Source of the DNA: Peptoanaerobacter stomatis | GTDB lineage: Bacteria > Bacillota > Clostridia > Peptostreptococcales > Filifactoraceae | Reading direction: 5' to 3' | Assembly: GCF_000238095.2 (NCBI RefSeq) | Contig: NZ_JH815225.1 | Span: forward strand, 212,724-276,723 | Length of the DNA: 64,000 bases | In this document: positions 1-64,000 of the stretch, piece after piece | Numbering within the stretch: position 1 is the stretch's first letter | Layout: every line of letters begins with the position of its first letter | Made by a program: the position numbers and the translations under genes | The notes under the pieces: model-generated | The model's database searches: none | What the model saw: the letters and a program-made list of their open reading frames with translations, nothing else | Told to the model about the DNA's origin: nothing

Positions 1-322
1 AATTTTAAAATATTATTTTTTACATAAATATTGAAATTAAAACAAAAAATGGGGTTTAATAAAATTATGTTTTATATGATATATTATTACAAATTGTAAT
101 TAGTTATTGTGTTATATTTAAATTTATAGTAAAATTATATATATTTTATTTTACAGTGTTATTTATAGATTATAGTGGGGTATAAGATAATTGCTTTTGA
201 ATAAGCAAAAATTTACCTCATATAAGAGAAATAGTTTAAGCTTATAATTAAAACTTAATTATAAGTATTATTAGAGCAAGGCTCTACTACAAAATTAAAT
301 TTTAAAAAGGAGAATATTTTTT
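1..322. other. AT-rich upstream spacer
   Basis: No gene is visible. The stretch holds an 11-bp inverted repeat (arms 241-251 and 255-265) and a shorter one built on AGAGC/GCTCT near 273-285. Neither is followed by a clear T-run, so they may be regulatory structure or the tail of an upstream unit. A TTGCTT/AAGCAA hairpin lies near 191-208. The rubredoxin ribosome-binding site (AAAAGGAGAA) follows at about 305-313. Confidence 0.4.
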
Positions 323-481
323 ATGCAAAAATATGTATGTGATGTATGTGGATATGTTTATGATCCTGCTGTTGGAGATGAAGAAAACGGAATAGCACCA
401 GGAACAAGCTTTGGGGATTTGCCGGATGATTGGGTTTGTCCAGTATGTGGAGTTGATAAAGACAGTTTTTCACAAGAATAA
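323..481 (+). CDS. Rubredoxin
   Basis: This small cytoplasmic electron carrier (52 residues) binds one iron through four cysteines and passes single electrons to partners such as rubrerythrin or oxygen/peroxide reductases in anaerobes. The two CxxCG knuckles are visible: CDVCGYVYD near the N-terminus and CPVCGVDKD near the C-terminus, with the conserved [15 protein letters not shown] stretch between them. Length matches the family norm of 52-54 residues. An AAGGAG site lies about 10 nt before the ATG. It is monocistronic, with a strong terminator directly after it. Confidence 0.97.
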
Positions 482-491
482 TAAAAAATCT

Positions 492-530
492 AAATCCTCT
501 TTTTAATTATAAGAGGATTTTTTCTTTTTT
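492..530 (+). terminator. Rho-independent terminator after rubredoxin
   Basis: Arms AAATCCTCTT (492-501) and AAGAGGATTT (511-520) form a perfect 10-bp stem with a 9-nt loop, running into a T-rich tail to about 530. Confidence 0.9.
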
Positions 531-656
531 GACAAAGTATTTAATTTTTAAGACAATCACCGATTTATTGAATTAATATATCAAATGATTATTTTATAAA
601 TATTTTTATTTTGAATATAAATTTAATTTTGGTGTAACTTATAAGAGGTGAATTAT

Positions 657-1715
657 ATGAAATTTTTAAACAAAATTATTTTTTCCTTTTTGTTATTATT
701 ACTTTTTAACATATCTTTCAGTGATGCTGAAGGTATATATATAAATAATAACAAAATTCAAAACTCGACTCCTGTATTGATACAAAATGATAAAGCTTTT
801 ATAGCAGCAGGTGACTTATCAGTTGCAATAGGTGGAAGCATATCTTGGAACAAGGATTCAAAAACTGCAACTATAAAAACAGATACTTTAAAAATAGAGT
901 TTACGAATGGGAGCAATATTGTTAAATTAAACGACAACAAAGTTTCTATAGAATTAAAACCGGTATTAAAAAATGGAAAACTTATGATTCCTGCAACTGT
1001 TTTAAGAGATTTTTTAAATTTTAAAATATCTTGGAATTATAAAACTAAGAATTTTTTAATAAATTCAGATGAAAAATCCATTGTCGATACTATAAAATTT
1101 TCTCAAAAAAATGATACTGCAAAACTTGAAAAAACAATAGGGTCTGATTCAGAAAAATTCAGCTTTACCTATGCTCTAACCGACGATGTAAAAAACGAAA
1201 AATATTTAGTTGACGGAAAATATTTCATATTTAAAGCAGGAGAGAAGGGTAATGTTACAAAAGGACTTAACGGTTATTTTTATATGAATGTATATACTTT
1301 TGATGTATATTATTATCCTCTTGATTCTACAAATGACGGAAATGGTATAAAAAAGTACAGCAATGGAAAAGAAGTTTCAGATTTCAACAAAAATGGAAGA
1401 AATACTATACACTCTTTGATTGCAACTACTCATATGATAAATGACATAAAAGAATCTGACAACTCTTTGGCTAATTTTACCTATACAAGAAAAGATAATA
1501 TAAATAAAGAGTATTTAAAACATATACCTAAAGCAACTTATTACTATTACCAAGCGAGTAAAAAAGAAAATAATGCACTTAAACCTCAGTTTGAGATAGC
1601 TCAAAATGCAAGCACACTGGATGTTTATATATTTTTGAAAAAGGAAAACGGAGTAAATATAGTGCAATTACCTGATAAGCTTATAAAAACAATAAACGTT
1701 AATAAAAAAGATTAA
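657..1715 (+). CDS. Secreted protein with copper amine oxidase N-terminal-like domain
   Basis: The protein starts with a signal peptide (MKFLNKIIFSFLLLLLF, then a polar region near SDAEG). Residues about 25-140 match the copper amine oxidase N-terminal (stalk) domain fold common in clostridial cell-surface proteins, with the repeating pattern GIYINNNKI, NDKAFIAAGDLSVAIGG and SWNKDSKTATI. The rest (about 145-352) is a Lys/Asp/Asn-rich extracellular region I do not recognise. I chose ATG 657 because GAGGTG (645-650) is its Shine-Dalgarno site; an in-frame GTG at 648 lies inside that site. The function is unknown; the domain is usually a structural or substrate-binding module and does not imply amine oxidase activity. 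Confidence 0.8.
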   Translation: MKFLNKIIFSFLLLLLFNISFSDAEGIYINNNKIQNSTPVLIQNDKAFIAAGDLSVAIGGSISWNKDSKTATIKTDTLKIEFTNGSNIVKLNDNKVSIELKPVLKNGKLMIPATVLRDFLNFKISWNYKTKNFLINSDEKSIVDTIKFSQKNDTAKLEKTIGSDSEKFSFTYALTDDVKNEKYLVDGKYFIFKAGEKGNVTKGLNGYFYMNVYTFDVYYYPLDSTNDGNGIKKYSNGKEVSDFNKNGRNTIHSLIATTHMINDIKESDNSLANFTYTRKDNINKEYLKHIPKATYYYYQASKKENNALKPQFEIAQNASTLDVYIFLKKENGVNIVQLPDKLIKTINVNKKD

Positions 1716-1799
1716 AGAAACTCAATATATAGTTTGATAAATATTTTTCAAATGTATTTGCAAATGAAAAGCTTTAGATAGTTTTCTAAGCATAGTATT

Positions 1800-1841
1800 A
1801 CCTATATCTTTTGTGATAAACACGAGGATATAGGTTTTTTT
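1800..1841 (+). terminator. Rho-independent terminator
   Basis: CCTATATC (1801-1808) pairs with GATATAGG (1827-1834). The stem extends inward through GTG/CAC around a short loop and is followed by seven Ts. It closes the preceding secreted-protein gene. Confidence 0.85.
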
Positions 1842-2179
1842 ATTCATTAAATTATTTACCAATTAATTCTAAAAACTGTTACAAATTATAATATTTTTAA
1901 ATTGTATATATTTATTCTTTTGAAAAAGTATAGATTTTTAAGTATATAATTATACTATGATTTGTATACTATCACTTAATTAAAAGGACATATATTTATA
2001 TTTTTAATAAGCTAATGAAAATTCATTGTTAACTATTATTCTATATGTTTTTTAATTAGTGTTATATGATAAGAAAATATAGCAAATAAAATCTATTATA
2101 AATAAATTGACCATAAATTGGAATTTTTACAATAAAATCGTAAATTAATTCAAAAATTAGTAAGGAAATATAAAAATTA
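1842..2179. other. Intergenic spacer, possible decayed repeat copy
   Basis: This 338-base AT-rich stretch lies between convergent genes. I see no coding potential. The piece near 1963-2070 (GTATAC..., later CTATTATTCTATA and TTTTTTAATTAGTG) faintly resembles the dispersed repeat seen at 16918 and 60758, but is too degenerate to call. Confidence 0.3.
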
Positions 2180-2761
2180 CTATTTTATAAATCTGAAGTA
2201 GTCTATAAAAGCCTCTGCCATATATTTTGTGCCTAATTCATTGGGATGGAGTCCGTCAGAGAACAATAGGTTTTTAACATTGTTGTATGGGCAATTTTCC
2301 AATGCCTTTCTGTAGTTGATCGTATCTATTTTAAAAGAATTTGCAAAATTGATAAGCCAAGTTTCATATTCTATCAAGGAGAGCTCTATTCGTTTGTAAT
2401 CAGTGAATAATCCCCATTCATACGGAATGTCATCGACAACTATACCGGTAGAAATACCTAAAATAGGTATGATATTTTCATTTTGTGCTTGACGTATCAT
2501 CTCCATTATATTAGATTTTACTATATTCAATTTTCCAATACAAATCAAATCATTAACTCCACCCATGATATGTACATATTGCGGATTTTGTGTAATGACA
2601 TCTTTGTAAAAACGATTCAACATTCCGCTTGATGTATCTCCGTTGATTCCATAATTTAAAATTTCATAGCCTGTTCTTTGCTTTGAAATCTCTATCCAAG
2701 TTTTATTTGGCTCAATATTATATCCATAGGTGATGCTATCTCCAATACATACAATTTTCAT
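2180..2761 (-). CDS. SGNH/GDSL-family hydrolase
   Basis: Predicted esterase/lipase of the SGNH hydrolase fold, 193 residues, no signal peptide, so probably cytoplasmic. The block I nucleophile motif is GDSIT (Ser9), block II is GINGDTSSGM, block III is GGVNDL with the oxyanion-hole Asn, and block V is DGLHPNELG with the catalytic Asp and His near the C-terminus. All four catalytic blocks are intact. The substrate cannot be inferred; relatives deacylate carbohydrates or lysophospholipids. AAGGAG precedes the ATG by 6 nt on the minus strand. It stands alone and converges on the upstream secreted-protein gene. Confidence 0.9.
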   Translation of the reverse strand: MKIVCIGDSITYGYNIEPNKTWIEISKQRTGYEILNYGINGDTSSGMLNRFYKDVITQNPQYVHIMGGVNDLICIGKLNIVKSNIMEMIRQAQNENIIPILGISTGIVVDDIPYEWGLFTDYKRIELSLIEYETWLINFANSFKIDTINYRKALENCPYNNVKNLLFSDGLHPNELGTKYMAEAFIDYFRFIK

Positions 2762-2785
2762 AGTCTGCTCCTTATATGATTATGT

Positions 2786-2898
2786 AATACTATTTTCTAA
2801 TAAAGTTATGGATAACTTGTATAACATTAATATAAATAGTCTACCAAAAAAATTAATTATTATGTTTTTCCATTATTCTATAAGATTTTAGTATAAAA
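2786..2898. repeat. Dispersed palindromic intergenic repeat, copy C
   Basis: The left end (AATACTATTTTCTAATAAAG) and right end (CCATTATTCTATAAGATT, then TTAGTATAAAA) match the ends of the copies at 4510-4630 and 44231-44349. The two ends are imperfect inverted complements, so the element could fold into a long hairpin. Length is about 113 bp. Confidence 0.6.
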
Positions 2899-2989
2899 CG
2901 TTAATTTTCTGTTTCTCATGTATAAGATTATATCAAAACCACTTTATAACTTCAACAATAAGTCTATTTCAATACAGACAGTTTTGGTG

Positions 2990-2995
2990 TATAAT
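2990..2995 (+). promoter_or_regulatory. Possible -10 box upstream of the 3138 gene
   Basis: A perfect TATAAT lies 143 nt upstream of the lipoprotein start. The best -35 at 17-nt spacing is only TTTCAA (3 of 6 matches). This 2762-3137 spacer otherwise holds repeat copy C and no gene. Confidence 0.35.
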
Positions 2996-3137
2996 AAGTA
3001 TAGTAAGTATAGTAAAAAAATCAGAATTTTACAGGTGATTGAAAATTAACCCATGGTTTTGCAGATTTTATATTAATGGCATTAAAAGTATTCTTTAAGA
3101 TATTAAAAAAGTAATTTAGGAAGGAAGGGAAATACAT

Positions 3138-4397
3138 ATGAAGAAGAAGATGGCTTTTTTATTAGTGTTATTTATGCTCATGTCAGGTTTTTCTGTATGT
3201 CAGTCAAAGAAAGATGGTTTGTCAAAAGGAAGTTTAGATGCCGATACTAAAAAAACACAAGAAACTCAAGAAAAGAAGAATTCTGATAAAGCATCACTTG
3301 GAAAAGAAGATGCTAAATCTGATCAAAAACAAATTTCTCAAAAATCTGTAAATAAGGTATCTAAAGATGATATAAAGGGAAAAGAAGCAGAAGCTCTAAA
3401 AATCTATTCACCGCTTTTAGATGAATACCATAAAATTATTTCAAATTATAGCGAAGATTTTGCTCAAGACTATGAAGTTGACGATGATAAAATAGGAGTT
3501 TTTGAATATTTGTGGACAAACTCTTCTGATAATCTGGTTTTGTTTGGTTATTGCTTAGAGGATTTTAACAAAGATGGAGTTTTGGAGCTTGTAATAAGTA
3601 CCCCTAAAAAACAGGAAAACGGAGAATATAAAAGTGAGGATATATTGGCTCTTTACACTATTTCAGATGACGAAGTGAAGCCGGTTATCATAGGTTCTTC
3701 AAGAGACAGTCATTGTTATCTTGGAGATGGAAAATTTTATAATCTACGTTCTTTAGGTGGCTTGTATTATGCGAACGGTGTTTATAAATTGAGTAAAGAT
3801 GTACAGAAGATGGAGTATATAGATTTTTATTTCAGTGATGAAAAAGAACCTTCAAGTGGAATAATAACTTATTATCACAATAACACAGGAGTTATGGATA
3901 AATCGGTTTCAGAGGAATTAAATATTAGTGAAGATGAATTTTGGAAAATAGACGAGAAATTTTTAAAACAAGCAAAACCTTTGAAATTTAATTTATTTTC
4001 AGATTATGAAGAGGGTCAATATTCAGGATTGCCGTTAAGTATTGCCAATTCTAAAAAAGAAGAATTGGATTATGTATATGATTATGATTCTTTTATAGCG
4101 GAAGATAAAAAATATCCGGTTAAAGCAACATTGCAGGCGAAAAAAGATTATACGGATCTCAAGATTTTAGAACTTGAGTATGTAGGGCAGGATAAAAAAG
4201 ATAATCCTAAATTTTCAACTAAAGTTGTATATGAAGCAGGTGAATCTCCATCAGCAAGACCTTTTATATTGGGATTGAAATTTTTGGGAAGTATTCCAAA
4301 CAATGGAATTTCATTTGTTGATGAAAATGGAAAAACAAGATACTTTATGATATACGAAAGTGGTAAGGATGGCTCTTTGCTCTTAAGTGAGTTTTAA
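3138..4397 (+). CDS. Probable secreted/lipoprotein with EF-hand-like motif
   Basis: The 419-residue protein has an N-terminal hydrophobic signal (residues about 4-20) ending in GFSVCQSKK. The Cys could be lipidated, but the -1 residue is Val rather than Gly/Ala/Ser, so the lipobox is non-canonical. A Lys/Gln/Asp-rich low-complexity linker follows (about 25-85), typical of a spacer holding a domain away from the membrane. The C-terminal region contains DFNKDGVLELVIS, a calcium-binding-loop-like motif common in clostridial surface lipoproteins. No enzymatic domain is recognised. AAGGAAGGGAA precedes the ATG. It stands alone between long spacers. Confidence 0.65.
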   Translation: MKKKMAFLLVLFMLMSGFSVCQSKKDGLSKGSLDADTKKTQETQEKKNSDKASLGKEDAKSDQKQISQKSVNKVSKDDIKGKEAEALKIYSPLLDEYHKIISNYSEDFAQDYEVDDDKIGVFEYLWTNSSDNLVLFGYCLEDFNKDGVLELVISTPKKQENGEYKSEDILALYTISDDEVKPVIIGSSRDSHCYLGDGKFYNLRSLGGLYYANGVYKLSKDVQKMEYIDFYFSDEKEPSSGIITYYHNNTGVMDKSVSEELNISEDEFWKIDEKFLKQAKPLKFNLFSDYEEGQYSGLPLSIANSKKEELDYVYDYDSFIAEDKKYPVKATLQAKKDYTDLKILELEYVGQDKKDNPKFSTKVVYEAGESPSARPFILGLKFLGSIPNNGISFVDENGKTRYFMIYESGKDGSLLLSEF

Positions 4398-4509
4398 TTC
4401 ATTTTTTATATATATATTATCTGATGCTAAAATCCATTTAAGATGATATAAACAATAGCAAAAGATATAAAATTATAAATTCATTCATGTAATTGACTTG
4501 TTCGATTAC

Positions 4510-4630
4510 TTATACTAAATCCTAATAGAATAATAGGTAATTTATGTGAGGAATCCATAAATATTGTTAGATTTTTATTAAACATATCCAACAATATTTT
4601 TCTATTGTTATATTGAGTTTTAGTATTATA
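4510..4630. repeat. Dispersed palindromic intergenic repeat, copy A
   Basis: The left end TTATACTAAATCCTAATAGA and right end TATTGAGTTTTAGTATTA are imperfect inverted complements. Across about 120 bp it aligns with copy B (44231-44349): shared blocks include CTAATAGAATAATAG, TTTATTAAAC and TATTGTT. It overlaps no plausible gene. Confidence 0.75.
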
Positions 4631-4921
4631 GTATGTAGTTGTAAATAGCTTTGATTGAAGAAAAAAGTAAAGAAATTTTTCTTTAGTTATTAACATTTTG
4701 CAATGTTATTTAACAGGTCAATTATATTTTTTTTGTCAAAAAATAAACTAATATTGCATTTATGAGATAATTAATTTAAAATGAAAATTGTATACTTGAT
4801 TAATATAAAAATTTATTATTTCAATGCAAGTTTACAAAAAAAGTAATACAAATTATATATAAAAAGATATATATTAATAAATTATAATTATATTGTTGCT
4901 AATTACATAATAAAAAAGTTA

Positions 4922-4954
4922 ATCTACTTATCACCAATTTACTGATAAGTAGAT
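4922..4954. promoter_or_regulatory. Perfect 12-bp inverted repeat upstream of hydrogenase operon
   Basis: Arms ATCTACTTATCA (4922-4933) and TGATAAGTAGAT (4943-4954) are perfect complements around a 9-nt spacer. There is no T-run after it and it lies 77 nt before the operon start, so a regulator-binding site or 5' leader hairpin is more likely than a terminator. The regulator is unknown; it does not match the Rex consensus. Confidence 0.6.
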
Positions 4955-5030
4955 AAAATATGGCAGAGATAACGATGTTATAAAACTATATATTTTATAT
5001 ATGATTGGTAAAAAGAAAGGGGATTTTTAT

Positions 5031-6860
5031 ATGAGTAGATTGGAACTTCGTTCCAGAAGTAATTCTCAACTTATAGTCGAAGATATATACGATGATTTAA
5101 GCCTAAGAATAAAATCAGGTCCTATTGGAGTCTGTCCGGTAGATACCACAAGAGCATTTATAGAGATGAGTCATTCTCAGACTTGTGGAAAATGTGTCCC
5201 GTGTCGTGTAGGACTTTTACAGCTTAAGCATCTCATAACGGATGTACTCAGAGGAGATGCAGATATATCTGTTATAGATCTTATAGAAGAAACAGCAAAA
5301 TCTATATATGAAACAGCTGACTGTGCCATAGGTTATGAAGCGGCTCAAATGGTATATAAAAGCGTAAAATATTGTAGAGATGATTATGAAGAACATATAA
5401 ACAGCGGAAGATGTACTTGCTTAAACACACAGCCGGTTCCATGTGTTTCGCTTTGTCCGGCGGGAATAGATATACCTGGATACATAGCTTTAGTAAAAGA
5501 AGAACGTTATGCAGATGCCATAAGGCTTATAAGAAAAGACAATCCTCTTCCTACAACTTGTGCTTACATATGTGAACATCCTTGTGAAGAAAGATGTAGA
5601 AGAAATATGATAGATGATTCTATCAACATAAGGGGAATAAAAAGAGTTGCGTCTGATTTTGCAGGAGAAGTAGATCCACCAAAATGCAATGTTTCTACAG
5701 GAAAAAAGATAGCTGTAATAGGAGGCGGACCGGCAGGATTAAGTGCAGCATACTATTTACAATTAATGGGTCATCAAACAACTGTATATGAGATGTTGCC
5801 TAAACTTGGAGGGATGTTGAGATATGGTATACCTAATTACAGACTTCCTAAAAAACGTTTAGATGATGATATAGATGCAATTTTAAAAACAGGTGTAGAA
5901 GTTAAATTTGGATTAAAAATAGGTGTTGACATAGATTTTAACGAATTAAGTAGAAAATACGATGCAACTCTAATAACGATAGGAGCTTCAACTGATAAAA
6001 AACTTGGTCTTGAAGGTGAAGATAATGAAAATGTAGTTTCAGCAGTAAAATTTTTAAGAGAAGTGGGACTTGATAAAGCAAAAAGACTTGACGGTAAAAA
6101 AACAGTAGTAATTGGCGGAGGAAATGTTGCAATGGATGCTGTAAGAACTGCTGTAAGGCTTGGAAGTGAAAAAGTGAGCTGTGTTTATAGAAGAAGAACT
6201 GCTGATATGACGGCTTTACCTATGGAGATTGAAGGAGCTTTAGCTGAAGGAGTAGAACTTATAACTTTAAAAGCACCTAAAAAACTTGAAATTATAGATG
6301 GTGTACTGAAAGGGATATGGGTAACTCCACAAATGATATCCAAAATAAAAGATAAAAGGGCAAATGTAATACCTTCCGGAGAAGAGGACGAGTTTATAGA
6401 ATGTGATAATATAGTGGTAGCAATAGGACAAGATATAGAAACTAAGCATTATGAAGATGCAGGAATACCTGTGGCAAAAGGGAAAATATTTTCTTTACCT
6501 ACAGGAGGTTTTGATGCTCTACCTAATATATTTTCAGGAGGTGACTGTGCATCAGGTCCATCTACCGTTATAAAAGCGATAGCGGCAGGGAAAGTACTTG
6601 CAGCGAATATAGATGAATACTTGGGATATAGACACGAAATAAGTTGTGACGTTGATATACCGATACCAAATAAAGATGACAGACCGTCTTGTGCAAGAGT
6701 TGAACTTGGAGAGCGTGAGGCATGTGAAAGAAAAGATGATTTTGAAGAGATTGAATTATGTATGCCTAAAATGGCAGCTATGCAAGAATGTGGAAGATGC
6801 TTACGCTGTGACCATTATGGATTCGGTATATTCAAAGGAGGTCGTGAAAACTTATGGTAA
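5031..6860 (+). CDS. GltD/NfnB-like flavoprotein fused to NuoF-type Fe-S domain (hydrogenase partner)
   Basis: This predicted NAD(P)H-oxidising or -reducing subunit (609 residues) feeds or drains electrons from the adjacent hydrogenase. Residues about 40-110 resemble the C-terminal 4Fe-4S part of NuoF/HydB (TCGKCVPCR, Cys52/55/58, later Cys98) but lack the NADH/FMN Rossmann portion. Residues about 128-215 form a DPYD/GltD-type double Fe-S domain (CTCLNTQPVPCVSLCPAG; CAYICEHPCEERC). FAD binding is at GGGPAG (231-236) and NAD(P) binding at GGGNVAMDA (362-370). Another CxxCxxC lies near the C-terminus (ECGRCLRC). ATG 5031 follows AAAGGGGAT; an in-frame ATG at 5001 lacks such a site. It overlaps the hydrogenase by 7 nt, implying coupled translation. 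Whether it bifurcates electrons is inference. Confidence 0.85.
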   Translation: MSRLELRSRSNSQLIVEDIYDDLSLRIKSGPIGVCPVDTTRAFIEMSHSQTCGKCVPCRVGLLQLKHLITDVLRGDADISVIDLIEETAKSIYETADCAIGYEAAQMVYKSVKYCRDDYEEHINSGRCTCLNTQPVPCVSLCPAGIDIPGYIALVKEERYADAIRLIRKDNPLPTTCAYICEHPCEERCRRNMIDDSINIRGIKRVASDFAGEVDPPKCNVSTGKKIAVIGGGPAGLSAAYYLQLMGHQTTVYEMLPKLGGMLRYGIPNYRLPKKRLDDDIDAILKTGVEVKFGLKIGVDIDFNELSRKYDATLITIGASTDKKLGLEGEDNENVVSAVKFLREVGLDKAKRLDGKKTVVIGGGNVAMDAVRTAVRLGSEKVSCVYRRRTADMTALPMEIEGALAEGVELITLKAPKKLEIIDGVLKGIWVTPQMISKIKDKRANVIPSGEEDEFIECDNIVVAIGQDIETKHYEDAGIPVAKGKIFSLPTGGFDALPNIFSGGDCASGPSTVIKAIAAGKVLAANIDEYLGYRHEISCDVDIPIPNKDDRPSCARVELGEREACERKDDFEEIELCMPKMAAMQECGRCLRCDHYGFGIFKGGRENLW

Positions 6861-8638
6861 ATTTAATAATAGATGGTGTAAATGTAAGTGTTGATGAAGG
6901 AACAAGTATAATGGATGCTGCTAAAATTGTCGGTATAAATATTCCCAAACTTTGTTTTTTGAAAGACATAAACGAGATAGCAGCATGTAGAGTGTGCGTT
7001 GTAGAAGTGGAAGGCATAGATAGATTAGTTACCTCATGCAATAATTCTGTTGAAGAGGGAATGATTATACATACTGACAGCCAAAGAGTGAGACTTGATC
7101 GTTATAGAACTGTTCAGATGATACTTTCTCAGCATGATTGTAAATGCGCAACCTGTGTTCGTTCAGGAAACTGTTCATTGCAAGCACTGTCAAATGACTT
7201 AAATATAAGGGATATTCTTTACGGAGAAGTGCTTGAAAGACAAGAGTGGGACAGAACATTTCCGCTTGTAAGAAATTCTACGAAATGTATAAAATGTATG
7301 CGCTGTATACAGGTCTGTGATAAAATTCAAAGTCTCAATGTATGGGAGCTCGAAGGAACAGGAGCAAGAAGTACCGTAAATGTTTCAGGTTCAAGAACAA
7401 TAAAAGAGGCGGATTGCTCTTTATGCGGACAATGTATTACACACTGTCCTGTAGGGGCATTAGTGGAACGAGATGATACAGAAAGATTGTGGAGAGCATT
7501 TGCAGACCCTAATAAAGTAGTTGTAGTACAAGTGGCACCGGCTGTAAGAACGGCTTGGGCTGAAGACAGCAATCTTGGGAGAGAAGCAGGTACAGTAAAT
7601 AAGATATTTGAAGGACTAAAAAAGATGGGAGCGGATTATGTATTTGATACATCATTTTCAGCTGATCTTACAATAATGGAAGAAGCATATGAATTTATAG
7701 ACAGATTCAGTAATGGAGATCTTAAGGAAAGACCTATGTTTACTTCTTGTTGTCCGGGCTGGGTAAGATTTATAAAAAGCCAATATCCTCATTTGGTAAA
7801 ACAACTTTCCACTGCAAAATCTCCTATGCAGATGTTCGGTTCAGTTATGAAATCATATTTTGCTCAAAGTATAGGTAAAAATCCTGAAGACATAGTTTCA
7901 GTTGCTATAATGCCTTGTCTTGCAAAAAAAGGAGAAAGCAATATGGAGTTATTCCATGGAGAATATGCAGGGCATGATACAGACTTAGTTATAACTACAA
8001 GAGAATTTGTAAGAATGTTAAGAGCGTCACATATAAATATTGAAAATTTAGTTGGAATAGAGCCTGATAAGTTATTCCATGATTATTCAGGCGCAGGAGT
8101 TATATTTGGAGCTACCGGAGGAGTGATGGAAGCGGCACTCAGAACAGCATACCATGCAATAATGGGAGTTAATTGCCCGGCAGACGCATTTGATGTGGTT
8201 AGAGCATCTTCACAAGAAACAGGAATAGTAGAGGCAAATTTTGAATTAAACGGTACAAATCTCAGAATAGGTGTAGCAAACGGCTTAGGAAATGCAAGAA
8301 AATTGATAGATAGTGTAGAAAATGGTGAAAAGCACTATGATTTTGTTGAAATAATGGCATGTCCCGGAGGATGTGTAGGGGGAGGAGGTCAACCCATACA
8401 CGATGGAAGTGAGCTTGCATTTGAAAGAGGAAAAAATCTTTATTTTATAGATGAGAGTTCAACCATTAGATATTCTCATGAAAATCCTGATATAAAAGCT
8501 ATTTATGAAAATTATTTTACAGAGCCTAATAGCCATAAAGCACATAGTCTTTTGCATACAGATCATAATTTATGGGAAATGCCTTCAGCGCCTAAGAAGA
8601 ACAGAAACGGTTATGTACTTCCTGCAAAAATTAGATAA
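6854..8638 (+). CDS. [FeFe]-hydrogenase catalytic subunit, multi-cluster
   Basis: Catalyses reversible reduction of protons to H2 at the H-cluster. Domain order in 594 residues: an N-terminal plant-type [2Fe-2S] domain (Cys34, 45, 48, 62), a His-Cys [4Fe-4S] site (His94, Cys98, Cys101, Cys107), two ferredoxin-type clusters (CIKCMRCIQVC and CSLCGQCITHCP), then the H-domain with all three signatures intact: L1 TSCCPGW, L2 MPCLAKKGE and L3 EIMACPGGCVGGGGQP. A C-terminal small-subunit-like region follows (about 530-570). GGAGG precedes the ATG inside the upstream gene. No NuoE-type or full NuoF-type subunit is adjacent, so the upstream flavoprotein is the likely redox partner. Maturases HydE/F/G are not in this window. 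Confidence 0.95.
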   Translation: MVNLIIDGVNVSVDEGTSIMDAAKIVGINIPKLCFLKDINEIAACRVCVVEVEGIDRLVTSCNNSVEEGMIIHTDSQRVRLDRYRTVQMILSQHDCKCATCVRSGNCSLQALSNDLNIRDILYGEVLERQEWDRTFPLVRNSTKCIKCMRCIQVCDKIQSLNVWELEGTGARSTVNVSGSRTIKEADCSLCGQCITHCPVGALVERDDTERLWRAFADPNKVVVVQVAPAVRTAWAEDSNLGREAGTVNKIFEGLKKMGADYVFDTSFSADLTIMEEAYEFIDRFSNGDLKERPMFTSCCPGWVRFIKSQYPHLVKQLSTAKSPMQMFGSVMKSYFAQSIGKNPEDIVSVAIMPCLAKKGESNMELFHGEYAGHDTDLVITTREFVRMLRASHINIENLVGIEPDKLFHDYSGAGVIFGATGGVMEAALRTAYHAIMGVNCPADAFDVVRASSQETGIVEANFELNGTNLRIGVANGLGNARKLIDSVENGEKHYDFVEIMACPGGCVGGGGQPIHDGSELAFERGKNLYFIDESSTIRYSHENPDIKAIYENYFTEPNSHKAHSLLHTDHNLWEMPSAPKKNRNGYVLPAKIR

Positions 8639-8703
8639 TATATATATTTTTAAAACCTAAACTATATTTTTTTAAAAGAATTTTTATTCAAATAAAATAA
8701 ATT

Positions 8704-8747
8704 AAAAACAGGTACATAGTTTTGATAAATTGTTGTACCTGTTTTTT
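8704..8747 (+). terminator. Rho-independent terminator after hydrogenase operon
   Basis: AAAAACAGGTACA (8704-8716) pairs with TGTACCTGTTTTT (8734-8746), a perfect 13-bp stem running into the T-run. Confidence 0.92.
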
Positions 8748-8780
8748 AGCTTTAAATAAACTCAATAAATATTTTTATTT

Positions 8781-8800
8781 AATAGGTTTTATAGTATAAT
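8781..8800 (+). promoter_or_regulatory. -10 region upstream of uvrB
   Basis: A perfect TATAAT (8795-8800) sits 57 nt before uvrB, preceded by AATAGGTTTTATAG, which resembles the right end of the dispersed repeat at 62781-62896. No good -35 is visible. Confidence 0.5.
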
Positions 8801-8856
8801 TGATGTGAATAACATAATATATTTTTTGATATAAAGAGAATTGAAAGGATATAACT

Positions 8857-10824
8857 ATGCAGTTTGAAGTAATATCTTCATACAAACCTACAGGTGACCA
8901 ACCACAAGCCATAAAAGCTATGAGCAAATCAATAAAAAAAGGGAATAAATTTCAAACTTTACTTGGAGTAACAGGTTCAGGTAAGACATTTACAATGGCT
9001 AATATAATACAAGAGGTTCAAAAGCCTACACTTGTAATTACACATAATAAAACTCTTGCAGCTCAATTATACAGTGAATTTAAGGAGTTTTTTCCAAATA
9101 ATGCTGTGGAATATTTCGTATCGTATTATGACTATTATCAACCGGAGGCATATGTACCTCACAGCGACACATATATAGAAAAAGATTCATCTATAAATGA
9201 CGAAATTGATAAGCTTCGTCACAGTGCTACAGCAGCTATATTGGAAAGACGAGATACAGTTGTAGTCGCATCAGTATCTTGCATATATGGACTTGGAGAT
9301 CCTACGGATTATCTTGAAATGATGGTATCATTAAGACCGGAGCAGAACAAAGATAGAGATGATGTAATCAGAGAATTGGTAGAGATACAGTATGAAAGAA
9401 ATGATGTAAATTTTGTCAGAGGAACGTTCAGAGTTAGAGGAGACATTCTTGAAATTTTACCTGCTAATACTGATGAAAGAGGATTGAGAATAGAATTTTT
9501 CGGAGATGAAATAGAAAGAATATCAGAGATAAATTATCTTACAGGTGAAGTTTTAGGGACAAGAGATCATGTTTCCATATTTCCGGCATCACATTATGTA
9601 ACAAATAGAGGTAAGATGGAAAAAGCCATAAAAGGTATAGAGCAAGAATTAAAAGATAGAATACAATTCTTTGAAGATAATGATATGTTGTTGGAGGCGC
9701 AAAGAATTTCTCAGCGTACAAAATATGATATAGAAATGTTGAAAGAGATAGGAAATTGTAAAGGAATAGAAAATTATTCGCTTCACTTGACCGGAAGAAA
9801 AGTTGGCGAAAGACCGTTTACGCTGATAGATTTCTTTCCTGAGGATTTTTTGATAATAATAGATGAATCCCATGTAATGTTACCACAGCTACACGCTATG
9901 TATGCAGGTGACCATTCAAGGAAAAAATCATTAATAGATTACGGTTTTAGACTACCATCTGCATTTGACAACAGACCGCTCAAATTTGAAGAATTTGAAA
10001 GTATAATAAATCAAATAATGTTTGTATCTGCAACACCTGGAAAATATGAAATGGAAAAATCATCAGAATTCGGTGAGCAGGTTATACGGCCTACTGGTCT
10101 ATTGGATCCTATTATAGAGGTCAGAAAAATTGAGGGACAGATAGATGATTTAATAGGCGAAATAAATTTAAGAGCTAAAAAAGATGAAAGAGTTTTGGTG
10201 ACGACACTCACGAAGAAAATGGCGGAAAAACTTACAAGCTATCTTGAAAAAGTAGGTATAAGAGTAAAATATTTGCACTCTGATGTAGATACACTCGACA
10301 GAATAAAAATAATAAGAGATTTGCGAATAGGTGAATTTGATGTACTCGTAGGCATAAATCTTTTGAGAGAAGGACTTGATATTCCGGAGGTTTCGCTTGT
10401 TGCGATATTGGATGCAGATAAAGAAGGATTTTTGCGTTCAGAAACTTCACTCATACAGACTATAGGAAGAGCGGCAAGAAATGCTGACGGAAAAGTAATA
10501 ATGTATGCAGATATAATAACAAATTCAATGCAAGTGGCTATTGAAGAAACAGATAGAAGAAGACATATACAAGAGCAATATAATAAAAAACACAATATAA
10601 AACCACAGACTATATATAAAGAAGTAAGAGATTTGATAGTTGCAACAAAAGTAGCAGAAACCGGTGAAAATTACGGTGTAAAAGATATTATAGAAGTAGA
10701 AGAATTGAAACAAAGAATTATATTGCTCACAGAGCAGATGCTTGCAGCAGCTGAAAACTTGGAATTTGAAAAAGCCGCAAAGTTAAGAGATACAATAAAA
10801 GAAATAGAAGCGAAGATTAAATAG
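8857..10824 (+). CDS. uvrB: Excinuclease ABC subunit B
   Basis: DNA-damage verification helicase of nucleotide excision repair; it is loaded by UvrA and recruits UvrC for incision. The Walker A GVTGSGKT is at residues 37-44. The beta-hairpin signature [12 protein letters not shown] follows, then the DESH helicase box ([11 protein letters not shown]), motif V/VI sequences ([17 protein letters not shown] and QTIGRAARN) and the C-terminal UVR helix-hairpin that contacts UvrC ([20 protein letters not shown]). At 655 residues it is full length. The ATG follows GAAAGGAT. It lies 153 bp upstream of uvrA in the usual Firmicute order. Confidence 0.98.
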
Positions 10825-10892
10825 GATAAAATGTTTCAAATAATATATATGTGGTATTTTTTAATTGTATTTTTGAAAATTTTTATATTGTT

Positions 10893-10898
10893 ATATAA
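10893..10898 (+). promoter_or_regulatory. Possible -10 box for uvrA
   Basis: TATAAT lies 80 nt upstream of the uvrA start in the uvrB-uvrA gap, with only weak -35 candidates (TTTTGA at 16-nt spacing). It suggests uvrA may have its own promoter besides read-through. Confidence 0.35.
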
Positions 10899-10977
10899 TT
10901 AAATACAGTTCGTAAAAAATATAATTAATAGTATTTATATTTTCAAAAATAACATAAAAAATATATGAGGTTTTATA

Positions 10978-13800
10978 ATGAATGATAAGATTATAATAAA
11001 GGGAGCAAAGGAGCATAACCTTAAGAATGTAGACCTTGAACTTCCACGAAATAAAATGATAGTTTTCACAGGTTTGTCAGGTTCCGGAAAATCGTCTTTG
11101 GCGTTTGACACTATATATGCTGAAGGGCAAAGACGATATGTGGAGAGTTTGTCATCTTATGCAAGGCAGTTTTTGGGCAGAATGGATAAACCTGATGTTG
11201 AATATATAGAAGGTCTTCCACCTGCCATATCTATAGACCAAAAAACCACATCAAACAATCCACGTTCTACAGTAGGTACAGTTACAGAAATATATGATTA
11301 TTTGAGACTGTTATTTGCCAATATCGGTATACCTCATTGTCCTATATGTCATAATGAAATAAGACAGATGAGTATACAGGAGATAGTAGACAAAATTATG
11401 CTCTTTGACAGCAAAACCAAGATACAGATAATTTCTCCTATAATAAGAGGTAAAAAAGGCGCTCATGAAAAAGTTATTGAGGGAATAAAAAAAGACGGAT
11501 ATATAAGATTGAAGATTGACGGTCAGGATTATACAGTAGAAGATGAAATAAAATTAGAAAAAAATAAAAAACATGATATATCAATAGTAATAGATAGGCT
11601 TATAATAAAAGATAATTTGGAAAAAAGATTGGCGGACTCAATAGAAACTGCTGTAAATTTATCTGACGGTATACTTATAGTAGATGTCATAGGAGAAAAA
11701 GAAATTATGTATTCTACTAAACTTGCATGTCCTGAGCATGGTATAGCTATGAGTGATTTATCTCCTGCTATGTTTTCATTTAACAATCCTATGGGTGCGT
11801 GTCCTACTTGTCTTGGTCTTGGAACTATGAGCAACATAGATATAAATTTGCTCATACCTGATGATACACTTACTCTCAGACAAGGTGCGATAGATGCATG
11901 GAATACATCTGATGCAGCAAAAGAAGAAGGATATTATTTTAAATTAATTGAAGCGTTGGCGAAGAAAAATAAAATTTCGCTTGATATACCATATAAAGAA
12001 CTACCTGAAGATTTTAGACAAAAACTTCTATATGGAACTAATGAGATAGTAGAATTTTCATTTGACAGTAAATTTGGTGGAAGCAGAAAATACAAATCTA
12101 CTTTCGAAGGTGTAATACCGAATTTGGAGAGAAGATACAAAGAAACACCATCAAATCTTATAAGAGAAAAAATTGAGCAATATATGGTGGAAAGTCCCTG
12201 TCCGAGTTGTAAAGGAGCAAGACTTAAAGAGGAAATACTTTCTGTTACAGTTGGAGAAGAAAATATTGCAAGCGTTACAGATAAATCAATAACAGATTTG
12301 ATAGGATACATTGATAATTTAAAACTTACAAAAAAAGAAAGCATAATAGCCGGAGAAATATTAAAAGAAATAAGAGCAAGAGCCACATTTTTGAAAGATG
12401 TCGGACTTGAATATTTGACTTTGTCAAGAAAAGCTGGAACATTATCTGGTGGAGAAGCACAAAGAATAAGACTTGCAACACAGATAGGTTCTGCACTTGT
12501 AGGAGTATTATATGTACTTGATGAGCCTTCGATAGGATTGCACCAAAGAGATAACGAAAGATTATTGGCGTCCCTTAGAAATCTTGCTGATATTGGAAAC
12601 ACTCTTATCGTAGTAGAGCATGATGATGATACTATAAAATCAGCAGATTATATAGTCGATATAGGACCCGGTGCAGGAACATATGGCGGAGAAGTTGTGG
12701 CTTGTGGTACAGTTGATGAAATAAAAAAATCTCCACGCTCAATCACCGGTCAATATTTATCAGGAAAGAAAAAAATACAAGTTCCAAAAACGAGAAGAGC
12801 TATTGAAAAAGGATATATAAATATTAAAAAAGCATCTGAAAATAATTTAAAGGATATAGATGTAGATATACCTCTTGGAGTTTTCACTTGTGTGACAGGC
12901 GTGTCAGGTTCAGGAAAAAGTACATTGGTAAATGAAATATTATATAAATCAGCATCATCAAAATTATATAAAAGTAAATTTAAAATAGGCAAATGTAAAT
13001 CTGTAAACGGACTTGAAAAAATTGACAAAGTAGTAGATATAGACCAGTCACCTATAGGAAGAACTCCACGTTCAAATCCTGCAACATATACAGGAGTTTT
13101 TGACATAATAAGAGATGTGTTCGCAATGACACCGGAATCAAAGGCAAGAGGTTACAAAAAAGGAAGATTTTCATTCAATGTAAAAGGTGGAAGATGTGAA
13201 GCCTGTAACGGTGACGGAATAATAAAATTGGAAATGCACTTTTTGCCGGATGTATATGTACCATGCGAAGTATGTGACGGTAAGAGATATAATAGAGAAA
13301 CATTGCAAGTGACTTACAAAGATAAAAGTATATCTGACGTATTGGATATGGATGTAAAAACTGCGATAGATTTTTTTGATTCAATCCCAAGAATAAAGAG
13401 AAAATTGGAGACATTGATACAAGTAGGACTATCTTATATAAAACTTGGACAACCGTCAACACAACTCTCAGGTGGAGAAGCACAGAGAATAAAATTGGCA
13501 ACCGAGCTTAGTAAAATTTCTACAGGAAATACATTGTATATACTTGACGAGCCTACTACCGGACTTCATACAGACGATGTGAGCAAGCTTATAGAAGTTT
13601 TGCAAAAATTGACTGATTTAGGCAATACTGTAGTTGTTATAGAACACAATTTAGATGTCATAAAATCTTGCGATTATATAATAGATTTAGGACCTGAAGG
13701 CGGAGTAGGTGGTGGAACGATAGTGGCTACAGGCACGCCTGAAGAAGTTGCAAAAGTAAAAAAATCATACACAGGTAAATTTTTAAAAAATATGTTGTAA
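10978..13800 (+). CDS. uvrA: Excinuclease ABC subunit A
   Basis: Damage-recognition ATPase of nucleotide excision repair; a dimer scans DNA and delivers UvrB. At 940 residues it is full length, with two ABC modules. Walker A motifs are [12 protein letters not shown] (near residue 32) and [13 protein letters not shown] (near 640). The ABC signatures [13 protein letters not shown] and [13 protein letters not shown], and the Walker B motifs VLDEPSIGL and ILDEPTTGL, are present. Zinc-finger cysteine pairs are visible ([32 protein letters not shown] with CEVCDGKRY). A large reverse-frame open stretch inside it is a shadow. GAGG lies before the ATG, and a terminator follows. Confidence 0.98.
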
Positions 13801-13872
13801 AAAATATAGACTGATATTATTATCTAACCAAACATGTTTCAGTATAAACTTAAAATATTTTATTGCTTGATT

Positions 13873-13913
13873 AAACTATCTGTCAAAATCATAAATTTGG
13901 CAGATAGTTTTTT
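13873..13913 (+). terminator. Rho-independent terminator after uvrA
   Basis: AAACTATCTGTCAAA (13873-13887) pairs with TTTGGCAGATAGTTT, one G-T wobble, and continues into six Ts. Confidence 0.88.
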
Positions 13914-13926
13914 AAGTAAAATTTAA

Positions 13927-13955
13927 TTGAAAAAAAAATATAAATGTTTTATAAT
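13927..13955 (+). promoter_or_regulatory. Sigma-A-type promoter for degV-holA
   Basis: TTGAAA (13927-13932), a 17-nt spacer and TATAAT (13950-13955) match the housekeeping consensus at 11 of 12 positions. The start codon of the DegV gene is about 93 nt downstream. Confidence 0.75.
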
Positions 13956-14048
13956 TATAAAAGTAAAAAACTAACTTTTATCTAAAAATTTTATATAATA
14001 ATAAATACAACAAAATTATATATACAAAATATTAGAGAGGGGTAGCTT

Positions 14049-14933
14049 ATGAGAGATATAGCTATAGTTACTGACTCTACATCAGATTTGCCTGATGAGT
14101 TCATTAAGGCTAACGATATACAAATTATACCTTTGCAGGTAAATTGTTCAAATAAAACTTATAAAGACAAGATAGAAATAACCTATGAAGAAATATATGT
14201 AAATTTGGATAAAGAAATTCCTACAACATCTCTTCCTTTTGCAGAAGATATTATAGATGTGTTTGAAAGGCTTAAAGCAAACAATATAAAAAATGTAGTG
14301 GGTTTGTTTTTGTCATCCAATTTAAGCGGTACTTACAATCTTATAAGTCAAATTGCAAAAGATTATTTGGAATATATGAACATAAAACTGATAGATACAA
14401 AAACCATATCAATGGGTATAGGTCATGCAGTAATACAGGCGGCAAATGCTGTAAAACTTGACAAATCTTTTGATGAGGTTATTGATATTGCAGTGAATAC
14501 TGTCAAAAATACAAGAACTTTTTTTATGCTCGATACATTGACTTATCTTATAAAAGGTGGACGTATAGGCAAAGTAAGTGGTGTAGTAGGTAATATACTC
14601 AATATAAAACCCATAATAGGTGTTGATGAAATAGACACAGGTCAATATTATACAATAAAAAAAGTTAGAGGAAGAAATATTGCTCTTAAAACACTTAATG
14701 AAATAGTACAAAAATTGATAGATAAAAAGAAAGAATGTGTTGTTGCCATTGCAGATGCCATCGCTAAAGATGATAGAGATAAAGTATATGATATTATAAA
14801 ATCCAATAACAACAATATTAAAGATTTTATAAAAACATCTGTTACCCCTGTAATAGCAGTGCATACAGGTCCGGGGCTTGTAGGAATATCCATATATTGC
14901 AAAGAAGGTCTTGACGATTTGAGAGCATATTGA
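14049..14933 (+). CDS. DegV family fatty-acid-binding protein
   Basis: DegV/FakB-type proteins bind a fatty acid and present it to the kinase FakA for phosphorylation and phospholipid synthesis. The family N-terminal signature IVTDSTSDLP is intact, as are TSLPFAED, SSNLSGTYN and the DTKTISMGIGH region. At 294 residues the length is normal. GAGAGGGG precedes the ATG by 8 nt. It is 27 bp upstream of holA and probably co-transcribed with it. No FakA partner gene is in the window, so the link to fatty-acid uptake rests on family knowledge. Confidence 0.92.
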   Translation: MRDIAIVTDSTSDLPDEFIKANDIQIIPLQVNCSNKTYKDKIEITYEEIYVNLDKEIPTTSLPFAEDIIDVFERLKANNIKNVVGLFLSSNLSGTYNLISQIAKDYLEYMNIKLIDTKTISMGIGHAVIQAANAVKLDKSFDEVIDIAVNTVKNTRTFFMLDTLTYLIKGGRIGKVSGVVGNILNIKPIIGVDEIDTGQYYTIKKVRGRNIALKTLNEIVQKLIDKKKECVVAIADAIAKDDRDKVYDIIKSNNNNIKDFIKTSVTPVIAVHTGPGLVGISIYCKEGLDDLRAY

Positions 14934-14960
14934 TTTTTTAGAAAGGGAAATTGTATTTAA

Positions 14961-16001
14961 ATGAACGAAAAAGATTTATACAATAGTTTATCAGGAGATA
15001 ATCTTCCTGTATATTTTTTGTGCGGACAAGAGAGATATCCCATAGACAAAGCTATACAAATTGTAAAAGATTCGCTCAATCCTAATTTTAGAGAACTTAA
15101 TTTTACATTGATAGATTCTGAAAATGAAACGGATATAGATAATATGGTCAGCTGTTGTGAATCAATCCCTTTTATGGATACGAAAAGAGTCATTGTTGTC
15201 AAAAACTCCGATTTGTTTCAAACTACTAATAAAAGTCAGTCTAAAGAGCAGATGCAAAAGATAATAAACTATTTGGACTCCCCTTGTAATACAACTGTTG
15301 TAATTTTTGCACCTATGCAAGTGGATAAACGAAGCGAGTTATATAAATTTATGAAGAAAAAGTATGATATATATCAATCAGATAAACTTGATAAGGTAAA
15401 ATTTTCTTCATGGGTTTCAGACAAGTTCAAAAGTAAAAATGTTATTATAGACAGTCATTCAAAGGAATACTTTATACAAAAAAGCGGATATTTATTCAAG
15501 GATTCTGAAATTACATTGCTTGATGTAGAAAGTGAAATAGATAAAATCTGCCTTAATTCCAATAACAATAATAATATAGTAAGCGTAATAGATATAGAAA
15601 AAGTAAGCAGTACAGTAAACGATAATGATGTTTTTAAATTTATAGACTATGTTTTTGCAGGAGATTTTAGAAATTCGCATTCGATGTTATATAATATTCT
15701 TGATGTGCAAAAAAATGCTATATTACTTCTATCACTTTTGGGAAGACAGCTTTCACTTTTGATAAAAATATATATACTTACAAAAGAAAAGTGTTCTAAT
15801 GATACTATATCCAAAATGCTTATGTTGCATCCCTTTGTTGTAAAAAAATGCAATCTACAGCTAAAAAAATATTCATATAAAGAATTGCTGGATTTATATA
15901 ATTTGTGCAGTGATATGGATTATAGAATAAAAAAAGGTCAAATAAGAGAAAATATAGGCATAGAAGTAATAGTAAGCAGAATTTGCAGAAATAAAAAATG
16001 A
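14961..16001 (+). CDS. holA: DNA polymerase III delta subunit (clamp loader)
   Basis: HolA is the clamp-loader subunit that opens the beta sliding clamp. The 346-residue protein has the N-terminal YFLCGQERYPIDKAI pattern (family LxGxExxxxxxAI) and the MDTKRVIVVKNSDLF segment corresponding to beta-contacting and AAA-like strands. The C-terminal helical collar (FIDYVFAGDFRNSHSML, then LLSLLGRQLSLLIKI) matches HolA. Length is typical. It follows DegV at 27 bp and is closed by a terminator. Confidence 0.92.
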   Translation: MNEKDLYNSLSGDNLPVYFLCGQERYPIDKAIQIVKDSLNPNFRELNFTLIDSENETDIDNMVSCCESIPFMDTKRVIVVKNSDLFQTTNKSQSKEQMQKIINYLDSPCNTTVVIFAPMQVDKRSELYKFMKKKYDIYQSDKLDKVKFSSWVSDKFKSKNVIIDSHSKEYFIQKSGYLFKDSEITLLDVESEIDKICLNSNNNNNIVSVIDIEKVSSTVNDNDVFKFIDYVFAGDFRNSHSMLYNILDVQKNAILLLSLLGRQLSLLIKIYILTKEKCSNDTISKMLMLHPFVVKKCNLQLKKYSYKELLDLYNLCSDMDYRIKKGQIRENIGIEVIVSRICRNKK

Positions 16002-16005
16002 TTTT

Positions 16006-16044
16006 AAAAACTGTATTAAATCATAATTAATACAGTTTTGTTTT
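16006..16044 (+). terminator. Rho-independent terminator after holA
   Basis: AAAACTGTATTAA pairs with TTAATACAGTTTTG around a short loop, followed by TTTT at about 16041-16044. Confidence 0.85.
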
Positions 16045-16070
16045 ATACTAAAAACCTAATAATAGATACG
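16041..16070. repeat. Partial dispersed repeat (left end only)
   Basis: TTTTATACTAAAAACCTAAT followed by AATAG resembles the left end of repeat copy A (TTATACTAAATCCTAATAGA). No matching right end is seen before the ThrE gene at 16111, so it may be a truncated copy. Confidence 0.35.
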
Positions 16071-16110
16071 ATAAATAAAAAATTATTTTTATAGGAGAAC
16101 ACTACATTGT

Positions 16111-16893
16111 ATGAATGAAGAAAACAAAGAAATACTGTTTTTTGCACTGTCTTTGGGAGAACTTATGCTCTGCAATGGTGGTGAAATATATAGAGTTGAA
16201 GATATGATGCTAAGGATATGCAATGCAAGGAACATTAGCGGTATAAATGTATTTGCAACTCCTACAGTAATTATGATATCTTATAACGACCCTGAAAAAT
16301 TGTGCATATTCAATAGAATAAATTCAAGGGGCTCTGATCTTGATAAAGTATCTATGATAAATAATCTTGCAAGAAAATTTACATCTACAAATATGAGTGT
16401 GCAAGAAGCAAAAAAAGCAATGGAAGTTATAAGAAGAAAAAAGCAAAATCATATAGTAAAGCTGATATTTGCAGGAATAGTAGCATCTTTTTATGCGGTG
16501 CTTTTTAACGGAAGTATAATTGACTTTTTTATAGCATTTATATTAGGTGTTGTATCACAGGCAGTATATGACTATTTTAATGCTGTCGCTGAATCACCTT
16601 TTTTATCCAATATATTGGCAGGCTTTGCAATAGGCTTTTTTGCACATATATCCGAAAAATTTATGGGAACATCTATTGATACAATAATAATCGGTGCCAT
16701 AATGCCGTTTGTACCGGGACTTATACTCACAAATGCAGTGCGTGATTTTATATATGGAGATTTATTGTCAGGCTCATCACGATTTTTTGAAGCTATACTT
16801 GTCGGTACATCAGTTGCTGTAGGTGTATCTTTCGGTATTTCGGTATCAGGCTTAATAAATACTCTGTTTGAAAATATAATTGCAAAAATATAA
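16111..16893 (+). CDS. Threonine/serine exporter, large (ThrE N-domain) subunit
   Basis: This inner-membrane protein of the ThrE/YjjP family (DUF1212) exports threonine or serine together with a ThrE_2 (YjjB-like) partner. The cytoplasmic N-terminal domain holds the family pattern ALSLGELMLCNGGEIYRVED. About five hydrophobic membrane segments follow from residue about 115 (for example IFAGIVASFYAVLFNG, FIAFILGVVSQAV, FAIGFFAHI, TIIIGAIMPFVPGLILTNA and AILVGTSVAVGVSFG). Length of 260 residues is normal. The partner subunit is the next gene, unusually 384 bp away. Confidence 0.9.
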   Translation: MNEENKEILFFALSLGELMLCNGGEIYRVEDMMLRICNARNISGINVFATPTVIMISYNDPEKLCIFNRINSRGSDLDKVSMINNLARKFTSTNMSVQEAKKAMEVIRRKKQNHIVKLIFAGIVASFYAVLFNGSIIDFFIAFILGVVSQAVYDYFNAVAESPFLSNILAGFAIGFFAHISEKFMGTSIDTIIIGAIMPFVPGLILTNAVRDFIYGDLLSGSSRFFEAILVGTSVAVGVSFGISVSGLINTLFENIIAKI

Positions 16894-16917
16894 AAAACTT
16901 TATAATTTAAAAACAAG

Positions 16918-16988
16918 CATATCTAATTTTACTTAGTTAATAAACCCTTAAAGATAAGGATTATTATTCTATTAATTTTTATACTAAA
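16918..16988. repeat. Short dispersed intergenic repeat, copy F
   Basis: About 71 bp that aligns with copy E (60758-60832): shared TAATTTTACTTAG, AATAAA, and ATTATTCTATTAA followed by TTTTATACTAA or its variant TTTTAGTATAA. Confidence 0.7.
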
Positions 16989-16993
16989 CGCTA

Positions 16994-17083
16994 ATTAAAA
17001 ACTATATATACTTAAAAATTTATTTGAAATATAATGTGTCAATAGAAAGTGTATCAGATTAAAAACTATATATACTTAAAAAA
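16994..17083 (+). repeat. 25-bp direct repeat pair
   Basis: The core ATTAAAAACTATATATACTT plus AAAAA occurs at 16994-17018 and 17058-17082, 64 bp apart, in the exporter spacer. The role is unknown; it may be a local duplication. Confidence 0.6.
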
Positions 17084-17277
17084 TTTATACTTTTTTTAAA
17101 CAATATATTTTATGGTTTATAATAGAGCTTTAGTATTATTAATTATAAGTTAATTATGCATTTATTTTTGTTTAAGAGTAATTATACAATTTAACATAAG
17201 ATAAGAATTTAATTCAATCATATGAAATATTTATAAAACGATATTTTCGATTTTATATTAAAAATAAAAGGAGAGTT

Positions 17278-17724
17278 ATGTTTTATATATTAAAAAACTT
17301 TGTATTTTCATTTTTGGCTACAGTTGGATTTTCCATGCTTCTAAATGTACCGAAAAAATCTATACATTTATGCTCGCTTTCAGGGGCAGTAGGGTGGACA
17401 TTTTATATAATACTTAGAAAACACGGTATAGACAATGTAAATTCGAATTTATATTCATCTATAATTATAGCGCTTATGGGAGAGATATTTGCGAGGCTTG
17501 ATAAAGAGCCTGTTACTATTTTTGTTATTCCGGGAATATTTTGTATAGTGCCTGGATATGGTATATATAATGCAATGAAAAATCTTATGGAAAAAAATTA
17601 TGAGCAAGCATCAAGAATAGGATTTGAAACTGTATTTGTTGCAGGAGCCATAGCCACAGGAATAATAATAGTATCATCTATATTTAAAATTTACAGCAAG
17701 TATAAATCAAAGGCAAAAATTTGA
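17278..17724 (+). CDS. Threonine/serine exporter, small (ThrE_2) subunit
   Basis: Membrane protein of the ThrE_2/YjjB family (DUF3815), 148 residues with about four hydrophobic segments (FVFSFLATVGFSMLLN; SLSGAVGWTFYIIL; FVIPGIFCIVPGYGIY; FVAGAIATGIIIVSSIF). The conserved PGIFCIVPGYGIYNAM motif is diagnostic. It pairs with the upstream ThrE N-domain protein to form a split exporter. AAAAGGAGAG precedes the ATG. A 15-bp palindrome sits just after the gene. Confidence 0.88.
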   Translation: MFYILKNFVFSFLATVGFSMLLNVPKKSIHLCSLSGAVGWTFYIILRKHGIDNVNSNLYSSIIIALMGEIFARLDKEPVTIFVIPGIFCIVPGYGIYNAMKNLMEKNYEQASRIGFETVFVAGAIATGIIIVSSIFKIYSKYKSKAKI

Positions 17725-17732
17725 TAATATTA

Positions 17733-17747
17733 CCTAATTAAATTAGG
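17733..17747. promoter_or_regulatory. 15-bp palindrome
   Basis: CCTAATT, one base, then AATTAGG make a perfect 7-bp-arm palindrome 9 nt after the exporter stop and 134 nt upstream of the mazG-like gene. There is no T-run; it could be an operator or a very weak terminator. Confidence 0.35.
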
Positions 17748-17854
17748 AATATAATAAAAATTCTAAATTAAATGTATTTTTAGCTATGTCGGTGTTAGCA
17801 ATCCATTTGATTAAATATATTTTTATATTTTAGTGGTACATATTATTTTAAATA

Positions 17855-17880
17855 GGTTTTAGTATAATAGGAGATTTTTT
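17855..17880 (+). promoter_or_regulatory. -10-like element and RBS before the methylase-MazG gene
   Basis: AATAGGTTTTAGTATAAT lies immediately before GGAGATTTTTTATG. It is nearly identical to the right end of repeat copy D and to the sequence before uvrB. It is too close to the start codon to be a usual promoter for this gene, so it may be a repeat remnant that supplies the Shine-Dalgarno region. Confidence 0.35.
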
Positions 17881-18945
17881 ATGAAGATATATATTCTCGG
17901 ACTTGGTGCAGGGAGCATTGATATAATAAGCAAAAAAGGATATGAGCTTCTCAAAAAAGAAGATATAAAAAAAATATTCAGAACAAAAGAACACGAAATA
18001 ATACACGAATTGGCAAAAGAAAATATAGAGTTTGAAACTATGGATTATGTATATTTAAGTGAGCCGAATTTCGAAAGCGTTTATGAAAAAATAAGTGATA
18101 TAATAATTGAGAAAGCAAAACAATATGACGAGATAGTATATGCTGTTCCGGGAAGTCCTTTTATTACTGAAGATACTACAAATATGATTATAAAAAAAGC
18201 ACAAAATGAAAATATAGACATTCAAGTCATACCTTCTGTAAGCTTTATAGATGCGGTTATATGCACAATAAAAAAAGATCCTACAAAAAAACTGTATATA
18301 ACAGATATATTTAATATAGATAAAAGCAGGATAAATCCTTTAAATAATATTATGATATCTCAAGTGTATGACAGATTTAAAGCTTCTGAATTAAAACTTA
18401 TGCTAATGGATAGATACGATGATGAGCAGGAAATATATATAATAACTTCCGCAGGCGGTAAAGATGAAAAAGTAAAGACAGTAAAATTATATAAAATGGA
18501 TTATTCTGATAATGAATACAGTCATTTGACGAGTATATTCATAGAAAGTGTTGAAGATAAAAAATATAACGATATAGAAGATTTGAGAAATCTGCTCAGA
18601 ACTTTGAGGGGGAAAAATGGATGTCCTTGGGATAAAAAGCAAGATTTTTCTTCAATGGTAAAGTATGTGAAAGAAGAGGCAAATGAGGTAGCAGATGCTA
18701 TAAACAATAACGATATGGATAATTTGCTTGAAGAGTTGGGAGATTTATTGTTTGAGATAGTATTTTTAACTAATCTTGCAGAAGAAAAAGGCATATTTTC
18801 TTTTGAAGAAGTAGTCGATGAAATAGTTAAAAAGATGATAAGAAGACATCCTCATGTATTTGAAAATATGGATATAAGCGGCAAAAACGTTGAAGATATA
18901 TGGCAAGAAATAAAAAATATTGAAAAACAGCCAAAAAACTCTTGA
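17881..18945 (+). CDS. Tetrapyrrole-methylase-like / MazG nucleotide pyrophosphohydrolase fusion
   Basis: This YabN-type protein (354 residues) has an N-terminal S-AdoMet-dependent methylase-like domain (residues about 1-215: YILGLGAGSIDIISKKG, AVPGSPFITED, IPSVSFIDAV) and a C-terminal MazG domain (about 238-350). The latter has LRTLRGKNGCPWDKKQ and the metal-binding EE-N-EV helices (VKEEANEVADAI, LLEELGDLLFEIVF), then RRHPHVFE. MazG removes pyrophosphate from NTPs, clearing abnormal nucleotides. Bacillus YabN is about 490 residues, so this copy is short, with one compact MazG unit. It lies between the exporter and HU genes. The HU promoter starts inside its last codons. Confidence 0.9.
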   Translation: MKIYILGLGAGSIDIISKKGYELLKKEDIKKIFRTKEHEIIHELAKENIEFETMDYVYLSEPNFESVYEKISDIIIEKAKQYDEIVYAVPGSPFITEDTTNMIIKKAQNENIDIQVIPSVSFIDAVICTIKKDPTKKLYITDIFNIDKSRINPLNNIMISQVYDRFKASELKLMLMDRYDDEQEIYIITSAGGKDEKVKTVKLYKMDYSDNEYSHLTSIFIESVEDKKYNDIEDLRNLLRTLRGKNGCPWDKKQDFSSMVKYVKEEANEVADAINNNDMDNLLEELGDLLFEIVFLTNLAEEKGIFSFEEVVDEIVKKMIRRHPHVFENMDISGKNVEDIWQEIKNIEKQPKNS

Positions 18946-18970
18946 CGAACTGCAAAACACATTGTAAAAT
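18942..18970 (+). promoter_or_regulatory. Sigma-A-type promoter for HU
   Basis: TTGACG (18942-18947), a 17-nt spacer and TAAAAT (18965-18970) match consensus at 10 of 12 positions. It overlaps the stop codon of the preceding gene and lies 54 nt upstream of the HU start. Confidence 0.8.
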
Positions 18971-19023
18971 AAAGACGTGGAAAAAACCATAAGCCTTTAT
19001 AATTTTTAAGGAGGAATTTTATA

Positions 19024-19329
19024 ATGAATAAGTCAGAATTAGTATCAAAAATGGCTGAAAAAAGTGGACTTACAAAAAAAGATTCAGAATTAGCACTAAA
19101 TGCTTTTATGGCATCAGTTGAAGAAGCATTAGTTAAACAAGAAAAAGTTCAATTAGTTGGATTTGGAACTTTTGAAACAAGAGAAAGAGCAGCAAGAGAA
19201 GGTAGAAATCCGAGAGATCCTAAAGTAAAAATAAAAATACCTGCATCAAAAGCACCTGTTTTCAAAGCTGGAAAAGGATTAAAAGAAAAAGTAAATGTGA
19301 ACGGAAAAAAAGCAACAAAGAAAAAATAA
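19024..19329 (+). CDS. hup: HU-family nucleoid DNA-binding protein
   Basis: Histone-like dimer that bends and compacts DNA. The HU pattern is complete: MNKSELVSKMAEKSGLTKKD at the N-terminus, VQLVGFGTFETRERAAREGR, then NPRDPKVKIKIPASKAPVFK, the DNA-embracing arm with its Pro. At 101 residues it is about 10 longer than the usual 90 because of a Lys-rich tail (KVNVNGKKATKKK). AAGGAGGAAT precedes the ATG, a consensus promoter lies upstream and a terminator downstream, so it is monocistronic. It forms the left border of the restriction-modification island. Confidence 0.97.
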   Translation: MNKSELVSKMAEKSGLTKKDSELALNAFMASVEEALVKQEKVQLVGFGTFETRERAAREGRNPRDPKVKIKIPASKAPVFKAGKGLKEKVNVNGKKATKKK

Positions 19330-19341
19330 GGAATTATATAG

Positions 19342-19379
19342 AAAATTACTATCACCTCAAAGGTAATAGTAATTTTTTT
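19342..19379 (+). terminator. Rho-independent terminator after HU
   Basis: AAAATTACTAT pairs with ATAGTAATTTT with inner ACC/GGT pairs and a short loop, followed by a T-run. Confidence 0.88.
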
Positions 19380-19559
19380 AATTTACGGACTTATATATTA
19401 TATATCTTTTTAAAGATTTACTTTGTTTTAATAAACTACGTTGTCAATTAATTGAAAGATAAATTGTTTCGGATTTATCTTTATCCTTGCTTTTAGATTT
19501 GTCTTCTTTTTGTTTATAAGTATCGTATTTCTTTTTTGATTAGCTCATTTAACACTTTT

Positions 19560-19592
19560 AATTTAGTCAAAATATATTAAAATGACTAAATT
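19560..19592. promoter_or_regulatory. Operator-like inverted repeat upstream of the Fic-RM promoter
   Basis: AATTTAGTCA (19560-19569) and TGACTAAATT (19583-19592) are perfect complements, 13 nt apart, immediately upstream of the -35 box. A third related half-site, TGACAACTAAATT (19601-19613), overlaps the -35. The layout suggests transcriptional control of the operon. The winged-helix C-terminus of the Fic protein is one candidate binder (inference). Confidence 0.5.
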
Positions 19593-19599
19593 AGAATTA

Positions 19600-19628
19600 T
19601 TGACAACTAAATTAAAAAATAGTATTAT
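19600..19628 (+). promoter_or_regulatory. Consensus promoter of the Fic-RM operon
   Basis: A perfect TTGACA (19600-19605), exactly 17 nt spacer, and TATTAT (19623-19628). The predicted transcript start is near 19635, about 60 nt before the Fic start codon. Confidence 0.8.
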
Positions 19629-19695
19629 AGGGATAGTTTAATCAAGTTATATATTAAATGAATGATTGAAATAAAAATGCTAATGAGGTAATTAG

Positions 19696-20745
19696 ATGCG
19701 AGATTATAATTACGTAGAAAAATGGCATAAATTATTAACGCCTCAAATAGTTAAGAAGCTTGTTCTTATAAATGAATATAAGGGTAAATGTGGGATAATC
19801 ATTGAATCGTATAAATATGAACTTAATGAATTGATAGAAATTGCCAAAATTCAAAGTATAGAGGCTTCAAACAGAATGGAAAGTATTTTGGTAGCAAAGG
19901 ACAGATTGAAGAACTTAGTGCATGCGAAAACAATGCCTCGAAATAGTGAAGAGTGTGAAATAGTCGGATATAGAGATGTATTAAATATAATTCATGAGAA
20001 TTATGATTATATTCCAATAAATATTAATTACCTTCTACAATTGCATAGGGATTTATATAAATTTATTGGAAGTATTGATGGAGGTGTATTTAAAACATCG
20101 GATAACATTATTAGCGATACTAATGAGAATGGAAATGAGAGCGTTATATTTAGACCTGTATCTGCATTGGAAACATATTCTTCCATAGATGCATTGTGTA
20201 ATGCGTTTCATGAAGCAAAGGAAGAAGTTGATCCATTACTGCTTGATATAATGTTTATTTTAGATTTTATATGTATTCATCCGTTTAATGATGGAAATGC
20301 AAGAATTAGCAGGCTAATTACGTTACTTTTGTTACACCAATCAGGTTTTATAGTTGGCAAATACATTAGTATTGAAAAGATAATAGAAGAATCAAAAGAA
20401 AACTATTATAAAGCTATTGATAACAGCTACATTAAATGGCATGAAAATAAAAATGATTATAAGCCGTTTATAAATTATATGCTTGATGTGCTTATAAATG
20501 CTTATAAAGAATTTGAATATAAAGTGAATTTGTTGACGAATCCCCATTTTTCTAAAACGGATCGTATTCGAGAGATAATAAAAAATCATATAGGTACAAT
20601 TACAAAATCTGAGTTGATGGAAATGAATCCTTATATTAGTGATACAACAATTCAAAGAGCTTTAGCAGATTTGTTAAAAAATGGAAAAATAAAAAAAATA
20701 GGCGGAGGCCGTTACACAAAATATGTGTGGAAAGTGAAGGACTAA
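19696..20745 (+). CDS. Fic family protein with winged-helix C-terminus
   Basis: Fic-domain enzymes transfer AMP (or another nucleotide moiety) to target hydroxyls. The catalytic motif HPFNDGNARISR (195-206, catalytic His195) is intact. An N-terminal inhibitory-helix-like segment EASNRMES (about 56-63) fits the S-xxx-E pattern, with Ser in place of the usual final Gly/Asn. The C-terminal 65 residues (DRIREIIKNHIGTITKSELM, later TTIQRALADLLKNGKIKKIGGGRY) look like a winged-helix DNA-binding domain. Its stop codon abuts the ATG of hsdM with no gap, so the two are translationally coupled. Fic genes recur in type I RM loci. A regulatory or toxin-like role here is inference. Confidence 0.9.
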   Translation: MRDYNYVEKWHKLLTPQIVKKLVLINEYKGKCGIIIESYKYELNELIEIAKIQSIEASNRMESILVAKDRLKNLVHAKTMPRNSEECEIVGYRDVLNIIHENYDYIPININYLLQLHRDLYKFIGSIDGGVFKTSDNIISDTNENGNESVIFRPVSALETYSSIDALCNAFHEAKEEVDPLLLDIMFILDFICIHPFNDGNARISRLITLLLLHQSGFIVGKYISIEKIIEESKENYYKAIDNSYIKWHENKNDYKPFINYMLDVLINAYKEFEYKVNLLTNPHFSKTDRIREIIKNHIGTITKSELMEMNPYISDTTIQRALADLLKNGKIKKIGGGRYTKYVWKVKD

Positions 20746-22248
20746 ATGATAACAGGTGAATTAAAAAATAAAATTGATAGTTTATGGGATATATTTGCTG
20801 CAGGTGGATTAGTTAATCCTCTTGAAGTGATTGAGCAGATTACATATCTGATGTTTATTCATGATTTGGATGATTCAGATAATATAAGAGCAAAAGAAAG
20901 TGCAATGTTGGGGCTTCCTTATAAGAGTATTTTTTCAGAAGAAGTAAAAATTGGGGAAAGAACTGTCGATGGTTTACAATTAAAATGGTCTATTTTCCAT
21001 GATTTTCCAGCAGATAGAATGTACTCTGTAATACAAGAATGGGTATTCCCATTTATTAAAACATTGCACAGCGATAGAAATAGTGCTTATTCAAAATATA
21101 TGGATGATGCAATTTTCAAATTACCAACACCACTTGTTTTGTCAAAAGTTGTAGATTCATTAGATGAAATATATAAAGTAATGAATGAAATTCAGACTGC
21201 TGATGTACGAGGTGACGTATATGAGTACCTTTTATCTAAGATTGCACAGTCAGGATTGAATGGACAATTTAGAACTCCAAGACATATTATTCGTATGATG
21301 GTTGAAATGATGAACCCTTCAAGCGATGAAGTGATTTGTGATCCTGCATGTGGAACTTCAGGATTTTTAGTTGCATCAGCAGAATATCTGAAAGAAAAGA
21401 AAAAGGAAGAAATTTTCTTCGATAAGCAGAAAAAAGACCATTATATGAACCATATGTTTTACGGATATGATATGGATAGAACCATGCTTCGTATAGGAGC
21501 CATGAATATGATGACACATGGAATTGATAATCCATTCATTGAATATAGAGATAGCTTATCAGATCAAAATGCCGATAAAGATAAATACACACTTGTACTT
21601 GCAAATCCGCCATTTAAAGGAAGTCTTGATGCAGAATCAGTATCAGGAGATTTGCTCAAGATTTGTAAGACAAAGAAAACAGAATTATTGTTCCTTACTT
21701 TATTTCTTCGAATTCTTAAAATTGGCGGTCGTTGCGCTTGTATAGTTCCGGATGGAGTTTTATTCGGCTCTTCAAAAGCACATAAGGATATTAGAAGAGA
21801 AATAGTTGAGAATCATAGATTAGAGGCAATCATTTCTATGCCTTCAGGAGTATTTAAACCGTATGCAGGAGTTTCAACTGCTATTCTTGTGTTTACAAAA
21901 ACTGAGCATGGAGGAACAGACAATGTTTGGTTTTATGATATGAAAGCAGATGGCTTTAGCTTAGATGATAAACGCTCACCAATTGCAGAAAATGATATTG
22001 CAGATATTATTGAAAGATTTAAGAATTTAGAAAAGGAAACAGACAGAAAACGTACAGATAAATCATTTATGGTTCCAAAGAAAGATATTGTAAGTAATGA
22101 TTATGATCTTAGTATCAATAAATATAAAGAGATTGAGTATGTAGCAGTAGAATATCCTCCAACATCTGAAATTATGACAAATATTCGTGAAATTGAAATG
22201 GAAATTGGTAGGGAGATGGAAGAGCTGGAGAGATTGTTGGAGCTGTAG
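20746..22248 (+). CDS. hsdM: Type I restriction-modification DNA methyltransferase subunit
   Basis: N6-adenine methyltransferase subunit of a type I RM complex (M2S for methylation, R2M2S for cleavage). In 500 residues: the N-terminal helical HsdM_N domain (about 5-145), the S-AdoMet motif DPACGTSGF (199-207), and the catalytic NPPF (287-290). GGRCACIVPDGVLFGSSKAH and IISMPSGVFKPYAGVSTAIL also match the family. The start codon directly follows the Fic stop. hsdS begins 66 nt after its stop, separated by the first recombination-site-like repeat. Confidence 0.97.
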   Translation: MITGELKNKIDSLWDIFAAGGLVNPLEVIEQITYLMFIHDLDDSDNIRAKESAMLGLPYKSIFSEEVKIGERTVDGLQLKWSIFHDFPADRMYSVIQEWVFPFIKTLHSDRNSAYSKYMDDAIFKLPTPLVLSKVVDSLDEIYKVMNEIQTADVRGDVYEYLLSKIAQSGLNGQFRTPRHIIRMMVEMMNPSSDEVICDPACGTSGFLVASAEYLKEKKKEEIFFDKQKKDHYMNHMFYGYDMDRTMLRIGAMNMMTHGIDNPFIEYRDSLSDQNADKDKYTLVLANPPFKGSLDAESVSGDLLKICKTKKTELLFLTLFLRILKIGGRCACIVPDGVLFGSSKAHKDIRREIVENHRLEAIISMPSGVFKPYAGVSTAILVFTKTEHGGTDNVWFYDMKADGFSLDDKRSPIAENDIADIIERFKNLEKETDRKRTDKSFMVPKKDIVSNDYDLSINKYKEIEYVAVEYPPTSEIMTNIREIEMEIGREMEELERLLEL

Positions 22249-22270
22249 TATAAAAAATATGAAAGGGAAT

Positions 22271-22301
22271 CCGAATTATGTCTTAAATAAATTCGGGTTT
22301 G
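22271..22301. repeat. Recombination-site-like repeat, copy 1 (upstream of first hsdS)
   Basis: Left arm CCGAATTAT (22271-22279), spacer GTCTTAA (22280-22286) and right arm ATAAATTCGG (22287-22296) form a near-perfect inverted pair around 7 bp, the usual anatomy of a tyrosine-recombinase core site. The 26 bases 22276-22301 recur exactly at 24455-24480 in the same orientation. The first hsdS ATG is 13 nt beyond it. Confidence 0.8.
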
Positions 22302-22314
22302 TATGGGATAGTGT

Positions 22315-23445
22315 ATGAAGATGATAAAGCTTGGTGATTTAGCTTCTTATATTAATGGGTACGCATTTAAGCCTGAAGATAGAGGAGATGTTGGACTACC
22401 TATCATTAGAATTCAAGATCTCACTGGAAACGCACATGACTTAGGATTTTATAATGGAGAATATCCACCAAAGATAGAAATTAATAATGGTGATGTGTTG
22501 ATATCTTGGTCTGCAAGTTTAGGAGTATATGTTTGGAACAGGGGTAAAGCATTATTAAACCAACATATTTTTAAAGTTGTTTTTGATAAAGAACATATTG
22601 ATAAAAATTATTTTATATATGCATTGATGTGTAAACTTTCTGAAATGAAGACAAAAACTCGTGGTGCAACTATGAAACATATTATAAAAAAAGACTTTGA
22701 TGCAATCATGATTCCCTATCCTCCTATATTGGAACAAATCAAAATTACTAATAAATTGGATAGGATTACTAAAATTATTGAACAAAGAAAACAAGAATTA
22801 CAGTTATTAGATAAGCTCATAAAAGCCCGATTTGTAGAGCTGTTTGGTGATCCAATTAGAAATCCCAAAGGCTGGGATGTTGTTACCATAGGTGATATCA
22901 TTGCCGATGTTAGGTATGGAACAAGTAAGCCGGCTGTTGAAGGTGGAAAATATCCTTATTTACGAATGAACAATCTTACTTCTGATGGTCATTTGGATTT
23001 GAATGATTTGAAATATATTGACATACCAGATGATGAAATAGAAAAGTGCGTTGTTAGAAAAGGCGATGTACTGTTTAACAGAACTAATAGTATTGAGTTG
23101 GTTGGAAAGACTGCAGTATTTGATTTGCCAGGGGATATGATTGTTGCTGGTTATATTATTCGTGTAAGACTTAATGGAAGATTGTTACCAGAAGTTCTTT
23201 CGCAGTATATGAATCTTGAAGTATTAAAAGATATACTGCGCTCTATGGCAAAAGGTGCCGTTAATCAGGCTAATATTAATGCGCAAGAATTACAGAGTAT
23301 TAAAATTTATGTGCCTGATATGGAGTTGCAAAAACAGTTTATTGAGATGAAACGCCAAGTCGATAAATCAAAAGTTGCAGTGCAAAAAGCACTTGATGAA
23401 ACGCAATTGTTGTTTGATTCATTAATGCAAAAATATTTTGGATAA
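22315..23445 (+). CDS. hsdS: Type I RM specificity subunit (first hsdS)
   Basis: HsdS sets the DNA target through two target-recognition domains (TRDs). This 376-residue copy is complete: TRD1 (about 1-150), central conserved helix (about 150-182, ending LIKARFVELFGDP), TRD2 (about 183-340: WDVVTIGDIIADVRYGTSKP, later GAVNQANINAQELQSIKIYVP) and the C-terminal conserved helix (RQVDKSKVAVQKALDETQLL). It is positioned directly behind hsdM and is presumably the expressed specificity gene. Its ribosome-binding site is weak (TATGGGATAG). Both TRDs differ clearly from those in the second hsdS. Short DNA identities in the conserved regions could support exchange. Confidence 0.93.
   Translation: MKMIKLGDLASYINGYAFKPEDRGDVGLPIIRIQDLTGNAHDLGFYNGEYPPKIEINNGDVLISWSASLGVYVWNRGKALLNQHIFKVVFDKEHIDKNYFIYALMCKLSEMKTKTRGATMKHIIKKDFDAIMIPYPPILEQIKITNKLDRITKIIEQRKQELQLLDKLIKARFVELFGDPIRNPKGWDVVTIGDIIADVRYGTSKPAVEGGKYPYLRMNNLTSDGHLDLNDLKYIDIPDDEIEKCVVRKGDVLFNRTNSIELVGKTAVFDLPGDMIVAGYIIRVRLNGRLLPEVLSQYMNLEVLKDILRSMAKGAVNQANINAQELQSIKIYVPDMELQKQFIEMKRQVDKSKVAVQKALDETQLLFDSLMQKYFG
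22822..22848 (+). repeat. Central conserved-region repeat in first hsdS
   Basis: 27 bp (AAAGCCCGATTTGTAGAG, then one mismatch and TGTTTGGT) shared at 26 of 27 positions with 25047-25073 in the second hsdS. It encodes KARFVE-FG between the two TRDs, so exchange here would reshuffle half-specificities. Confidence 0.8.
23356..23373 (+). repeat. C-terminal conserved-region repeat in first hsdS
   Basis: CAAGTCGATAAATCAAAA is identical at 25554-25571 in the second hsdS. In the second copy homology ends right after it and the reading frame stops three codons later. Confidence 0.8.
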
Positions 23446-23496
23446 ATAAGTTTATTTATGGTTGGATGATGTTGGTAGATATAAGGAGATACCAAC

Positions 23497-24465
23497 ATGG
23501 AAGAGAAAATAGTATTAGTACTTAATGAGATGGCAGAGTACTTGTCAATTAGTCAAATGAAAAAACTTCAAGAAGTGATTATTCGTAATTTTTCAGAAAA
23601 TGAGATCAAGAAAAAGGAAATATCCGATGAAGATTTTTTGAGAATGTTTCTTGAAGCAAAGCAGATAGAAGGTTGTTCGGAAAGAACAGTCAAATATTAT
23701 AAAACAACGATAGAACACTTATTTTACAAAGTAAAATCAGGCGTAAGAAAAATTACTACTGAGGAAATGCGAGAATATTTATCTAATTATCAAAAGATAA
23801 ATAATTGCACCAATGTAACAATTGATAACGTCCGTAGGAATATTTCCAGTTTCTTTTCGTGGCTTGAAGAAGAGGATTATATTTTAAAAAGTCCGATGAA
23901 AAGAATTCATAAAATTAAGACAAAAACGGTGGTTAAAAGTACAATCTCTGACGAGGAGATTGAACAATTAAGAGATAGTTGTAAAGAAAAGAGAGATTTA
24001 GCTATTATTGATTTGCTATATTCAACAGGAATAAGAGTGGGAGAGTTGGTAAACCTTAATATAGATGATATAGATCTTGAAGGTCGTGAATGTATTGTAT
24101 ATGGAAAAGGAGATAAAGAACGTAGAGTATATTTTGATGCGAAAGCAAAGGTTCACTTAAAAGAATACATAGATGAAAGAAAAGACGATAATAGAGCTCT
24201 TTTCGTTACTTTAGATTCACCTTATGACAGATTGAAAATAAGTGGTGTGGAAATTCGGCTTAGAAAACTTGGAAAAGAATTAAATTTGGAAAGAATACAT
24301 CCGCATAAGTTTAGGCGTTCAATGGCAACCAGAGCTATTGATAAGGGTATGCCAATAGAACAAGTACAGAAAATTCTTGGACATTCACAAATTGATACAA
24401 CAATGCAGTACGCAATGGTAAATCAAAATAATGTAAAAACATCTCATCAAAAATTTATGTCTTAA
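23497..24465 (+). CDS. Tyrosine recombinase (XerC/D-type) within the hsd locus
   Basis: Site-specific recombinase of the phage-integrase family, 322 residues. It has an N-terminal SAM-like core-binding domain (about 43-130) and a catalytic domain with all key residues: Arg180 (STGIRVGELVNL), Lys in GKGDKERRV (about 204), His270 and Arg273 (HPHKFRRS), His296 (LGHSQIDTT) and nucleophile Tyr305. A strong AAGGAG precedes the ATG. It lies between two hsdS genes, as in phase-variable type I systems where a recombinase swaps specificity sequences. Its last codons and stop (FMS-stop) lie inside the second recombination-site-like repeat, so the repeat is part of the gene. Confidence 0.95.
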   Translation: MEEKIVLVLNEMAEYLSISQMKKLQEVIIRNFSENEIKKKEISDEDFLRMFLEAKQIEGCSERTVKYYKTTIEHLFYKVKSGVRKITTEEMREYLSNYQKINNCTNVTIDNVRRNISSFFSWLEEEDYILKSPMKRIHKIKTKTVVKSTISDEEIEQLRDSCKEKRDLAIIDLLYSTGIRVGELVNLNIDDIDLEGRECIVYGKGDKERRVYFDAKAKVHLKEYIDERKDDNRALFVTLDSPYDRLKISGVEIRLRKLGKELNLERIHPHKFRRSMATRAIDKGMPIEQVQKILGHSQIDTTMQYAMVNQNNVKTSHQKFMS

Positions 24466-24480
24466 ATAAATTCGGGTTTG
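24449..24480. repeat. Recombination-site-like repeat, copy 2 (recombinase 3' end)
   Basis: Left arm AAAAATTTAT, spacer GTCTTAA (24459-24465) and right arm ATAAATTCGG (24466-24475). Bases 24455-24480 are identical to 22276-22301, a direct repeat 2,179 bp apart. The spacer contains the recombinase stop codon. The second hsdS ATG is 14 nt beyond the repeat, mirroring the first copy. Confidence 0.8.
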
Positions 24481-24494
24481 CAGGAATAACATAA

Positions 24495-25580
24495 ATGTTA
24501 AAAACAGTCGATGAGTGTTTCTTTTATATACAAAATGGAGCAAATATAAAGCAGGGAGATATTGATGGTGGATTTCCTATTACAAGAATAGAAACGATAG
24601 CAAATGATAAGTTTAACAGAGATAGAATGGGATTTGCTGGAATTATAAATCCAATAAAATATGAACAATATATACTTGAAGATGGAGATTTATTAATGTC
24701 ACATATTAATAGCGTTCAATATTTGGGAAGAACGGTATTATATGAAAAGATGGAAGATGAAGTTATAATACATGGTATGAATTTGTTGAGACTAAGAGCA
24801 AATAGAAATATAATTAATCCAGCTTATGCAAAATATTATTTTTATGGATATAAGTTTAAAAAACAGCTTAATAATATTATTAAGAAATCTGTTAATCAAG
24901 CAAGTTTTTCAGTAAAAGATTTAAAAAAAATAATAATTGATATTCCTACAATATCAGAACAAGACAAATTAGTTAAAATTCTTGATAAAGCACATAAAAT
25001 TATAAGAATTAGACAAAATGAGTTGCTTGAAATGAACAATCTTATTAAAGCCCGATTTGTAGAGATGTTTGGTACACCATATGGTAATGAAAAATGCTTT
25101 CCAATGATGACTGTTGACGATGTTATTGAGTTTACAGGTGGAGCTCAGCCAGATAAAAAATATTTTGAATATGAACCAACTGAAGATAATATCCGTTTGA
25201 TTCAGATAAGAGATTATAAGACGGATAATTATATTACATATATTCCAAAATCAATGGCTAAGAGATTTTGTGATTCCGATGATATTATGATTGGTAGATA
25301 CGGACCACCTATTTTTCAGATTCTTAAGGGTATTGAAGGTTCATATAATGTAGCTCTTATGAAAGCAATGCCAAAGATAGGAAATAAAGAATTTATAAGA
25401 TATTTTCTTAAACAAGAATGTTTATTTAATTACTTGGATGGATTATCACAGAGAACTGCTGGGCAGAGCGGAATAGATATGCCTGCACTAAAAGCATATC
25501 CATTACCGTATCCACCGATAGAACTTCAAAACGAGTTTGCCATTTTTGTAAAGCAAGTCGATAAATCAAAATTGATATAG
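24495..25580 (+). CDS. Second type I specificity subunit, C-terminally truncated (hsdS2)
   Basis: 361 residues with two TRDs unlike those of the first hsdS (TRD1 about 1-155; TRD2 about 195-345: MMTVDDVIEFTGGAQPDKKY, RTAGQSGIDMPALKAYPLPY). The central helix ends in LIKARFVEMFGTP, matching the first copy. The C-terminal conserved helix is cut to KQVDKSKLI; about 22 residues present in the first hsdS (VAVQKALDETQLLFDSLMQK) are missing. It may be a silent or alternative cassette, or a working subunit with a shortened second spacer helix. It is read in the same direction as the rest of the operon. Confidence 0.88.
   Translation: MLKTVDECFFYIQNGANIKQGDIDGGFPITRIETIANDKFNRDRMGFAGIINPIKYEQYILEDGDLLMSHINSVQYLGRTVLYEKMEDEVIIHGMNLLRLRANRNIINPAYAKYYFYGYKFKKQLNNIIKKSVNQASFSVKDLKKIIIDIPTISEQDKLVKILDKAHKIIRIRQNELLEMNNLIKARFVEMFGTPYGNEKCFPMMTVDDVIEFTGGAQPDKKYFEYEPTEDNIRLIQIRDYKTDNYITYIPKSMAKRFCDSDDIMIGRYGPPIFQILKGIEGSYNVALMKAMPKIGNKEFIRYFLKQECLFNYLDGLSQRTAGQSGIDMPALKAYPLPYPPIELQNEFAIFVKQVDKSKLI
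25047..25073 (+). repeat. Central conserved-region repeat in second hsdS
   Basis: Partner of the 27-bp segment at 22822-22848, with one mismatch. Confidence 0.8.
25554..25571 (+). repeat. C-terminal conserved-region repeat in second hsdS
   Basis: Partner of the 18-bp segment at 23356-23373. It marks the point where hsdS2 loses similarity to hsdS and terminates. Confidence 0.8.
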
Positions 25581-25668
25581 GAGATTTACATAAGAAAAAT
25601 AAGATTAAAAATGGAAATTGACAATTTTATAAATATATTTAGAAAAAATATTGAATAGGAGGTTTCCT

Positions 25669-28600
25669 ATGATTACAAACTTTGATTATCTAAAAAATGA
25701 ATCAAAATTTTCTACATTTGCAGATGTTGCAATATCTGCAGAGAAAATCATCCTTATGGATCCTCAGGCAAGTATTATAAATAGTCGTAGAGCTATGGAG
25801 TTTGCATTAAAGTGGATGTATTCTGTAGATGCGGAACTTAAAATGCCATATCAAGATAATTTACAAAGTTTGATGAATGCAGAAGAGTATAGACAGATTG
25901 TGGGACATGATCTTTGGAAACGTATGGATTATATCCGTAGAAGTGGAAATAATGTTGCGCATAGTAACAAAAAACTTGGAAGAGATGAGGCTATGCTTTG
26001 TCTTGAAAATCTGTTTATTTATTTGGACTACATTGCATATTGTTATTCTGATAAGTACGAAGAACATTTTTTTGACAAAACAATAATTATTTCTCGAATA
26101 GAGAAAGCAAAGGAATCAAAAGAGAATGTTAATGTTGTAAAAGAAGAATTAGCAAAAGAACAGGAAAAGTCTGCAAAACAAGAACTTGATTTACAGAAAT
26201 TAATTGCAGAAAATGCCTCACTTAAAGAAGAACTTTCGAATAGAAGACAGGAACAACAGCAAACTTATGTGCCTAAGCCTCTTGATTTATCTGAATATAA
26301 AACAAGAAAACTCTACATTGATTCTATGCTGATGGATGCAGGTTGGATAGAAGGTAAGAATTGGCTTAATGAGGTCGAACTTTCTGGAATGCCAAACAAA
26401 TCTGAAGTGGGATATGCGGATTATGTTCTTTATGATGACATGCATAAACCATTGGCTGTAATAGAGGCAAAAAGAACTTGTGTTGACGTTTCTAAGGGAA
26501 GGCAACAGGCTAAACTATATGCTGATTTATTAGAACAAAAATATAAGAGAAGACCGGTTATTTTTCTTACAAATGGATTTGAAACTCATATTATTGATGG
26601 ACAATATCCGGAGAGAAAATGTTCGCTTATTTATTCAAAAAGAGACTTGGAAAAGTGGTTCAATTTGATGAGAATGAGAACAAGTCTAAAACATGTCGTA
26701 GTAGATAAGAATATTGCCGGACGATATTATCAAGAATCTGCTATTAAAGCAGTTTGCAGTAGCTTTGATGAAAAGAATCGGAGAAAAGCTTTGCTGGTTA
26801 TGGCAACGGGTTCTGGGAAGACAAGAACAGTTATTGCATTATGTGATTGTTTACTGAAATCAGGATGGGTAAAGAATATCTTGTTTCTTGCTGATAGAAA
26901 CTCACTTGTTACACAGGCTAAAAGAAGCTTTGTAAATATGTTGCCTAATTTATCATGTACAAACCTTGTTGAAGAAAAAGATAACTATAGTGCACATTGT
27001 GTATTTTCAACGTATCAAACAATGATTAACTGTATTGATACGATAAATGATAAAGAAGGGAAACTCTTTACATGTGGTCATTTTGATCTTGTAATTTGCG
27101 ATGAGGCTCATAGGTCTATTTATAACAAATATGCAGATATTTTTTCATATTTTGATGCTCCACTTATTGGACTTACAGCTACACCGAAGGATGAAATTGA
27201 TAAGAATACTTATGAAACCTTTGAATTGGAAAACGGAGTACCGACTTATGGTTATGATTTAGCACAGGCTGTAAAGGATGGATATCTCGTTGATTATGTA
27301 TCTGTTGAATTAAAACTTAAGTTTATTGAGCAGGGAATTGTGTATGATGAATTATCGGAAGAAGATAAAAAAGCATATGAGGAGACATTTCAAAATGAGC
27401 AGGGTGATTTGCCAAAATCAATAGGTTCATCAGCACTTAATAGATGGATATTTAATGAGGATACTATAAAACAAGTATTAAATATTTTGATGACAGATGG
27501 TATCAAGATTGATTACGGACAGAAATTAGGAAAGACTATTATTTTTGCAAAAAATCATGATCATGCAGAAAAAATTTTGGAAGTTTTTAATAAAGAGTAT
27601 CCGTATCTTCTTAATTATGCAAAGGTAATAGATAATTATATGACCTACGCACAGAGTGTTATTGACGAGTTTTCTGATTCAAGGAAAATGCCTCAGATTG
27701 CAATTTCCGTAGATATGTTAGATACAGGTATTGATGTACCGGAAGTTTTGAATCTGGTTTTCTTTAAAAAGGTTATGAGTAAAGCAAAATTTTGGCAGAT
27801 GATTGGTCGTGGTACAAGACTTTGTCCCGGTCTATTAGATGGAGAAGACAAGGAGAAATTCTATATATTTGATTTTTGCGGAAACTTTGAATTTTTCAGA
27901 ATGAATAAAGGAAAAGCTACTGCTAACATGATTGCAATTCAAGGGGCAATTTTTAATCTGAAATTTGAGATTTCATATAAACTTCAAGATATAGATTATC
28001 AGATTGATAGCTTGATTGCATATAGAAATACATTGGTTAAACAAATGAGCGAGAAGGTACAGGAATTGCCAAGAAATAACTTTGCTGTTCGTCAGCACTT
28101 GAAATATGTAGAATTGTACTGCTCAGAAGCAAATTATCAGACTATAACATATGAAGATACATTGATTGTAAAAGAAGAGGTTGCACCTTTGATATTACCG
28201 GATAGAGAAGATATAAGCGCTGTGAGATTTGATGCGATTATGTATGGAATTGAACTGGCTTATTTATATGGAAAGAAGTATTCGAAAGCTCGTACTGATT
28301 TGTATACGAAAGTTGCAGGTATTTCAATTGTTGCCAATATATCTGAAATTCAAGCACAGTCAGCTTTTATTAATCAAATTCTTAATACAGATTATATTGA
28401 TAATGCCGGAATAAATGAATTTGAAGAAATAAGAAAAAGGCTACGTAATTTGATGAAGTATATTCCAAAAGAAATGATTAAATATGTAACAAACTTTACT
28501 GATGAACTTATTTCAACGCAATGGAAAGAATCTGAGCTTGAGAATGATGAACTTAAGAATTATAAGGCAAAGGCAGAATATTATATTAGGCAAAATCAGA

Positions 28601-29013
28601 ACAATATTGCTATTGCAAAGTTAAAGACAAATCAACCTTTAACTAAGCAAGATGTTGCTTCATTAGAAGAAATATTATGGTGTGAAATTGGAACAAAGCA
28701 GGATTATGAAAATGAAATTGGAACAAAACCGCTTGGTGAATTTGTTCGTGAGATTGTAGGGTTGGATATGAATGCAGCCAAAGAAGCATTCTCAGAATAT
28801 TTGACAAGTACAAGTCTTGATAGCAGACAAATTTACTTCGTAAATCAGATTGTTGAATACATTGTTCATAATGGAATGATGAGAGATCTTTCTGTGCTTC
28901 AGGAATCTCCGTTTACAGATCAGGGAAGTGTCGTTGAGATATTTAAAGATTTGACTGTATGGATGGGAATTAGAAAGGTTATAGATACAATAAATAATAA
29001 TGCGGCAGCATAA
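25669..29013 (+). CDS. hsdR: Type I restriction endonuclease subunit R
   Basis: Motor and nuclease subunit that translocates and cuts unmodified DNA (1,114 residues). It has an N-terminal DUF4145-like domain (about 1-130), a coiled-coil linker (about 145-195), a PD-(D/E)xK nuclease with YADYVLY and IEAKR (Glu266, Lys268), a SF2 motor with ATGSGKT (about 378), DEAH (about 478) and LTATP, then DMLDTGIDVPEV and QMIGRGTRLCPG (about 715). An EcoEI-like C-terminal domain mediates complex assembly. ATG 25669 follows AGGAGG with 5-nt spacing; an in-frame TTG at 25651 is less likely. All catalytic motifs are intact, so restriction should be functional. Confidence 0.96.
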   Translation: MITNFDYLKNESKFSTFADVAISAEKIILMDPQASIINSRRAMEFALKWMYSVDAELKMPYQDNLQSLMNAEEYRQIVGHDLWKRMDYIRRSGNNVAHSNKKLGRDEAMLCLENLFIYLDYIAYCYSDKYEEHFFDKTIIISRIEKAKESKENVNVVKEELAKEQEKSAKQELDLQKLIAENASLKEELSNRRQEQQQTYVPKPLDLSEYKTRKLYIDSMLMDAGWIEGKNWLNEVELSGMPNKSEVGYADYVLYDDMHKPLAVIEAKRTCVDVSKGRQQAKLYADLLEQKYKRRPVIFLTNGFETHIIDGQYPERKCSLIYSKRDLEKWFNLMRMRTSLKHVVVDKNIAGRYYQESAIKAVCSSFDEKNRRKALLVMATGSGKTRTVIALCDCLLKSGWVKNILFLADRNSLVTQAKRSFVNMLPNLSCTNLVEEKDNYSAHCVFSTYQTMINCIDTINDKEGKLFTCGHFDLVICDEAHRSIYNKYADIFSYFDAPLIGLTATPKDEIDKNTYETFELENGVPTYGYDLAQAVKDGYLVDYVSVELKLKFIEQGIVYDELSEEDKKAYEETFQNEQGDLPKSIGSSALNRWIFNEDTIKQVLNILMTDGIKIDYGQKLGKTIIFAKNHDHAEKILEVFNKEYPYLLNYAKVIDNYMTYAQSVIDEFSDSRKMPQIAISVDMLDTGIDVPEVLNLVFFKKVMSKAKFWQMIGRGTRLCPGLLDGEDKEKFYIFDFCGNFEFFRMNKGKATANMIAIQGAIFNLKFEISYKLQDIDYQIDSLIAYRNTLVKQMSEKVQELPRNNFAVRQHLKYVELYCSEANYQTITYEDTLIVKEEVAPLILPDREDISAVRFDAIMYGIELAYLYGKKYSKARTDLYTKVAGISIVANISEIQAQSAFINQILNTDYIDNAGINEFEEIRKRLRNLMKYIPKEMIKYVTNFTDELISTQWKESELENDELKNYKAKAEYYIRQNQNNIAIAKLKTNQPLTKQDVASLEEILWCEIGTKQDYENEIGTKPLGEFVREIVGLDMNAAKEAFSEYLTSTSLDSRQIYFVNQIVEYIVHNGMMRDLSVLQESPFTDQGSVVEIFKDLTVWMGIRKVIDTINNNAAA

Positions 29014-29190
29014 ACTTTAAATTTTATTAGATAGGAATTTAAAATATAATTTTTTATTAAAATCATCATATCTGTTGCCGGTTTTATTAGTTATTGCGAT
29101 AGATACATCCTTTTTGCTTAATATACATTTATTGTTTATATCTGCTTATTTAGTATAGATCCGGTATGAAAGGAATAAGGTTGAGACATT

Positions 29191-30054
29191 ATGTCAAAAA
29201 AAGATTCGAAATTTCAAGTTAGATTTATGTCTTTTCTATTTCGTGGAAAAGAAATATTTAAACCTTTAAATACAGGTTTTATTGATAAAAAAGTAAGCTG
29301 TATCAGGGAATATGTAGCTAATATTTACTTTTATACAAAAGATGGTTATACTATTATGATTGATGCAGGATATAATTATGATAGACTTGCAGAAAAAATG
29401 AGTTGGCTTAATATTAATCCGAAAGATATAAAGGAGATTTTAATTACTCATCAAGATACTGATCATGTAGGAGCTATTGAAAGAGGCAGTGATGAATTAT
29501 TTAATGAATCAACAATATATATCGGAAGAATTGAAAATGAGTATATAGAAGGTCATAAACGGCGTAAAGTCTTTTGGGGATTACATAAATTACCTCAAGT
29601 GTATATTGATAATAAAAAAGTCTTGATTGACGATGGACAAGTGTTTTATATTGGAAATATTAAAATAGAAGCTTTTCTTGTGCCGGGACATAGTTGGGGA
29701 CATCTTGTATATTTGATTGATGATGCTTATTTATTTACAGGAGATACAATTTGGTTTGGAGCAGATGGCGGTTACGCATTTTTAAATATTCTTGCTGAAG
29801 ATAGAAAGTTGCAAATTAAATCACTTAAAAGATTGGAAGAAATACTGAGAAAAAGAAATCTTAGGTTAAAGATTATTACAGGGCATACAGGCTGGACTGA
29901 TGATATAGACTTTGCTTTTGCTCATGTAGATGAGGTTTGTAATTCATTAAGGCGAAAACCAAAAGTTCATGATCCTAAAGCACCATATGATGGCTTTGAT
30001 GAAAGAGATGATACAAAAGCAAACGCAAGAGATGGTTTCCTTGATAAGTGTTAG
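29191..30054 (+). CDS. Metallo-beta-lactamase-fold hydrolase
   Basis: Predicted metal-dependent hydrolase, 287 residues, cytoplasmic. The metal-binding motif reads THQDTDHVG (His87, Asp89, Asp91, His92), so the second His of the canonical HxHxDH is Asp. VPGHSWGH supplies the next His, FTGDTIWFG the bridging Asp, and ITGHTGW the last His. Substrate unknown; relatives include glyoxalase-II-like and lactonase-like enzymes. AAAGGAATAAGG precedes the ATG. It follows the RM island by 177 bp and has no visible partner. Confidence 0.88.
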   Translation: MSKKDSKFQVRFMSFLFRGKEIFKPLNTGFIDKKVSCIREYVANIYFYTKDGYTIMIDAGYNYDRLAEKMSWLNINPKDIKEILITHQDTDHVGAIERGSDELFNESTIYIGRIENEYIEGHKRRKVFWGLHKLPQVYIDNKKVLIDDGQVFYIGNIKIEAFLVPGHSWGHLVYLIDDAYLFTGDTIWFGADGGYAFLNILAEDRKLQIKSLKRLEEILRKRNLRLKIITGHTGWTDDIDFAFAHVDEVCNSLRRKPKVHDPKAPYDGFDERDDTKANARDGFLDKC

Positions 30055-30196
30055 AAATGTATATTTGCTTATAGTGAAAAGTATGCTTATTTGAAAAAAG
30101 GCAATAAAAATTGTATTAAAGTTTTTAAAATTTATATTTAGTAAAAAATAGTACACAATATGAACGAAAAAAATAACATAAAAAGGAGAAATTAAA

Positions 30197-30649
30197 ATGT
30201 TAGAAATAGGAACTAAGGCACCTGAGTTTGAACTGCAAGATCAAAATGGAGATTTACACAAATTAAGTGATTATTTAGGTAAAAAAGTAGTCTTATATTT
30301 CTACCCTAAGGACAATACCCCAGGTTGTACTAAGCAAGCTTGTGGTTTCAGCGAGATGTATCCTCAATTTATAGAAAAAAATGCGGTGGTTATAGGCGTA
30401 AGTAAGGATAGTGTGAAATCTCATAAAAAATTTGAAGAAAATCATAATTTGGGATTTACATTGTTATCTGATGAGCAATTAGATACTATAAAAGCTTATG
30501 ATGTTTGGAAAGAAAAAAAGAATTATGGAAGAACATATATGGGCATAGAAAGAACAACGTATTTAATAGATGAAAAAGGTATTATAATAAAATCTTTTGG
30601 TAAGGTAAAAGCGGCAGACAATCCATCGCAAATGTTAGGAGAAATATAG
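30197..30649 (+). CDS. bcp: Thiol peroxidase / bacterioferritin comigratory protein (peroxiredoxin)
   Basis: Reduces H2O2 and organic peroxides using thioredoxin. The 150-residue protein has the Bcp active-site sequence YPKDNTPGCTKQACGF, with peroxidatic Cys44 and resolving Cys49 five residues later, diagnostic of the atypical 2-Cys Bcp type. AAAAAGGAG precedes the ATG. Its stop codon overlaps the GTG start of the next peroxide-stress gene by one base, so the two form an oxidative-defence operon. Confidence 0.96.
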   Translation: MLEIGTKAPEFELQDQNGDLHKLSDYLGKKVVLYFYPKDNTPGCTKQACGFSEMYPQFIEKNAVVIGVSKDSVKSHKKFEENHNLGFTLLSDEQLDTIKAYDVWKEKKNYGRTYMGIERTTYLIDEKGIIIKSFGKVKAADNPSQMLGEI

Positions 30650-31389
30650 TGAGAATAATAATTTCGCCTGCAAAAAAGATGAGTGTTGATGAAGATGGCT
30701 TGCAATATAGTTCTTTACCTGTTTTTTTAGAGGATAGTGCAAAGATAATACGTTTTATACAGTCTTTAACTTATGAACAAGCTCAAAAATTATGGAAAGC
30801 TAATGATAATATAACCACGCAAAACATAGAAAGGTTTGCTGATATGAGCCTTACAAAAATGCTCACGCCGGCAATTTTTTCTTATGAAGGAATTCAATAT
30901 CAGCATATATCTCCGTCCTCTTTGGAAGAGAGTATGATTGAATATATACAAAAAAATCTTAGAATTTTATCAGGATTTTATGGTGTGCTTAAACCTATGG
31001 ATGGGGTAAGTCCATATAGATTGGAAATGCAAGCAAAAATTGATATAGATAATGTAAAAGGTTTATATGATTTTTGGGGAAGAAAATTATATGATGAAGT
31101 TATTGATGAATCACGCATAATTATAAATCTTGCCTCTAAAGAATATTCAAAATCTATAGAAAAATATATACAATCTGAAGATAAGTATATAAGTATCAGC
31201 TTTTATGAAATGTCAAAAGAGAAGTTAGTCCAAAAAGGAACTTATGCCAAGATGGCAAGAGGAGAAATGATAAGGTTTATGGCAGAAAATAATGTTCAAT
31301 ATATAGAAGATATTAAAAAGTTTAATTTTATGGGATATAAATTTGAGCATAATATATCTAATGAAAATGAATATGTATTTGTAAAATAA
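30649..31389 (+). CDS. yaaA: YaaA-family peroxide stress protein
   Basis: DUF328/UPF0246 protein of 246 residues. In E. coli YaaA lowers intracellular free iron during H2O2 stress and binds DNA. The family start MRIIISPAKKM is intact, as are SGFYGVLKPMDGVSPYRLEM and INLASKEYSKSI. The GTG start is supported by TAGGAG 8 nt upstream and a one-base overlap with bcp. Pairing with a peroxiredoxin supports the stress role. Confidence 0.95.
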   Translation: MRIIISPAKKMSVDEDGLQYSSLPVFLEDSAKIIRFIQSLTYEQAQKLWKANDNITTQNIERFADMSLTKMLTPAIFSYEGIQYQHISPSSLEESMIEYIQKNLRILSGFYGVLKPMDGVSPYRLEMQAKIDIDNVKGLYDFWGRKLYDEVIDESRIIINLASKEYSKSIEKYIQSEDKYISISFYEMSKEKLVQKGTYAKMARGEMIRFMAENNVQYIEDIKKFNFMGYKFEHNISNENEYVFVK

Positions 31390-31438
31390 ATTTTTATTGA
31401 GATTAGAAAATATTATTCAAATAATCAAGGATAAGGAT

Positions 31439-31624
31439 ATGAAAACAAAAGAAATTGAGATAATGGGTTGTATAAACGTGCCTATAAATACAGATACAGA
31501 CTATGTTATAGACAAATTTATTGATTTTGTAGAGCAAAATAATTGGTTTTTTGGTGGTGGATATAGGGAGATAATAGATGGTCATTATGTAAATGAAGAT
31601 GGAAGTCTTGGAGAAAATATATAA
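31439..31624 (+). CDS. Small conserved-looking hypothetical protein
   Basis: 61 residues, MKTKEIEIMGCINVPINTD at the start and a tail rich in Gly and acidic residues (NNWFFGGGYREIIDGHYV). No membrane segment or known motif. ATG 31439 follows CAAGGATAAGGAT; an in-frame TTG at 31397 would add 14 residues but has no ribosome-binding site. It sits 49 bp after yaaA and probably ends the bcp-yaaA operon. Function unknown. Confidence 0.6.
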   Translation: MKTKEIEIMGCINVPINTDTDYVIDKFIDFVEQNNWFFGGGYREIIDGHYVNEDGSLGENI

Positions 31625-31645
31625 ATTAGGTTTAGCTTTTTTTAA

Positions 31646-31670
31646 AATCCCCCATTTGAAATGGGGGGTT
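31646..31670. terminator. Bidirectional terminator between convergent genes
   Basis: AATCCCCCATT (31646-31656) and AATGGGGGGTT (31660-31670) form a GC-rich stem with a 3-nt loop. T-rich flanks occur on both sides, the stronger for the minus strand (TTTT), consistent with ending both the + operon and ispD. Confidence 0.75.
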
Positions 31671-31703
31671 AAGTATCTTAGATATAATTAAATACGTTTT
31701 TAA

Positions 31704-32393
31704 TCAGATAGACTTCAGATAATATTCAAACAGCATTATATCTTCTTTTGTTGTGAGTTTCAGATTTGGTAGGTCATTTTCTATTATATGGATGTTGTCA
31801 TAGTAGGACATAACTATTTGTGTATCGTCTGTTATATCTGTGTTGCCTGAGTTAATGGCATTAATATGAGAATTATATATTATATCAAATTTGAAGCTCT
31901 GTGGTGTTTGTACATTATAAATGAAATCTCTGTCCAAATATTTTGAAATTTGACCGTTTTTTGCAATTATCATAGTATTTTTGGTCTTTTGTGCAAGTGT
32001 AACAGCTTTATATTTTTTTGTTTCTATAACGCATTTATCTATCATATCTGGCATTATCATAGCACGCACTCCGTCATGTATCAAAACTATATCATCATCT
32101 TTTGCATAGTTTTTTATATGAGATATCGCATTGAACACAGATTGTTGTCTTGTATTGCCGTTTGATATTAATGAATTGAATTTGCTTATTTTGAAATCTG
32201 ATATTATAGTTTTTATATGCTCTTTATAATCATCAAGACATACTATAACTATTTCATCAATCAGTTCAGCTTGTTCAAATGCCATAAGCGTGTATGAAAT
32301 TATAGGCTTGCCGTTTATTTTTATGAATTGTTTAGGTGTTTTTGACTGCATTCTACTGCCTGTACCACCTGCTAATATTACAGCTATATTCAT
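31704..32393 (-). CDS. ispD: 2-C-methyl-D-erythritol 4-phosphate cytidylyltransferase
   Basis: Third enzyme of the MEP isoprenoid pathway; it joins CTP and MEP to give CDP-ME. The nucleotidyltransferase motif AVILAGGTGSRMQSKTPKQF is at the N-terminus, and IHDGVRAM and QTPQSF are also present. 229 residues, normal. The ATG at 32393 follows AAAGGAAATAGT; an upstream in-frame ATG at 32408 overlaps that site. ispE is also in this window (55819), so the organism uses the MEP route. Confidence 0.96.
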   Translation of the reverse strand: MNIAVILAGGTGSRMQSKTPKQFIKINGKPIISYTLMAFEQAELIDEIVIVCLDDYKEHIKTIISDFKISKFNSLISNGNTRQQSVFNAISHIKNYAKDDDIVLIHDGVRAMIMPDMIDKCVIETKKYKAVTLAQKTKNTMIIAKNGQISKYLDRDFIYNVQTPQSFKFDIIYNSHINAINSGNTDITDDTQIVMSYYDNIHIIENDLPNLKLTTKEDIMLFEYYLKSI

Positions 32394-32447
32394 ACTATTT
32401 CCTTTCAAGAGTTTATTTAAAAAAAATATAATATACTTTAATTAACT

Positions 32448-32491
32448 ATACTATTATCTAAATTATGGATATTTTAATTAGATAATAGTAT
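32448..32491. repeat. 16-bp inverted repeat upstream of ispD
   Basis: ATACTATTATCTAA (from 32448) and TTAGATAATAGTAT (to 32491) are perfect complements around about 16 nt. It lies in the 173-bp gap between tsaD and ispD. The ends resemble the dispersed-repeat ends (ATACTA / TAGTAT), so it may be a minimal family member or an operator. Confidence 0.5.
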
Positions 32492-32566
32492 TTAGAGTTA
32501 TATTTCAAGTTGAAATACAAAAATTATAAAAGCATATTATATTTGAGAAAAATCTATATAAATTTT

Positions 32567-33583
32567 TTAATCTTTGCCTATATCATAAGACGCATATGCG
32601 TTCATACTCATATCGGATATGTTACCGCTAAGGTATTCATAATATCCACAGCTACCTATCATAGCACCGTTATCAGTGCATAGAGAAAGTGGAGGATAAT
32701 ATAATTTTAATTTTTCTTGTTCGCATATTGCGGTTAAAGTGTCTCTTAAATATGAGTTTGCTGATACACCTCCTGCTATGGCTATGTCTTTTATGTTTAA
32801 TTCTTTTGCTGATTTTATCAAATTTTCACACAGTACGGATATTACAGCTTTTTGAAAAGAGGCTGCGACATCTGCTCTATTCACTTTAATATTTTTCATT
32901 TTCATAGTGTTAATATAGTTAAGTACAGCTGACTTAATACCTGAAAAACTGAAATCAAGCGAATTTTCAAAATGTGCTTTTGGAAAATCTATAGCATTTT
33001 CATTCCCTTCTTTTGCCAAGTTGTCAATTTTAGGCCCACCCGGATATCCAAGTTCAAGGCATCTCGCTACTTTGTCAAACGCCTCTCCTACAGCATCATC
33101 TCTTGTTTTTCCAAGTACAATATATTTTGTATAGTCCTCAACTTTTACAATATGAGAGTGCCCGCCTGATACAACAAGGCATAAAAATGGAGGTTTTAAT
33201 TCTTTATGTGCTATATAATTTGCACATATGTGAGCTCTTATATGATGTACTGCTACAATAGGTTTATCAAGTGCAAAAGCAAGAGATTTTGCAAATGATA
33301 CACCTACAAGTAATGAGCCTACAAGACCAGGTCTGTTGGCTACACTTATAAAATCAATATCATCAAAATTAATATTTGCGTCATTTATTGCTTTTTTGCA
33401 TACATCATTTATATTTTGTATGTGATTTCTTGATGCAACTTCGGGTACAACTCCTCCGAATTTTGTGTGTATAGGTATTTGAGTGTCTATTATGTTTGAC
33501 AGCACATCTCTGCCGTTTTTTACTATTGCTACAGCTGTTTCATCACAGCTCGTTTCAATGGCAAGTGTTATTAAATCTTTCAT
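32567..33583 (-). CDS. tsaD: tRNA N6-adenosine threonylcarbamoyltransferase
   Basis: Transfers the threonylcarbamoyl group to A37 of ANN-decoding tRNAs with TsaB/TsaE. The 338-residue ASKHA-fold protein begins [17 protein letters not shown]. The metal-binding pair is HHIRAH (His114, His118), and [29 protein letters not shown] and [12 protein letters not shown] follow. AAAAGGAT precedes the ATG. It is 20 bp downstream of the DHHW gene in the same orientation. TsaB and TsaE are not in the window. Confidence 0.97.
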
Positions 33584-33603
33584 ATTAAATCCTTTTTTTT
33601 AAA

Positions 33604-34845
33604 TTATTTTGCTCCAAACTCAAACATATCAGGGAAATAATATACAGATGAAGGCGAACATATAAAAAGTACATAATCAGGTTTTAAAGTTTTAATTGTG
33701 CTTAATAAATTTTTTCTTATATTTTCGTATCTTGTATCCAATAAGTGAATTTGAGCTATATTTGTGCTTAAATATGCACTAAAAGGCATAGCAAATGAGT
33801 CCTTTATTATAGCTATTTTTGAATTGTTATCTATATTTTCATTTGTTATGATTTCATAAGGGCTTCCATATCCCATCATAGTAGTGTATTTATCTATATA
33901 TATATCTTTACTTTCCAATATTTCTTTGTTTACAAAAACTTTTTCAAAATTACCCATTTTTTCACCTAATAAGGCAAAATTTTCATCGTATTTTTTATAA
34001 CTGTAATTTGTTTCAAACGCAGGAATAATTAACTCGTAGTCATCTTTTTTTACAATATAATCTTTGCCAACTCTTTTACCCATTGAGCCTATATAAGTAT
34101 TTTCGGTTTTTTGTACACTATAATTTGTAAGCAGATTGGAGTTGTTTTTGTTGTAATAATCATATGAAAGAGTATTTTTTAAAAATTCTAAGGTTTTTTG
34201 ATATGCCCAAAATGCAGTTTCATTTTTCCAATGCGTATCTGTCATATAAAAATATCTTGTATCGTCCATTTGCTCTTTAAAGTAGTCAGAGTTCAGATTA
34301 AGCGTTGTTATACCATTTTCCATAAGAGTTTGATAAAGTTCATCTGAGTTTGTAGTTGCATAGTCGAGTACACCATAAGGAAAATTTTCTGAGTTTATGC
34401 TGTGTTTATTAGGAGGCATTATAAATGCTGTAGGTATTTGCGATTTTTCAAGCTCAGTCTTTACATAAGCGATATTTTTTACAGCTTTTTCATTTATATT
34501 TTTTTGAGGAATAATATAATAAAGCATATCGTTATTGCCTTTATATACACGTCTTTCAGCTAAACTGTCATCTACAAGTTTTTTACCGAAAAGTTTTTGC
34601 AATGCACCATATTTTTCAACAAAAAACAATTTTCCTGCAAAATTTTCATTAAAACTGCTTTCCAAGTAGTTGTGTTTTTCTTTTAATATTGAATCTTTTT
34701 CAAATAATGACAGCTTTGAAGTGTCAAAAGTTTTAGTGTTATCGCTGTTTATCAAATTCAAATAACTTATCGCTCCTAAAATTGTTAGAAACAACAAGAA
34801 AAATGAAATCAAAAAATATTTTTTCAATATATTTAATATATTCAT
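33604..34845 (-). CDS. DHHW/AlgX-like membrane-anchored protein
   Basis: 413 residues with a single N-terminal membrane anchor (YFLISFFLLFLTILGAISYL) and an extracytoplasmic SGNH-like domain. The DHHW-family signature is YMTDTHWKNETAFWAY, with IPTAFIMPPNKH and KIAIIKDSFAMPF as the expected nucleophile-side and later motifs. It pairs with the MBOAT protein 20 bp upstream in the operon. Such pairs move acetyl or other acyl groups across the membrane onto cell-wall or exopolysaccharide substrates; the substrate here is not known. AGGTGATTAA precedes the ATG. Confidence 0.85.
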   Translation of the reverse strand: MNILNILKKYFLISFFLLFLTILGAISYLNLINSDNTKTFDTSKLSLFEKDSILKEKHNYLESSFNENFAGKLFFVEKYGALQKLFGKKLVDDSLAERRVYKGNNDMLYYIIPQKNINEKAVKNIAYVKTELEKSQIPTAFIMPPNKHSINSENFPYGVLDYATTNSDELYQTLMENGITTLNLNSDYFKEQMDDTRYFYMTDTHWKNETAFWAYQKTLEFLKNTLSYDYYNKNNSNLLTNYSVQKTENTYIGSMGKRVGKDYIVKKDDYELIIPAFETNYSYKKYDENFALLGEKMGNFEKVFVNKEILESKDIYIDKYTTMMGYGSPYEIITNENIDNNSKIAIIKDSFAMPFSAYLSTNIAQIHLLDTRYENIRKNLLSTIKTLKPDYVLFICSPSSVYYFPDMFEFGAK

Positions 34846-34865
34846 TTAATCACCTGTTAAATAAT

Positions 34866-36308
34866 CTAAAAATTGAAGTAAATAAAAGGGTTATAACTTC
34901 CTTTTATTATATATAATGTGCAAAGTATCAATAATATTACAATAACTATTGTACTGAAAATATTGTATACATAGGATTTTTCTGGATTTTTGAATATTAT
35001 TTTAGGCAGTATTTTGAAAAAATTTGTGCAAGATAATATTGCAAATACATAAACCAATAAAAAGTCTTTTATATAAAATAGTGATTGAGAATTTACAAGA
35101 CCTCTATTAGTTATGTTGAACATATTTGCTATATACAAAAAAGCACTTCTTATACTGTCGCTTCTAAATATAACCCAAAGTAGTACAATTACTACCATTG
35201 TATAAATTCTGCACAAAAAATATGGCAATATTCTATCTATAGATTTGTTGTTATGAGTGGCTTTAAAGTGTTTTTCAAAGGTTAAGAATACAAAATACAA
35301 CAATCCCCAAAGTACAAAAGTCCATTTAGCACCATGCCATAAACCCGTTAATACCCAAACTATGAGTAGATTTATTATGGTTTTATTGAATCCTTTTTTT
35401 GAACCACCGAGTGGAATGTATAAATAATCTTTAAACCAAGAAGACAATGTTATGTGCCATCTTCTCCAAAAATCCGTCACAGATTTTGCAAGATATGGAT
35501 TTTTGAAGTTTTCAGGAAAATGAAAACCTATCATTTTACCTATACCTATTGCCATATCAGAATATCCTGAAAAATCAAAATATATTTGCAGAGTATAAGA
35601 TATTGCACCAAGTGTAAGCATTGCAAAACCGGCATCTTTAGGATCAAGCATAAAAGCTCTGTCAGCTACAATAGCCATAGAATTTGCAATCAAAACTTTT
35701 TTTGAAAGACCATAGACAAATCTTTTAAGTCCGTCATTTATATCATTAAGATTGAATTTTCTGCTTTTTATTTCTTTTGCAATATTGCTGTATCTTACTA
35801 TAGGACCGGCTACTAATTGTGGAAACATACTTATATATAGCGCAAAATCCAATATATTTTTTTGATAATGTATAGAATCATTTCTTCCGTCATCATAATA
35901 AACATCAAACACATAAGACATTGCTTGAAATGTAAAAAATGATATACCTATTGGTAAAGGTATGTTTATAAGAGAAATATTGGCTAAAAATAAAGAGTTT
36001 ATTGTAGCTATCAAAAAATTCGTATATTTGAAAAATGCCAACAATCCTATATTTAGTATAATGCTGATTATGAGAAGTTTCTTTTGTTTAGCCTTATCCC
36101 TTGTAGAGTGTATATTTTTAGCTATAAAGTAATTCACTATTATGGAAATAATCATAGCATATACAAAAATAGGCTCACCTGTAGAATAAAAATACAAACT
36201 GGCTATCAGCAAAAATATATTTTTTAAGCGTATATTAGGTAATAAAAAATATATTATTAGAAATATCGGGAAAAATAAAAATAAAAATAATGTGCTTGTA
36301 AAATTCAT
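34866..36308 (-). CDS. MBOAT O-acyltransferase (AlgI/DltB-like)
   Basis: 480-residue polytopic membrane protein of the MBOAT family. The signature region SVTDFWRRWHITLSSWFKDY, IPLGGSKKG and then LTGLWHGAKWTFVLWGL (with the active-site His) is intact. About 11 hydrophobic segments are visible. It probably passes an acyl group from a cytoplasmic donor to the extracellular DHHW partner downstream. There are no dltA/dltC genes nearby, so O-acetylation of a polysaccharide is more likely than D-alanylation (inference). GGAG precedes the ATG. It is divergent from the ylxM-ffh operon. Confidence 0.9.
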   Translation of the reverse strand: MNFTSTLFLFLFFPIFLIIYFLLPNIRLKNIFLLIASLYFYSTGEPIFVYAMIISIIVNYFIAKNIHSTRDKAKQKKLLIISIILNIGLLAFFKYTNFLIATINSLFLANISLINIPLPIGISFFTFQAMSYVFDVYYDDGRNDSIHYQKNILDFALYISMFPQLVAGPIVRYSNIAKEIKSRKFNLNDINDGLKRFVYGLSKKVLIANSMAIVADRAFMLDPKDAGFAMLTLGAISYTLQIYFDFSGYSDMAIGIGKMIGFHFPENFKNPYLAKSVTDFWRRWHITLSSWFKDYLYIPLGGSKKGFNKTIINLLIVWVLTGLWHGAKWTFVLWGLLYFVFLTFEKHFKATHNNKSIDRILPYFLCRIYTMVVIVLLWVIFRSDSIRSAFLYIANMFNITNRGLVNSQSLFYIKDFLLVYVFAILSCTNFFKILPKIIFKNPEKSYVYNIFSTIVIVILLILCTLYIIKGSYNPFIYFNF

Positions 36309-36518
36309 AATTGCTCCAAACTATATATTATTAAATTTAATTTGAGTTTATAATCAATTCCATAAATTGATAGGTAAATATTTTATTTTAAAATATATTT
36401 TTATATTATAACATAAAATCTAAAAAAATTCTTAAAATACAAAATAAAATTAATTACAGAAAAATTTTAATTAATATAATAGGTATTTAAACTTTCATAT
36501 AAAAACCTCAAAAAAGTA

Positions 36519-36547
36519 TTGACATATTTAATAAAATCAAATAAACT
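36519..36547 (+). promoter_or_regulatory. Promoter of ylxM-ffh operon
   Basis: A perfect TTGACA (36519-36524), 17-nt spacer and TAAACT (36542-36547). The intervening 36309-36518 divergent region is AT-rich with no gene. Confidence 0.7.
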
Positions 36548-36556
36548 ATATCAGGT

Positions 36557-36576
36557 GTAAAGTTAATTTGCTTTAC
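36557..36576 (+). promoter_or_regulatory. Small hairpin in the ylxM leader
   Basis: GTAAAG (36557-36562) and CTTTAC (36571-36576) are complementary and end 1 nt before the GGTGGAG ribosome-binding site, so they could influence initiation. Confidence 0.35.
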
Positions 36577-36586
36577 GGTGGAGATT

Positions 36587-36952
36587 ATGGAGATAAAAAA
36601 AATACTTGAAATTAATGAATTACTTGATATATACGGAGATTTGTTGACAGTAAAACAAAGACAGGTTATGAATCTGTATTATGAAGAGGATTTATCATTA
36701 GGAGAAATAAGTGAGGAGTTAAATGTGTCAAGACAGGCAGTTTATGATACAGCAAAAAAATCCGAGCAGTTATTATATTCTTATGAAAAATCTTTGGGTG
36801 TCAGAAATACCGGTTTAAAAAACAAAAATTTTAAAGAAAAATTGATAGCATATCTTATTTCTTTTGAAGATAAATATTCAAACAGTCTTACACAAGACGA
36901 ACTGATTGATATAAAAAAGATTACTGAATTTTGTAAGGAGAGCTTGATATGA
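36587..36952 (+). CDS. ylxM: YlxM/p13-like SRP-associated DNA-binding-type regulator
   Basis: UPF0122 protein of 121 residues that usually sits before ffh and can modulate SRP activity. It carries a sigma-70 region-4-like helix-turn-helix: LLTVKQRQVMNLYYEEDLSL, then GEISEELNVSRQAVYDTAKK. The ATG at 36587 follows GGTGGAG; an in-frame GTG at 36578 lies inside that site. Its stop overlaps the ffh start (ATGA), implying coupled translation. Confidence 0.93.
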   Translation: MEIKKILEINELLDIYGDLLTVKQRQVMNLYYEEDLSLGEISEELNVSRQAVYDTAKKSEQLLYSYEKSLGVRNTGLKNKNFKEKLIAYLISFEDKYSNSLTQDELIDIKKITEFCKESLI

Positions 36953-38283
36953 TATTTGAGGGACTTGCAGAAAAACTTCAAAATACACTTCAAGGGTTAA
37001 GAGGTAAAGGAACTTTAAGTGAAAAAGATGTAGATGCTGCAATGAGAGAGGTTAAGCTTGCCTTACTTGAAGCTGACGTCAATTATAAAGTGGTAAAAGA
37101 TTTTGTAAAAAGAGTAAAAGAACGCTCAATAGGTGAAGAAGTTCTAAAAAGTCTTACACCGGGACAACAAGTTATTAAAATTGTAAATGATGAGCTGAAA
37201 GAGTTAATGGGTGGAGTACAGAGCAAATTAAACATATCATCAAAGCCACCTACTGTAATACTTATGTCAGGTCTGCAAGGTGCAGGTAAAACAACAACTA
37301 CAGGTAAACTTGCCTATAATTTGAAACAACAGGGTAAAAATCCTATGCTTGTTGCTTGTGACGTTTATAGACCTGCAGCTGTTAAACAATTGGAAATATT
37401 AGCGGATAAAGTCGGAGCAAAATTTTACAGTGAAGAAAATAACAACAATCCTGTACAGATAGCTACGAACTCTGTAGCAGAGGCAAAAACATTAGGATTT
37501 GATATAGTTATAATAGATACAGCCGGTAGACTTCATATAGATGAAGAATTGATGGATGAATTAAAAAATATTAAATCATCAGTAAAACCTCATGAGATAT
37601 TGTTAGTTGTAGATGCTATGACCGGACAGGATGCAGTCAATATAGTAAAGACTTTTGATGAGGCTTTAGGTATTGATGGGGTAATTTTATCAAAACTGGA
37701 TGGAGATACAAGAGGAGGCGCTGCACTTTCTATAAGAGCAGTTACCGACAAACCTATAAAATTTTCTGCAACAGGCGAAAAAATAGGAGATTTGGAGCCG
37801 TTTTATCCTGATAGAATGGCAAACAGAATACTCGGCATGGGAGATGTACTCTCACTCATAGAAAAAGCGCAATCATCAGTTGATATGGATGCCATAAAAG
37901 GATTGGATTCAAAGATGAAAAATATGGATTTCAACTTTGATGACTTTTTACTTCAAATGCAACAGATAAAAAAAATGGGTTCATTGAAAAGTTTGATTGA
38001 AATGATACCGGGACTTTCAAAACAGATGAAAAATATAGATGTAGATGATAAGGAACTTGTTAAAATAGAAGCTATAATACAATCTATGACAAAACAAGAG
38101 CGTGCAAACCCGTCAATAATAAACGGCAGTCGCAAACTTAGGATAGCAAAAGGCTCAGGAATGCAAGTCAATCAAATCAACAGATTATTAAAACAGTTTG
38201 AAGAGACAAGGAAGATGATGAAGCAGATGAGCAATTTTACTAAAGGTAAGAAAAAAATGAAATTCCCGTTTTTAGGAATGTAA
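36949..38283 (+). CDS. ffh: Signal recognition particle GTPase Ffh
   Basis: Binds signal peptides and SRP RNA and delivers ribosomes to FtsY. In 444 residues: N helical domain (about 1-90), G domain with GLQGAGKTTT (about 108), DVYRPAA, DTAGR and SKLDGD, then the Met-rich M domain ending in MKQMSNFTKGKKKMKFPF. AAGGAG lies upstream inside ylxM. It heads the usual SRP-ribosome operon (ylxM-ffh-rpsP-khpA). Confidence 0.98.
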   Translation: MIFEGLAEKLQNTLQGLRGKGTLSEKDVDAAMREVKLALLEADVNYKVVKDFVKRVKERSIGEEVLKSLTPGQQVIKIVNDELKELMGGVQSKLNISSKPPTVILMSGLQGAGKTTTTGKLAYNLKQQGKNPMLVACDVYRPAAVKQLEILADKVGAKFYSEENNNNPVQIATNSVAEAKTLGFDIVIIDTAGRLHIDEELMDELKNIKSSVKPHEILLVVDAMTGQDAVNIVKTFDEALGIDGVILSKLDGDTRGGAALSIRAVTDKPIKFSATGEKIGDLEPFYPDRMANRILGMGDVLSLIEKAQSSVDMDAIKGLDSKMKNMDFNFDDFLLQMQQIKKMGSLKSLIEMIPGLSKQMKNIDVDDKELVKIEAIIQSMTKQERANPSIINGSRKLRIAKGSGMQVNQINRLLKQFEETRKMMKQMSNFTKGKKKMKFPFLGM

Positions 38284-38372
38284 ATTTCAGTTAATTATTT
38301 TAAATAATTATTATAAATAATCCGGAAATATAAAAAATATATTTCTGAAATATCATTTGGGAGGTGAAAAAA

Positions 38373-38612
38373 TTGGTAAAGATAAGATTAAGAAGAATGG
38401 GAGCAAAAAAAAGACCATTTTATAGAATAGTAGTAGCTGATGCAAGATCTCCAAGAGATGGAAGATTTATTGAAGAAGTAGGCTTTTACAATCCTATGGG
38501 TTCTAAAGATGTGAAAATAGATTCTGAAAAAGCGAAAAAATGGTTATCTACAGGTGCACAACCAACAGAAGTAGTTAAATCATTATTTAAGAAAAATGGC
38601 ATTATGGAATAA
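38373..38612 (+). CDS. rpsP: 30S ribosomal protein S16
   Basis: Small-subunit assembly protein of 79 residues: [40 protein letters not shown] and GAQPTEVV are typical. The start is probably TTG 38373, placed 6 nt after GGGAGGTG; an in-frame GTG at 38364 lies within the Shine-Dalgarno sequence, and S16 proteins start right before VKIRL. It precedes khpA by 24 bp. Confidence 0.96.
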
Positions 38613-38636
38613 CAATCACAAAATAGGGGGCTGAAA

Positions 38637-38867
38637 ATGAGAGAACTATTAGACGTAATTGTAAAATCTTTGGTTGATAAACCGGAGGAAGTAGTGATAA
38701 CAGAGAATCACGGAGAATATTCTGTAATAATAGAACTCAGAGTTGCAAAAGATGATATGGGTAAAGTTATAGGAAAACAAGGAAGAATTGCAAAAGCAAT
38801 CAGAACTGTACTTAAAGCTGCATCTATAAAAGAAAATAAAAAAGTAACTCTTGAAATAATAGGCTAA
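38637..38867 (+). CDS. khpA: KH-domain RNA-binding protein KhpA
   Basis: 76-residue single KH-domain protein (YlqC family); with KhpB it binds RNAs affecting cell division and envelope. The KH motif is [26 protein letters not shown] precedes the ATG. It is followed by a strong terminator, separating it from the rimM part of the cluster. Confidence 0.95.
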
Positions 38868-38906
38868 TAAAAAAACTGCTACAATTTATGTGGCAGTTTT
38901 TTTATT
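38866..38906 (+). terminator. Rho-independent terminator after khpA
   Basis: AAAAAACTGCTAC pairs with GTGGCAGTTTTTT (G-T wobble inside) around a 7-nt loop and runs into Ts; the stem even extends into the flanking TAATA/TATTA. Confidence 0.9.
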
Positions 38907-38954
38907 AGCATGTTATAAAAATATTAACTGTAAATAAAAAATAATTTATAAAAA

Positions 38955-38983
38955 TTCACTACTTTAATAAAATATGATATAAT
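38955..38983 (+). promoter_or_regulatory. Extended -10 promoter before the small-protein/rimM operon
   Basis: TGATATAAT (extended -10, box at 38978-38983) with TTCACT 17 nt upstream (4 of 6). It begins a new transcription unit after the khpA terminator. Confidence 0.75.
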
Positions 38984-39021
38984 ATAAGGGATAATTTTAA
39001 AAGAAATTGGGGGTGTTTTGT

Positions 39022-39255
39022 ATGTATATAAGTTCTGATAATAAAGATAAAGATATGTTTTATACAAAGATGAAATTATTTACAAATTATGATAGCAGAT
39101 GGATTGATGGAAATATAGTCAAATATGAAAAAATACATTTTAAAGCTCCTGATGAAAAAATATATAATTCCAAGAAAACTATAATAAAATATTATCAGGT
39201 GGATTATGAAAATGTCCAAGATAATGAGTTAACAGAAAATGAAAATGAAATATAA
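39022..39255 (+). CDS. Small hypothetical protein upstream of rimM
   Basis: 77 residues, charged (Lys/Asp/Glu-rich), beginning MYISSDNKDKDMFYTKMKLF with YDSRWIDGNIVKYEKIHFKA following; no membrane segment or recognised domain. ATG 39022 is 6 nt after GGGGGTG; an in-frame TTG at 39007 would precede that site. It occupies the place that ylqD holds in other Firmicutes but I see no similarity to YlqD. The strong promoter and ribosome-binding site argue for a real gene. Confidence 0.65.
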   Translation: MYISSDNKDKDMFYTKMKLFTNYDSRWIDGNIVKYEKIHFKAPDEKIYNSKKTIIKYYQVDYENVQDNELTENENEI

Positions 39256-39306
39256 ATGTAATAAGAAATATTTTCAATAATATAAAAATTTTAGAGGGTG
39301 CTGAAC

Positions 39307-39801
39307 TTGGAACGAGATAAAATAAGAATAGGCAAAATAATAAAATCGCATGGTCTAAAAGGTGAATTTAAGATATATCCATATACAAGCGATGTTTCTT
39401 CATTTAAGAATTATAAGACTATATATGTGGAAGATATTGAAACTCCATACAACTTGCAATATGTTAAAAATATGAATAATTTATTGATAGGTAAATTTAA
39501 AGAAATTGACAATATAGATAATTTGCCTGAAATTTTAGGCAAAAGTATATTTATAGACTATAGTGAAAAAAGACAAATGCAAGAAGATGAATATCTTATA
39601 AGCGAGTTAGTAGGGTTGGAAGTCTATGAAGGAGATAAGTTAATAGGAATAATTGTTGATGTCTTACAATATGGAGCAAATGATGTATTTAAAATAAAAT
39701 CTGGCTCTATAGAAAGATTTATACCGAATGTAAAAAAATTCATTAAAAAAATAGATATGATTGAAAAAAAGATAACAGTAGAACTTATAGAAGGAATGTA
39801 G
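39307..39801 (+). CDS. rimM: 16S rRNA processing protein RimM
   Basis: Assembly factor for the 30S head that binds S19; 164 residues. The N-terminal barrel signature IGKIIKSHGLKGEFKIYPYT is intact, with a C-terminal PRC-barrel (YLISELVGLEVYE; DVFKIKSGSIERFIPNVKKF). The probable start is TTG 39307, 6-7 nt after GAGGGTG; an in-frame GTG at 39298 lies in that site. It is 5 nt upstream of trmD. Confidence 0.94.
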   Translation: MERDKIRIGKIIKSHGLKGEFKIYPYTSDVSSFKNYKTIYVEDIETPYNLQYVKNMNNLLIGKFKEIDNIDNLPEILGKSIFIDYSEKRQMQEDEYLISELVGLEVYEGDKLIGIIVDVLQYGANDVFKIKSGSIERFIPNVKKFIKKIDMIEKKITVELIEGM

Positions 39802-39806
39802 GATAT

Positions 39807-40484
39807 ATGGTTTTTAATATAATGACGCTTTTTCCGGACATTATAAACGCATATGTAAATCAAAGCATCATAAAAAATGCAATAGAAAACGAATTAATAC
39901 AAGTAAATGTACATAATATCAGAGATTATTCGGCAAATAAGCATAAAAAAGTAGATGACTATCCTTATGGTGGCGGTGGTGGAATGATAATGACAGTACA
40001 GCCCATATATGATTGTTATGTAAATATAAAAAAAAATAATCCTTCTACAAAATTGATATATTTTTCACCAAAAGGAAAAGTTTTAAATAATAAACTTTCA
40101 TACGAATATGCTAAATATGATAATATAACTTTGTTGTGCGGACATTATGAGGGAATAGATGAACGCATAATAGATATGATAGTTGATGAAGAGATATCCA
40201 TAGGAGATTATGTGCTTACAGGTGGAGAATTGCCTGCACTTGTGTTTTTAGATTCAGTTTCAAGAAAGATAGACGGTGTTTTGTCATCACAAGACAATGT
40301 TCAAGACGAAAGTTTTGAGGACGGTATGCTCGAATATCCGCAGTATACAAGACCGGCAGAGTTTAACGGAATGAAAGTGCCTGATGTGTTACTTAGCGGA
40401 AATCATCAAAACATATACAAGTGGAGAAAAGAACAGTCGCTTGAAATAACAAAAAAAAGGCGACCGGATCTAATGAAATTTTAA
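39807..40484 (+). CDS. trmD: tRNA (guanine37-N1)-methyltransferase
   Basis: Makes m1G37 in tRNAs, preventing frameshifts. The SPOUT-fold protein (225 residues) has MTLFPDIINAYVNQSI, the DYPYGGGGGMIMTVQP loop, LLCGHYEGIDERI and SIGDYVLTGGELPALV, forming the trefoil-knot AdoMet site. It follows rimM closely. The usual next gene, rplS (L19), is absent here; recG follows instead. Confidence 0.97.
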   Translation: MVFNIMTLFPDIINAYVNQSIIKNAIENELIQVNVHNIRDYSANKHKKVDDYPYGGGGGMIMTVQPIYDCYVNIKKNNPSTKLIYFSPKGKVLNNKLSYEYAKYDNITLLCGHYEGIDERIIDMIVDEEISIGDYVLTGGELPALVFLDSVSRKIDGVLSSQDNVQDESFEDGMLEYPQYTRPAEFNGMKVPDVLLSGNHQNIYKWRKEQSLEITKKRRPDLMKF

Positions 40485-40497
40485 TTTAAGGTATGAT

Positions 40498-42516
40498 ATG
40501 AATTTAAATGATAATGTTATAAATTTGCCGAAAATAGGCGAAAAAAAGCAAAAAGTTTTACAAAATATGGGAGTGAGTACGATTTATGACTTACTCCATT
40601 ATTTTCCGAGAAAATATGAGGACAGGAGCATATTTAAAAAACTAAATGAAATAAAAGCAAAAGAAAAAGCAAGTGTAAAAGCAAAAATTATAAGATTTGA
40701 AAAGGTAAATCTAAAGTTCAAAAAAAGCATTATAAACATATATGTAAGTGATGATACATCTACAGCTTGTATAAAACTGTTCAACAACAATTTTATATTA
40801 CCTGAGCTTGAAAAAGGAAGATATATATTTTTTTATGGTCAAGCTGAAGAAAACTATGATCTACTGCAATTCAATTCACCTGAAATAGAATTTGATAAAG
40901 CTGAAAAAAAAATAGGTATGATATATCCAATATATCCGCTTTCAAACGGTATAAAAAATAGTGAGATATTAAGTGCAGTGAAATATTCAATTGAAAATGC
41001 GGATATGACATCATTAGAATATCTGCCGAATGAATATCTTGAAAAATACAGACTTATTCCTACATATGACGCTATAAAAAATATTCATATGCCTAAGAAT
41101 ATAAATATATTGAAACAAAGTAGATACAGATGTATATTCAATGAATTTTTTGAATTGAATATATTTTTAAATGCTCAAAAATCTAATGTTCAAAAAAGTG
41201 TCGGTATAAAATTTAAAAAATCGGAAAATATAAATGACATTATAAAAAAACTGCCTTTTGAACTTACAAATGCACAAAAAAAAGTATTAGATGATATATT
41301 TTCAGATATGAATAAAGATGTTCCCATGAGAAGATTAATACAGGGTGATGTAGGTTCAGGTAAGACTATAGTAGCGTTTTTAAGCATATATAATAGTTGT
41401 ATGAATGGTTACCAAAGTGTATTTATGGTACCTACAGAAGTTTTGGCTGTTCAGCACTATGAAAATGCATTAGATTTTTTTAAAAATACTGATATAAAAG
41501 TAAAATTACTTATAGGCAGTACAAAAAATAAAACTAAATTATATGAAGAAATTGAAAATGGTGAAGTAAATGTGGTAATAGGAACTCAGGCTCTTATACA
41601 AGACAAAGTTATATTTAAAAAATTGGGATTGGTCATAACTGATGAGCAACACAGATTTGGTGTAAATCAGCGAAAAAAACTTGAAGAAAAATCAAATGAA
41701 AATCCTGATATAATTGTAATGAGTGCAACACCTATACCACGAACTCTGTCACTTGTAATACATAAAGACCTTGATGTGTCTGTTATAGGAGAATTACCAC
41801 AAAACAGACTTCCCATAAAGACAGTTGCGGAACGTAAAATAAATGAGCAAAAGATTTTTGAATTTATAAAAAAACAAGTGCAAATAGGTAGACAGGCGTA
41901 TATAGTTTGCCCGCTTGTTGAAGAAAACTATGATTTGGATCTTATATCGGTTAATGAATTGTACGAAAAATTACTTGATATTTTTCCTAAAGAGTATTCG
42001 ATAAAAGTTCTGCATGGTAAGATGAAAGCTAAAGAAAAGGAAGATATATTAAAAGATTTTCAAGAAAACAATATTAATATATTGATTTCTACAACAGTTA
42101 TAGAAGTTGGTATAAATGTACCGAATGCTACAATAATGGTAATCTATGATGCTCAGAGGTTCGGATTATCACAACTTCATCAATTGCGTGGAAGAGTAGG
42201 CAGAGGAGATAAACAATCGTATTGTGTACTGCTGTATGACAACGCAAATAAAATTACAATGCAGAGAATACAAACTTTAGTTGATACAAATGACGGTTTT
42301 GAAATTGCAAAGAAAGACTTGCAATTAAGAGGAGCTGGAGAGATTTTTGGAGTAAAACAACATGGCATACCTGAATTTAAAATAGGTGATATAATGCAAA
42401 ATATAGATATATTGGAGTTTGCGCAAAAATGTGCAAATGAAGTAATGGATCATATGGATAGCAGATATATAACAAACATAATAGAAACAATATATTCAAG
42501 GATGAATATATCGTAG
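40498..42516 (+). CDS. recG: ATP-dependent DNA helicase RecG
   Basis: Remodels stalled forks and branched DNA. 672 residues: the N-terminal wedge/OB domain (about 50-155) and helicase motifs GDVGSGKT (about 283), DEQH (about 382), MSATPIPRTLSL, VIEVGINVPNAT and HQLRGRVGRGDKQS. Length is normal. It starts 13 nt after trmD and is probably co-transcribed, which is not the most common context for recG. Confidence 0.97.
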   Translation: MNLNDNVINLPKIGEKKQKVLQNMGVSTIYDLLHYFPRKYEDRSIFKKLNEIKAKEKASVKAKIIRFEKVNLKFKKSIINIYVSDDTSTACIKLFNNNFILPELEKGRYIFFYGQAEENYDLLQFNSPEIEFDKAEKKIGMIYPIYPLSNGIKNSEILSAVKYSIENADMTSLEYLPNEYLEKYRLIPTYDAIKNIHMPKNINILKQSRYRCIFNEFFELNIFLNAQKSNVQKSVGIKFKKSENINDIIKKLPFELTNAQKKVLDDIFSDMNKDVPMRRLIQGDVGSGKTIVAFLSIYNSCMNGYQSVFMVPTEVLAVQHYENALDFFKNTDIKVKLLIGSTKNKTKLYEEIENGEVNVVIGTQALIQDKVIFKKLGLVITDEQHRFGVNQRKKLEEKSNENPDIIVMSATPIPRTLSLVIHKDLDVSVIGELPQNRLPIKTVAERKINEQKIFEFIKKQVQIGRQAYIVCPLVEENYDLDLISVNELYEKLLDIFPKEYSIKVLHGKMKAKEKEDILKDFQENNINILISTTVIEVGINVPNATIMVIYDAQRFGLSQLHQLRGRVGRGDKQSYCVLLYDNANKITMQRIQTLVDTNDGFEIAKKDLQLRGAGEIFGVKQHGIPEFKIGDIMQNIDILEFAQKCANEVMDHMDSRYITNIIETIYSRMNIS

Positions 42517-42604
42517 TTTTAATAAAAATTAAAGAAAAAGTTATCTCTTAGTAAATACAAAATAATTTTAAAATTTTTTAGAGTAATTAAAATAGGGGGT
42601 TTTT

Positions 42605-43063
42605 ATGAAATTAGCTGAAGCTTTGCAAGAACGTGCAGATTTGAATAGAAATATTGAACAGTTGAGAGTACGTTTAGAAAACAACTGTATTGTTCAAGAA
42701 GGTGAAACAACTGCAGAAGATCCGATTGAATTGATAAAAGAACTCGATTTGTCAGTAGAGAAATTAAATAAGCTTATGGCTGCAATAAATCTTACAAATT
42801 GTACTACAATTGTTGATAATAAACCACTTACAGCTATGATTGCTCAAAAAGATGCGTTATCTGTTAAATTGTCCGTATATAGAGATGTTATAAATACGGC
42901 AAGTCGTACAGCTTATAGAGCAACAAGAAAGGAAATTCGTATATTATCAGCTATAGATGTAAAAGAGCTACAGAAAAAAGCTGATGAAATTGCTAAAAAT
43001 ATAAGACAGATAGATAATAAATTACAAGAGACTAATTGGAATACAGATATTGATTTTATTTGA
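42605..43063 (+). CDS. DIP1984-family (septicolysin-like) protein
   Basis: 152 residues, largely helical, matching the DIP1984 family: MKLAEALQERADLNRNIEQL, the central NLTNCTTIVDNKPLTAMIA and a C-terminal coiled coil (VKELQKKADEIAKNIRQIDN). Some members are annotated as septicolysin, but there is no signal peptide and no evidence of a pore-forming role, so function is unknown. AGGGGG lies before the ATG. It stands alone between recG and a long non-coding stretch. Confidence 0.85.
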   Translation: MKLAEALQERADLNRNIEQLRVRLENNCIVQEGETTAEDPIELIKELDLSVEKLNKLMAAINLTNCTTIVDNKPLTAMIAQKDALSVKLSVYRDVINTASRTAYRATRKEIRILSAIDVKELQKKADEIAKNIRQIDNKLQETNWNTDIDFI

Positions 43064-43099
43064 TTAAATTTTAAATTATTATAATATTAAGTTGGTAGC

Positions 43100-43300
43100 T
43101 TAAATAGGGCGAATGTTATCTTAGTGGTTTGAAATAAACCTCTTTAATACAATAATAGTACCGTAGGGCAGGTAAAAATATAATTGTTATGCCCAGATAA
43201 TGTACAAGCGTATATTTATTTTGTAAATGTAATTACCGAACATTGACTATATTAAGTGAGGGCGGGAATGGGGGATTTTCATCAATATCATTCACTATAT
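43100..43300 (+). ncRNA. Candidate structured RNA region
   Basis: The 369-bp gap between genes (43064-43432) contains about 200 nt that look clearly richer in G+C than other intergenic DNA here. Nested complementary segments are visible: AATGTT (43112-43117) with AACATT (43239-43244), GGTTT/AAACC (43126-43140, loop GAAAT), GTAC/GTAC (43158 and 43202) enclosing GGGCA/TGCCC (43166-43170, 43190-43194), and a 3' hairpin GAATG/CATTC (43266-43270, 43289-43293) holding a GGGGG loop. No known riboswitch core or tRNA/tmRNA/RNase P signature was recognised. The strand is not certain; + is assumed from flanking genes. Confidence 0.35.
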
Positions 43301-43432
43301 TTATAAAATCTGCTTTTAATACAAAAATGTGGGTATAAAAAATAAAAGTATATTACATTTTCACAAAATTCTTATGAAAATGAAAAATGCTTATTAATTT
43401 TAACCCAAATAAATATGCTATTGGAGAACAGA

Positions 43433-44203
43433 ATGTTAGAAAGCAATTTTTTAGACCTTATTAATGATAACTACTATATGATATGTATATTTGATGAAAA
43501 TAAAAATGTTGTTTCAAAAAACAAAAAATTTAATATATTTTTTCAAAAATTAAACAATTATGCAGAGTTTGAAAAAAACTTCATAGAGTATGACGATAGT
43601 GGAGTAAGTAGTACGGCTTATATTAAATCTCCTGATTTTGACGGTATTATGAAATTTGAACTATCAAAATCAGAGGGAAATATTCTTGCGATAGGTACAA
43701 AGATAAACTATGATAAAGTTATGTCTATGCTGAAAATGGTGGAGAGTAAATATGAAGATGAAGACGAAATTAAAAGTATAAACTTCAATAAAAATAAACT
43801 CAAACCATATTGTACATTTATGGTGGATGATTTATGGACTGTTAAGTATTTTTCAGACAATATATATTCATTGCTGAATATAAAAAATCCGTATCTTAAA
43901 TCAGTAAGCGATGTTTTCGGCAAGGAGTTTTTTGAAAAGATAAATGAACAATTAGATTATTTAGACATATTCAATGATTTATGTATAGAGTATGATGATA
44001 AACTCGTAGTAATGACAAAATCTCAATATGGTTATACTATAATAAACATATATCCGTATTCAAATAATGTCTGTAATAAATTTGAAGAAGTTACAAGATT
44101 GAAGTATCAAATAGAAAAATTAGAAAATGAGTTAGAGAGAAGAAAAAAGCTTATAGATTTACAAAAGGATATGATAAAAGATTTAAGTACAAAGATAGGA
44201 TGA
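43433..44203 (+). CDS. Uncharacterised protein with PAS-like region and coiled-coil tail
   Basis: 256 residues, cytoplasmic. Two stretches resemble PAS-type sensor folds: residues about 5-70 (YYMICIFDENKNVVSKNKKF) and about 125-215 (CTFMVDDLWTVKYFSDNIYS). The last 40 residues form a coiled coil (VTRLKYQIEKLENELERRKK). There is no output domain. The family is not recognised. ATG 43433 follows TTGGAG; an in-frame ATG at 43415 precedes that site. It lies upstream of the Lon-like protease with a dispersed repeat between. Confidence 0.6.
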   Translation: MLESNFLDLINDNYYMICIFDENKNVVSKNKKFNIFFQKLNNYAEFEKNFIEYDDSGVSSTAYIKSPDFDGIMKFELSKSEGNILAIGTKINYDKVMSMLKMVESKYEDEDEIKSINFNKNKLKPYCTFMVDDLWTVKYFSDNIYSLLNIKNPYLKSVSDVFGKEFFEKINEQLDYLDIFNDLCIEYDDKLVVMTKSQYGYTIINIYPYSNNVCNKFEEVTRLKYQIEKLENELERRKKLIDLQKDMIKDLSTKIG

Positions 44204-44230
44204 TATCTTTGTTCTTATTTTATTATCAAT

Positions 44231-44349
44231 TTTATACTAATTTTCTAATAGAATAATAGATGATTTATATAATAAATTTTAAATAATATTGTAATTTATT
44301 AAACTTACACAATACTATTTTTTATTGTTCTATTGAATTTTAGTATTAA
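44231..44349. repeat. Dispersed palindromic intergenic repeat, copy B
   Basis: Aligned end to end with copy A (4510-4630). The left end TTTATACTAATTTTCTAATA and right end TTCTATTGAATTTTAGTATT are imperfect inverted complements, so the whole 119 bp could form a long hairpin. It ends 57 nt before the Lon-like gene start. Confidence 0.75.
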
Positions 44350-44405
44350 ATGAGTTAAATCAATTTTTGCAAAACTCTACAATATATAAAATGAAGAGGT
44401 TGTTT

Positions 44406-46778
44406 ATGATTAAAATCGAAAAATATGAAGTTTCACCTAAAAAGATGACTTCCGATATAAAGATAACAAATCTTAAATTTGAATCTACAAAAGATTTGAA
44501 ACCGATGGAAGATATGATAGGTCAAAACAGAGCCTGTCAAGCTATAAATTTCGGGATAAATATGAAGGTGAAAGGATATAACATATATGTATGTGGGATA
44601 ACAGGTACAGGTAGGAACAGCTATGTAAAAAAAGTATCCGAAAATTATGCAAAAGATAATTTCAGCAGAGAATCATTAAAAGACTATGTATATGTATATA
44701 ATTTTAAAAATGAATATGAGCCTATAAGTATATCTTTTCCGGCAGGAAATGGAAAAGTCTTCCAAAAACATATAGAAGAAGCAATTGCTTCTATAAGAAA
44801 AGGATTGTCAAAAGATTTTACATCTGTTAAATATGGAAATGAATCTATGAAGTTTTCTATAGATTATGAAAATAAAGTAGAAAAAATAATAGATAAATTG
44901 AATGAAAAAGCCATAAAAAAGCATATCGTATTTCACATAGGTGAAGATGGACTTGTAAGTATGCCTTTAAACAAAGATTATTCTCTGCTTAGTGAAGAAG
45001 ATATAGAAAAATTGACAGAAGAAGATTTTGCAAAATTCAGAGCGTCATCCAACAAATTACATAAAGAGCTTACAAAAACATTGGATGAATTAAGGCGTGC
45101 AGAGGAAGAGTATAACAATATAGTTGAAACTTATGACAGGAACATAGCCGTAACGGCAATAGAAGCAATACTTAAAAAATATATCGTAATCTATTCATAT
45201 GACAAAAAAATACTGACTTATTTCGAAAATATGAAAGAAGATATATTGCTAAATTTAGAAAAATTTAAACAGAACAACTCAAAAAATAAAGTTATATTCA
45301 CAGCTATGAAGGTGAATAAATCATTTTTTGACAGGTACAAAGTAAATCTTTTTGTTGATAATTCTACCGCTGAAAAATTACCTGTCATAATAGAGACAAA
45401 CCCTACTTATTATAACTTAAACGGATATATGGAGTACAAAAACAAGCAAGGTTCTTTCATAACAAGTTTTTTGGATATAAAAGCCGGAGCTATACAAAAA
45501 GCAAATGGTGGTTTTTTGATACTTAATGTAAATGACGTTTTAAAAAATCCATATTCTTGGGATTGCATAAAAAGAACTTTGAAAAATAAGACGGCTACTA
45601 TAGATTCATTATCAGAATACAACAATTATATACTTACCACTTCTATAAAGCCTGAAAAGATTGATATTGATATGAAAGTTATTTTTGTAGGCGATTATGA
45701 TACCTATGCGCTTTTATATGAATATGATGATGATTTCCAAAAATTATTTAAAATATTGTCGGAATTTGACACTCAAATGGATAATAATGTTGAAAATCAG
45801 AAGAATTTTGCACGTTCATTAAAATCTCATTGTGAAAGCAAATCACTTAAATATATTTCAAGAGATGGCATATTTGAGATGATAAGATACAGCAACAGAT
45901 TGGCTGAAGATAAAAATAAACTCTCATCAAGATACAACAAGATTATGGAATTGATATACGAAGCAAATTATATTGCCGATAAGGATAAAGATGTAATCGA
46001 TGCACAAGATATATTAAAGTCATTGGAATTCAAAAAATTTAGAAATAATCAATATCAAGAACGATTATATGAAATGTATAAAGACGGAACCTTACTTTTG
46101 GATATAGATGGAGAGAAAATAGGTCAAATAAACGGACTTGTTGTAATATCGGAGGGAGAATATTCTTTCGGCTCACCTTCAAAAATAACAGCTTCTACAT
46201 ATATAGGAAAAGAAGGCATAATAAATATAGAAAGAGAAGTAAAAAATACAGGTTCATCTCATGATAAAGGGGTTATGATTTTATCAGGGTATCTTGGAGA
46301 AAGATATGGTAAGGATAAATCTTTATCGTTTACAACGTCTATTACTTTTGAGCAAAATTACGGTTATATAGATGGGGACAGTGCTTCATCTACTGAGCTT
46401 TATCTGATGTTTTCATCAATAGCCGATATTCCTATCAAACAATATATAGCGGTAACAGGTTCTGTTAGTCAAAAAGGAGAAATACAGCCAATAGGCGGCG
46501 TAAATGAAAAGGTAGAAGGCTTTTTTGAAATATGTTCAATGAAAGGCTTAACAGGTAAACAGGGTGTTATAATACCTAAACTTAATATACAAAACCTAAT
46601 TTTGAAAAAAGAAGTTATAGAAGCTTGTGAAAAAGGTCTATTTCATATATATGCGATTTCTACAGTAGATGAAGGTCTTGAAATACTTACGGGGCTAAAA
46701 AGAAATGAGATAGATAAAAAAATGAATGACACATTCCAAAAATTTATCGATTATTATGAATGTGATGATGAAGAATAA
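44406..46778 (+). CDS. Lon-like ATP-dependent protease (LonB/AAA_32 type)
   Basis: 790-residue cytoplasmic protease. The N-terminal ATPase-like region has GITGTGRNS, a Walker-A-like loop with Arg in place of Lys. A long helical insertion follows (about 150-300), then a Walker-B-like GGFLILNVNDVL. The C-terminal Lon domain carries the Ser-Lys dyad Ser659 (DGDSASSTE) and Lys702 (GGVNEKVEGFFE), 43 residues apart as in Lon. ATG 44406 follows AAGAGG; an in-frame ATG at 44367 has no site. It lacks the Lon N-terminal substrate domain, which fits the AAA_32 subfamily. The NUDIX gene follows without a gap. Confidence 0.9.
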   Translation: MIKIEKYEVSPKKMTSDIKITNLKFESTKDLKPMEDMIGQNRACQAINFGINMKVKGYNIYVCGITGTGRNSYVKKVSENYAKDNFSRESLKDYVYVYNFKNEYEPISISFPAGNGKVFQKHIEEAIASIRKGLSKDFTSVKYGNESMKFSIDYENKVEKIIDKLNEKAIKKHIVFHIGEDGLVSMPLNKDYSLLSEEDIEKLTEEDFAKFRASSNKLHKELTKTLDELRRAEEEYNNIVETYDRNIAVTAIEAILKKYIVIYSYDKKILTYFENMKEDILLNLEKFKQNNSKNKVIFTAMKVNKSFFDRYKVNLFVDNSTAEKLPVIIETNPTYYNLNGYMEYKNKQGSFITSFLDIKAGAIQKANGGFLILNVNDVLKNPYSWDCIKRTLKNKTATIDSLSEYNNYILTTSIKPEKIDIDMKVIFVGDYDTYALLYEYDDDFQKLFKILSEFDTQMDNNVENQKNFARSLKSHCESKSLKYISRDGIFEMIRYSNRLAEDKNKLSSRYNKIMELIYEANYIADKDKDVIDAQDILKSLEFKKFRNNQYQERLYEMYKDGTLLLDIDGEKIGQINGLVVISEGEYSFGSPSKITASTYIGKEGIINIEREVKNTGSSHDKGVMILSGYLGERYGKDKSLSFTTSITFEQNYGYIDGDSASSTELYLMFSSIADIPIKQYIAVTGSVSQKGEIQPIGGVNEKVEGFFEICSMKGLTGKQGVIIPKLNIQNLILKKEVIEACEKGLFHIYAISTVDEGLEILTGLKRNEIDKKMNDTFQKFIDYYECDDEE

Positions 46779-46790
46779 ATGGAGAATTAT

Positions 46791-47387
46791 ATGAAACCTG
46801 AAATTAAGACTATAAAAGAATTGGCGACTACAAAATTTTTGAATATGTATGATGTTGATTATTTAAATAAAATAGGCAATTCTAAAAAATGGACTTCCGT
46901 ATCAAGAGTATCTTTAAAAGAATATGAAAACAGATTATTAACACATAACACCACTACAGATGCTGTATTAATAGCACCTTATCATATTGAAAAAGAAAAA
47001 TTGGTACTTGTAAAACAATATAGAGTGCCATTAAATCATTATATATATGAAATCCCGGCAGGATTGGTAGATAATAATGAGGATATAGAAAATTGTGTGA
47101 AAAGAGAGTTGCTTGAAGAAACAGGACTTGAGCTTGTTGAAATAAAGAAAGTATTTAAAAATGTATATCTATCTCCAGGAATTACAGATGAGTGTGCAAG
47201 TCTTGTTTTTTGCACTTGTAAAGGAGATATATCATATGAGTATTTGCAAGAAGATGAAGATTTGACAATACATATGTACAGTCAAGATGAGATTGATGAT
47301 ATAATAAAAAATGAAGAAAAATTAGACTTAAAAACATTGTTTGCTATGCAATTATTTAAAAATTCAGGTAGAGATTTTTGGGAATAA
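46791..47387 (+). CDS. NUDIX hydrolase (ADP-ribose pyrophosphatase-like)
   Basis: 198 residues. The Nudix box G-x5-E-x7-REUxEExGU reads GLVDNNEDIENCVKRELLEE then TGLEL. VLVKQYRVPLNHYIYEIPAG before it is typical of ADP-ribose pyrophosphatases, which split ADP-ribose to AMP and ribose-5-phosphate. ATG 46791 has TGGAG 6 nt upstream; an in-frame ATG at 46779, directly at the previous stop, would add four residues. Probably co-transcribed with the protease. Confidence 0.9.
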   Translation: MKPEIKTIKELATTKFLNMYDVDYLNKIGNSKKWTSVSRVSLKEYENRLLTHNTTTDAVLIAPYHIEKEKLVLVKQYRVPLNHYIYEIPAGLVDNNEDIENCVKRELLEETGLELVEIKKVFKNVYLSPGITDECASLVFCTCKGDISYEYLQEDEDLTIHMYSQDEIDDIIKNEEKLDLKTLFAMQLFKNSGRDFWE

Positions 47388-47557
47388 TATTTCATTAAAT
47401 AAAAAATATGCCACATTGCATTTATTTTTATAAAAAACATTATATAATTGATGAAGATATACGATTTATATCGTAAAAACAATGTTAATATTTATAAATT
47501 TTAAAATCTGTGTTTTACTACAAATCTATAAAATATAAAATAATCGGAGGTAATGTT

Positions 47558-49285
47558 ATGGATTATATGAAAGAGTATGAAAGATGGCTTGGTAATGAAA
47601 AATTAGATGAAGAAAGCAGAAAAGAGTTAGAGTCTATAAAAGACAACAAAGAAGAAATACAAGATAGATTTTATCAAGAATTGTCATTCGGTACAGCCGG
47701 ATTAAGAGGAAAATTGGGTGCAGGCACTAACAGAATGAACTCTTATGTTGTTGCAAGAGCAACAAATGCACTGGCAAAAGTAATCTCATCATATGGAGAA
47801 GATTTTAAGAAAAAGGGTATAGCAATAGCCTATGATTGCAGAATATGCTCGGACGAATTTTCAAAAATGTCAGCATTAATAATGGCAAGCTATGGAATAA
47901 AAGCATATCTATTCGATTCTTTAAGACCTACTCCGGAGCTTTCGTTTGCAGTGAGATATTACGGCTGTGCATCAGGAATAAATATAACTGCAAGTCATAA
48001 TCCGAAAGAATATAACGGTTATAAAGTGTATTGGCAAGAAGGTTCTCAAATAAAAGATGATATAGCCGACAAAGTGCTTGCAGAAATAAATAAAATGGAT
48101 ATATTTGATTTACCAAGTGTAATATCTGAAAAAGAGGCTCTTGACAAAGGATTACTTGTCTATATAAACAAAGAAGTAGACGAGGCTTATTATGAAAAAG
48201 TTCTTTCACTATCTATGAGAGATGACAGTGAAGTCAATAAAGATGTAAAAATAGTATATACACCGCTTAATGGAGCAGGAAATATAGCTGTTCGTACAGT
48301 GCTGGATAGAAAAGGATTTAAAAATGTATATGTAGTAAAAGAACAAGAAAATCCTGACGGAACATTTCCTACTATAAAATATCCTAATCCTGAGGATACA
48401 AAAGCTTTTGAATATAGTGAAAAACTTGCAAAAGAAAAAAATGCAGATATATTGATTGCGACAGATCCTGATTCAGACAGACTTGCGGTTGAAGTCGTTC
48501 ATAAAGGAGAAATCATATCTTTAAATGGTAATCAAACAGGAGTTTTACTTATAAATTATATATTAAACTCACTAAAAGATAAAAATTTAATACCTAAAAA
48601 TCCTGCAATAATTAAATCAATAGTTACAGGAGATATGGGAACAGCTATTGCTAAATCATTCGGTGTAGAAATGATAAGTGTACTTACAGGATTTAAAAAT
48701 ATATGTGCATTACCTAATGATTGGGATAAGACAGGCGAAAAAACTTATGTATTCGGATATGAAGAAAGTATAGGTTATAACCCGGGAGTATTTGTTAGAG
48801 ATAAAGATGCGGTATCATCAGCTTTGTTGCTTGCAGAAATGGCAGGATATTATAAAAAACAAGGAAAGACACTTATAGATGTGTTAAATGAGTTATTTGA
48901 ACAGTACGGATATTATAGCGAAAACACAATATCAGTAGTATTGGAAGGTTTAGAAGGTCAACAAAGAATAGCAAGAATGATGAAGGAAATAAGAAATATA
49001 TATCCAAAACAAATAGGAAATGCATCAGTTTCAGAAATAACAGATTATGAAAAACAAGAAAAGACAGATTTGCTAAGCAATAAAACAGAAAAGATAGATA
49101 TAGAGAAAACAAATGCAATAAGATTTTTATATGATGACGGTTGTTGGTATACATTAAGACCGTCAGGAACAGAACCTAAGATAAAACTGTATATCTATAC
49201 AAAAGCAAAAACCATGCAAGAATCAAAAAATCTTTTAAAAGAAATAGAAAAGACCGTATTAGACGTGCTTTATACAATAGAATAA
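47558..49285 (+). CDS. Phosphoglucomutase / phosphomannomutase
   Basis: Interconverts hexose 1- and 6-phosphates for glycogen and cell-envelope sugar synthesis. 575 residues, alpha-D-phosphohexomutase superfamily: GTAGLRGKLGAGTNRMN, the phosphoserine loop TASHNPKEYNGYKVYW (Ser146), the Mg2+ loop ATDPDSDRLAVEV, the sugar loop GYEESIGYNPG and the phosphate-binding RPSGTEPKIKLYI. ATG 47558 follows CGGAGG at 7 nt. It resembles Bacillus PgcA. It is monocistronic with a terminator. Confidence 0.95.
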   Translation: MDYMKEYERWLGNEKLDEESRKELESIKDNKEEIQDRFYQELSFGTAGLRGKLGAGTNRMNSYVVARATNALAKVISSYGEDFKKKGIAIAYDCRICSDEFSKMSALIMASYGIKAYLFDSLRPTPELSFAVRYYGCASGINITASHNPKEYNGYKVYWQEGSQIKDDIADKVLAEINKMDIFDLPSVISEKEALDKGLLVYINKEVDEAYYEKVLSLSMRDDSEVNKDVKIVYTPLNGAGNIAVRTVLDRKGFKNVYVVKEQENPDGTFPTIKYPNPEDTKAFEYSEKLAKEKNADILIATDPDSDRLAVEVVHKGEIISLNGNQTGVLLINYILNSLKDKNLIPKNPAIIKSIVTGDMGTAIAKSFGVEMISVLTGFKNICALPNDWDKTGEKTYVFGYEESIGYNPGVFVRDKDAVSSALLLAEMAGYYKKQGKTLIDVLNELFEQYGYYSENTISVVLEGLEGQQRIARMMKEIRNIYPKQIGNASVSEITDYEKQEKTDLLSNKTEKIDIEKTNAIRFLYDDGCWYTLRPSGTEPKIKLYIYTKAKTMQESKNLLKEIEKTVLDVLYTIE

Positions 49286-49314
49286 ATTAATTAATACAAG
49301 TATTAATTATAAAC

Positions 49315-49366
49315 AAAAAGACTTTTATGCTAATATTTTTTATATTGGTTTAAAAGTCTTTTTATT
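49315..49366 (+). terminator. Rho-independent terminator after phosphoglucomutase
   Basis: AAAAAGACTTTTA pairs with TAAAAGTCTTTTT around a loop of about 24 nt, ending in Ts. A second small palindrome TTAATAC/GTATTAA lies just upstream (about 49289-49305). Confidence 0.8.
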
Positions 49367-49570
49367 ATTTTGCTTAATTGTAAATATATGATTGTAATAT
49401 ATTGAAAAAAACAAATTCATCTGATATAATCTATATTTGCGTAATCATATTTTTAATTTTCTATTTTTGTAAATATAAGAATATAATCATATATAATTGA
49501 TTATGAAAGATTTTGATTTGGTAGCATTTAAAAATATAAATTATACCTTAAAATAAAGGAGAATACATAT

Positions 49571-50668
49571 ATGAAGCTTGGAATCGTAGGACTTCCTAAT
49601 GTAGGAAAGAGTACACTGTTTAACGCCATTACAAAAGCAGGTGCTGAATCTGCAAACTATCCTTTTTGTACAATTGAACCGAATGTCGGTGTGGTTGCAG
49701 TACCTGATTATAGAGTTGATAAATTATCAGAGATAAATCACTCAAAAAAAACTGTTCACACTTCAATAGAATTTGTTGATATTGCAGGTCTTGTAAAAGG
49801 CGCAAGCAAAGGAGAAGGTTTAGGTAATAAATTTTTGTCTCATATAAGAGAAGTTGAGGCAATTGTTCATGTTGTAAGAGCGTTTGACGACAGCAATGTA
49901 GTGCATGTAGACGGAAATGTCAATCCGCTTCGTGATATAGAAACTATTAACTTGGAATTAATATTTTCAGATATAGAAATATTGCAAAGAAGACTTGCAA
50001 AAGCTCAAAAAGCATTGAAAGGCGATAAGAAAATAGCATCTGAAGTAGAACTTATAAACAAAATAATGGCTGTATTGGAAGACGGTAAATCAGCAAGAAC
50101 AATAGATTTCACAGAAAAAGAATTGGAAATAATGAAGGATTTCAATTTACTTACAAATAAATCTATAATATATGTTGCAAACGTGTCAGAAGATGAGGCA
50201 TCATTAAATGGAGAAGGCAATGAATATGTATCAAAAATAAGAGAGTTTGCAAAAGAAGAGAATTCCGAAGTTGTAGTTATAAGCGCTAAAATAGAAGAAG
50301 AATTATCTCAGCTTTCAGAAGATGAGAAAAAAGAATTTTTAAACGATATGGGAATGGACTCTTCAGGTCTTGAAAAATTAGTAAAAGCAAGTTATTCATT
50401 GCTTGGACTAATAAGTTTTTTGACTACCGGAGAAGATGAAACAAGAGCCTGGACAATAGTAAACGGCACAAAAGCACCGGAAGCTGCCGGCAAAATACAC
50501 TCTGATATACAAAGAGGATTTATAAGAGCAGAAACAATAGGATATGACGAGCTTGTAGAAATAGGTGGTAATATGGCGGTTGCAAGAGATAAGGGGCTTA
50601 TCCGTTCAGAAGGAAAAGAATATACAGTAAAAGACGGAGATGTTATATTGTTTAGATTTAATGTATAA
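49571..50668 (+). CDS. ychF: Obg-like ATPase YchF
   Basis: Universally conserved P-loop ATPase that binds ribosomes and influences oxidative-stress responses. 365 residues: GLPNVGKSTLFNAIT (G1), the SANYPFCTIEPN loop, DIAGLVKGASKGEGLGNKFL (G3), a coiled-coil insertion, and a C-terminal TGS-like domain (FIRAETIGYDELVEIGG). AAAGGAG precedes the ATG. It is monocistronic. Confidence 0.97.
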   Translation: MKLGIVGLPNVGKSTLFNAITKAGAESANYPFCTIEPNVGVVAVPDYRVDKLSEINHSKKTVHTSIEFVDIAGLVKGASKGEGLGNKFLSHIREVEAIVHVVRAFDDSNVVHVDGNVNPLRDIETINLELIFSDIEILQRRLAKAQKALKGDKKIASEVELINKIMAVLEDGKSARTIDFTEKELEIMKDFNLLTNKSIIYVANVSEDEASLNGEGNEYVSKIREFAKEENSEVVVISAKIEEELSQLSEDEKKEFLNDMGMDSSGLEKLVKASYSLLGLISFLTTGEDETRAWTIVNGTKAPEAAGKIHSDIQRGFIRAETIGYDELVEIGGNMAVARDKGLIRSEGKEYTVKDGDVILFRFNV

Positions 50669-50685
50669 TTTTAATTATTATTTTG

Positions 50686-50718
50686 AATAAGTTTTTGTAA
50701 AAATATATACTTATTTTT
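50686..50718 (+). terminator. Weak terminator-like hairpin after ychF
   Basis: AATAAGT (50686-50692) pairs with ACTTATT (50709-50715), followed by a few Ts. AT-rich and only 7 bp. Confidence 0.4.
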
Positions 50719-50767
50719 AAAATATAATATTATTCGAATAAAAAATTGCTAAAAATCTAAAAATATA

Positions 50768-50796
50768 TTTACTTTATATAAAAAATATGCTAAAAT
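50768..50796 (+). promoter_or_regulatory. Promoter of rpsO
   Basis: TTTACT (50768-50773), 17-nt spacer and TAAAAT (50791-50796). The predicted start, near 50803, is just before the structured leader. Confidence 0.65.
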
Positions 50797-50810
50797 TCAA
50801 TAGTTAAGTT

Positions 50811-50852
50811 TATGCTATGTGGGTAGAGACACCGACTTTTCACTTGGCATAG
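50811..50852 (+). promoter_or_regulatory. Structured rpsO leader, probable S15 autoregulatory RNA
   Basis: TATGC (50811-50815) pairs with GCATA, and TGTG with CAC inside, enclosing GGTAGAGACACCGAC. It lies just before the GGAGGTG site of rpsO. Position, size and the structured GC-richer sequence fit leader RNAs by which S15 represses its own translation; the assignment to a known class is inference. Confidence 0.55.
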
Positions 50853-50882
50853 ACATATTTAAAAATTTATGGAGGTGTAATA

Positions 50883-51146
50883 ATGACTAAGGAATTAAAA
50901 CAAGAAATCATAACTAAGTATGCAATTAAAGAAGGAGATACAGGTTCTCCGGAAGTGCAAATTGCTTTGCTTACTCAAAGAATAAATGAGTTAAATGAGC
51001 ATCTACAATTTCACAAAAAAGACCATCACTCTCGTAGAGGACTTTTGAAAATGGTAGGACACAGAAGATCGCTACTTAGATATCTTAAAGAGAAAAGTCT
51101 TGATAGATATAATACATTGATAAAGAGTCTTGGACTAAGAAAGTAA
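50883..51146 (+). CDS. rpsO: 30S ribosomal protein S15
   Basis: Primary 16S-binding protein of 87 residues. [20 protein letters not shown], then [13 protein letters not shown]-like segment ([20 protein letters not shown]) and [17 protein letters not shown] are fully typical. GGAGGTG precedes the ATG. It is separated from pnp by a strong intercistronic terminator, as in many bacteria. Confidence 0.98.
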
Positions 51147-51153
51147 TCTGTAT

Positions 51154-51183
51154 AAAAGAGCAGGATAGTCCTGCTCTTTTTTT
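51154..51183 (+). terminator. Strong terminator/attenuator between rpsO and pnp
   Basis: AAAAGAGCAGGA (51154-51165) and TCCTGCTCTTTT (51169-51180) form a perfect 12-bp stem with a 3-nt loop and continued Ts. It would reduce pnp read-through or act in mRNA processing. Confidence 0.93.
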
Positions 51184-51207
51184 ACAAAATATGGAGGAAT
51201 ATTCAAT

Positions 51208-53280
51208 ATGTGTAATAAATTTGAAATGGAGCTTGGAGGCAGAACGCTTAGCGTTGAAATCGGCAAGATAGCTCAAATGGCTAACGGCTCTTGTATAATA
51301 AGATATGCAGATACAGTTATATTGGTAACTGCAACTAATTCTGATGTTCCAAGAGATGGAATAGATTTTTTCCCGTTAAGTGTTGATTTTGAGGAGAGAT
51401 TATACTCTGCCGGAAAAATTCCGGGCGGTTTTGTAAAAAGAGAAGGCAGACCGTCTGAAAAAGCCATACTTACTTCAAGACTTATAGACAGACCTATAAG
51501 ACCTTTATTTCCAAAAGGTTATAGAAATGATGTACAAGTAGTGGCTACAGTTTTATCTATGGATAAAGATGCAAATCCTGACACAATAGCTATGATAGGA
51601 TCATCAATAGCTCTAAGCGTTTCATCTATACCGTTTAACGGTCCAACAGGTTCGGTATCTATAGGGTTGATAGATGATCAATTTATAATAAATCCTAACT
51701 TGGAACAAAGAGAAAAATCAGAAATGTATCTTGTGGTTTCAGGAACTAAAGATGCTATAATGATGGTGGAAGCAGGCTCAAATGAAGTCAGCGAAGATGT
51801 TATGCTGAATGCTATACTCTTTGCACATGAAGAAATCAAAAAAATATGTGATTTTGTGCAAAAAATAGCTGATGAAGTCGGTAAACCTAAAGATGATTAT
51901 TATGTATTTAAACCTGACGAAGAAGTAGAAAAAGCAGTTGAAGAATATTCAAGCAACAAAATGAAAGATGCAATAAAAACTGTCGATAAACAAGAGCGTC
52001 AAGATAATATGGAAAAAGTAAAACAAGATGCTATGGAGCATTTTGCGGAGATTTTTCCTGACAACTTAAAAGATGTTGATGAAGTTATATACAATATAAC
52101 TAAAAAAGAAGTAAGAAACATGATAGTAAAAGATAAGGTAAGACCTGACAACAGATTGCAAAACGAGATAAGACCTATATGGTGTGAAGTCGGTGTATTA
52201 CCAAGAACTCACGGAAGTGCAGTATTTACAAGAGGTCAAACACAAGTAATGTCAATAACTACACTTGCAGGGTTATCTGAAGTACAAGTAATTGACGGTT
52301 TGGATGAAGAAACTGAAAGAAGATATATGCATCATTACAATTTCCCGGCTTTTTCAGTAGGAGAGGCAAGAGCTTCAAGAGGACCAGGAAGACGTGAAAT
52401 AGGTCATGGAGCGCTTGCGCAAAGAGCTATAGAGCCTCTACTTCCTTCTGAAGAGGAGTTTCCATATGCAATAAGAGTTGTATCTGAGGTAATGTCATCA
52501 AACGGTTCTACATCACAAGCAAGTGTTTGCGGTAGCACACTTTCACTTCTTGATGCCGGTGTACCTATGAAAGATATGGTTGCCGGTATAGCTATGGGAC
52601 TTATAAAAGATGAGGAAGATGTAGTTATATTATCAGATATACAAGGTATGGAAGACTTTTTAGGTGATATGGATTTTAAAGTTGCCGGTACAAAAAAAGG
52701 TATCACAGCTATACAAATGGATATAAAAATTTCAGGTATAGATGAAGATATATTAAGACGTGCATTATCACAAGCAAGAGAAGGCAGATTTCATATACTT
52801 GGAGAAATGCAGAAAGTAATAAAAGAACCGAGAGAGCATTTGTCACCATATGCACCTATGATAATTAATATGATGATAAATCCTGATAAGATAAGAGATG
52901 TAATAGGTAGCGGTGGAAAGATAATAAACAAGATAATAGATGAAACAGGTGTGAAAATAGATATAGACAATGACGGTAAAATATCAATACTATCCAACAA
53001 TGAAGAAATGTGCCTAAAAGCAAAATCTATAATAGAAGGCATAGTAGCAGAGCCTGAGGTAGGAACTATATACAAAGGTAAAATTACCAAAATAATGGCA
53101 TTCGGTGCTTTTGTAGAGATACTTCCAGGAAAAGAAGGATTACTTCACATATCACAAATGGACAAAAAAAGATTGGAAAAAGTAGAAGATATGTTCAAAG
53201 AAGGCGATGTTGTAGAAGTGAAATTGACAGAAATTGATACACAAGGCAGATTGAACCTTTCAAGAAAAGTATTGTTATAG
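51208..53280 (+). CDS. pnp: Polyribonucleotide nucleotidyltransferase (PNPase)
   Basis: 3'-5' phosphorolytic exoribonuclease trimer of RNA decay. 690 residues: two RNase PH domains (N-terminal about 10-220, catalytic C-terminal about 300-530 with GSAVFTRGQTQ and FSVGEARASRGPGRREIGH), a KH domain (VIGSGGKIINKIIDETGVKI) and an S1 domain (IYKGKITKIMAFGAFVEILP). Full length. TGGAGGAAT lies before the ATG. Confidence 0.98.
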   Translation: MCNKFEMELGGRTLSVEIGKIAQMANGSCIIRYADTVILVTATNSDVPRDGIDFFPLSVDFEERLYSAGKIPGGFVKREGRPSEKAILTSRLIDRPIRPLFPKGYRNDVQVVATVLSMDKDANPDTIAMIGSSIALSVSSIPFNGPTGSVSIGLIDDQFIINPNLEQREKSEMYLVVSGTKDAIMMVEAGSNEVSEDVMLNAILFAHEEIKKICDFVQKIADEVGKPKDDYYVFKPDEEVEKAVEEYSSNKMKDAIKTVDKQERQDNMEKVKQDAMEHFAEIFPDNLKDVDEVIYNITKKEVRNMIVKDKVRPDNRLQNEIRPIWCEVGVLPRTHGSAVFTRGQTQVMSITTLAGLSEVQVIDGLDEETERRYMHHYNFPAFSVGEARASRGPGRREIGHGALAQRAIEPLLPSEEEFPYAIRVVSEVMSSNGSTSQASVCGSTLSLLDAGVPMKDMVAGIAMGLIKDEEDVVILSDIQGMEDFLGDMDFKVAGTKKGITAIQMDIKISGIDEDILRRALSQAREGRFHILGEMQKVIKEPREHLSPYAPMIINMMINPDKIRDVIGSGGKIINKIIDETGVKIDIDNDGKISILSNNEEMCLKAKSIIEGIVAEPEVGTIYKGKITKIMAFGAFVEILPGKEGLLHISQMDKKRLEKVEDMFKEGDVVEVKLTEIDTQGRLNLSRKVLL

Positions 53281-53316
53281 TCTATGTGATTTATTGAATA
53301 TTTAAAATGATTTATG

Positions 53317-53358
53317 ACAAGTCTTTCTTTTATGAATAAGGAAAGACTTGTATTATTT
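53317..53358 (+). terminator. Terminator between pnp and ftsK
   Basis: ACAAGTCTTTC (53317-53327) pairs with GAAAGACTTGT (53341-53351), followed by a short T-rich stretch. Confidence 0.75.
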
Positions 53359-53369
53359 AAGGATAGAAT

Positions 53370-55796
53370 ATGGCAAAAAAAACAAAAAAAACTTTAAAGA
53401 AAAATATAAAAAAGAAATCTAAGCTTAATGAAAATTTTTGGGCTTTAATAATGCTGAGTATAGCTTTGATATTAACCATAATAATTTCTATGCCTAATAT
53501 CGGTTTTATCGGAGGATTTGTGAAATTTGTAATACTTTCATTATTTTCAAAATTCTTTTATTTTATATCTATTACAGCGATTGTTTTAGGAGTCTATAAA
53601 CTCATATTTTATAATACATATAGTTTCAAAAGTTTGAATAAGATAGATATGACAATATTTATGCTTATGATGATGTTTGTATATATAGCTTTTAATGTAT
53701 CACAACTGCAAGAAAACAGCAGTATTTCTTTTGACAGTTTAAAAAATATAGTATCAGATGCACAAGGATACAAAGGTCTTGGTATAATTTGCTATATAGC
53801 ATCATTTTTTTTCTATAAGCTGATCGGAAAAACAGGGATAATTCTTTTTGTACTTTTTTCCTTCTTATATCTTGTGATTAAATATCAAAGAAAAAAATTA
53901 ATCAACATTATAGATTTAACTAAGAATAATATATATAATAAAACTCAAGAGGTAAAGTCTAAAAGAGAAAAACAACAAGAATATAAAAAAGAAAAAAGCA
54001 AAATTAACGATATTGTTGCAAATTATTTTAATGATGCACCGGGCTATGATGATATTTCAGAAAAAACAAAAAAACCATTGTTAAGATATGATGATAATAT
54101 TTCAAACGACGTAAAAATAACAGGTATAAATGATGTGCAGGATGAAAATATAAAAGACGATTTCATAGAAGATTATGAAGAGAAAAACGAAGTAATAAAA
54201 ACTGAAGAACTAAATATATCTAAAAATGATGTATCAGATGAAAACAATGTGATTGACGAAGAAATCAACGATTTAGATAATATAAAATTTGATAAAAATG
54301 AAACGGAAAAAACAGAAACAATAATAGAAAATGATAATCAAAAAGATGAAGATGATATAAATCTATCACAAGGTTTAAAATTGGAAACTCCTAAGAAAAA
54401 AATATACAAAAAGCCTCTTATAGAATTATTGAATGAATATAAAAAAGTTGTCGTTAAAGATAAAACTGAAAAATTAAGAAATGCACAAGCACTTACTCAA
54501 ACTCTTGCAAGCTTTGGAGTAGAAGCTAAGGTTGAAAACATAGCCGTAGGTCCGACAATCACAAGATATGAGTTAAAACCTAAAGTAGGAACTAAAGTGA
54601 GTAAGATAACGAATCTTACTGAAGATTTAGCGCTTGCTCTTGCAGCAAAAGCTATAAGAATAGAAGCTCCAATTCCTGGGAAATCATTTATAGGAGTTGA
54701 GGTTCCTAACGAAATATCGCAGACAGTCAGTTTTAAAGAAGTAATTAAGACATGTATAGATAAAAAAGACAGTTATAATATAGTTTTTGCAATGGGAAAA
54801 GATATATCAGGTGAAGTTATATTATCTGATATAACAAAAATGCCCCATGCACTTATTGCAGGCTCTACAGGTTCAGGAAAGTCTGTTTGTATAAACACAA
54901 TAATTTGTAGCATTATTTATAATTATTCACCTGAAGAAGTCAAGCTTATACTTGTAGATCCTAAGGTTGTGGAATTGTCTATATATAATAAACTTCCGCA
55001 TCTTATAATACCGGTTGTAACAGATATGAAGAAAACACCTCAGGCATTAGCTTGGGCAGTGAATGAAATGGAAAAAAGATATGCCTTGTTTGCAGAACAT
55101 AAATCGAAAGATATCAACAGTTACAATCAAAAATCAACAGAAAAAATGCCAAGAATTGTAATAATAATTGATGAGCTTGCAGATTTGATGATGGTAGCTC
55201 CAAAGGAAATAGAAGAAGCTATATGCAGATTGGCACAAAAAGCCAGAGCTTGCGGTATACATTTGATAGTTGCAACACAAAGACCGTCAGTAGATGTAAT
55301 AACCGGTCTTATAAAAGCAAATATACCTTCAAGAATAGCATTTGCAGTATCATCACAGACAGATTCAAGAACAATATTGGATTCCAGCGGTGCTGAAAAA
55401 TTGCTCGGTAAAGGAGATATGCTATATTCGCCAATTGGTATGAATAAACCTATAAGGATACAAGGAGCTTTTTTGACAGAAGAAGAAGTAGAAAAAATAA
55501 CGGAATTTATAGAAATAAATAATCCTGTAGAAGATTTACAAGAAAAACAGGAAGAAGTATCGAAACAGATAGATGATATTGTACTTGAAACTGATAAAAA
55601 AGGTAAATCTGATGACGATTTATATGATAAAGTCGTAGAGTTTGCAATCAGTAATGGAGAAATATCTGTGTCATTGGTGCAAAGACAATTCAGGATAGGT
55701 TACAATAGGGCATCAAGAATAGTGGATGATATGGAGAAAAACGGAATAGTAGGTAAGAGTGACGGCTCAAAACCGAGAAAAGTTTTAAATAATTAA
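53370..55796 (+). CDS. ftsK: FtsK/SpoIIIE-type DNA translocase
   Basis: Membrane-anchored DNA pump that clears chromosomes from the septum. 808 residues: four N-terminal membrane segments (about 25-175), a long acidic/Asn-rich linker (about 190-340), an alpha domain (about 360-450), the motor with AGSTGSGKSVCIN and LVDPKVVELSIY, IIIDELADLMM and LIVATQRPSVDVITG, and a C-terminal gamma winged helix (SVSLVQRQFRIGYNRASRIV) that reads orientation sequences. AAGGATA precedes the ATG. Confidence 0.97.
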   Translation: MAKKTKKTLKKNIKKKSKLNENFWALIMLSIALILTIIISMPNIGFIGGFVKFVILSLFSKFFYFISITAIVLGVYKLIFYNTYSFKSLNKIDMTIFMLMMMFVYIAFNVSQLQENSSISFDSLKNIVSDAQGYKGLGIICYIASFFFYKLIGKTGIILFVLFSFLYLVIKYQRKKLINIIDLTKNNIYNKTQEVKSKREKQQEYKKEKSKINDIVANYFNDAPGYDDISEKTKKPLLRYDDNISNDVKITGINDVQDENIKDDFIEDYEEKNEVIKTEELNISKNDVSDENNVIDEEINDLDNIKFDKNETEKTETIIENDNQKDEDDINLSQGLKLETPKKKIYKKPLIELLNEYKKVVVKDKTEKLRNAQALTQTLASFGVEAKVENIAVGPTITRYELKPKVGTKVSKITNLTEDLALALAAKAIRIEAPIPGKSFIGVEVPNEISQTVSFKEVIKTCIDKKDSYNIVFAMGKDISGEVILSDITKMPHALIAGSTGSGKSVCINTIICSIIYNYSPEEVKLILVDPKVVELSIYNKLPHLIIPVVTDMKKTPQALAWAVNEMEKRYALFAEHKSKDINSYNQKSTEKMPRIVIIIDELADLMMVAPKEIEEAICRLAQKARACGIHLIVATQRPSVDVITGLIKANIPSRIAFAVSSQTDSRTILDSSGAEKLLGKGDMLYSPIGMNKPIRIQGAFLTEEEVEKITEFIEINNPVEDLQEKQEEVSKQIDDIVLETDKKGKSDDDLYDKVVEFAISNGEISVSLVQRQFRIGYNRASRIVDDMEKNGIVGKSDGSKPRKVLNN

Positions 55797-55818
55797 GTTT
55801 AGATTTTTGGTGATTAAT

Positions 55819-56688
55819 ATGCAAAATATAAGTCTAAGAGCGAATGCAAAGTTAAACCTTTTTTTGAAAATAAACGGAATAACAAACTTTGGTTATCATG
55901 ATATGACTATGATAAATCAAAGCATATCATTGTATGATGATATAAAAATAACAAAAAATGATAATCAAGGCATAAAAATAATAGATGAAACAACAGATAT
56001 AGAATTTAAAGAAAATATAATGTATAAGACAGCTAAGATTATAAATGACAAAATATCAAAAATAGACGTTGACATAGAAATAAATAAAAAAATTCCGATG
56101 CAAGCAGGTTTAGGTGGGGGAAGCAGTGACGCTGCTGCTGTAATAATAGGACTTGATTATATATATAATTTAAACCTAAGTGATGAGCAGAAAATAGATA
56201 TTGCCGTAAAAGTTGGTGCAGATGTACCTTTTTGCTTATTTGGAGGCACTAAGTATGTTGGAGGTATAGGAGAAAAAATAAATCATATAAAATCAGACAA
56301 TTTTTTATTTATAATAATAAAACCTGATGAAAATATGCCTACAAACCAAGCATTTATGCTCTGTGATAACAGTGAAAAGATAAAGAGAAGTACCGACTTT
56401 CTTCAAGGCATAAAAAATATAGATTTAGATTTAATAAGAAAAAACTTCTATAATGATTTTGAACCTGTAATATCCGATAAATTTTCTATAATAAAAAAAA
56501 TAAAATCAGATTTTTACAAAATAGGTGCAAGTTTTACTATGATGAGTGGAAGCGGAACAACTGTATATGCAATATTTGATGAAGAAAATACAAGACAAAG
56601 AGCATATGATTATTTGAAAAATGAATATAAAAATATATTTTTGTCAAATACTACAAAATCAGGTATTGAAATAGTAAGTTTCAGTTAA
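55819..56688 (+). CDS. ispE: 4-diphosphocytidyl-2-C-methyl-D-erythritol kinase
   Basis: GHMP kinase of the MEP isoprenoid pathway that phosphorylates CDP-ME. 289 residues: RANAKLNLFLKINGITNFGY, the ATP loop PMQAGLGGGSSDAAAVIIG, and MMSGSGTTVYAIF near the C-terminus. ATG 55819 follows GGTGATTA; an in-frame start 12 nt upstream overlaps that site. It complements ispD at 31704. Confidence 0.96.
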   Translation: MQNISLRANAKLNLFLKINGITNFGYHDMTMINQSISLYDDIKITKNDNQGIKIIDETTDIEFKENIMYKTAKIINDKISKIDVDIEINKKIPMQAGLGGGSSDAAAVIIGLDYIYNLNLSDEQKIDIAVKVGADVPFCLFGGTKYVGGIGEKINHIKSDNFLFIIIKPDENMPTNQAFMLCDNSEKIKRSTDFLQGIKNIDLDLIRKNFYNDFEPVISDKFSIIKKIKSDFYKIGASFTMMSGSGTTVYAIFDEENTRQRAYDYLKNEYKNIFLSNTTKSGIEIVSFS

Positions 56689-56714
56689 AAGAGCAAGTAT
56701 ATTCTTATATGTAA

Positions 56715-56743
56715 TAGACTAACGCTAATCACTGTGGTATAAT
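56715..56743 (+). promoter_or_regulatory. Extended -10 promoter before the DUF1934 gene
   Basis: TGGTATAAT (extended -10, box 56738-56743) with TAGACT 17 nt upstream (4 of 6). It starts the DUF1934-tilS-ftsH unit 29 nt before the start codon. Confidence 0.7.
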
Positions 56744-56771
56744 ATTTAATTGATATGATAAGGAAATGGAT

Positions 56772-57200
56772 ATGAATGTAACTGTAAAGCTGAAAACCTT
56801 GCAAATTGACCTGACTTCAAACAAGAAGGACAATATAGATTTTGAGTCATTAGCCAGTATAAAGTCTGTTAAAAATATAGATTTAATAAAATATGAAGAA
56901 AGTGAAATAACAGGCTTAAAGGGAAATACAACAGTTTTGAAAATAGAAAAAGATTCTGTAACCATGATTAGATATGGAAAAAACAGCGGAACTATGTATT
57001 TTAAAGAGGGAATCAGCTCAAAAACTTTATATAATACAGATTATGGAAACTTTGAACTTGAAATTTTTACAAAAAAATTGAATATAGAAAAATATACTGA
57101 TGACTTACTATATAAAATAAATATAGAGTATGATATAAATATCAAAGATTTATTTAATGGATTAAATATACTTGATATAACTGTCAAAAATATAAAATAG
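56772..57200 (+). CDS. DUF1934 (YwiB-like) beta-barrel protein
   Basis: 142 residues. Features of the DUF1934 family are seen: MNVTVKLKTLQIDL, YEESEITGLKGNTTVLKIEK, TMIRYGKNSGTMYFKEG and TDYGNFELEIFTKKLNI. The family folds as a lipocalin-like barrel; the ligand is unknown. ATG 56772 has AAGGAA 6 nt upstream; an in-frame ATG at 56766 is too close to it. It precedes tilS. Confidence 0.85.
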   Translation: MNVTVKLKTLQIDLTSNKKDNIDFESLASIKSVKNIDLIKYEESEITGLKGNTTVLKIEKDSVTMIRYGKNSGTMYFKEGISSKTLYNTDYGNFELEIFTKKLNIEKYTDDLLYKINIEYDINIKDLFNGLNILDITVKNIK

Positions 57201-57259
57201 TTTATTGTTTGGATTAATGGATGAAGCTTTTGAACATATGTAGATTTAGGGGATTTAAT

Positions 57260-58684
57260 ATGCTAATATATTCAGTTAAAGAAACAATAGAAAGAGAAAA
57301 TCTGATAAAACATGGAGACAAAATATTAGTTGCACTTTCCGGTGGACCTGATTCGATATGTCTTTTAGACATACTTGTAAAATTGAGAGAAGAATATAGT
57401 CTTACAATATATGCAGCACATTTAAATCATAGAATTCGTGGTATAGATGCGCAAAAAGATGCGTTATATTGCAGTGAAGTATGCGAAAAAGATGGAGTTA
57501 TATTTTTTCTCAAAAGTGAAGATGTACCTGCTCTTGCTAAAGAAAAAGGCGCATCTATAGAAGATATGGCAAGACAAGTTCGCTACACAATGTTATTTGA
57601 CATAAAACAAAAATTAGGAATAGATAAGATTGCCGTTGCTCATAATCTTGATGATCAAGCCGAAACAGTTCTTATGAAATTGCTAAGAGGCTCAGGATTA
57701 CAAGGATTAAGAGGTATGGACTACGTCAGAGATGACGGCATAATAAGACCTTTGCTGGACATATACAAATATGATATATTGCAATACTGTGAAGAAAATT
57801 ATCTAAACCCGAGAATAGACAAAACCAACTTTGAAGATGAATATACAAGAAATAAGATAAGATTAAATCTCATACCGTATCTGGAAAAAAATTATTCATC
57901 AAATATTAAACAAATACTTTCAAGAACTGCAAATATAATAAGAGAAGATTATAATTTTATAGAAAATGTTGCTAAAGAAAACTATGAGCTTATAAAATCA
58001 TATCAAGATGACAATGAAACTGTATTAGATATAGAACTTTTAAAAAATATTGACAAATCAATAAAAAGAAGAGTGATTAGAATAGCAATAATATCAATAT
58101 TGAAAGATTTGGACAATATAGAAACAGTTCATATAAACGATATTATAGAGCTTATGGATAAAGATAACGGAAAGATGATAAATCTTCCAAGAGGGTTAAA
58201 AGTATATGTAAATTATGGGAAATTGACATTTACCTTAAAAGAAAAAGTAATTGAGGAAAAAAAATACAGTTACAAAATAAATCTAAATGGGTATACAAGA
58301 GTAGATGAGTTAAATTTAACAGTTATTTCAAATATTATATCAAAGCAAGAATGTTTAAGATATCCGACTACTAAATATGCAAAAGCATTTGATTATTCAA
58401 AGATACAAGGTGACTTGGTGATAAGGAATAGAGAAAATGGAGATAAAATAAATGCAATAGGATTGAAAGGCACAAAAAAAATAAAAGATATATTAATTGA
58501 TAAGAAAATACCTGTAGAAGAAAGATATATGTATCCTATCTTTAGTGATGATAATGGAATTTTGTGGCTATTCGGATATAGAATTGCAGAAGATTATAAA
58601 ATAGATGAAAATACTGACAAAGTAGTTAGAATACAGTTAAAGTATGATGTTAACAGGAGGGACATAATTGAAAAATTTATTTAA
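57260..58684 (+). CDS. tilS: tRNA(Ile)-lysidine synthetase
   Basis: Converts C34 of the CAU-anticodon tRNA-Ile to lysidine using ATP and lysine. 474 residues: the PP-loop SGGPDS (27-32), AAHLNHRIRG, HNLDDQAETVLMKLLRGSGL and the C-terminal TilS substrate domains (GDKINAIGLKGTKKIKDILI). ATG 57260 follows AGGGGATTTAAT. Its 3' end overlaps the ftsH start by 17 nt. The hpt gene often found between tilS and ftsH is missing. Confidence 0.96.
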   Translation: MLIYSVKETIERENLIKHGDKILVALSGGPDSICLLDILVKLREEYSLTIYAAHLNHRIRGIDAQKDALYCSEVCEKDGVIFFLKSEDVPALAKEKGASIEDMARQVRYTMLFDIKQKLGIDKIAVAHNLDDQAETVLMKLLRGSGLQGLRGMDYVRDDGIIRPLLDIYKYDILQYCEENYLNPRIDKTNFEDEYTRNKIRLNLIPYLEKNYSSNIKQILSRTANIIREDYNFIENVAKENYELIKSYQDDNETVLDIELLKNIDKSIKRRVIRIAIISILKDLDNIETVHINDIIELMDKDNGKMINLPRGLKVYVNYGKLTFTLKEKVIEEKKYSYKINLNGYTRVDELNLTVISNIISKQECLRYPTTKYAKAFDYSKIQGDLVIRNRENGDKINAIGLKGTKKIKDILIDKKIPVEERYMYPIFSDDNGILWLFGYRIAEDYKIDENTDKVVRIQLKYDVNRRDIIEKFI

Positions 58685-60593
58685 AGAAAGTATATTCTTT
58701 ATAGTTGTTATACTTGTTGTAGCTTTCGGTCTTAGACTTGTAAATTTTGAAACTACACAGACAAGTTCAACAATACCGTTTTCGGAAGTGTATAGCAATT
58801 TAGAAAAGGGACAATTAAAGTCTATAACATTTACAGATAGGAAGATAAAAGGTCAAACTATAAGAGGCGAAGAATTTGAATCATATTTGCCATATGCAAT
58901 AGATACAGATGCGTTTTCTAATGAATTAATCAAAAATATAACTGAAAGTCATCTCGTTGTAACTGGTACTCCGGAAGCACAAACTCCTTGGTTTTTGAGT
59001 TTTCTTCCAAGTATAATACTGGTTATAGCTTTAACCGGAGCACTTTTCATAATGATGCAACAGCCACGTGGCAATGGCGGTGCTAAATTTAATACATTCG
59101 GAAAAGCTAAAGCAAAGACTCAAGTATCTGAAAATAAAGTCAGATTTGAGAATGTTGCCGGGCTTGATGAAGAAAAAGAAGAGTTGCAAGAAGTTGTAGA
59201 TTTTTTAAAGAACCCAAAAAAATATATAGAGTTAGGTGCAAGAATACCAAGAGGTATATTGATGATAGGACCTCCTGGAACAGGTAAGACATATTTATCA
59301 AAAGCAGTCGCAGGAGAGGCGAAAGTGCCCTTTTTTTCAATAAGCGGTTCAGACTTTGTTGAGATGTTTGTCGGAGTAGGGGCATCAAGAGTTAGAGATT
59401 TATTTGAACAAGCCAAAAGAGATGCTCCATGTATAGTGTTTATTGATGAAATTGATGCAGTAGGTAGAAAAAGAGGTGCAGGCTTAGGTGGCGGACATGA
59501 TGAAAGGGAGCAGACACTTAATCAATTATTGGTAGAAATGGACGGTTTTGGAGAAAATCAGGGTGTTATAGTTATGGCAGCAACAAACAGACCTGACATA
59601 TTGGATCCGGCATTGTTAAGACCGGGAAGATTTGATAGACAAGTAATGGTTGGAGCACCTGATATAAAAGGAAGAGAAGAAATATTAAAAGTTCATTCTA
59701 AGAATAAACCGCTTTCTCAAGATGTGAATTTAAAAACACTTGCTAAAAGAACACCGGGTTTTACACCGGCAGATATAGAAAATCTTATGAATGAAGCTGC
59801 AATATTGACAGCAAGAGTAAACGGCAAAAAAATAAATATGGAAACAATAGAAGAGGCAATAACAAAAGTAATTGCAGGAATACCTAAAAAATCAAGAATA
59901 ATAAGTGATAAAGAAAAGAAATTAGTATCTTATCATGAGGCTGGTCACGCAGTTATAGCAAGATTATTGCCGGATTTTGATCCTGTACATCACGTAACTA
60001 TCATACCAAGAGGTAGAGCCGGAGGATTTACAATGACTTTACCTGAAGATGATGTAAACTATATGACAAAATCAAAAATGAAAAATGAACTTGTAGATTT
60101 ACTCGGTGGAAGAGTGGCAGAAGAAATCATATTGGAAGATGTATCTACAGGTGCACAAAATGACTTGCAAAGAGTATCACAGATAGCAAGAGCTATGGTT
60201 ACAAAATATGCTTTCAGCGAAAATTTACCGTCAATGTCATTTGGTGATTCTTCAGATGAAGTATTTTTGGGTAGAGATTTTACAACAAGGAGAAATTATT
60301 CAGAAGAAGTTGCATCTCAAATAGATAAAGAGGTTGAAAAAATAGTGCAAGTCGCTTATGATAGAGCTAAGCAGATTTTAACTGACAATGTAGATAAACT
60401 TCATAATGTGGCAAAAGCGTTGATGAAATATGAAACTTTAGATAAAGACCAATTTGAATCAGCTTATAACGGTACACTTAATCTTGAAGAAGATGAAAAT
60501 ACCAATTCCAAAATAAACTCTCATGAATCTGAAGATGTTGATTCAAATGAAAGCCAGAAAATAGATTTGGATAAGCCTTTACAAGAAAGCTGA
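58668..60593 (+). CDS. ftsH: ATP-dependent zinc metalloprotease FtsH
   Basis: Membrane-anchored AAA+ protease for quality control. 641 residues: two N-terminal membrane segments (about 7-24 and 106-126), AAA motor with [13 protein letters not shown] (about 201), [12 protein letters not shown] and the SRH region, then the zinc site HEAGH (423-427) with a downstream Asp. The acidic C-terminal tail is longer than usual. A TTG start is used, with AGGAGG 8 nt upstream inside tilS, so translation is coupled. Confidence 0.97.
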
Positions 60594-60617
60594 TTTATAT
60601 TGTATTTAAAACATATT

Positions 60618-60678
60618 TATGTAATATAAAAATAGAATCTATTAATATAGGTTCTATTTTTATATTACATATTTTTTT
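60618..60678 (+). terminator. Very long Rho-independent terminator after ftsH
   Basis: The arms 60618-60640 and 60649-60671 pair over about 22 bp with a single wobble, around an 8-nt loop, then run into seven Ts. Confidence 0.9.
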
Positions 60679-60757
60679 ACTGTATTCTACAAAAAACTAT
60701 TATAATATTAATATATGCTTATTAATAGATAGAATTTATATAAGTTATTTATTTTAA

Positions 60758-60832
60758 ATATACTTAATTTTACTTAGATAATAAATTCTTAAAAACAGAA
60801 ATATACATTATTCTATTAACTTTTAGTATAAA
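60758..60832. repeat. Short dispersed intergenic repeat, copy E
   Basis: About 75 bp aligning with copy F (16918-16988): shared TAATTTTACTTAG and ATTATTCTATTAA, right end CTTTTAGTATAAATT. Confidence 0.7.
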
Positions 60833-60989
60833 TTATAAAATATCTAAATTTTATATAATTTGTTATTTTAAAAAATATAAATTTTTAAGAGTATAATTAT
60901 AATGAGATTTTAATTAGTATTTAGTATTATATGTTATTTTTAATATATTTTAGTATAAAAAATAATTTTTTTATTAGGAAGGAGAATAA

Positions 60990-62759
60990 ATGAAAGAAAA
61001 TTATAGTGTATTTTATTTGTTTGAACGATTCAGACCATATTATAAAAAGTATTATGGAACGCTTGCCATAGATTTAGTATGTGCAATGTTTTCAACAATG
61101 TGTGATTTGATATTACCCATAATTTTGAGATTTTTGACTAATACGGCAAGAGAGGATATAAATAATCTTACAATAGGGTTAATACTTATGCTTGGCGGAT
61201 TATTTGCAGTTCTTAGAATACTCGATACTATGGCTAATTACTATATGCAATATATAGGTCATGTTATGGGGGCTAAGATAGAAACAGATATGAGATATGA
61301 TGTGTTTTCAAAATTACAACAATTGCCATATTCGTATTATAATACTAATAAATCAGGTCAGATATTGTCAAGAATAACCACAGACTTATTTGAAGTTACA
61401 GAGTTTGCACATCATTGTCCTGAAGAGTTTTTAATAGGAGGTGTAAAACTTATAATTTCATTTTTGATACTTATAAATATCAATGTACCGCTTACTTTGG
61501 CTATATTTGCTACATTACCTGTAATGGTTATATCAATATCGAGATATAATTCTTCAATGAGAAATTCACAAAAGAGTCAAAGAAATCAAATAGGAGAGCT
61601 TAATTCAGGAATAGAAAACAACATATTAGGGGCAAAAGTTGTAAAATCTTTTGCAAATGAGGAGCTTGAAATAGAAAAATTTCATAAAGAAAATCTTAAA
61701 TTTTTAGGGATTAAAAAGATTTTTTACAAGAGCTTAACAGGTTTTCATGCAGTATCGAGAATATTTGACGGAATAATGTATCTTATAGTTATAGTTTACG
61801 GCTCATATCTTATGAAAATAGGTGAGATAACAGCCGGAGATATGTTTTTATACACATTGTATATAAATATGCTGCTTGCTACTGTTAAAAGAATAGTAGA
61901 ATTTATGGAACAATTCCAAAGAGGAATGACAGGTATAGAAAGATTTATAGAGATAATGGATGTTGAAAATGATATTAAAGATAGTGAAAATGCCATAGAG
62001 CTTACAGATGTAAAAGGTGATATAAAGTTTGACAATGTAAGTTTTTCATATCCGCTTAGTGAGGTAAATGTCCTTGATAATGTAAGTTTTTCAATAAAAC
62101 GTGGCGAAAATGTTGCACTTGTAGGTTCATCAGGAGTTGGAAAAACAACTATATCCAACCTTATACCAAGATTTTATGACATAAATTCAGGCAGTATAAC
62201 TCTTGACGGAATAAATATAAAAGATATAAAGCAAATTAGTCTAAGAAACAATATAGGAATAGTTCAGCAAGATGTGTATTTATTTTCAGGTACAGTTTAT
62301 GAAAATATAATATATGGTAAAAAAAATGCTTCAAAAGATGAGGTAGTAAAAGCAGCTAAAATGGCAGGTGCGTATGATTTCATAATGGAGCTGGAAAATG
62401 GATTTGATACCCACATTGGAGAAAGAGGAACAAAATTATCAGGTGGACAAAAACAAAGGATAAGTATAGCGAGAGTATTTTTGAAAAATCCTCCTATTTT
62501 GATATTGGATGAAGCAACTTCAGCATTAGATAACACAAGTGAAGCAATAGTGCAAAAATCTCTTGAAACTTTGGCAGATGGAAGAACAACATTTACTATA
62601 GCTCATAGATTATCAACTATTAAAAATGCTACAAAAATATTGGTCCTTACAGAAAATGGCATAGAAGAAAGTGGCACACATAGTGAACTTATGAATAAAA
62701 AAGGCGTATATTATAATCTATATAATAAAAATATAGACGAAACAGCTGTAAATCTATAA
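60990..62759 (+). CDS. ABC exporter, fused membrane and ATPase domains
   Basis: 589-residue half-transporter of the MsbA/LmrA-like class. It has six membrane segments (about 20-320), then Walker A VGSSGVGKTTISN (about 381), the Q-loop, signature LSGGQKQRISIARVF and Walker B ILILDEATSALD with the H-loop AHRLST. It exports lipids, drugs or peptides; the substrate is unknown. GAAGGAGAAT precedes the ATG. Being a single half-transporter it presumably homodimerises. The C-terminus is complete, with no adjacent partner. Confidence 0.94.
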   Translation: MKENYSVFYLFERFRPYYKKYYGTLAIDLVCAMFSTMCDLILPIILRFLTNTAREDINNLTIGLILMLGGLFAVLRILDTMANYYMQYIGHVMGAKIETDMRYDVFSKLQQLPYSYYNTNKSGQILSRITTDLFEVTEFAHHCPEEFLIGGVKLIISFLILININVPLTLAIFATLPVMVISISRYNSSMRNSQKSQRNQIGELNSGIENNILGAKVVKSFANEELEIEKFHKENLKFLGIKKIFYKSLTGFHAVSRIFDGIMYLIVIVYGSYLMKIGEITAGDMFLYTLYINMLLATVKRIVEFMEQFQRGMTGIERFIEIMDVENDIKDSENAIELTDVKGDIKFDNVSFSYPLSEVNVLDNVSFSIKRGENVALVGSSGVGKTTISNLIPRFYDINSGSITLDGINIKDIKQISLRNNIGIVQQDVYLFSGTVYENIIYGKKNASKDEVVKAAKMAGAYDFIMELENGFDTHIGERGTKLSGGQKQRISIARVFLKNPPILILDEATSALDNTSEAIVQKSLETLADGRTTFTIAHRLSTIKNATKILVLTENGIEESGTHSELMNKKGVYYNLYNKNIDETAVNL

Positions 62760-62780
62760 TGTATTTGATGTTTAACTATA

Positions 62781-62896
62781 TTTTATACTAATAAGCATTT
62801 ATAATGCCCAGTATTTAATATTTGATGATTCATGGAGTATCAATAAATTTGTTGTAATATGATTACATGGCTATTTAATAGGTTTTTAGTATTAAA
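62781..62896. repeat. Dispersed intergenic repeat, divergent copy D
   Basis: The left end TTTTATACTAATAAGCATTT and right end CTATTTAATAGGTTTTTAGTAT share the family ends, but the middle has diverged. It ends 43 nt before the flavoprotein start. The right end matches sequences before uvrB (8781) and the mazG-like gene (17855). Confidence 0.55.
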
Positions 62897-62939
62897 TGTT
62901 TTTTAACATACAAATTTTATAAAGGATGATGTAACATAT

Positions 62940-64000
62940 ATGGTTATTGAATGCAAAGAAAAATGTGATGTTTTAGTTATAGGAGCAGGTATAGCCGGTA
63001 TTAGTGCGGCTATACAAGCTGCAAAATGCGGTTCTTCGGTTGTACTTACAAGCAGTACGGCAATTTTTTCAGGTTCAAGCTTTTTCCCAGGAACCTGGGG
63101 CTTGGGTTTGATAGGCCCGGAAGATGAAAAAGACGAAGCTGATCTCGAAGAGAGTATAGCAAGAGTTGGATGTGGTATGACAAAACCTGAAATTGTCAAA
63201 ACTTTTGTACATAATATAAATCCTTCAATATATGACCTTGAATCAAGGGGAGTTAAATTGAGAACTGCAGAAAAACAAGATGAAAAAGAGTTTATCCCTT
63301 GTTTTGATCATAAGAGAAGGAATTGGAATGGGCTTGAAGCAGAAAGCATGAGAGCAGTTTTTAAAAAGGAGCTTTTAGAATATAAAGTAAAACTTTGTCC
63401 GTATTATGAAGCACTTGAACTTATAAAGAATGATAAAAGAGTGTGTGGAGCGGTATTTGGACACAAAGATGCTATACTTGCTATAAGAAGTAAAGCTGTA
63501 ATTCTTGCAACAGGTGGATATGGAGGATTGTTTAAGAATTATTTAACTACATCTGATATTATGGGTATGGGACATGCCATAGCTCTTAGAGCAGGTGCAA
63601 GTTTGATAAATATGGAGTTTATGCAGATGATGCCTGGATTTATTTCACCTTCACCAAAGACGGTATTTAATGAAAAAACATTTCGTTTCTCGTCATTTAG
63701 TGATGATAAAGGTAATAATATTTTTAAAAATATACAGGATTATACAGAACTTTTAGAGCAACGCTCCACTCATGGACCTTTTACTTCGGCTTGTATGGAT
63801 AGAGAAATTGATTTTATAATTGCTAAGGAAGAACTTAAAGGAGGAGTTTATGTAAGATATTCTGATGAAATGAAGAATAACCCTCCCGAGTTTATAAAGA
63901 CATATTTTGAGTGGCTTAAGGATAAAAAAGGACTTACATTTAATGATACTGTTAGCGTTGGAATATTTGCACATGCAGCTAATGGAGGTATAAAGATAGA
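62940..64000 (+). CDS. FAD-dependent oxidoreductase, fumarate reductase / L-aspartate oxidase-like (partial)
   Basis: The reading frame is open to the window end; 353 residues are visible. FAD-binding starts with CDVLVIGAGIAGISAAIQAA. ILATGGYGGLFKNYLTTSDI and GMGHAIALRAGASLINMEFM match the flavoprotein superfamily of fumarate reductase, succinate dehydrogenase SdhA and NadB. The visible end (GIFAHAANGGIKI) begins the capping/active-site region. AAAGGATGATG lies 11 nt before the ATG. Without the C-terminus, NadB, fumarate-reductase-like and other flavoprotein roles cannot be separated. Confidence 0.85.
   Translation, partial: MVIECKEKCDVLVIGAGIAGISAAIQAAKCGSSVVLTSSTAIFSGSSFFPGTWGLGLIGPEDEKDEADLEESIARVGCGMTKPEIVKTFVHNINPSIYDLESRGVKLRTAEKQDEKEFIPCFDHKRRNWNGLEAESMRAVFKKELLEYKVKLCPYYEALELIKNDKRVCGAVFGHKDAILAIRSKAVILATGGYGGLFKNYLTTSDIMGMGHAIALRAGASLINMEFMQMMPGFISPSPKTVFNEKTFRFSSFSDDKGNNIFKNIQDYTELLEQRSTHGPFTSACMDREIDFIIAKEELKGGVYVRYSDEMKNNPPEFIKTYFEWLKDKKGLTFNDTVSVGIFAHAANGGIKI

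Follow-up and report, generated by a model that had tools for sequence, protein, structure and literature searches.

Three direct-repeat site types around a TvrR-like recombinase in a type I restriction-modification locus of Peptoanaerobacter stomatis: a probable excision/re-integration switch of hsdS specificity

The window, a stretch of 64,000 nucleotides from a contig of Peptoanaerobacter stomatis, contains a complete type I restriction-modification locus whose genes, identified from open reading frames and Pfam matches, are arranged on the plus strand in the order fic-hsdM-hsdS1-recombinase-hsdS2-hsdR. The genes and repeat sites of the locus, in window coordinates, are:

19696-20745, plus strand: gene of a Fic-family protein (Pfam Fic, 1.7e-13), adjoining the 5' end of hsdM
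20746-22248, plus strand: hsdM, type I methyltransferase (Pfam N6_Mtase, 4.4e-66; HsdM_N)
22276-22301, plus strand: 26-nt direct repeat, copy 1, with the 5' site core TAAA-TTCGGG-TTTG at 22288-22301
22315-23445, plus strand: hsdS1, 376 aa, two TRDs (Pfam Methylase_S, 4.4e-36)
22821-22839, plus strand: mid site in hsdS1, AAAA-GCCCGA-TTTGTAGAG
23356-23377, plus strand: end site in hsdS1, CAAGTCGATAAA-TCAAAA-GTTG
23497-24465, plus strand: tyrosine recombinase, TvrR-like, 322 aa (Pfam Phage_integrase, 1.4e-38; NCBIfam NF040815, above cutoff)
24455-24480, plus strand: 26-nt direct repeat, copy 2, with the 5' site core at 24467-24480; overlaps the 3' end of the recombinase gene
24495-25580, plus strand: hsdS2, 361 aa, two TRDs, without C-terminal tail (Pfam Methylase_S, 2.4e-16)
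25046-25064, plus strand: mid site in hsdS2, TAAA-GCCCGA-TTTGTAGAG
25554-25575, plus strand: end site in hsdS2, CAAGTCGATAAA-TCAAAA-TTGA
25651-29013, plus strand: hsdR, type I restriction subunit (Pfam ResIII, 4.9e-39; EcoEI_R_C, 7.1e-19)

According to the list of open reading frames, all genes of the locus are open and of full length. The recombinase combines a Phage_integrase domain with the residues R180, K204, H270, R273, H296 and Y305, which are invariant across the family in the alignment and which we take to be the catalytic residues (R-K-H-R-H-Y) of tyrosine recombinases; it is assigned to the Xer/integrase superfamily. Its gene is separated from hsdS1 by a gap of 51 bp that harbors no accessory gene. 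The fic gene, which in many relatives is likewise located 5' of hsdM, lies outside the segment predicted to be excisable.

The initial annotation had described an exact 26-nt sequence, TTATGTCTTAAATAAATTCGGGTTTG, occurring at 22276-22301 and 24455-24480 in the same orientation with a spacing of 2,179 bp. These coordinates were confirmed, as were the position of a tyrosine recombinase gene between the two copies, with its stop codon (24463-24465) inside copy 2, and the closeness of the repeats to the hsdS starts, with 13 nt between copy 1 and the ATG of hsdS1 and 14 nt between copy 2 and that of hsdS2. By a simple estimate, an exact 26-nt match inside a 3-kb block would arise by chance with a probability of about 1e-7; a search with the first 21 nt of the repeat, allowing up to three mismatches, found no third copy in the 2.33-Mb genome. 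The inverted arms previously read around a spacer GTCTTAA (CCGAATTAT-GTCTTAA-ATAAATTCGG) are legible in copy 1, but copy 2 offers just AATTTAT-GTCTTAA-ATAAATT, and neither these arms nor GTCTTAA as a core spacer are conserved in relatives. Comparison with the latter instead defines TAAA-TTCGGG-TTTG as the conserved core of the 5' site. The 12 nt to the left of this core (22276-22287 and 24455-24466; TTATGTCTTAAA) are identical in both copies and represent the 3' end of the recombinase gene; the copy of TTATGTCTTAAA upstream of hsdS1 fits a past transfer of the recombinase-side left arm to the hsdM side. Across 34 loci, identity extending leftward from the end of the left arm has a median of 2 nt and a maximum of 16 nt, the maximum being the window's own value.

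The 26-nt repeat belongs to a set of three direct-repeat pairs, located at the start, in the middle and at the end of both hsdS genes, of which it is the 5' one. The two further pairs, of 18 nt each, had been missed; they are formed by AAAGCCCGATTTGTAGAG at 22822/25047 and CAAGTCGATAAATCAAAA at 23356/25554. All three sites share one core of the type [C/T]AAA-N6-TTTG, in which N6 differs by place: the window sites read TAAA-TTCGGG-TTTG (5'), AAA-GCCCGA-TTTGTAGAG (mid) and CGATAAA-TCAAAA-(G)TTG (end), and the corresponding consensus sequences of the relatives are [C/T]AAA-TTCGGA/TTGAGA/TTCGGG/...-TTTGTaGGG, TCAAA-GCCCGA-TTTGTCGAG and GTCGACAAA-TCAAAA-GTTG. In each of the three pairs of the window, the spacers are identical within the pair. 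With an end site whose right arm is weak and a 5' site whose left arm varies, the predicted binding site of the recombinase is only partly defined.

In the window, the genes of the locus and the three site pairs are all in direct orientation. An hsdS inverton, characterized by inverted repeats and by hsdS genes on opposite strands, was considered and rejected, as the hsdS block showed only short, chance-like inverted repeats and the genome yielded no additional copy of the repeat. A locus of the inverton type that encodes a recombinase with 52% identity to that of the window occurs twice in one assembly (L136 and L137; G156:C1:16800-29200 and 2137400-2149800), near both ends of one contig. The flanks of the two copies (about 4.0 and 3.7 kb) are 99.97% identical, the arrangement differs, and all four breakpoints are at TAAATGATAATTTA, i.e. 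TAAA-N6-TTTA; the duplication is probably an uncollapsed overlap of the contig ends of about 51 kb, in which both phases were caught. In SsuCC20p of Streptococcus suis, switching at TAAATCATCATTTA was shown experimentally to depend on xerD (PMC10790761). Together, these breakpoints and the S. suis site support the parsing of the core into 4+6+4 nucleotides. The two other genomes of the genus of the window strain, G001 (L028) and G002 (L027), contain an inverton-type version of the locus instead, with recombinases 56-57% identical to that of the window.

A scan of species genomes yielded at least 80 loci with recombinases 66-88% identical to that of the window. Among the matches listed, nearly all complete loci, which stem from dozens of Firmicutes, show the order hsdM-hsdS-recombinase-hsdS-hsdR with all genes on the same strand and, in many cases, fic ahead of hsdM, and the recombinase gene lies between two hsdS genes in nearly all of them. 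Repeat placement was analyzed, with a threshold of 13 bp for direct repeats, in 50 loci from these matches in which two full hsdS genes flank the recombinase. Direct repeats linking the two hsdS regions are located 5' of the start in 38, at the midpoint in 47 and at the 3' end in 43 of the 50 loci, as compared to only two loci with repeats elsewhere, and identity at the sites often extends over just 12-30 bp. The 5' site anchored at the recombinase stop is situated a median of 5.5 nt behind the stop codon. The initial annotation had made its proposal dependent on conservation of the repeat next to the recombinase in relatives; the repeat is present in most of them, and the proposal survives this comparison.

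Tyrosine recombinases require identical spacers in the two partner sites, as in the Cre, Flp and Xer systems, but not across loci. The 5' spacers vary among loci (TTCGGA, TTGAGA, TTCGGG, TTGAGG, TTGATA, TTCAGG, TTTGGA, TCCGGG, TTGTTA and others), but match within the locus in 40 of 49 cases, as compared to a mean of 8.1 and a maximum of 17 in 20,000 permutations that ignore the kinship of loci; with the search used, no match was found in the other nine. When the site is located from the recombinase stop, 34 of 39 loci show a match (6.3 expected from permutation, kinship again ignored). Spacers of the mid and end sites hardly vary, with matches within the locus in 48/49 cases versus 42.3 expected (mid) and 45/50 versus 32.9 expected (end), again with disregard of kinship; their rare variants still match inside one locus. 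None of the 5' spacers equals the mid spacer GCCCGA. Because it is non-coding, the 5' site bears most of the weight of the evidence.

The two hsdS genes differ at their 3' ends. hsdS1 carries a fixed C-terminal tail of 27 aa 3' of the end site, and the distance from the end site to the stop codon is 83 nt in 45 of 48 hsdS1 copies, versus 17-140 nt in hsdS2, of the relatives among the matches listed; in hsdS2 of the window it is about 20 nt. Judged from this organization, hsdS1, which is located behind hsdM and has a tail that never moves, is the probable expressed copy, and hsdS2 probably serves as a storage copy.

Comparison of hsdS sequences revealed modules that had been swapped as half-genes. 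In Lachnoanaerobaculum, the N-terminal TRD of hsdS1 in locus L044 corresponds to that of hsdS2 in L046 (97% identity over 607 nt, with flanks of 87-91%), and the N-terminal TRD of hsdS2 in L044 matches, at 95% over 549 nt, the one in hsdS1 of L145. The left border of each block coincides with the first base of the 5' site, and the right border lies 11-15 nt past the mid site. In two genomes of the Lactobacillus group (L133/L134), a mosaic has these same borders. Across the blocks that loci have in common, 36 of 49 boundaries inside hsdS are no more than 30 nt from a site in each of the two sequences, the chance value being about 20% for one sequence. Mid and end sites are part of conserved coding sequence, which alone favors block ends there, and the mosaics of sister species could partly be due to homologous recombination and transfer. 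Since some shared blocks cross genera, namely an N-terminal TRD shared by Catonella (L036) and Lachnoanaerobaculum (L044) with 91% identity and a C-terminal TRD shared by the Lachnospiraceae loci L061 and L095 with 97% identity, TRD modules also move between genomes. The moving unit had been proposed to consist of hsdS plus the recombinase gene; the comparison points to N-terminal (5' to mid site) and C-terminal (mid to end site) TRD modules instead. In locus L055 (8113-8210), hsdS2 is devoid of an N-terminal TRD, and a midpoint repeat of 47 nt follows directly on a 47-nt 5' repeat, which looks like the precise removal of a single module.

Taken together, we consider it likely that the locus is a TvrR-like excision/re-integration switch of hsdS specificity with three direct-repeat site types, related to the pneumococcal tvr (SpnIV) system. 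Because the direct repeats behave like the recombination sites of the enclosed recombinase, excision and re-entry, as put forward in the initial annotation, are the expected reaction, and they are well supported by the location of the relatives' site next to the recombinase stop, by the matching spacers and by the TRD breaks at the sites. The window recombinase would catalyze recombination between matching sites, whereby a circle carrying its own gene would be excised: hsdS1 and the recombinase (2,179 bp) from the 5' sites, C1-recombinase-N2 (2,225 bp) from the mid sites, and the recombinase and hsdS2 (2,198 bp) from the end sites. Re-entry of a circle at another site type would re-order the four TRD half-genes, such that hsdS1 would become N2C2 (5'), N1C2 (mid) or remain the original (end), N2C1 requiring two steps. 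With common arms and distinct 6-bp spacers, each site type is predicted to recombine with its own kind only; this spacer rule would keep N- and C-terminal TRDs in their places, and the 5' site would allow all four N/C combinations to reach hsdS1. Switching of the window strain would be expected to change its methylation motif, one cell line reshuffling which DNA sequence is marked and attacked. A search of phage and plasmid records as well as viral contigs for the free circle retrieved four small "phage" scaffolds (L121-L124) with a relative of the recombinase but without terminal repeat; three of them carry pieces of hsdS, and two also hsdM, so that they do not count as evidence of a circle. 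Locus L099 (L. johnsonii) was set aside because stretches of N flank its recombinase gene.

The window strain is known from one consensus assembly with a single arrangement, no circle or rearranged form of the locus having been found, which is also what a frozen remnant would show, i.e., a system that worked in relatives and became locked in one stable arrangement in this strain. The left extension of the 5' repeat, the longest among the 34 loci, points in the same direction. However, all genes are open and of full length and the spacers are identical in all three site pairs, which makes such a loss of function unlikely.

In a different explanation, hsdS1 and the recombinase form a self-mobile cassette that is bounded by the 26-bp repeats, has GTCTTAA as core spacer and undergoes integron-like excision and re-entry. 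Attachment sites often adjoin the end of a recombinase gene, and the repeat indeed overlaps the 3' end of the recombinase gene, while most relatives have a 5' site beside the recombinase stop; besides, TRD modules common to several genera end at the sites, which lends weak support to an exchange of cassettes. However, two more conserved site pairs cut through hsdS, the modules that differ among relatives are half-genes rather than hsdS plus recombinase, the recombinase remains between two hsdS genes in nearly all loci listed, and the GTCTTAA core is not conserved, so that this explanation appears quite improbable. The locus shares with integrons a recombinase and exchangeable gene pieces at fixed sites, but it lacks attI/attC arrays and promoter-proximal capture of free cassettes, and the recombinase gene lies inside the moving segment. 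Classification of the recombinase as an IntI-type integrase was rejected (NCBIfam TIGR02249, score 89 versus a cutoff of 265; no further genomic copies of the repeat).

That the repeats are passive, with mosaics made by RecA-type homologous recombination or transfer and an incidental or decayed recombinase, is suggested by the location of mid and end repeats within conserved HsdS coding sequence and by pneumococcal switching that is in part recombinase-independent (PMC6265443), but is very improbable given a non-coding 5' site with spacers matched within but not between loci, identity of often merely 12-30 bp at the sites, and an intact, always resident recombinase with all catalytic residues.

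The excision/re-integration switch had been presented as a departure from known, inverting loci; an experimental precedent exists, as the tvr locus shuffles hsdS TRDs by tvrR-dependent excision-reintegration, with circles (PMC6265443, PMC4263131). In tvr, tvrA and tvrT precede tvrR, direct repeats occur at the midpoint and tail end only, and the first N-terminal TRD, lacking a 5' repeat, is immobile (PMC6265443). The window conforms to the "2+2" form of tvr, with hsdM-hsdS-(accessory genes)-tyrosine recombinase-hsdS-hsdR in this order and all on the same strand, and has direct repeats with a shared core at the hsdS midpoint and tail; by analogy, circular intermediates carrying the recombinase would be expected, and some relatives of the window contain toxin-antitoxin-like accessory genes in the equivalent slot. 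In contrast to tvr with its two repeat types, a third type of site, with a spacer of its own, precedes each hsdS gene of the window at its 5' end, and tvrAT (phd-doc), which in tvr lies between hsdS and the recombinase, is absent. Unlike in tvr, the third repeat pair would let every TRD piece move. Excision-reintegration of hsdS at direct repeats being known from tvr (PMC6265443), this third pair is the addition made here; no description of a third repeat in such loci was found in the literature searched, the coverage of which is incomplete. Comparison with tvr-like loci was performed via the stand-ins L154/L163 and L155 (Fic/Doc-type gene in the slot) rather than pneumococcal TvrR itself. The recombinases of L155 and L163 are about 56% identical to that of the window and belong to a branch with inverton-type members that excludes the window clade with 100/100 support; the hsdM-hsdS gap of L163 is 12 bp. 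Since L155 and L163 carry the mid spacer (TCCCGA) at the site after the recombinase, the window clade differs from them in having a third type of site whose spacer is private to it.

SsuCC20p and the inverton-type relatives (L027-L030, L136/L137) resemble the window in the form of the site (TAAA-N6-TTTA) and in the shuffling of hsdS TRDs, the recombinases of these relatives, rather than S. suis XerD itself, being 52-58% identical to that of the window; however, their sites are inverted, so that segments invert, and they have one spacer type and split hsdS halves on both strands. The pneumococcal SpnIII/ivr/cod locus (CreX/IvrR/PsrA) likewise switches hsdS TRDs by a tyrosine recombinase, but by inversion at inverted repeats of 15, 85 and 298-333 bp (PMC7096588, PMC10790761). 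Surveys of phase-variable type I systems mostly sought inverted repeats (for example PMC7394358), so that direct-repeat loci, which are frequent here among gut and oral Firmicutes, readily escape detection.

A more speculative proposal, to which we assign only a minor likelihood, combines a spacer code (three 6-bp spacers between the same arms) for in-register shuffling of hsdS into full N/C combinations with excised circles or TRD modules that would be shared between cells and genera as a gut and oral cassette pool and be captured at the sites. If the spacer code were true, the locus would be a natural case of one recombinase serving three orthogonal site pairs and would explain in a testable way why N-terminal TRDs never trade places with C-terminal ones, with four methylation specificities per locus versus a smaller set without the 5' site.

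The slot between hsdS1 and the recombinase, which corresponds to that of tvrAT, is occupied by a DUF3990 gene in 13 of the 50 relatives (L059:6032-6954 and 12 similar loci); in ten of them another small gene, conserved but with no Pfam match, comes next, and the two are candidates for a toxin-antitoxin or regulator pair. Other occupants of the slot are TIR-domain, Zeta-toxin-like, HipA-like or YhcG nuclease genes. Loci L042 (5451-6578), L062, L079 and L109 contain related genes in this position, with a Pfam TIR domain in the L042 copy, possibly representing defense cargo on the excisable segment. Close relatives of the recombinase with 66-79% identity are also encoded on contigs labelled Gastranaerophilales, Akkermansia, Saccharibacteria and Thermoguttaceae (L048, L089, L090, L108, L110), due to either cross-phylum transfer or misbinning of MAG contigs.
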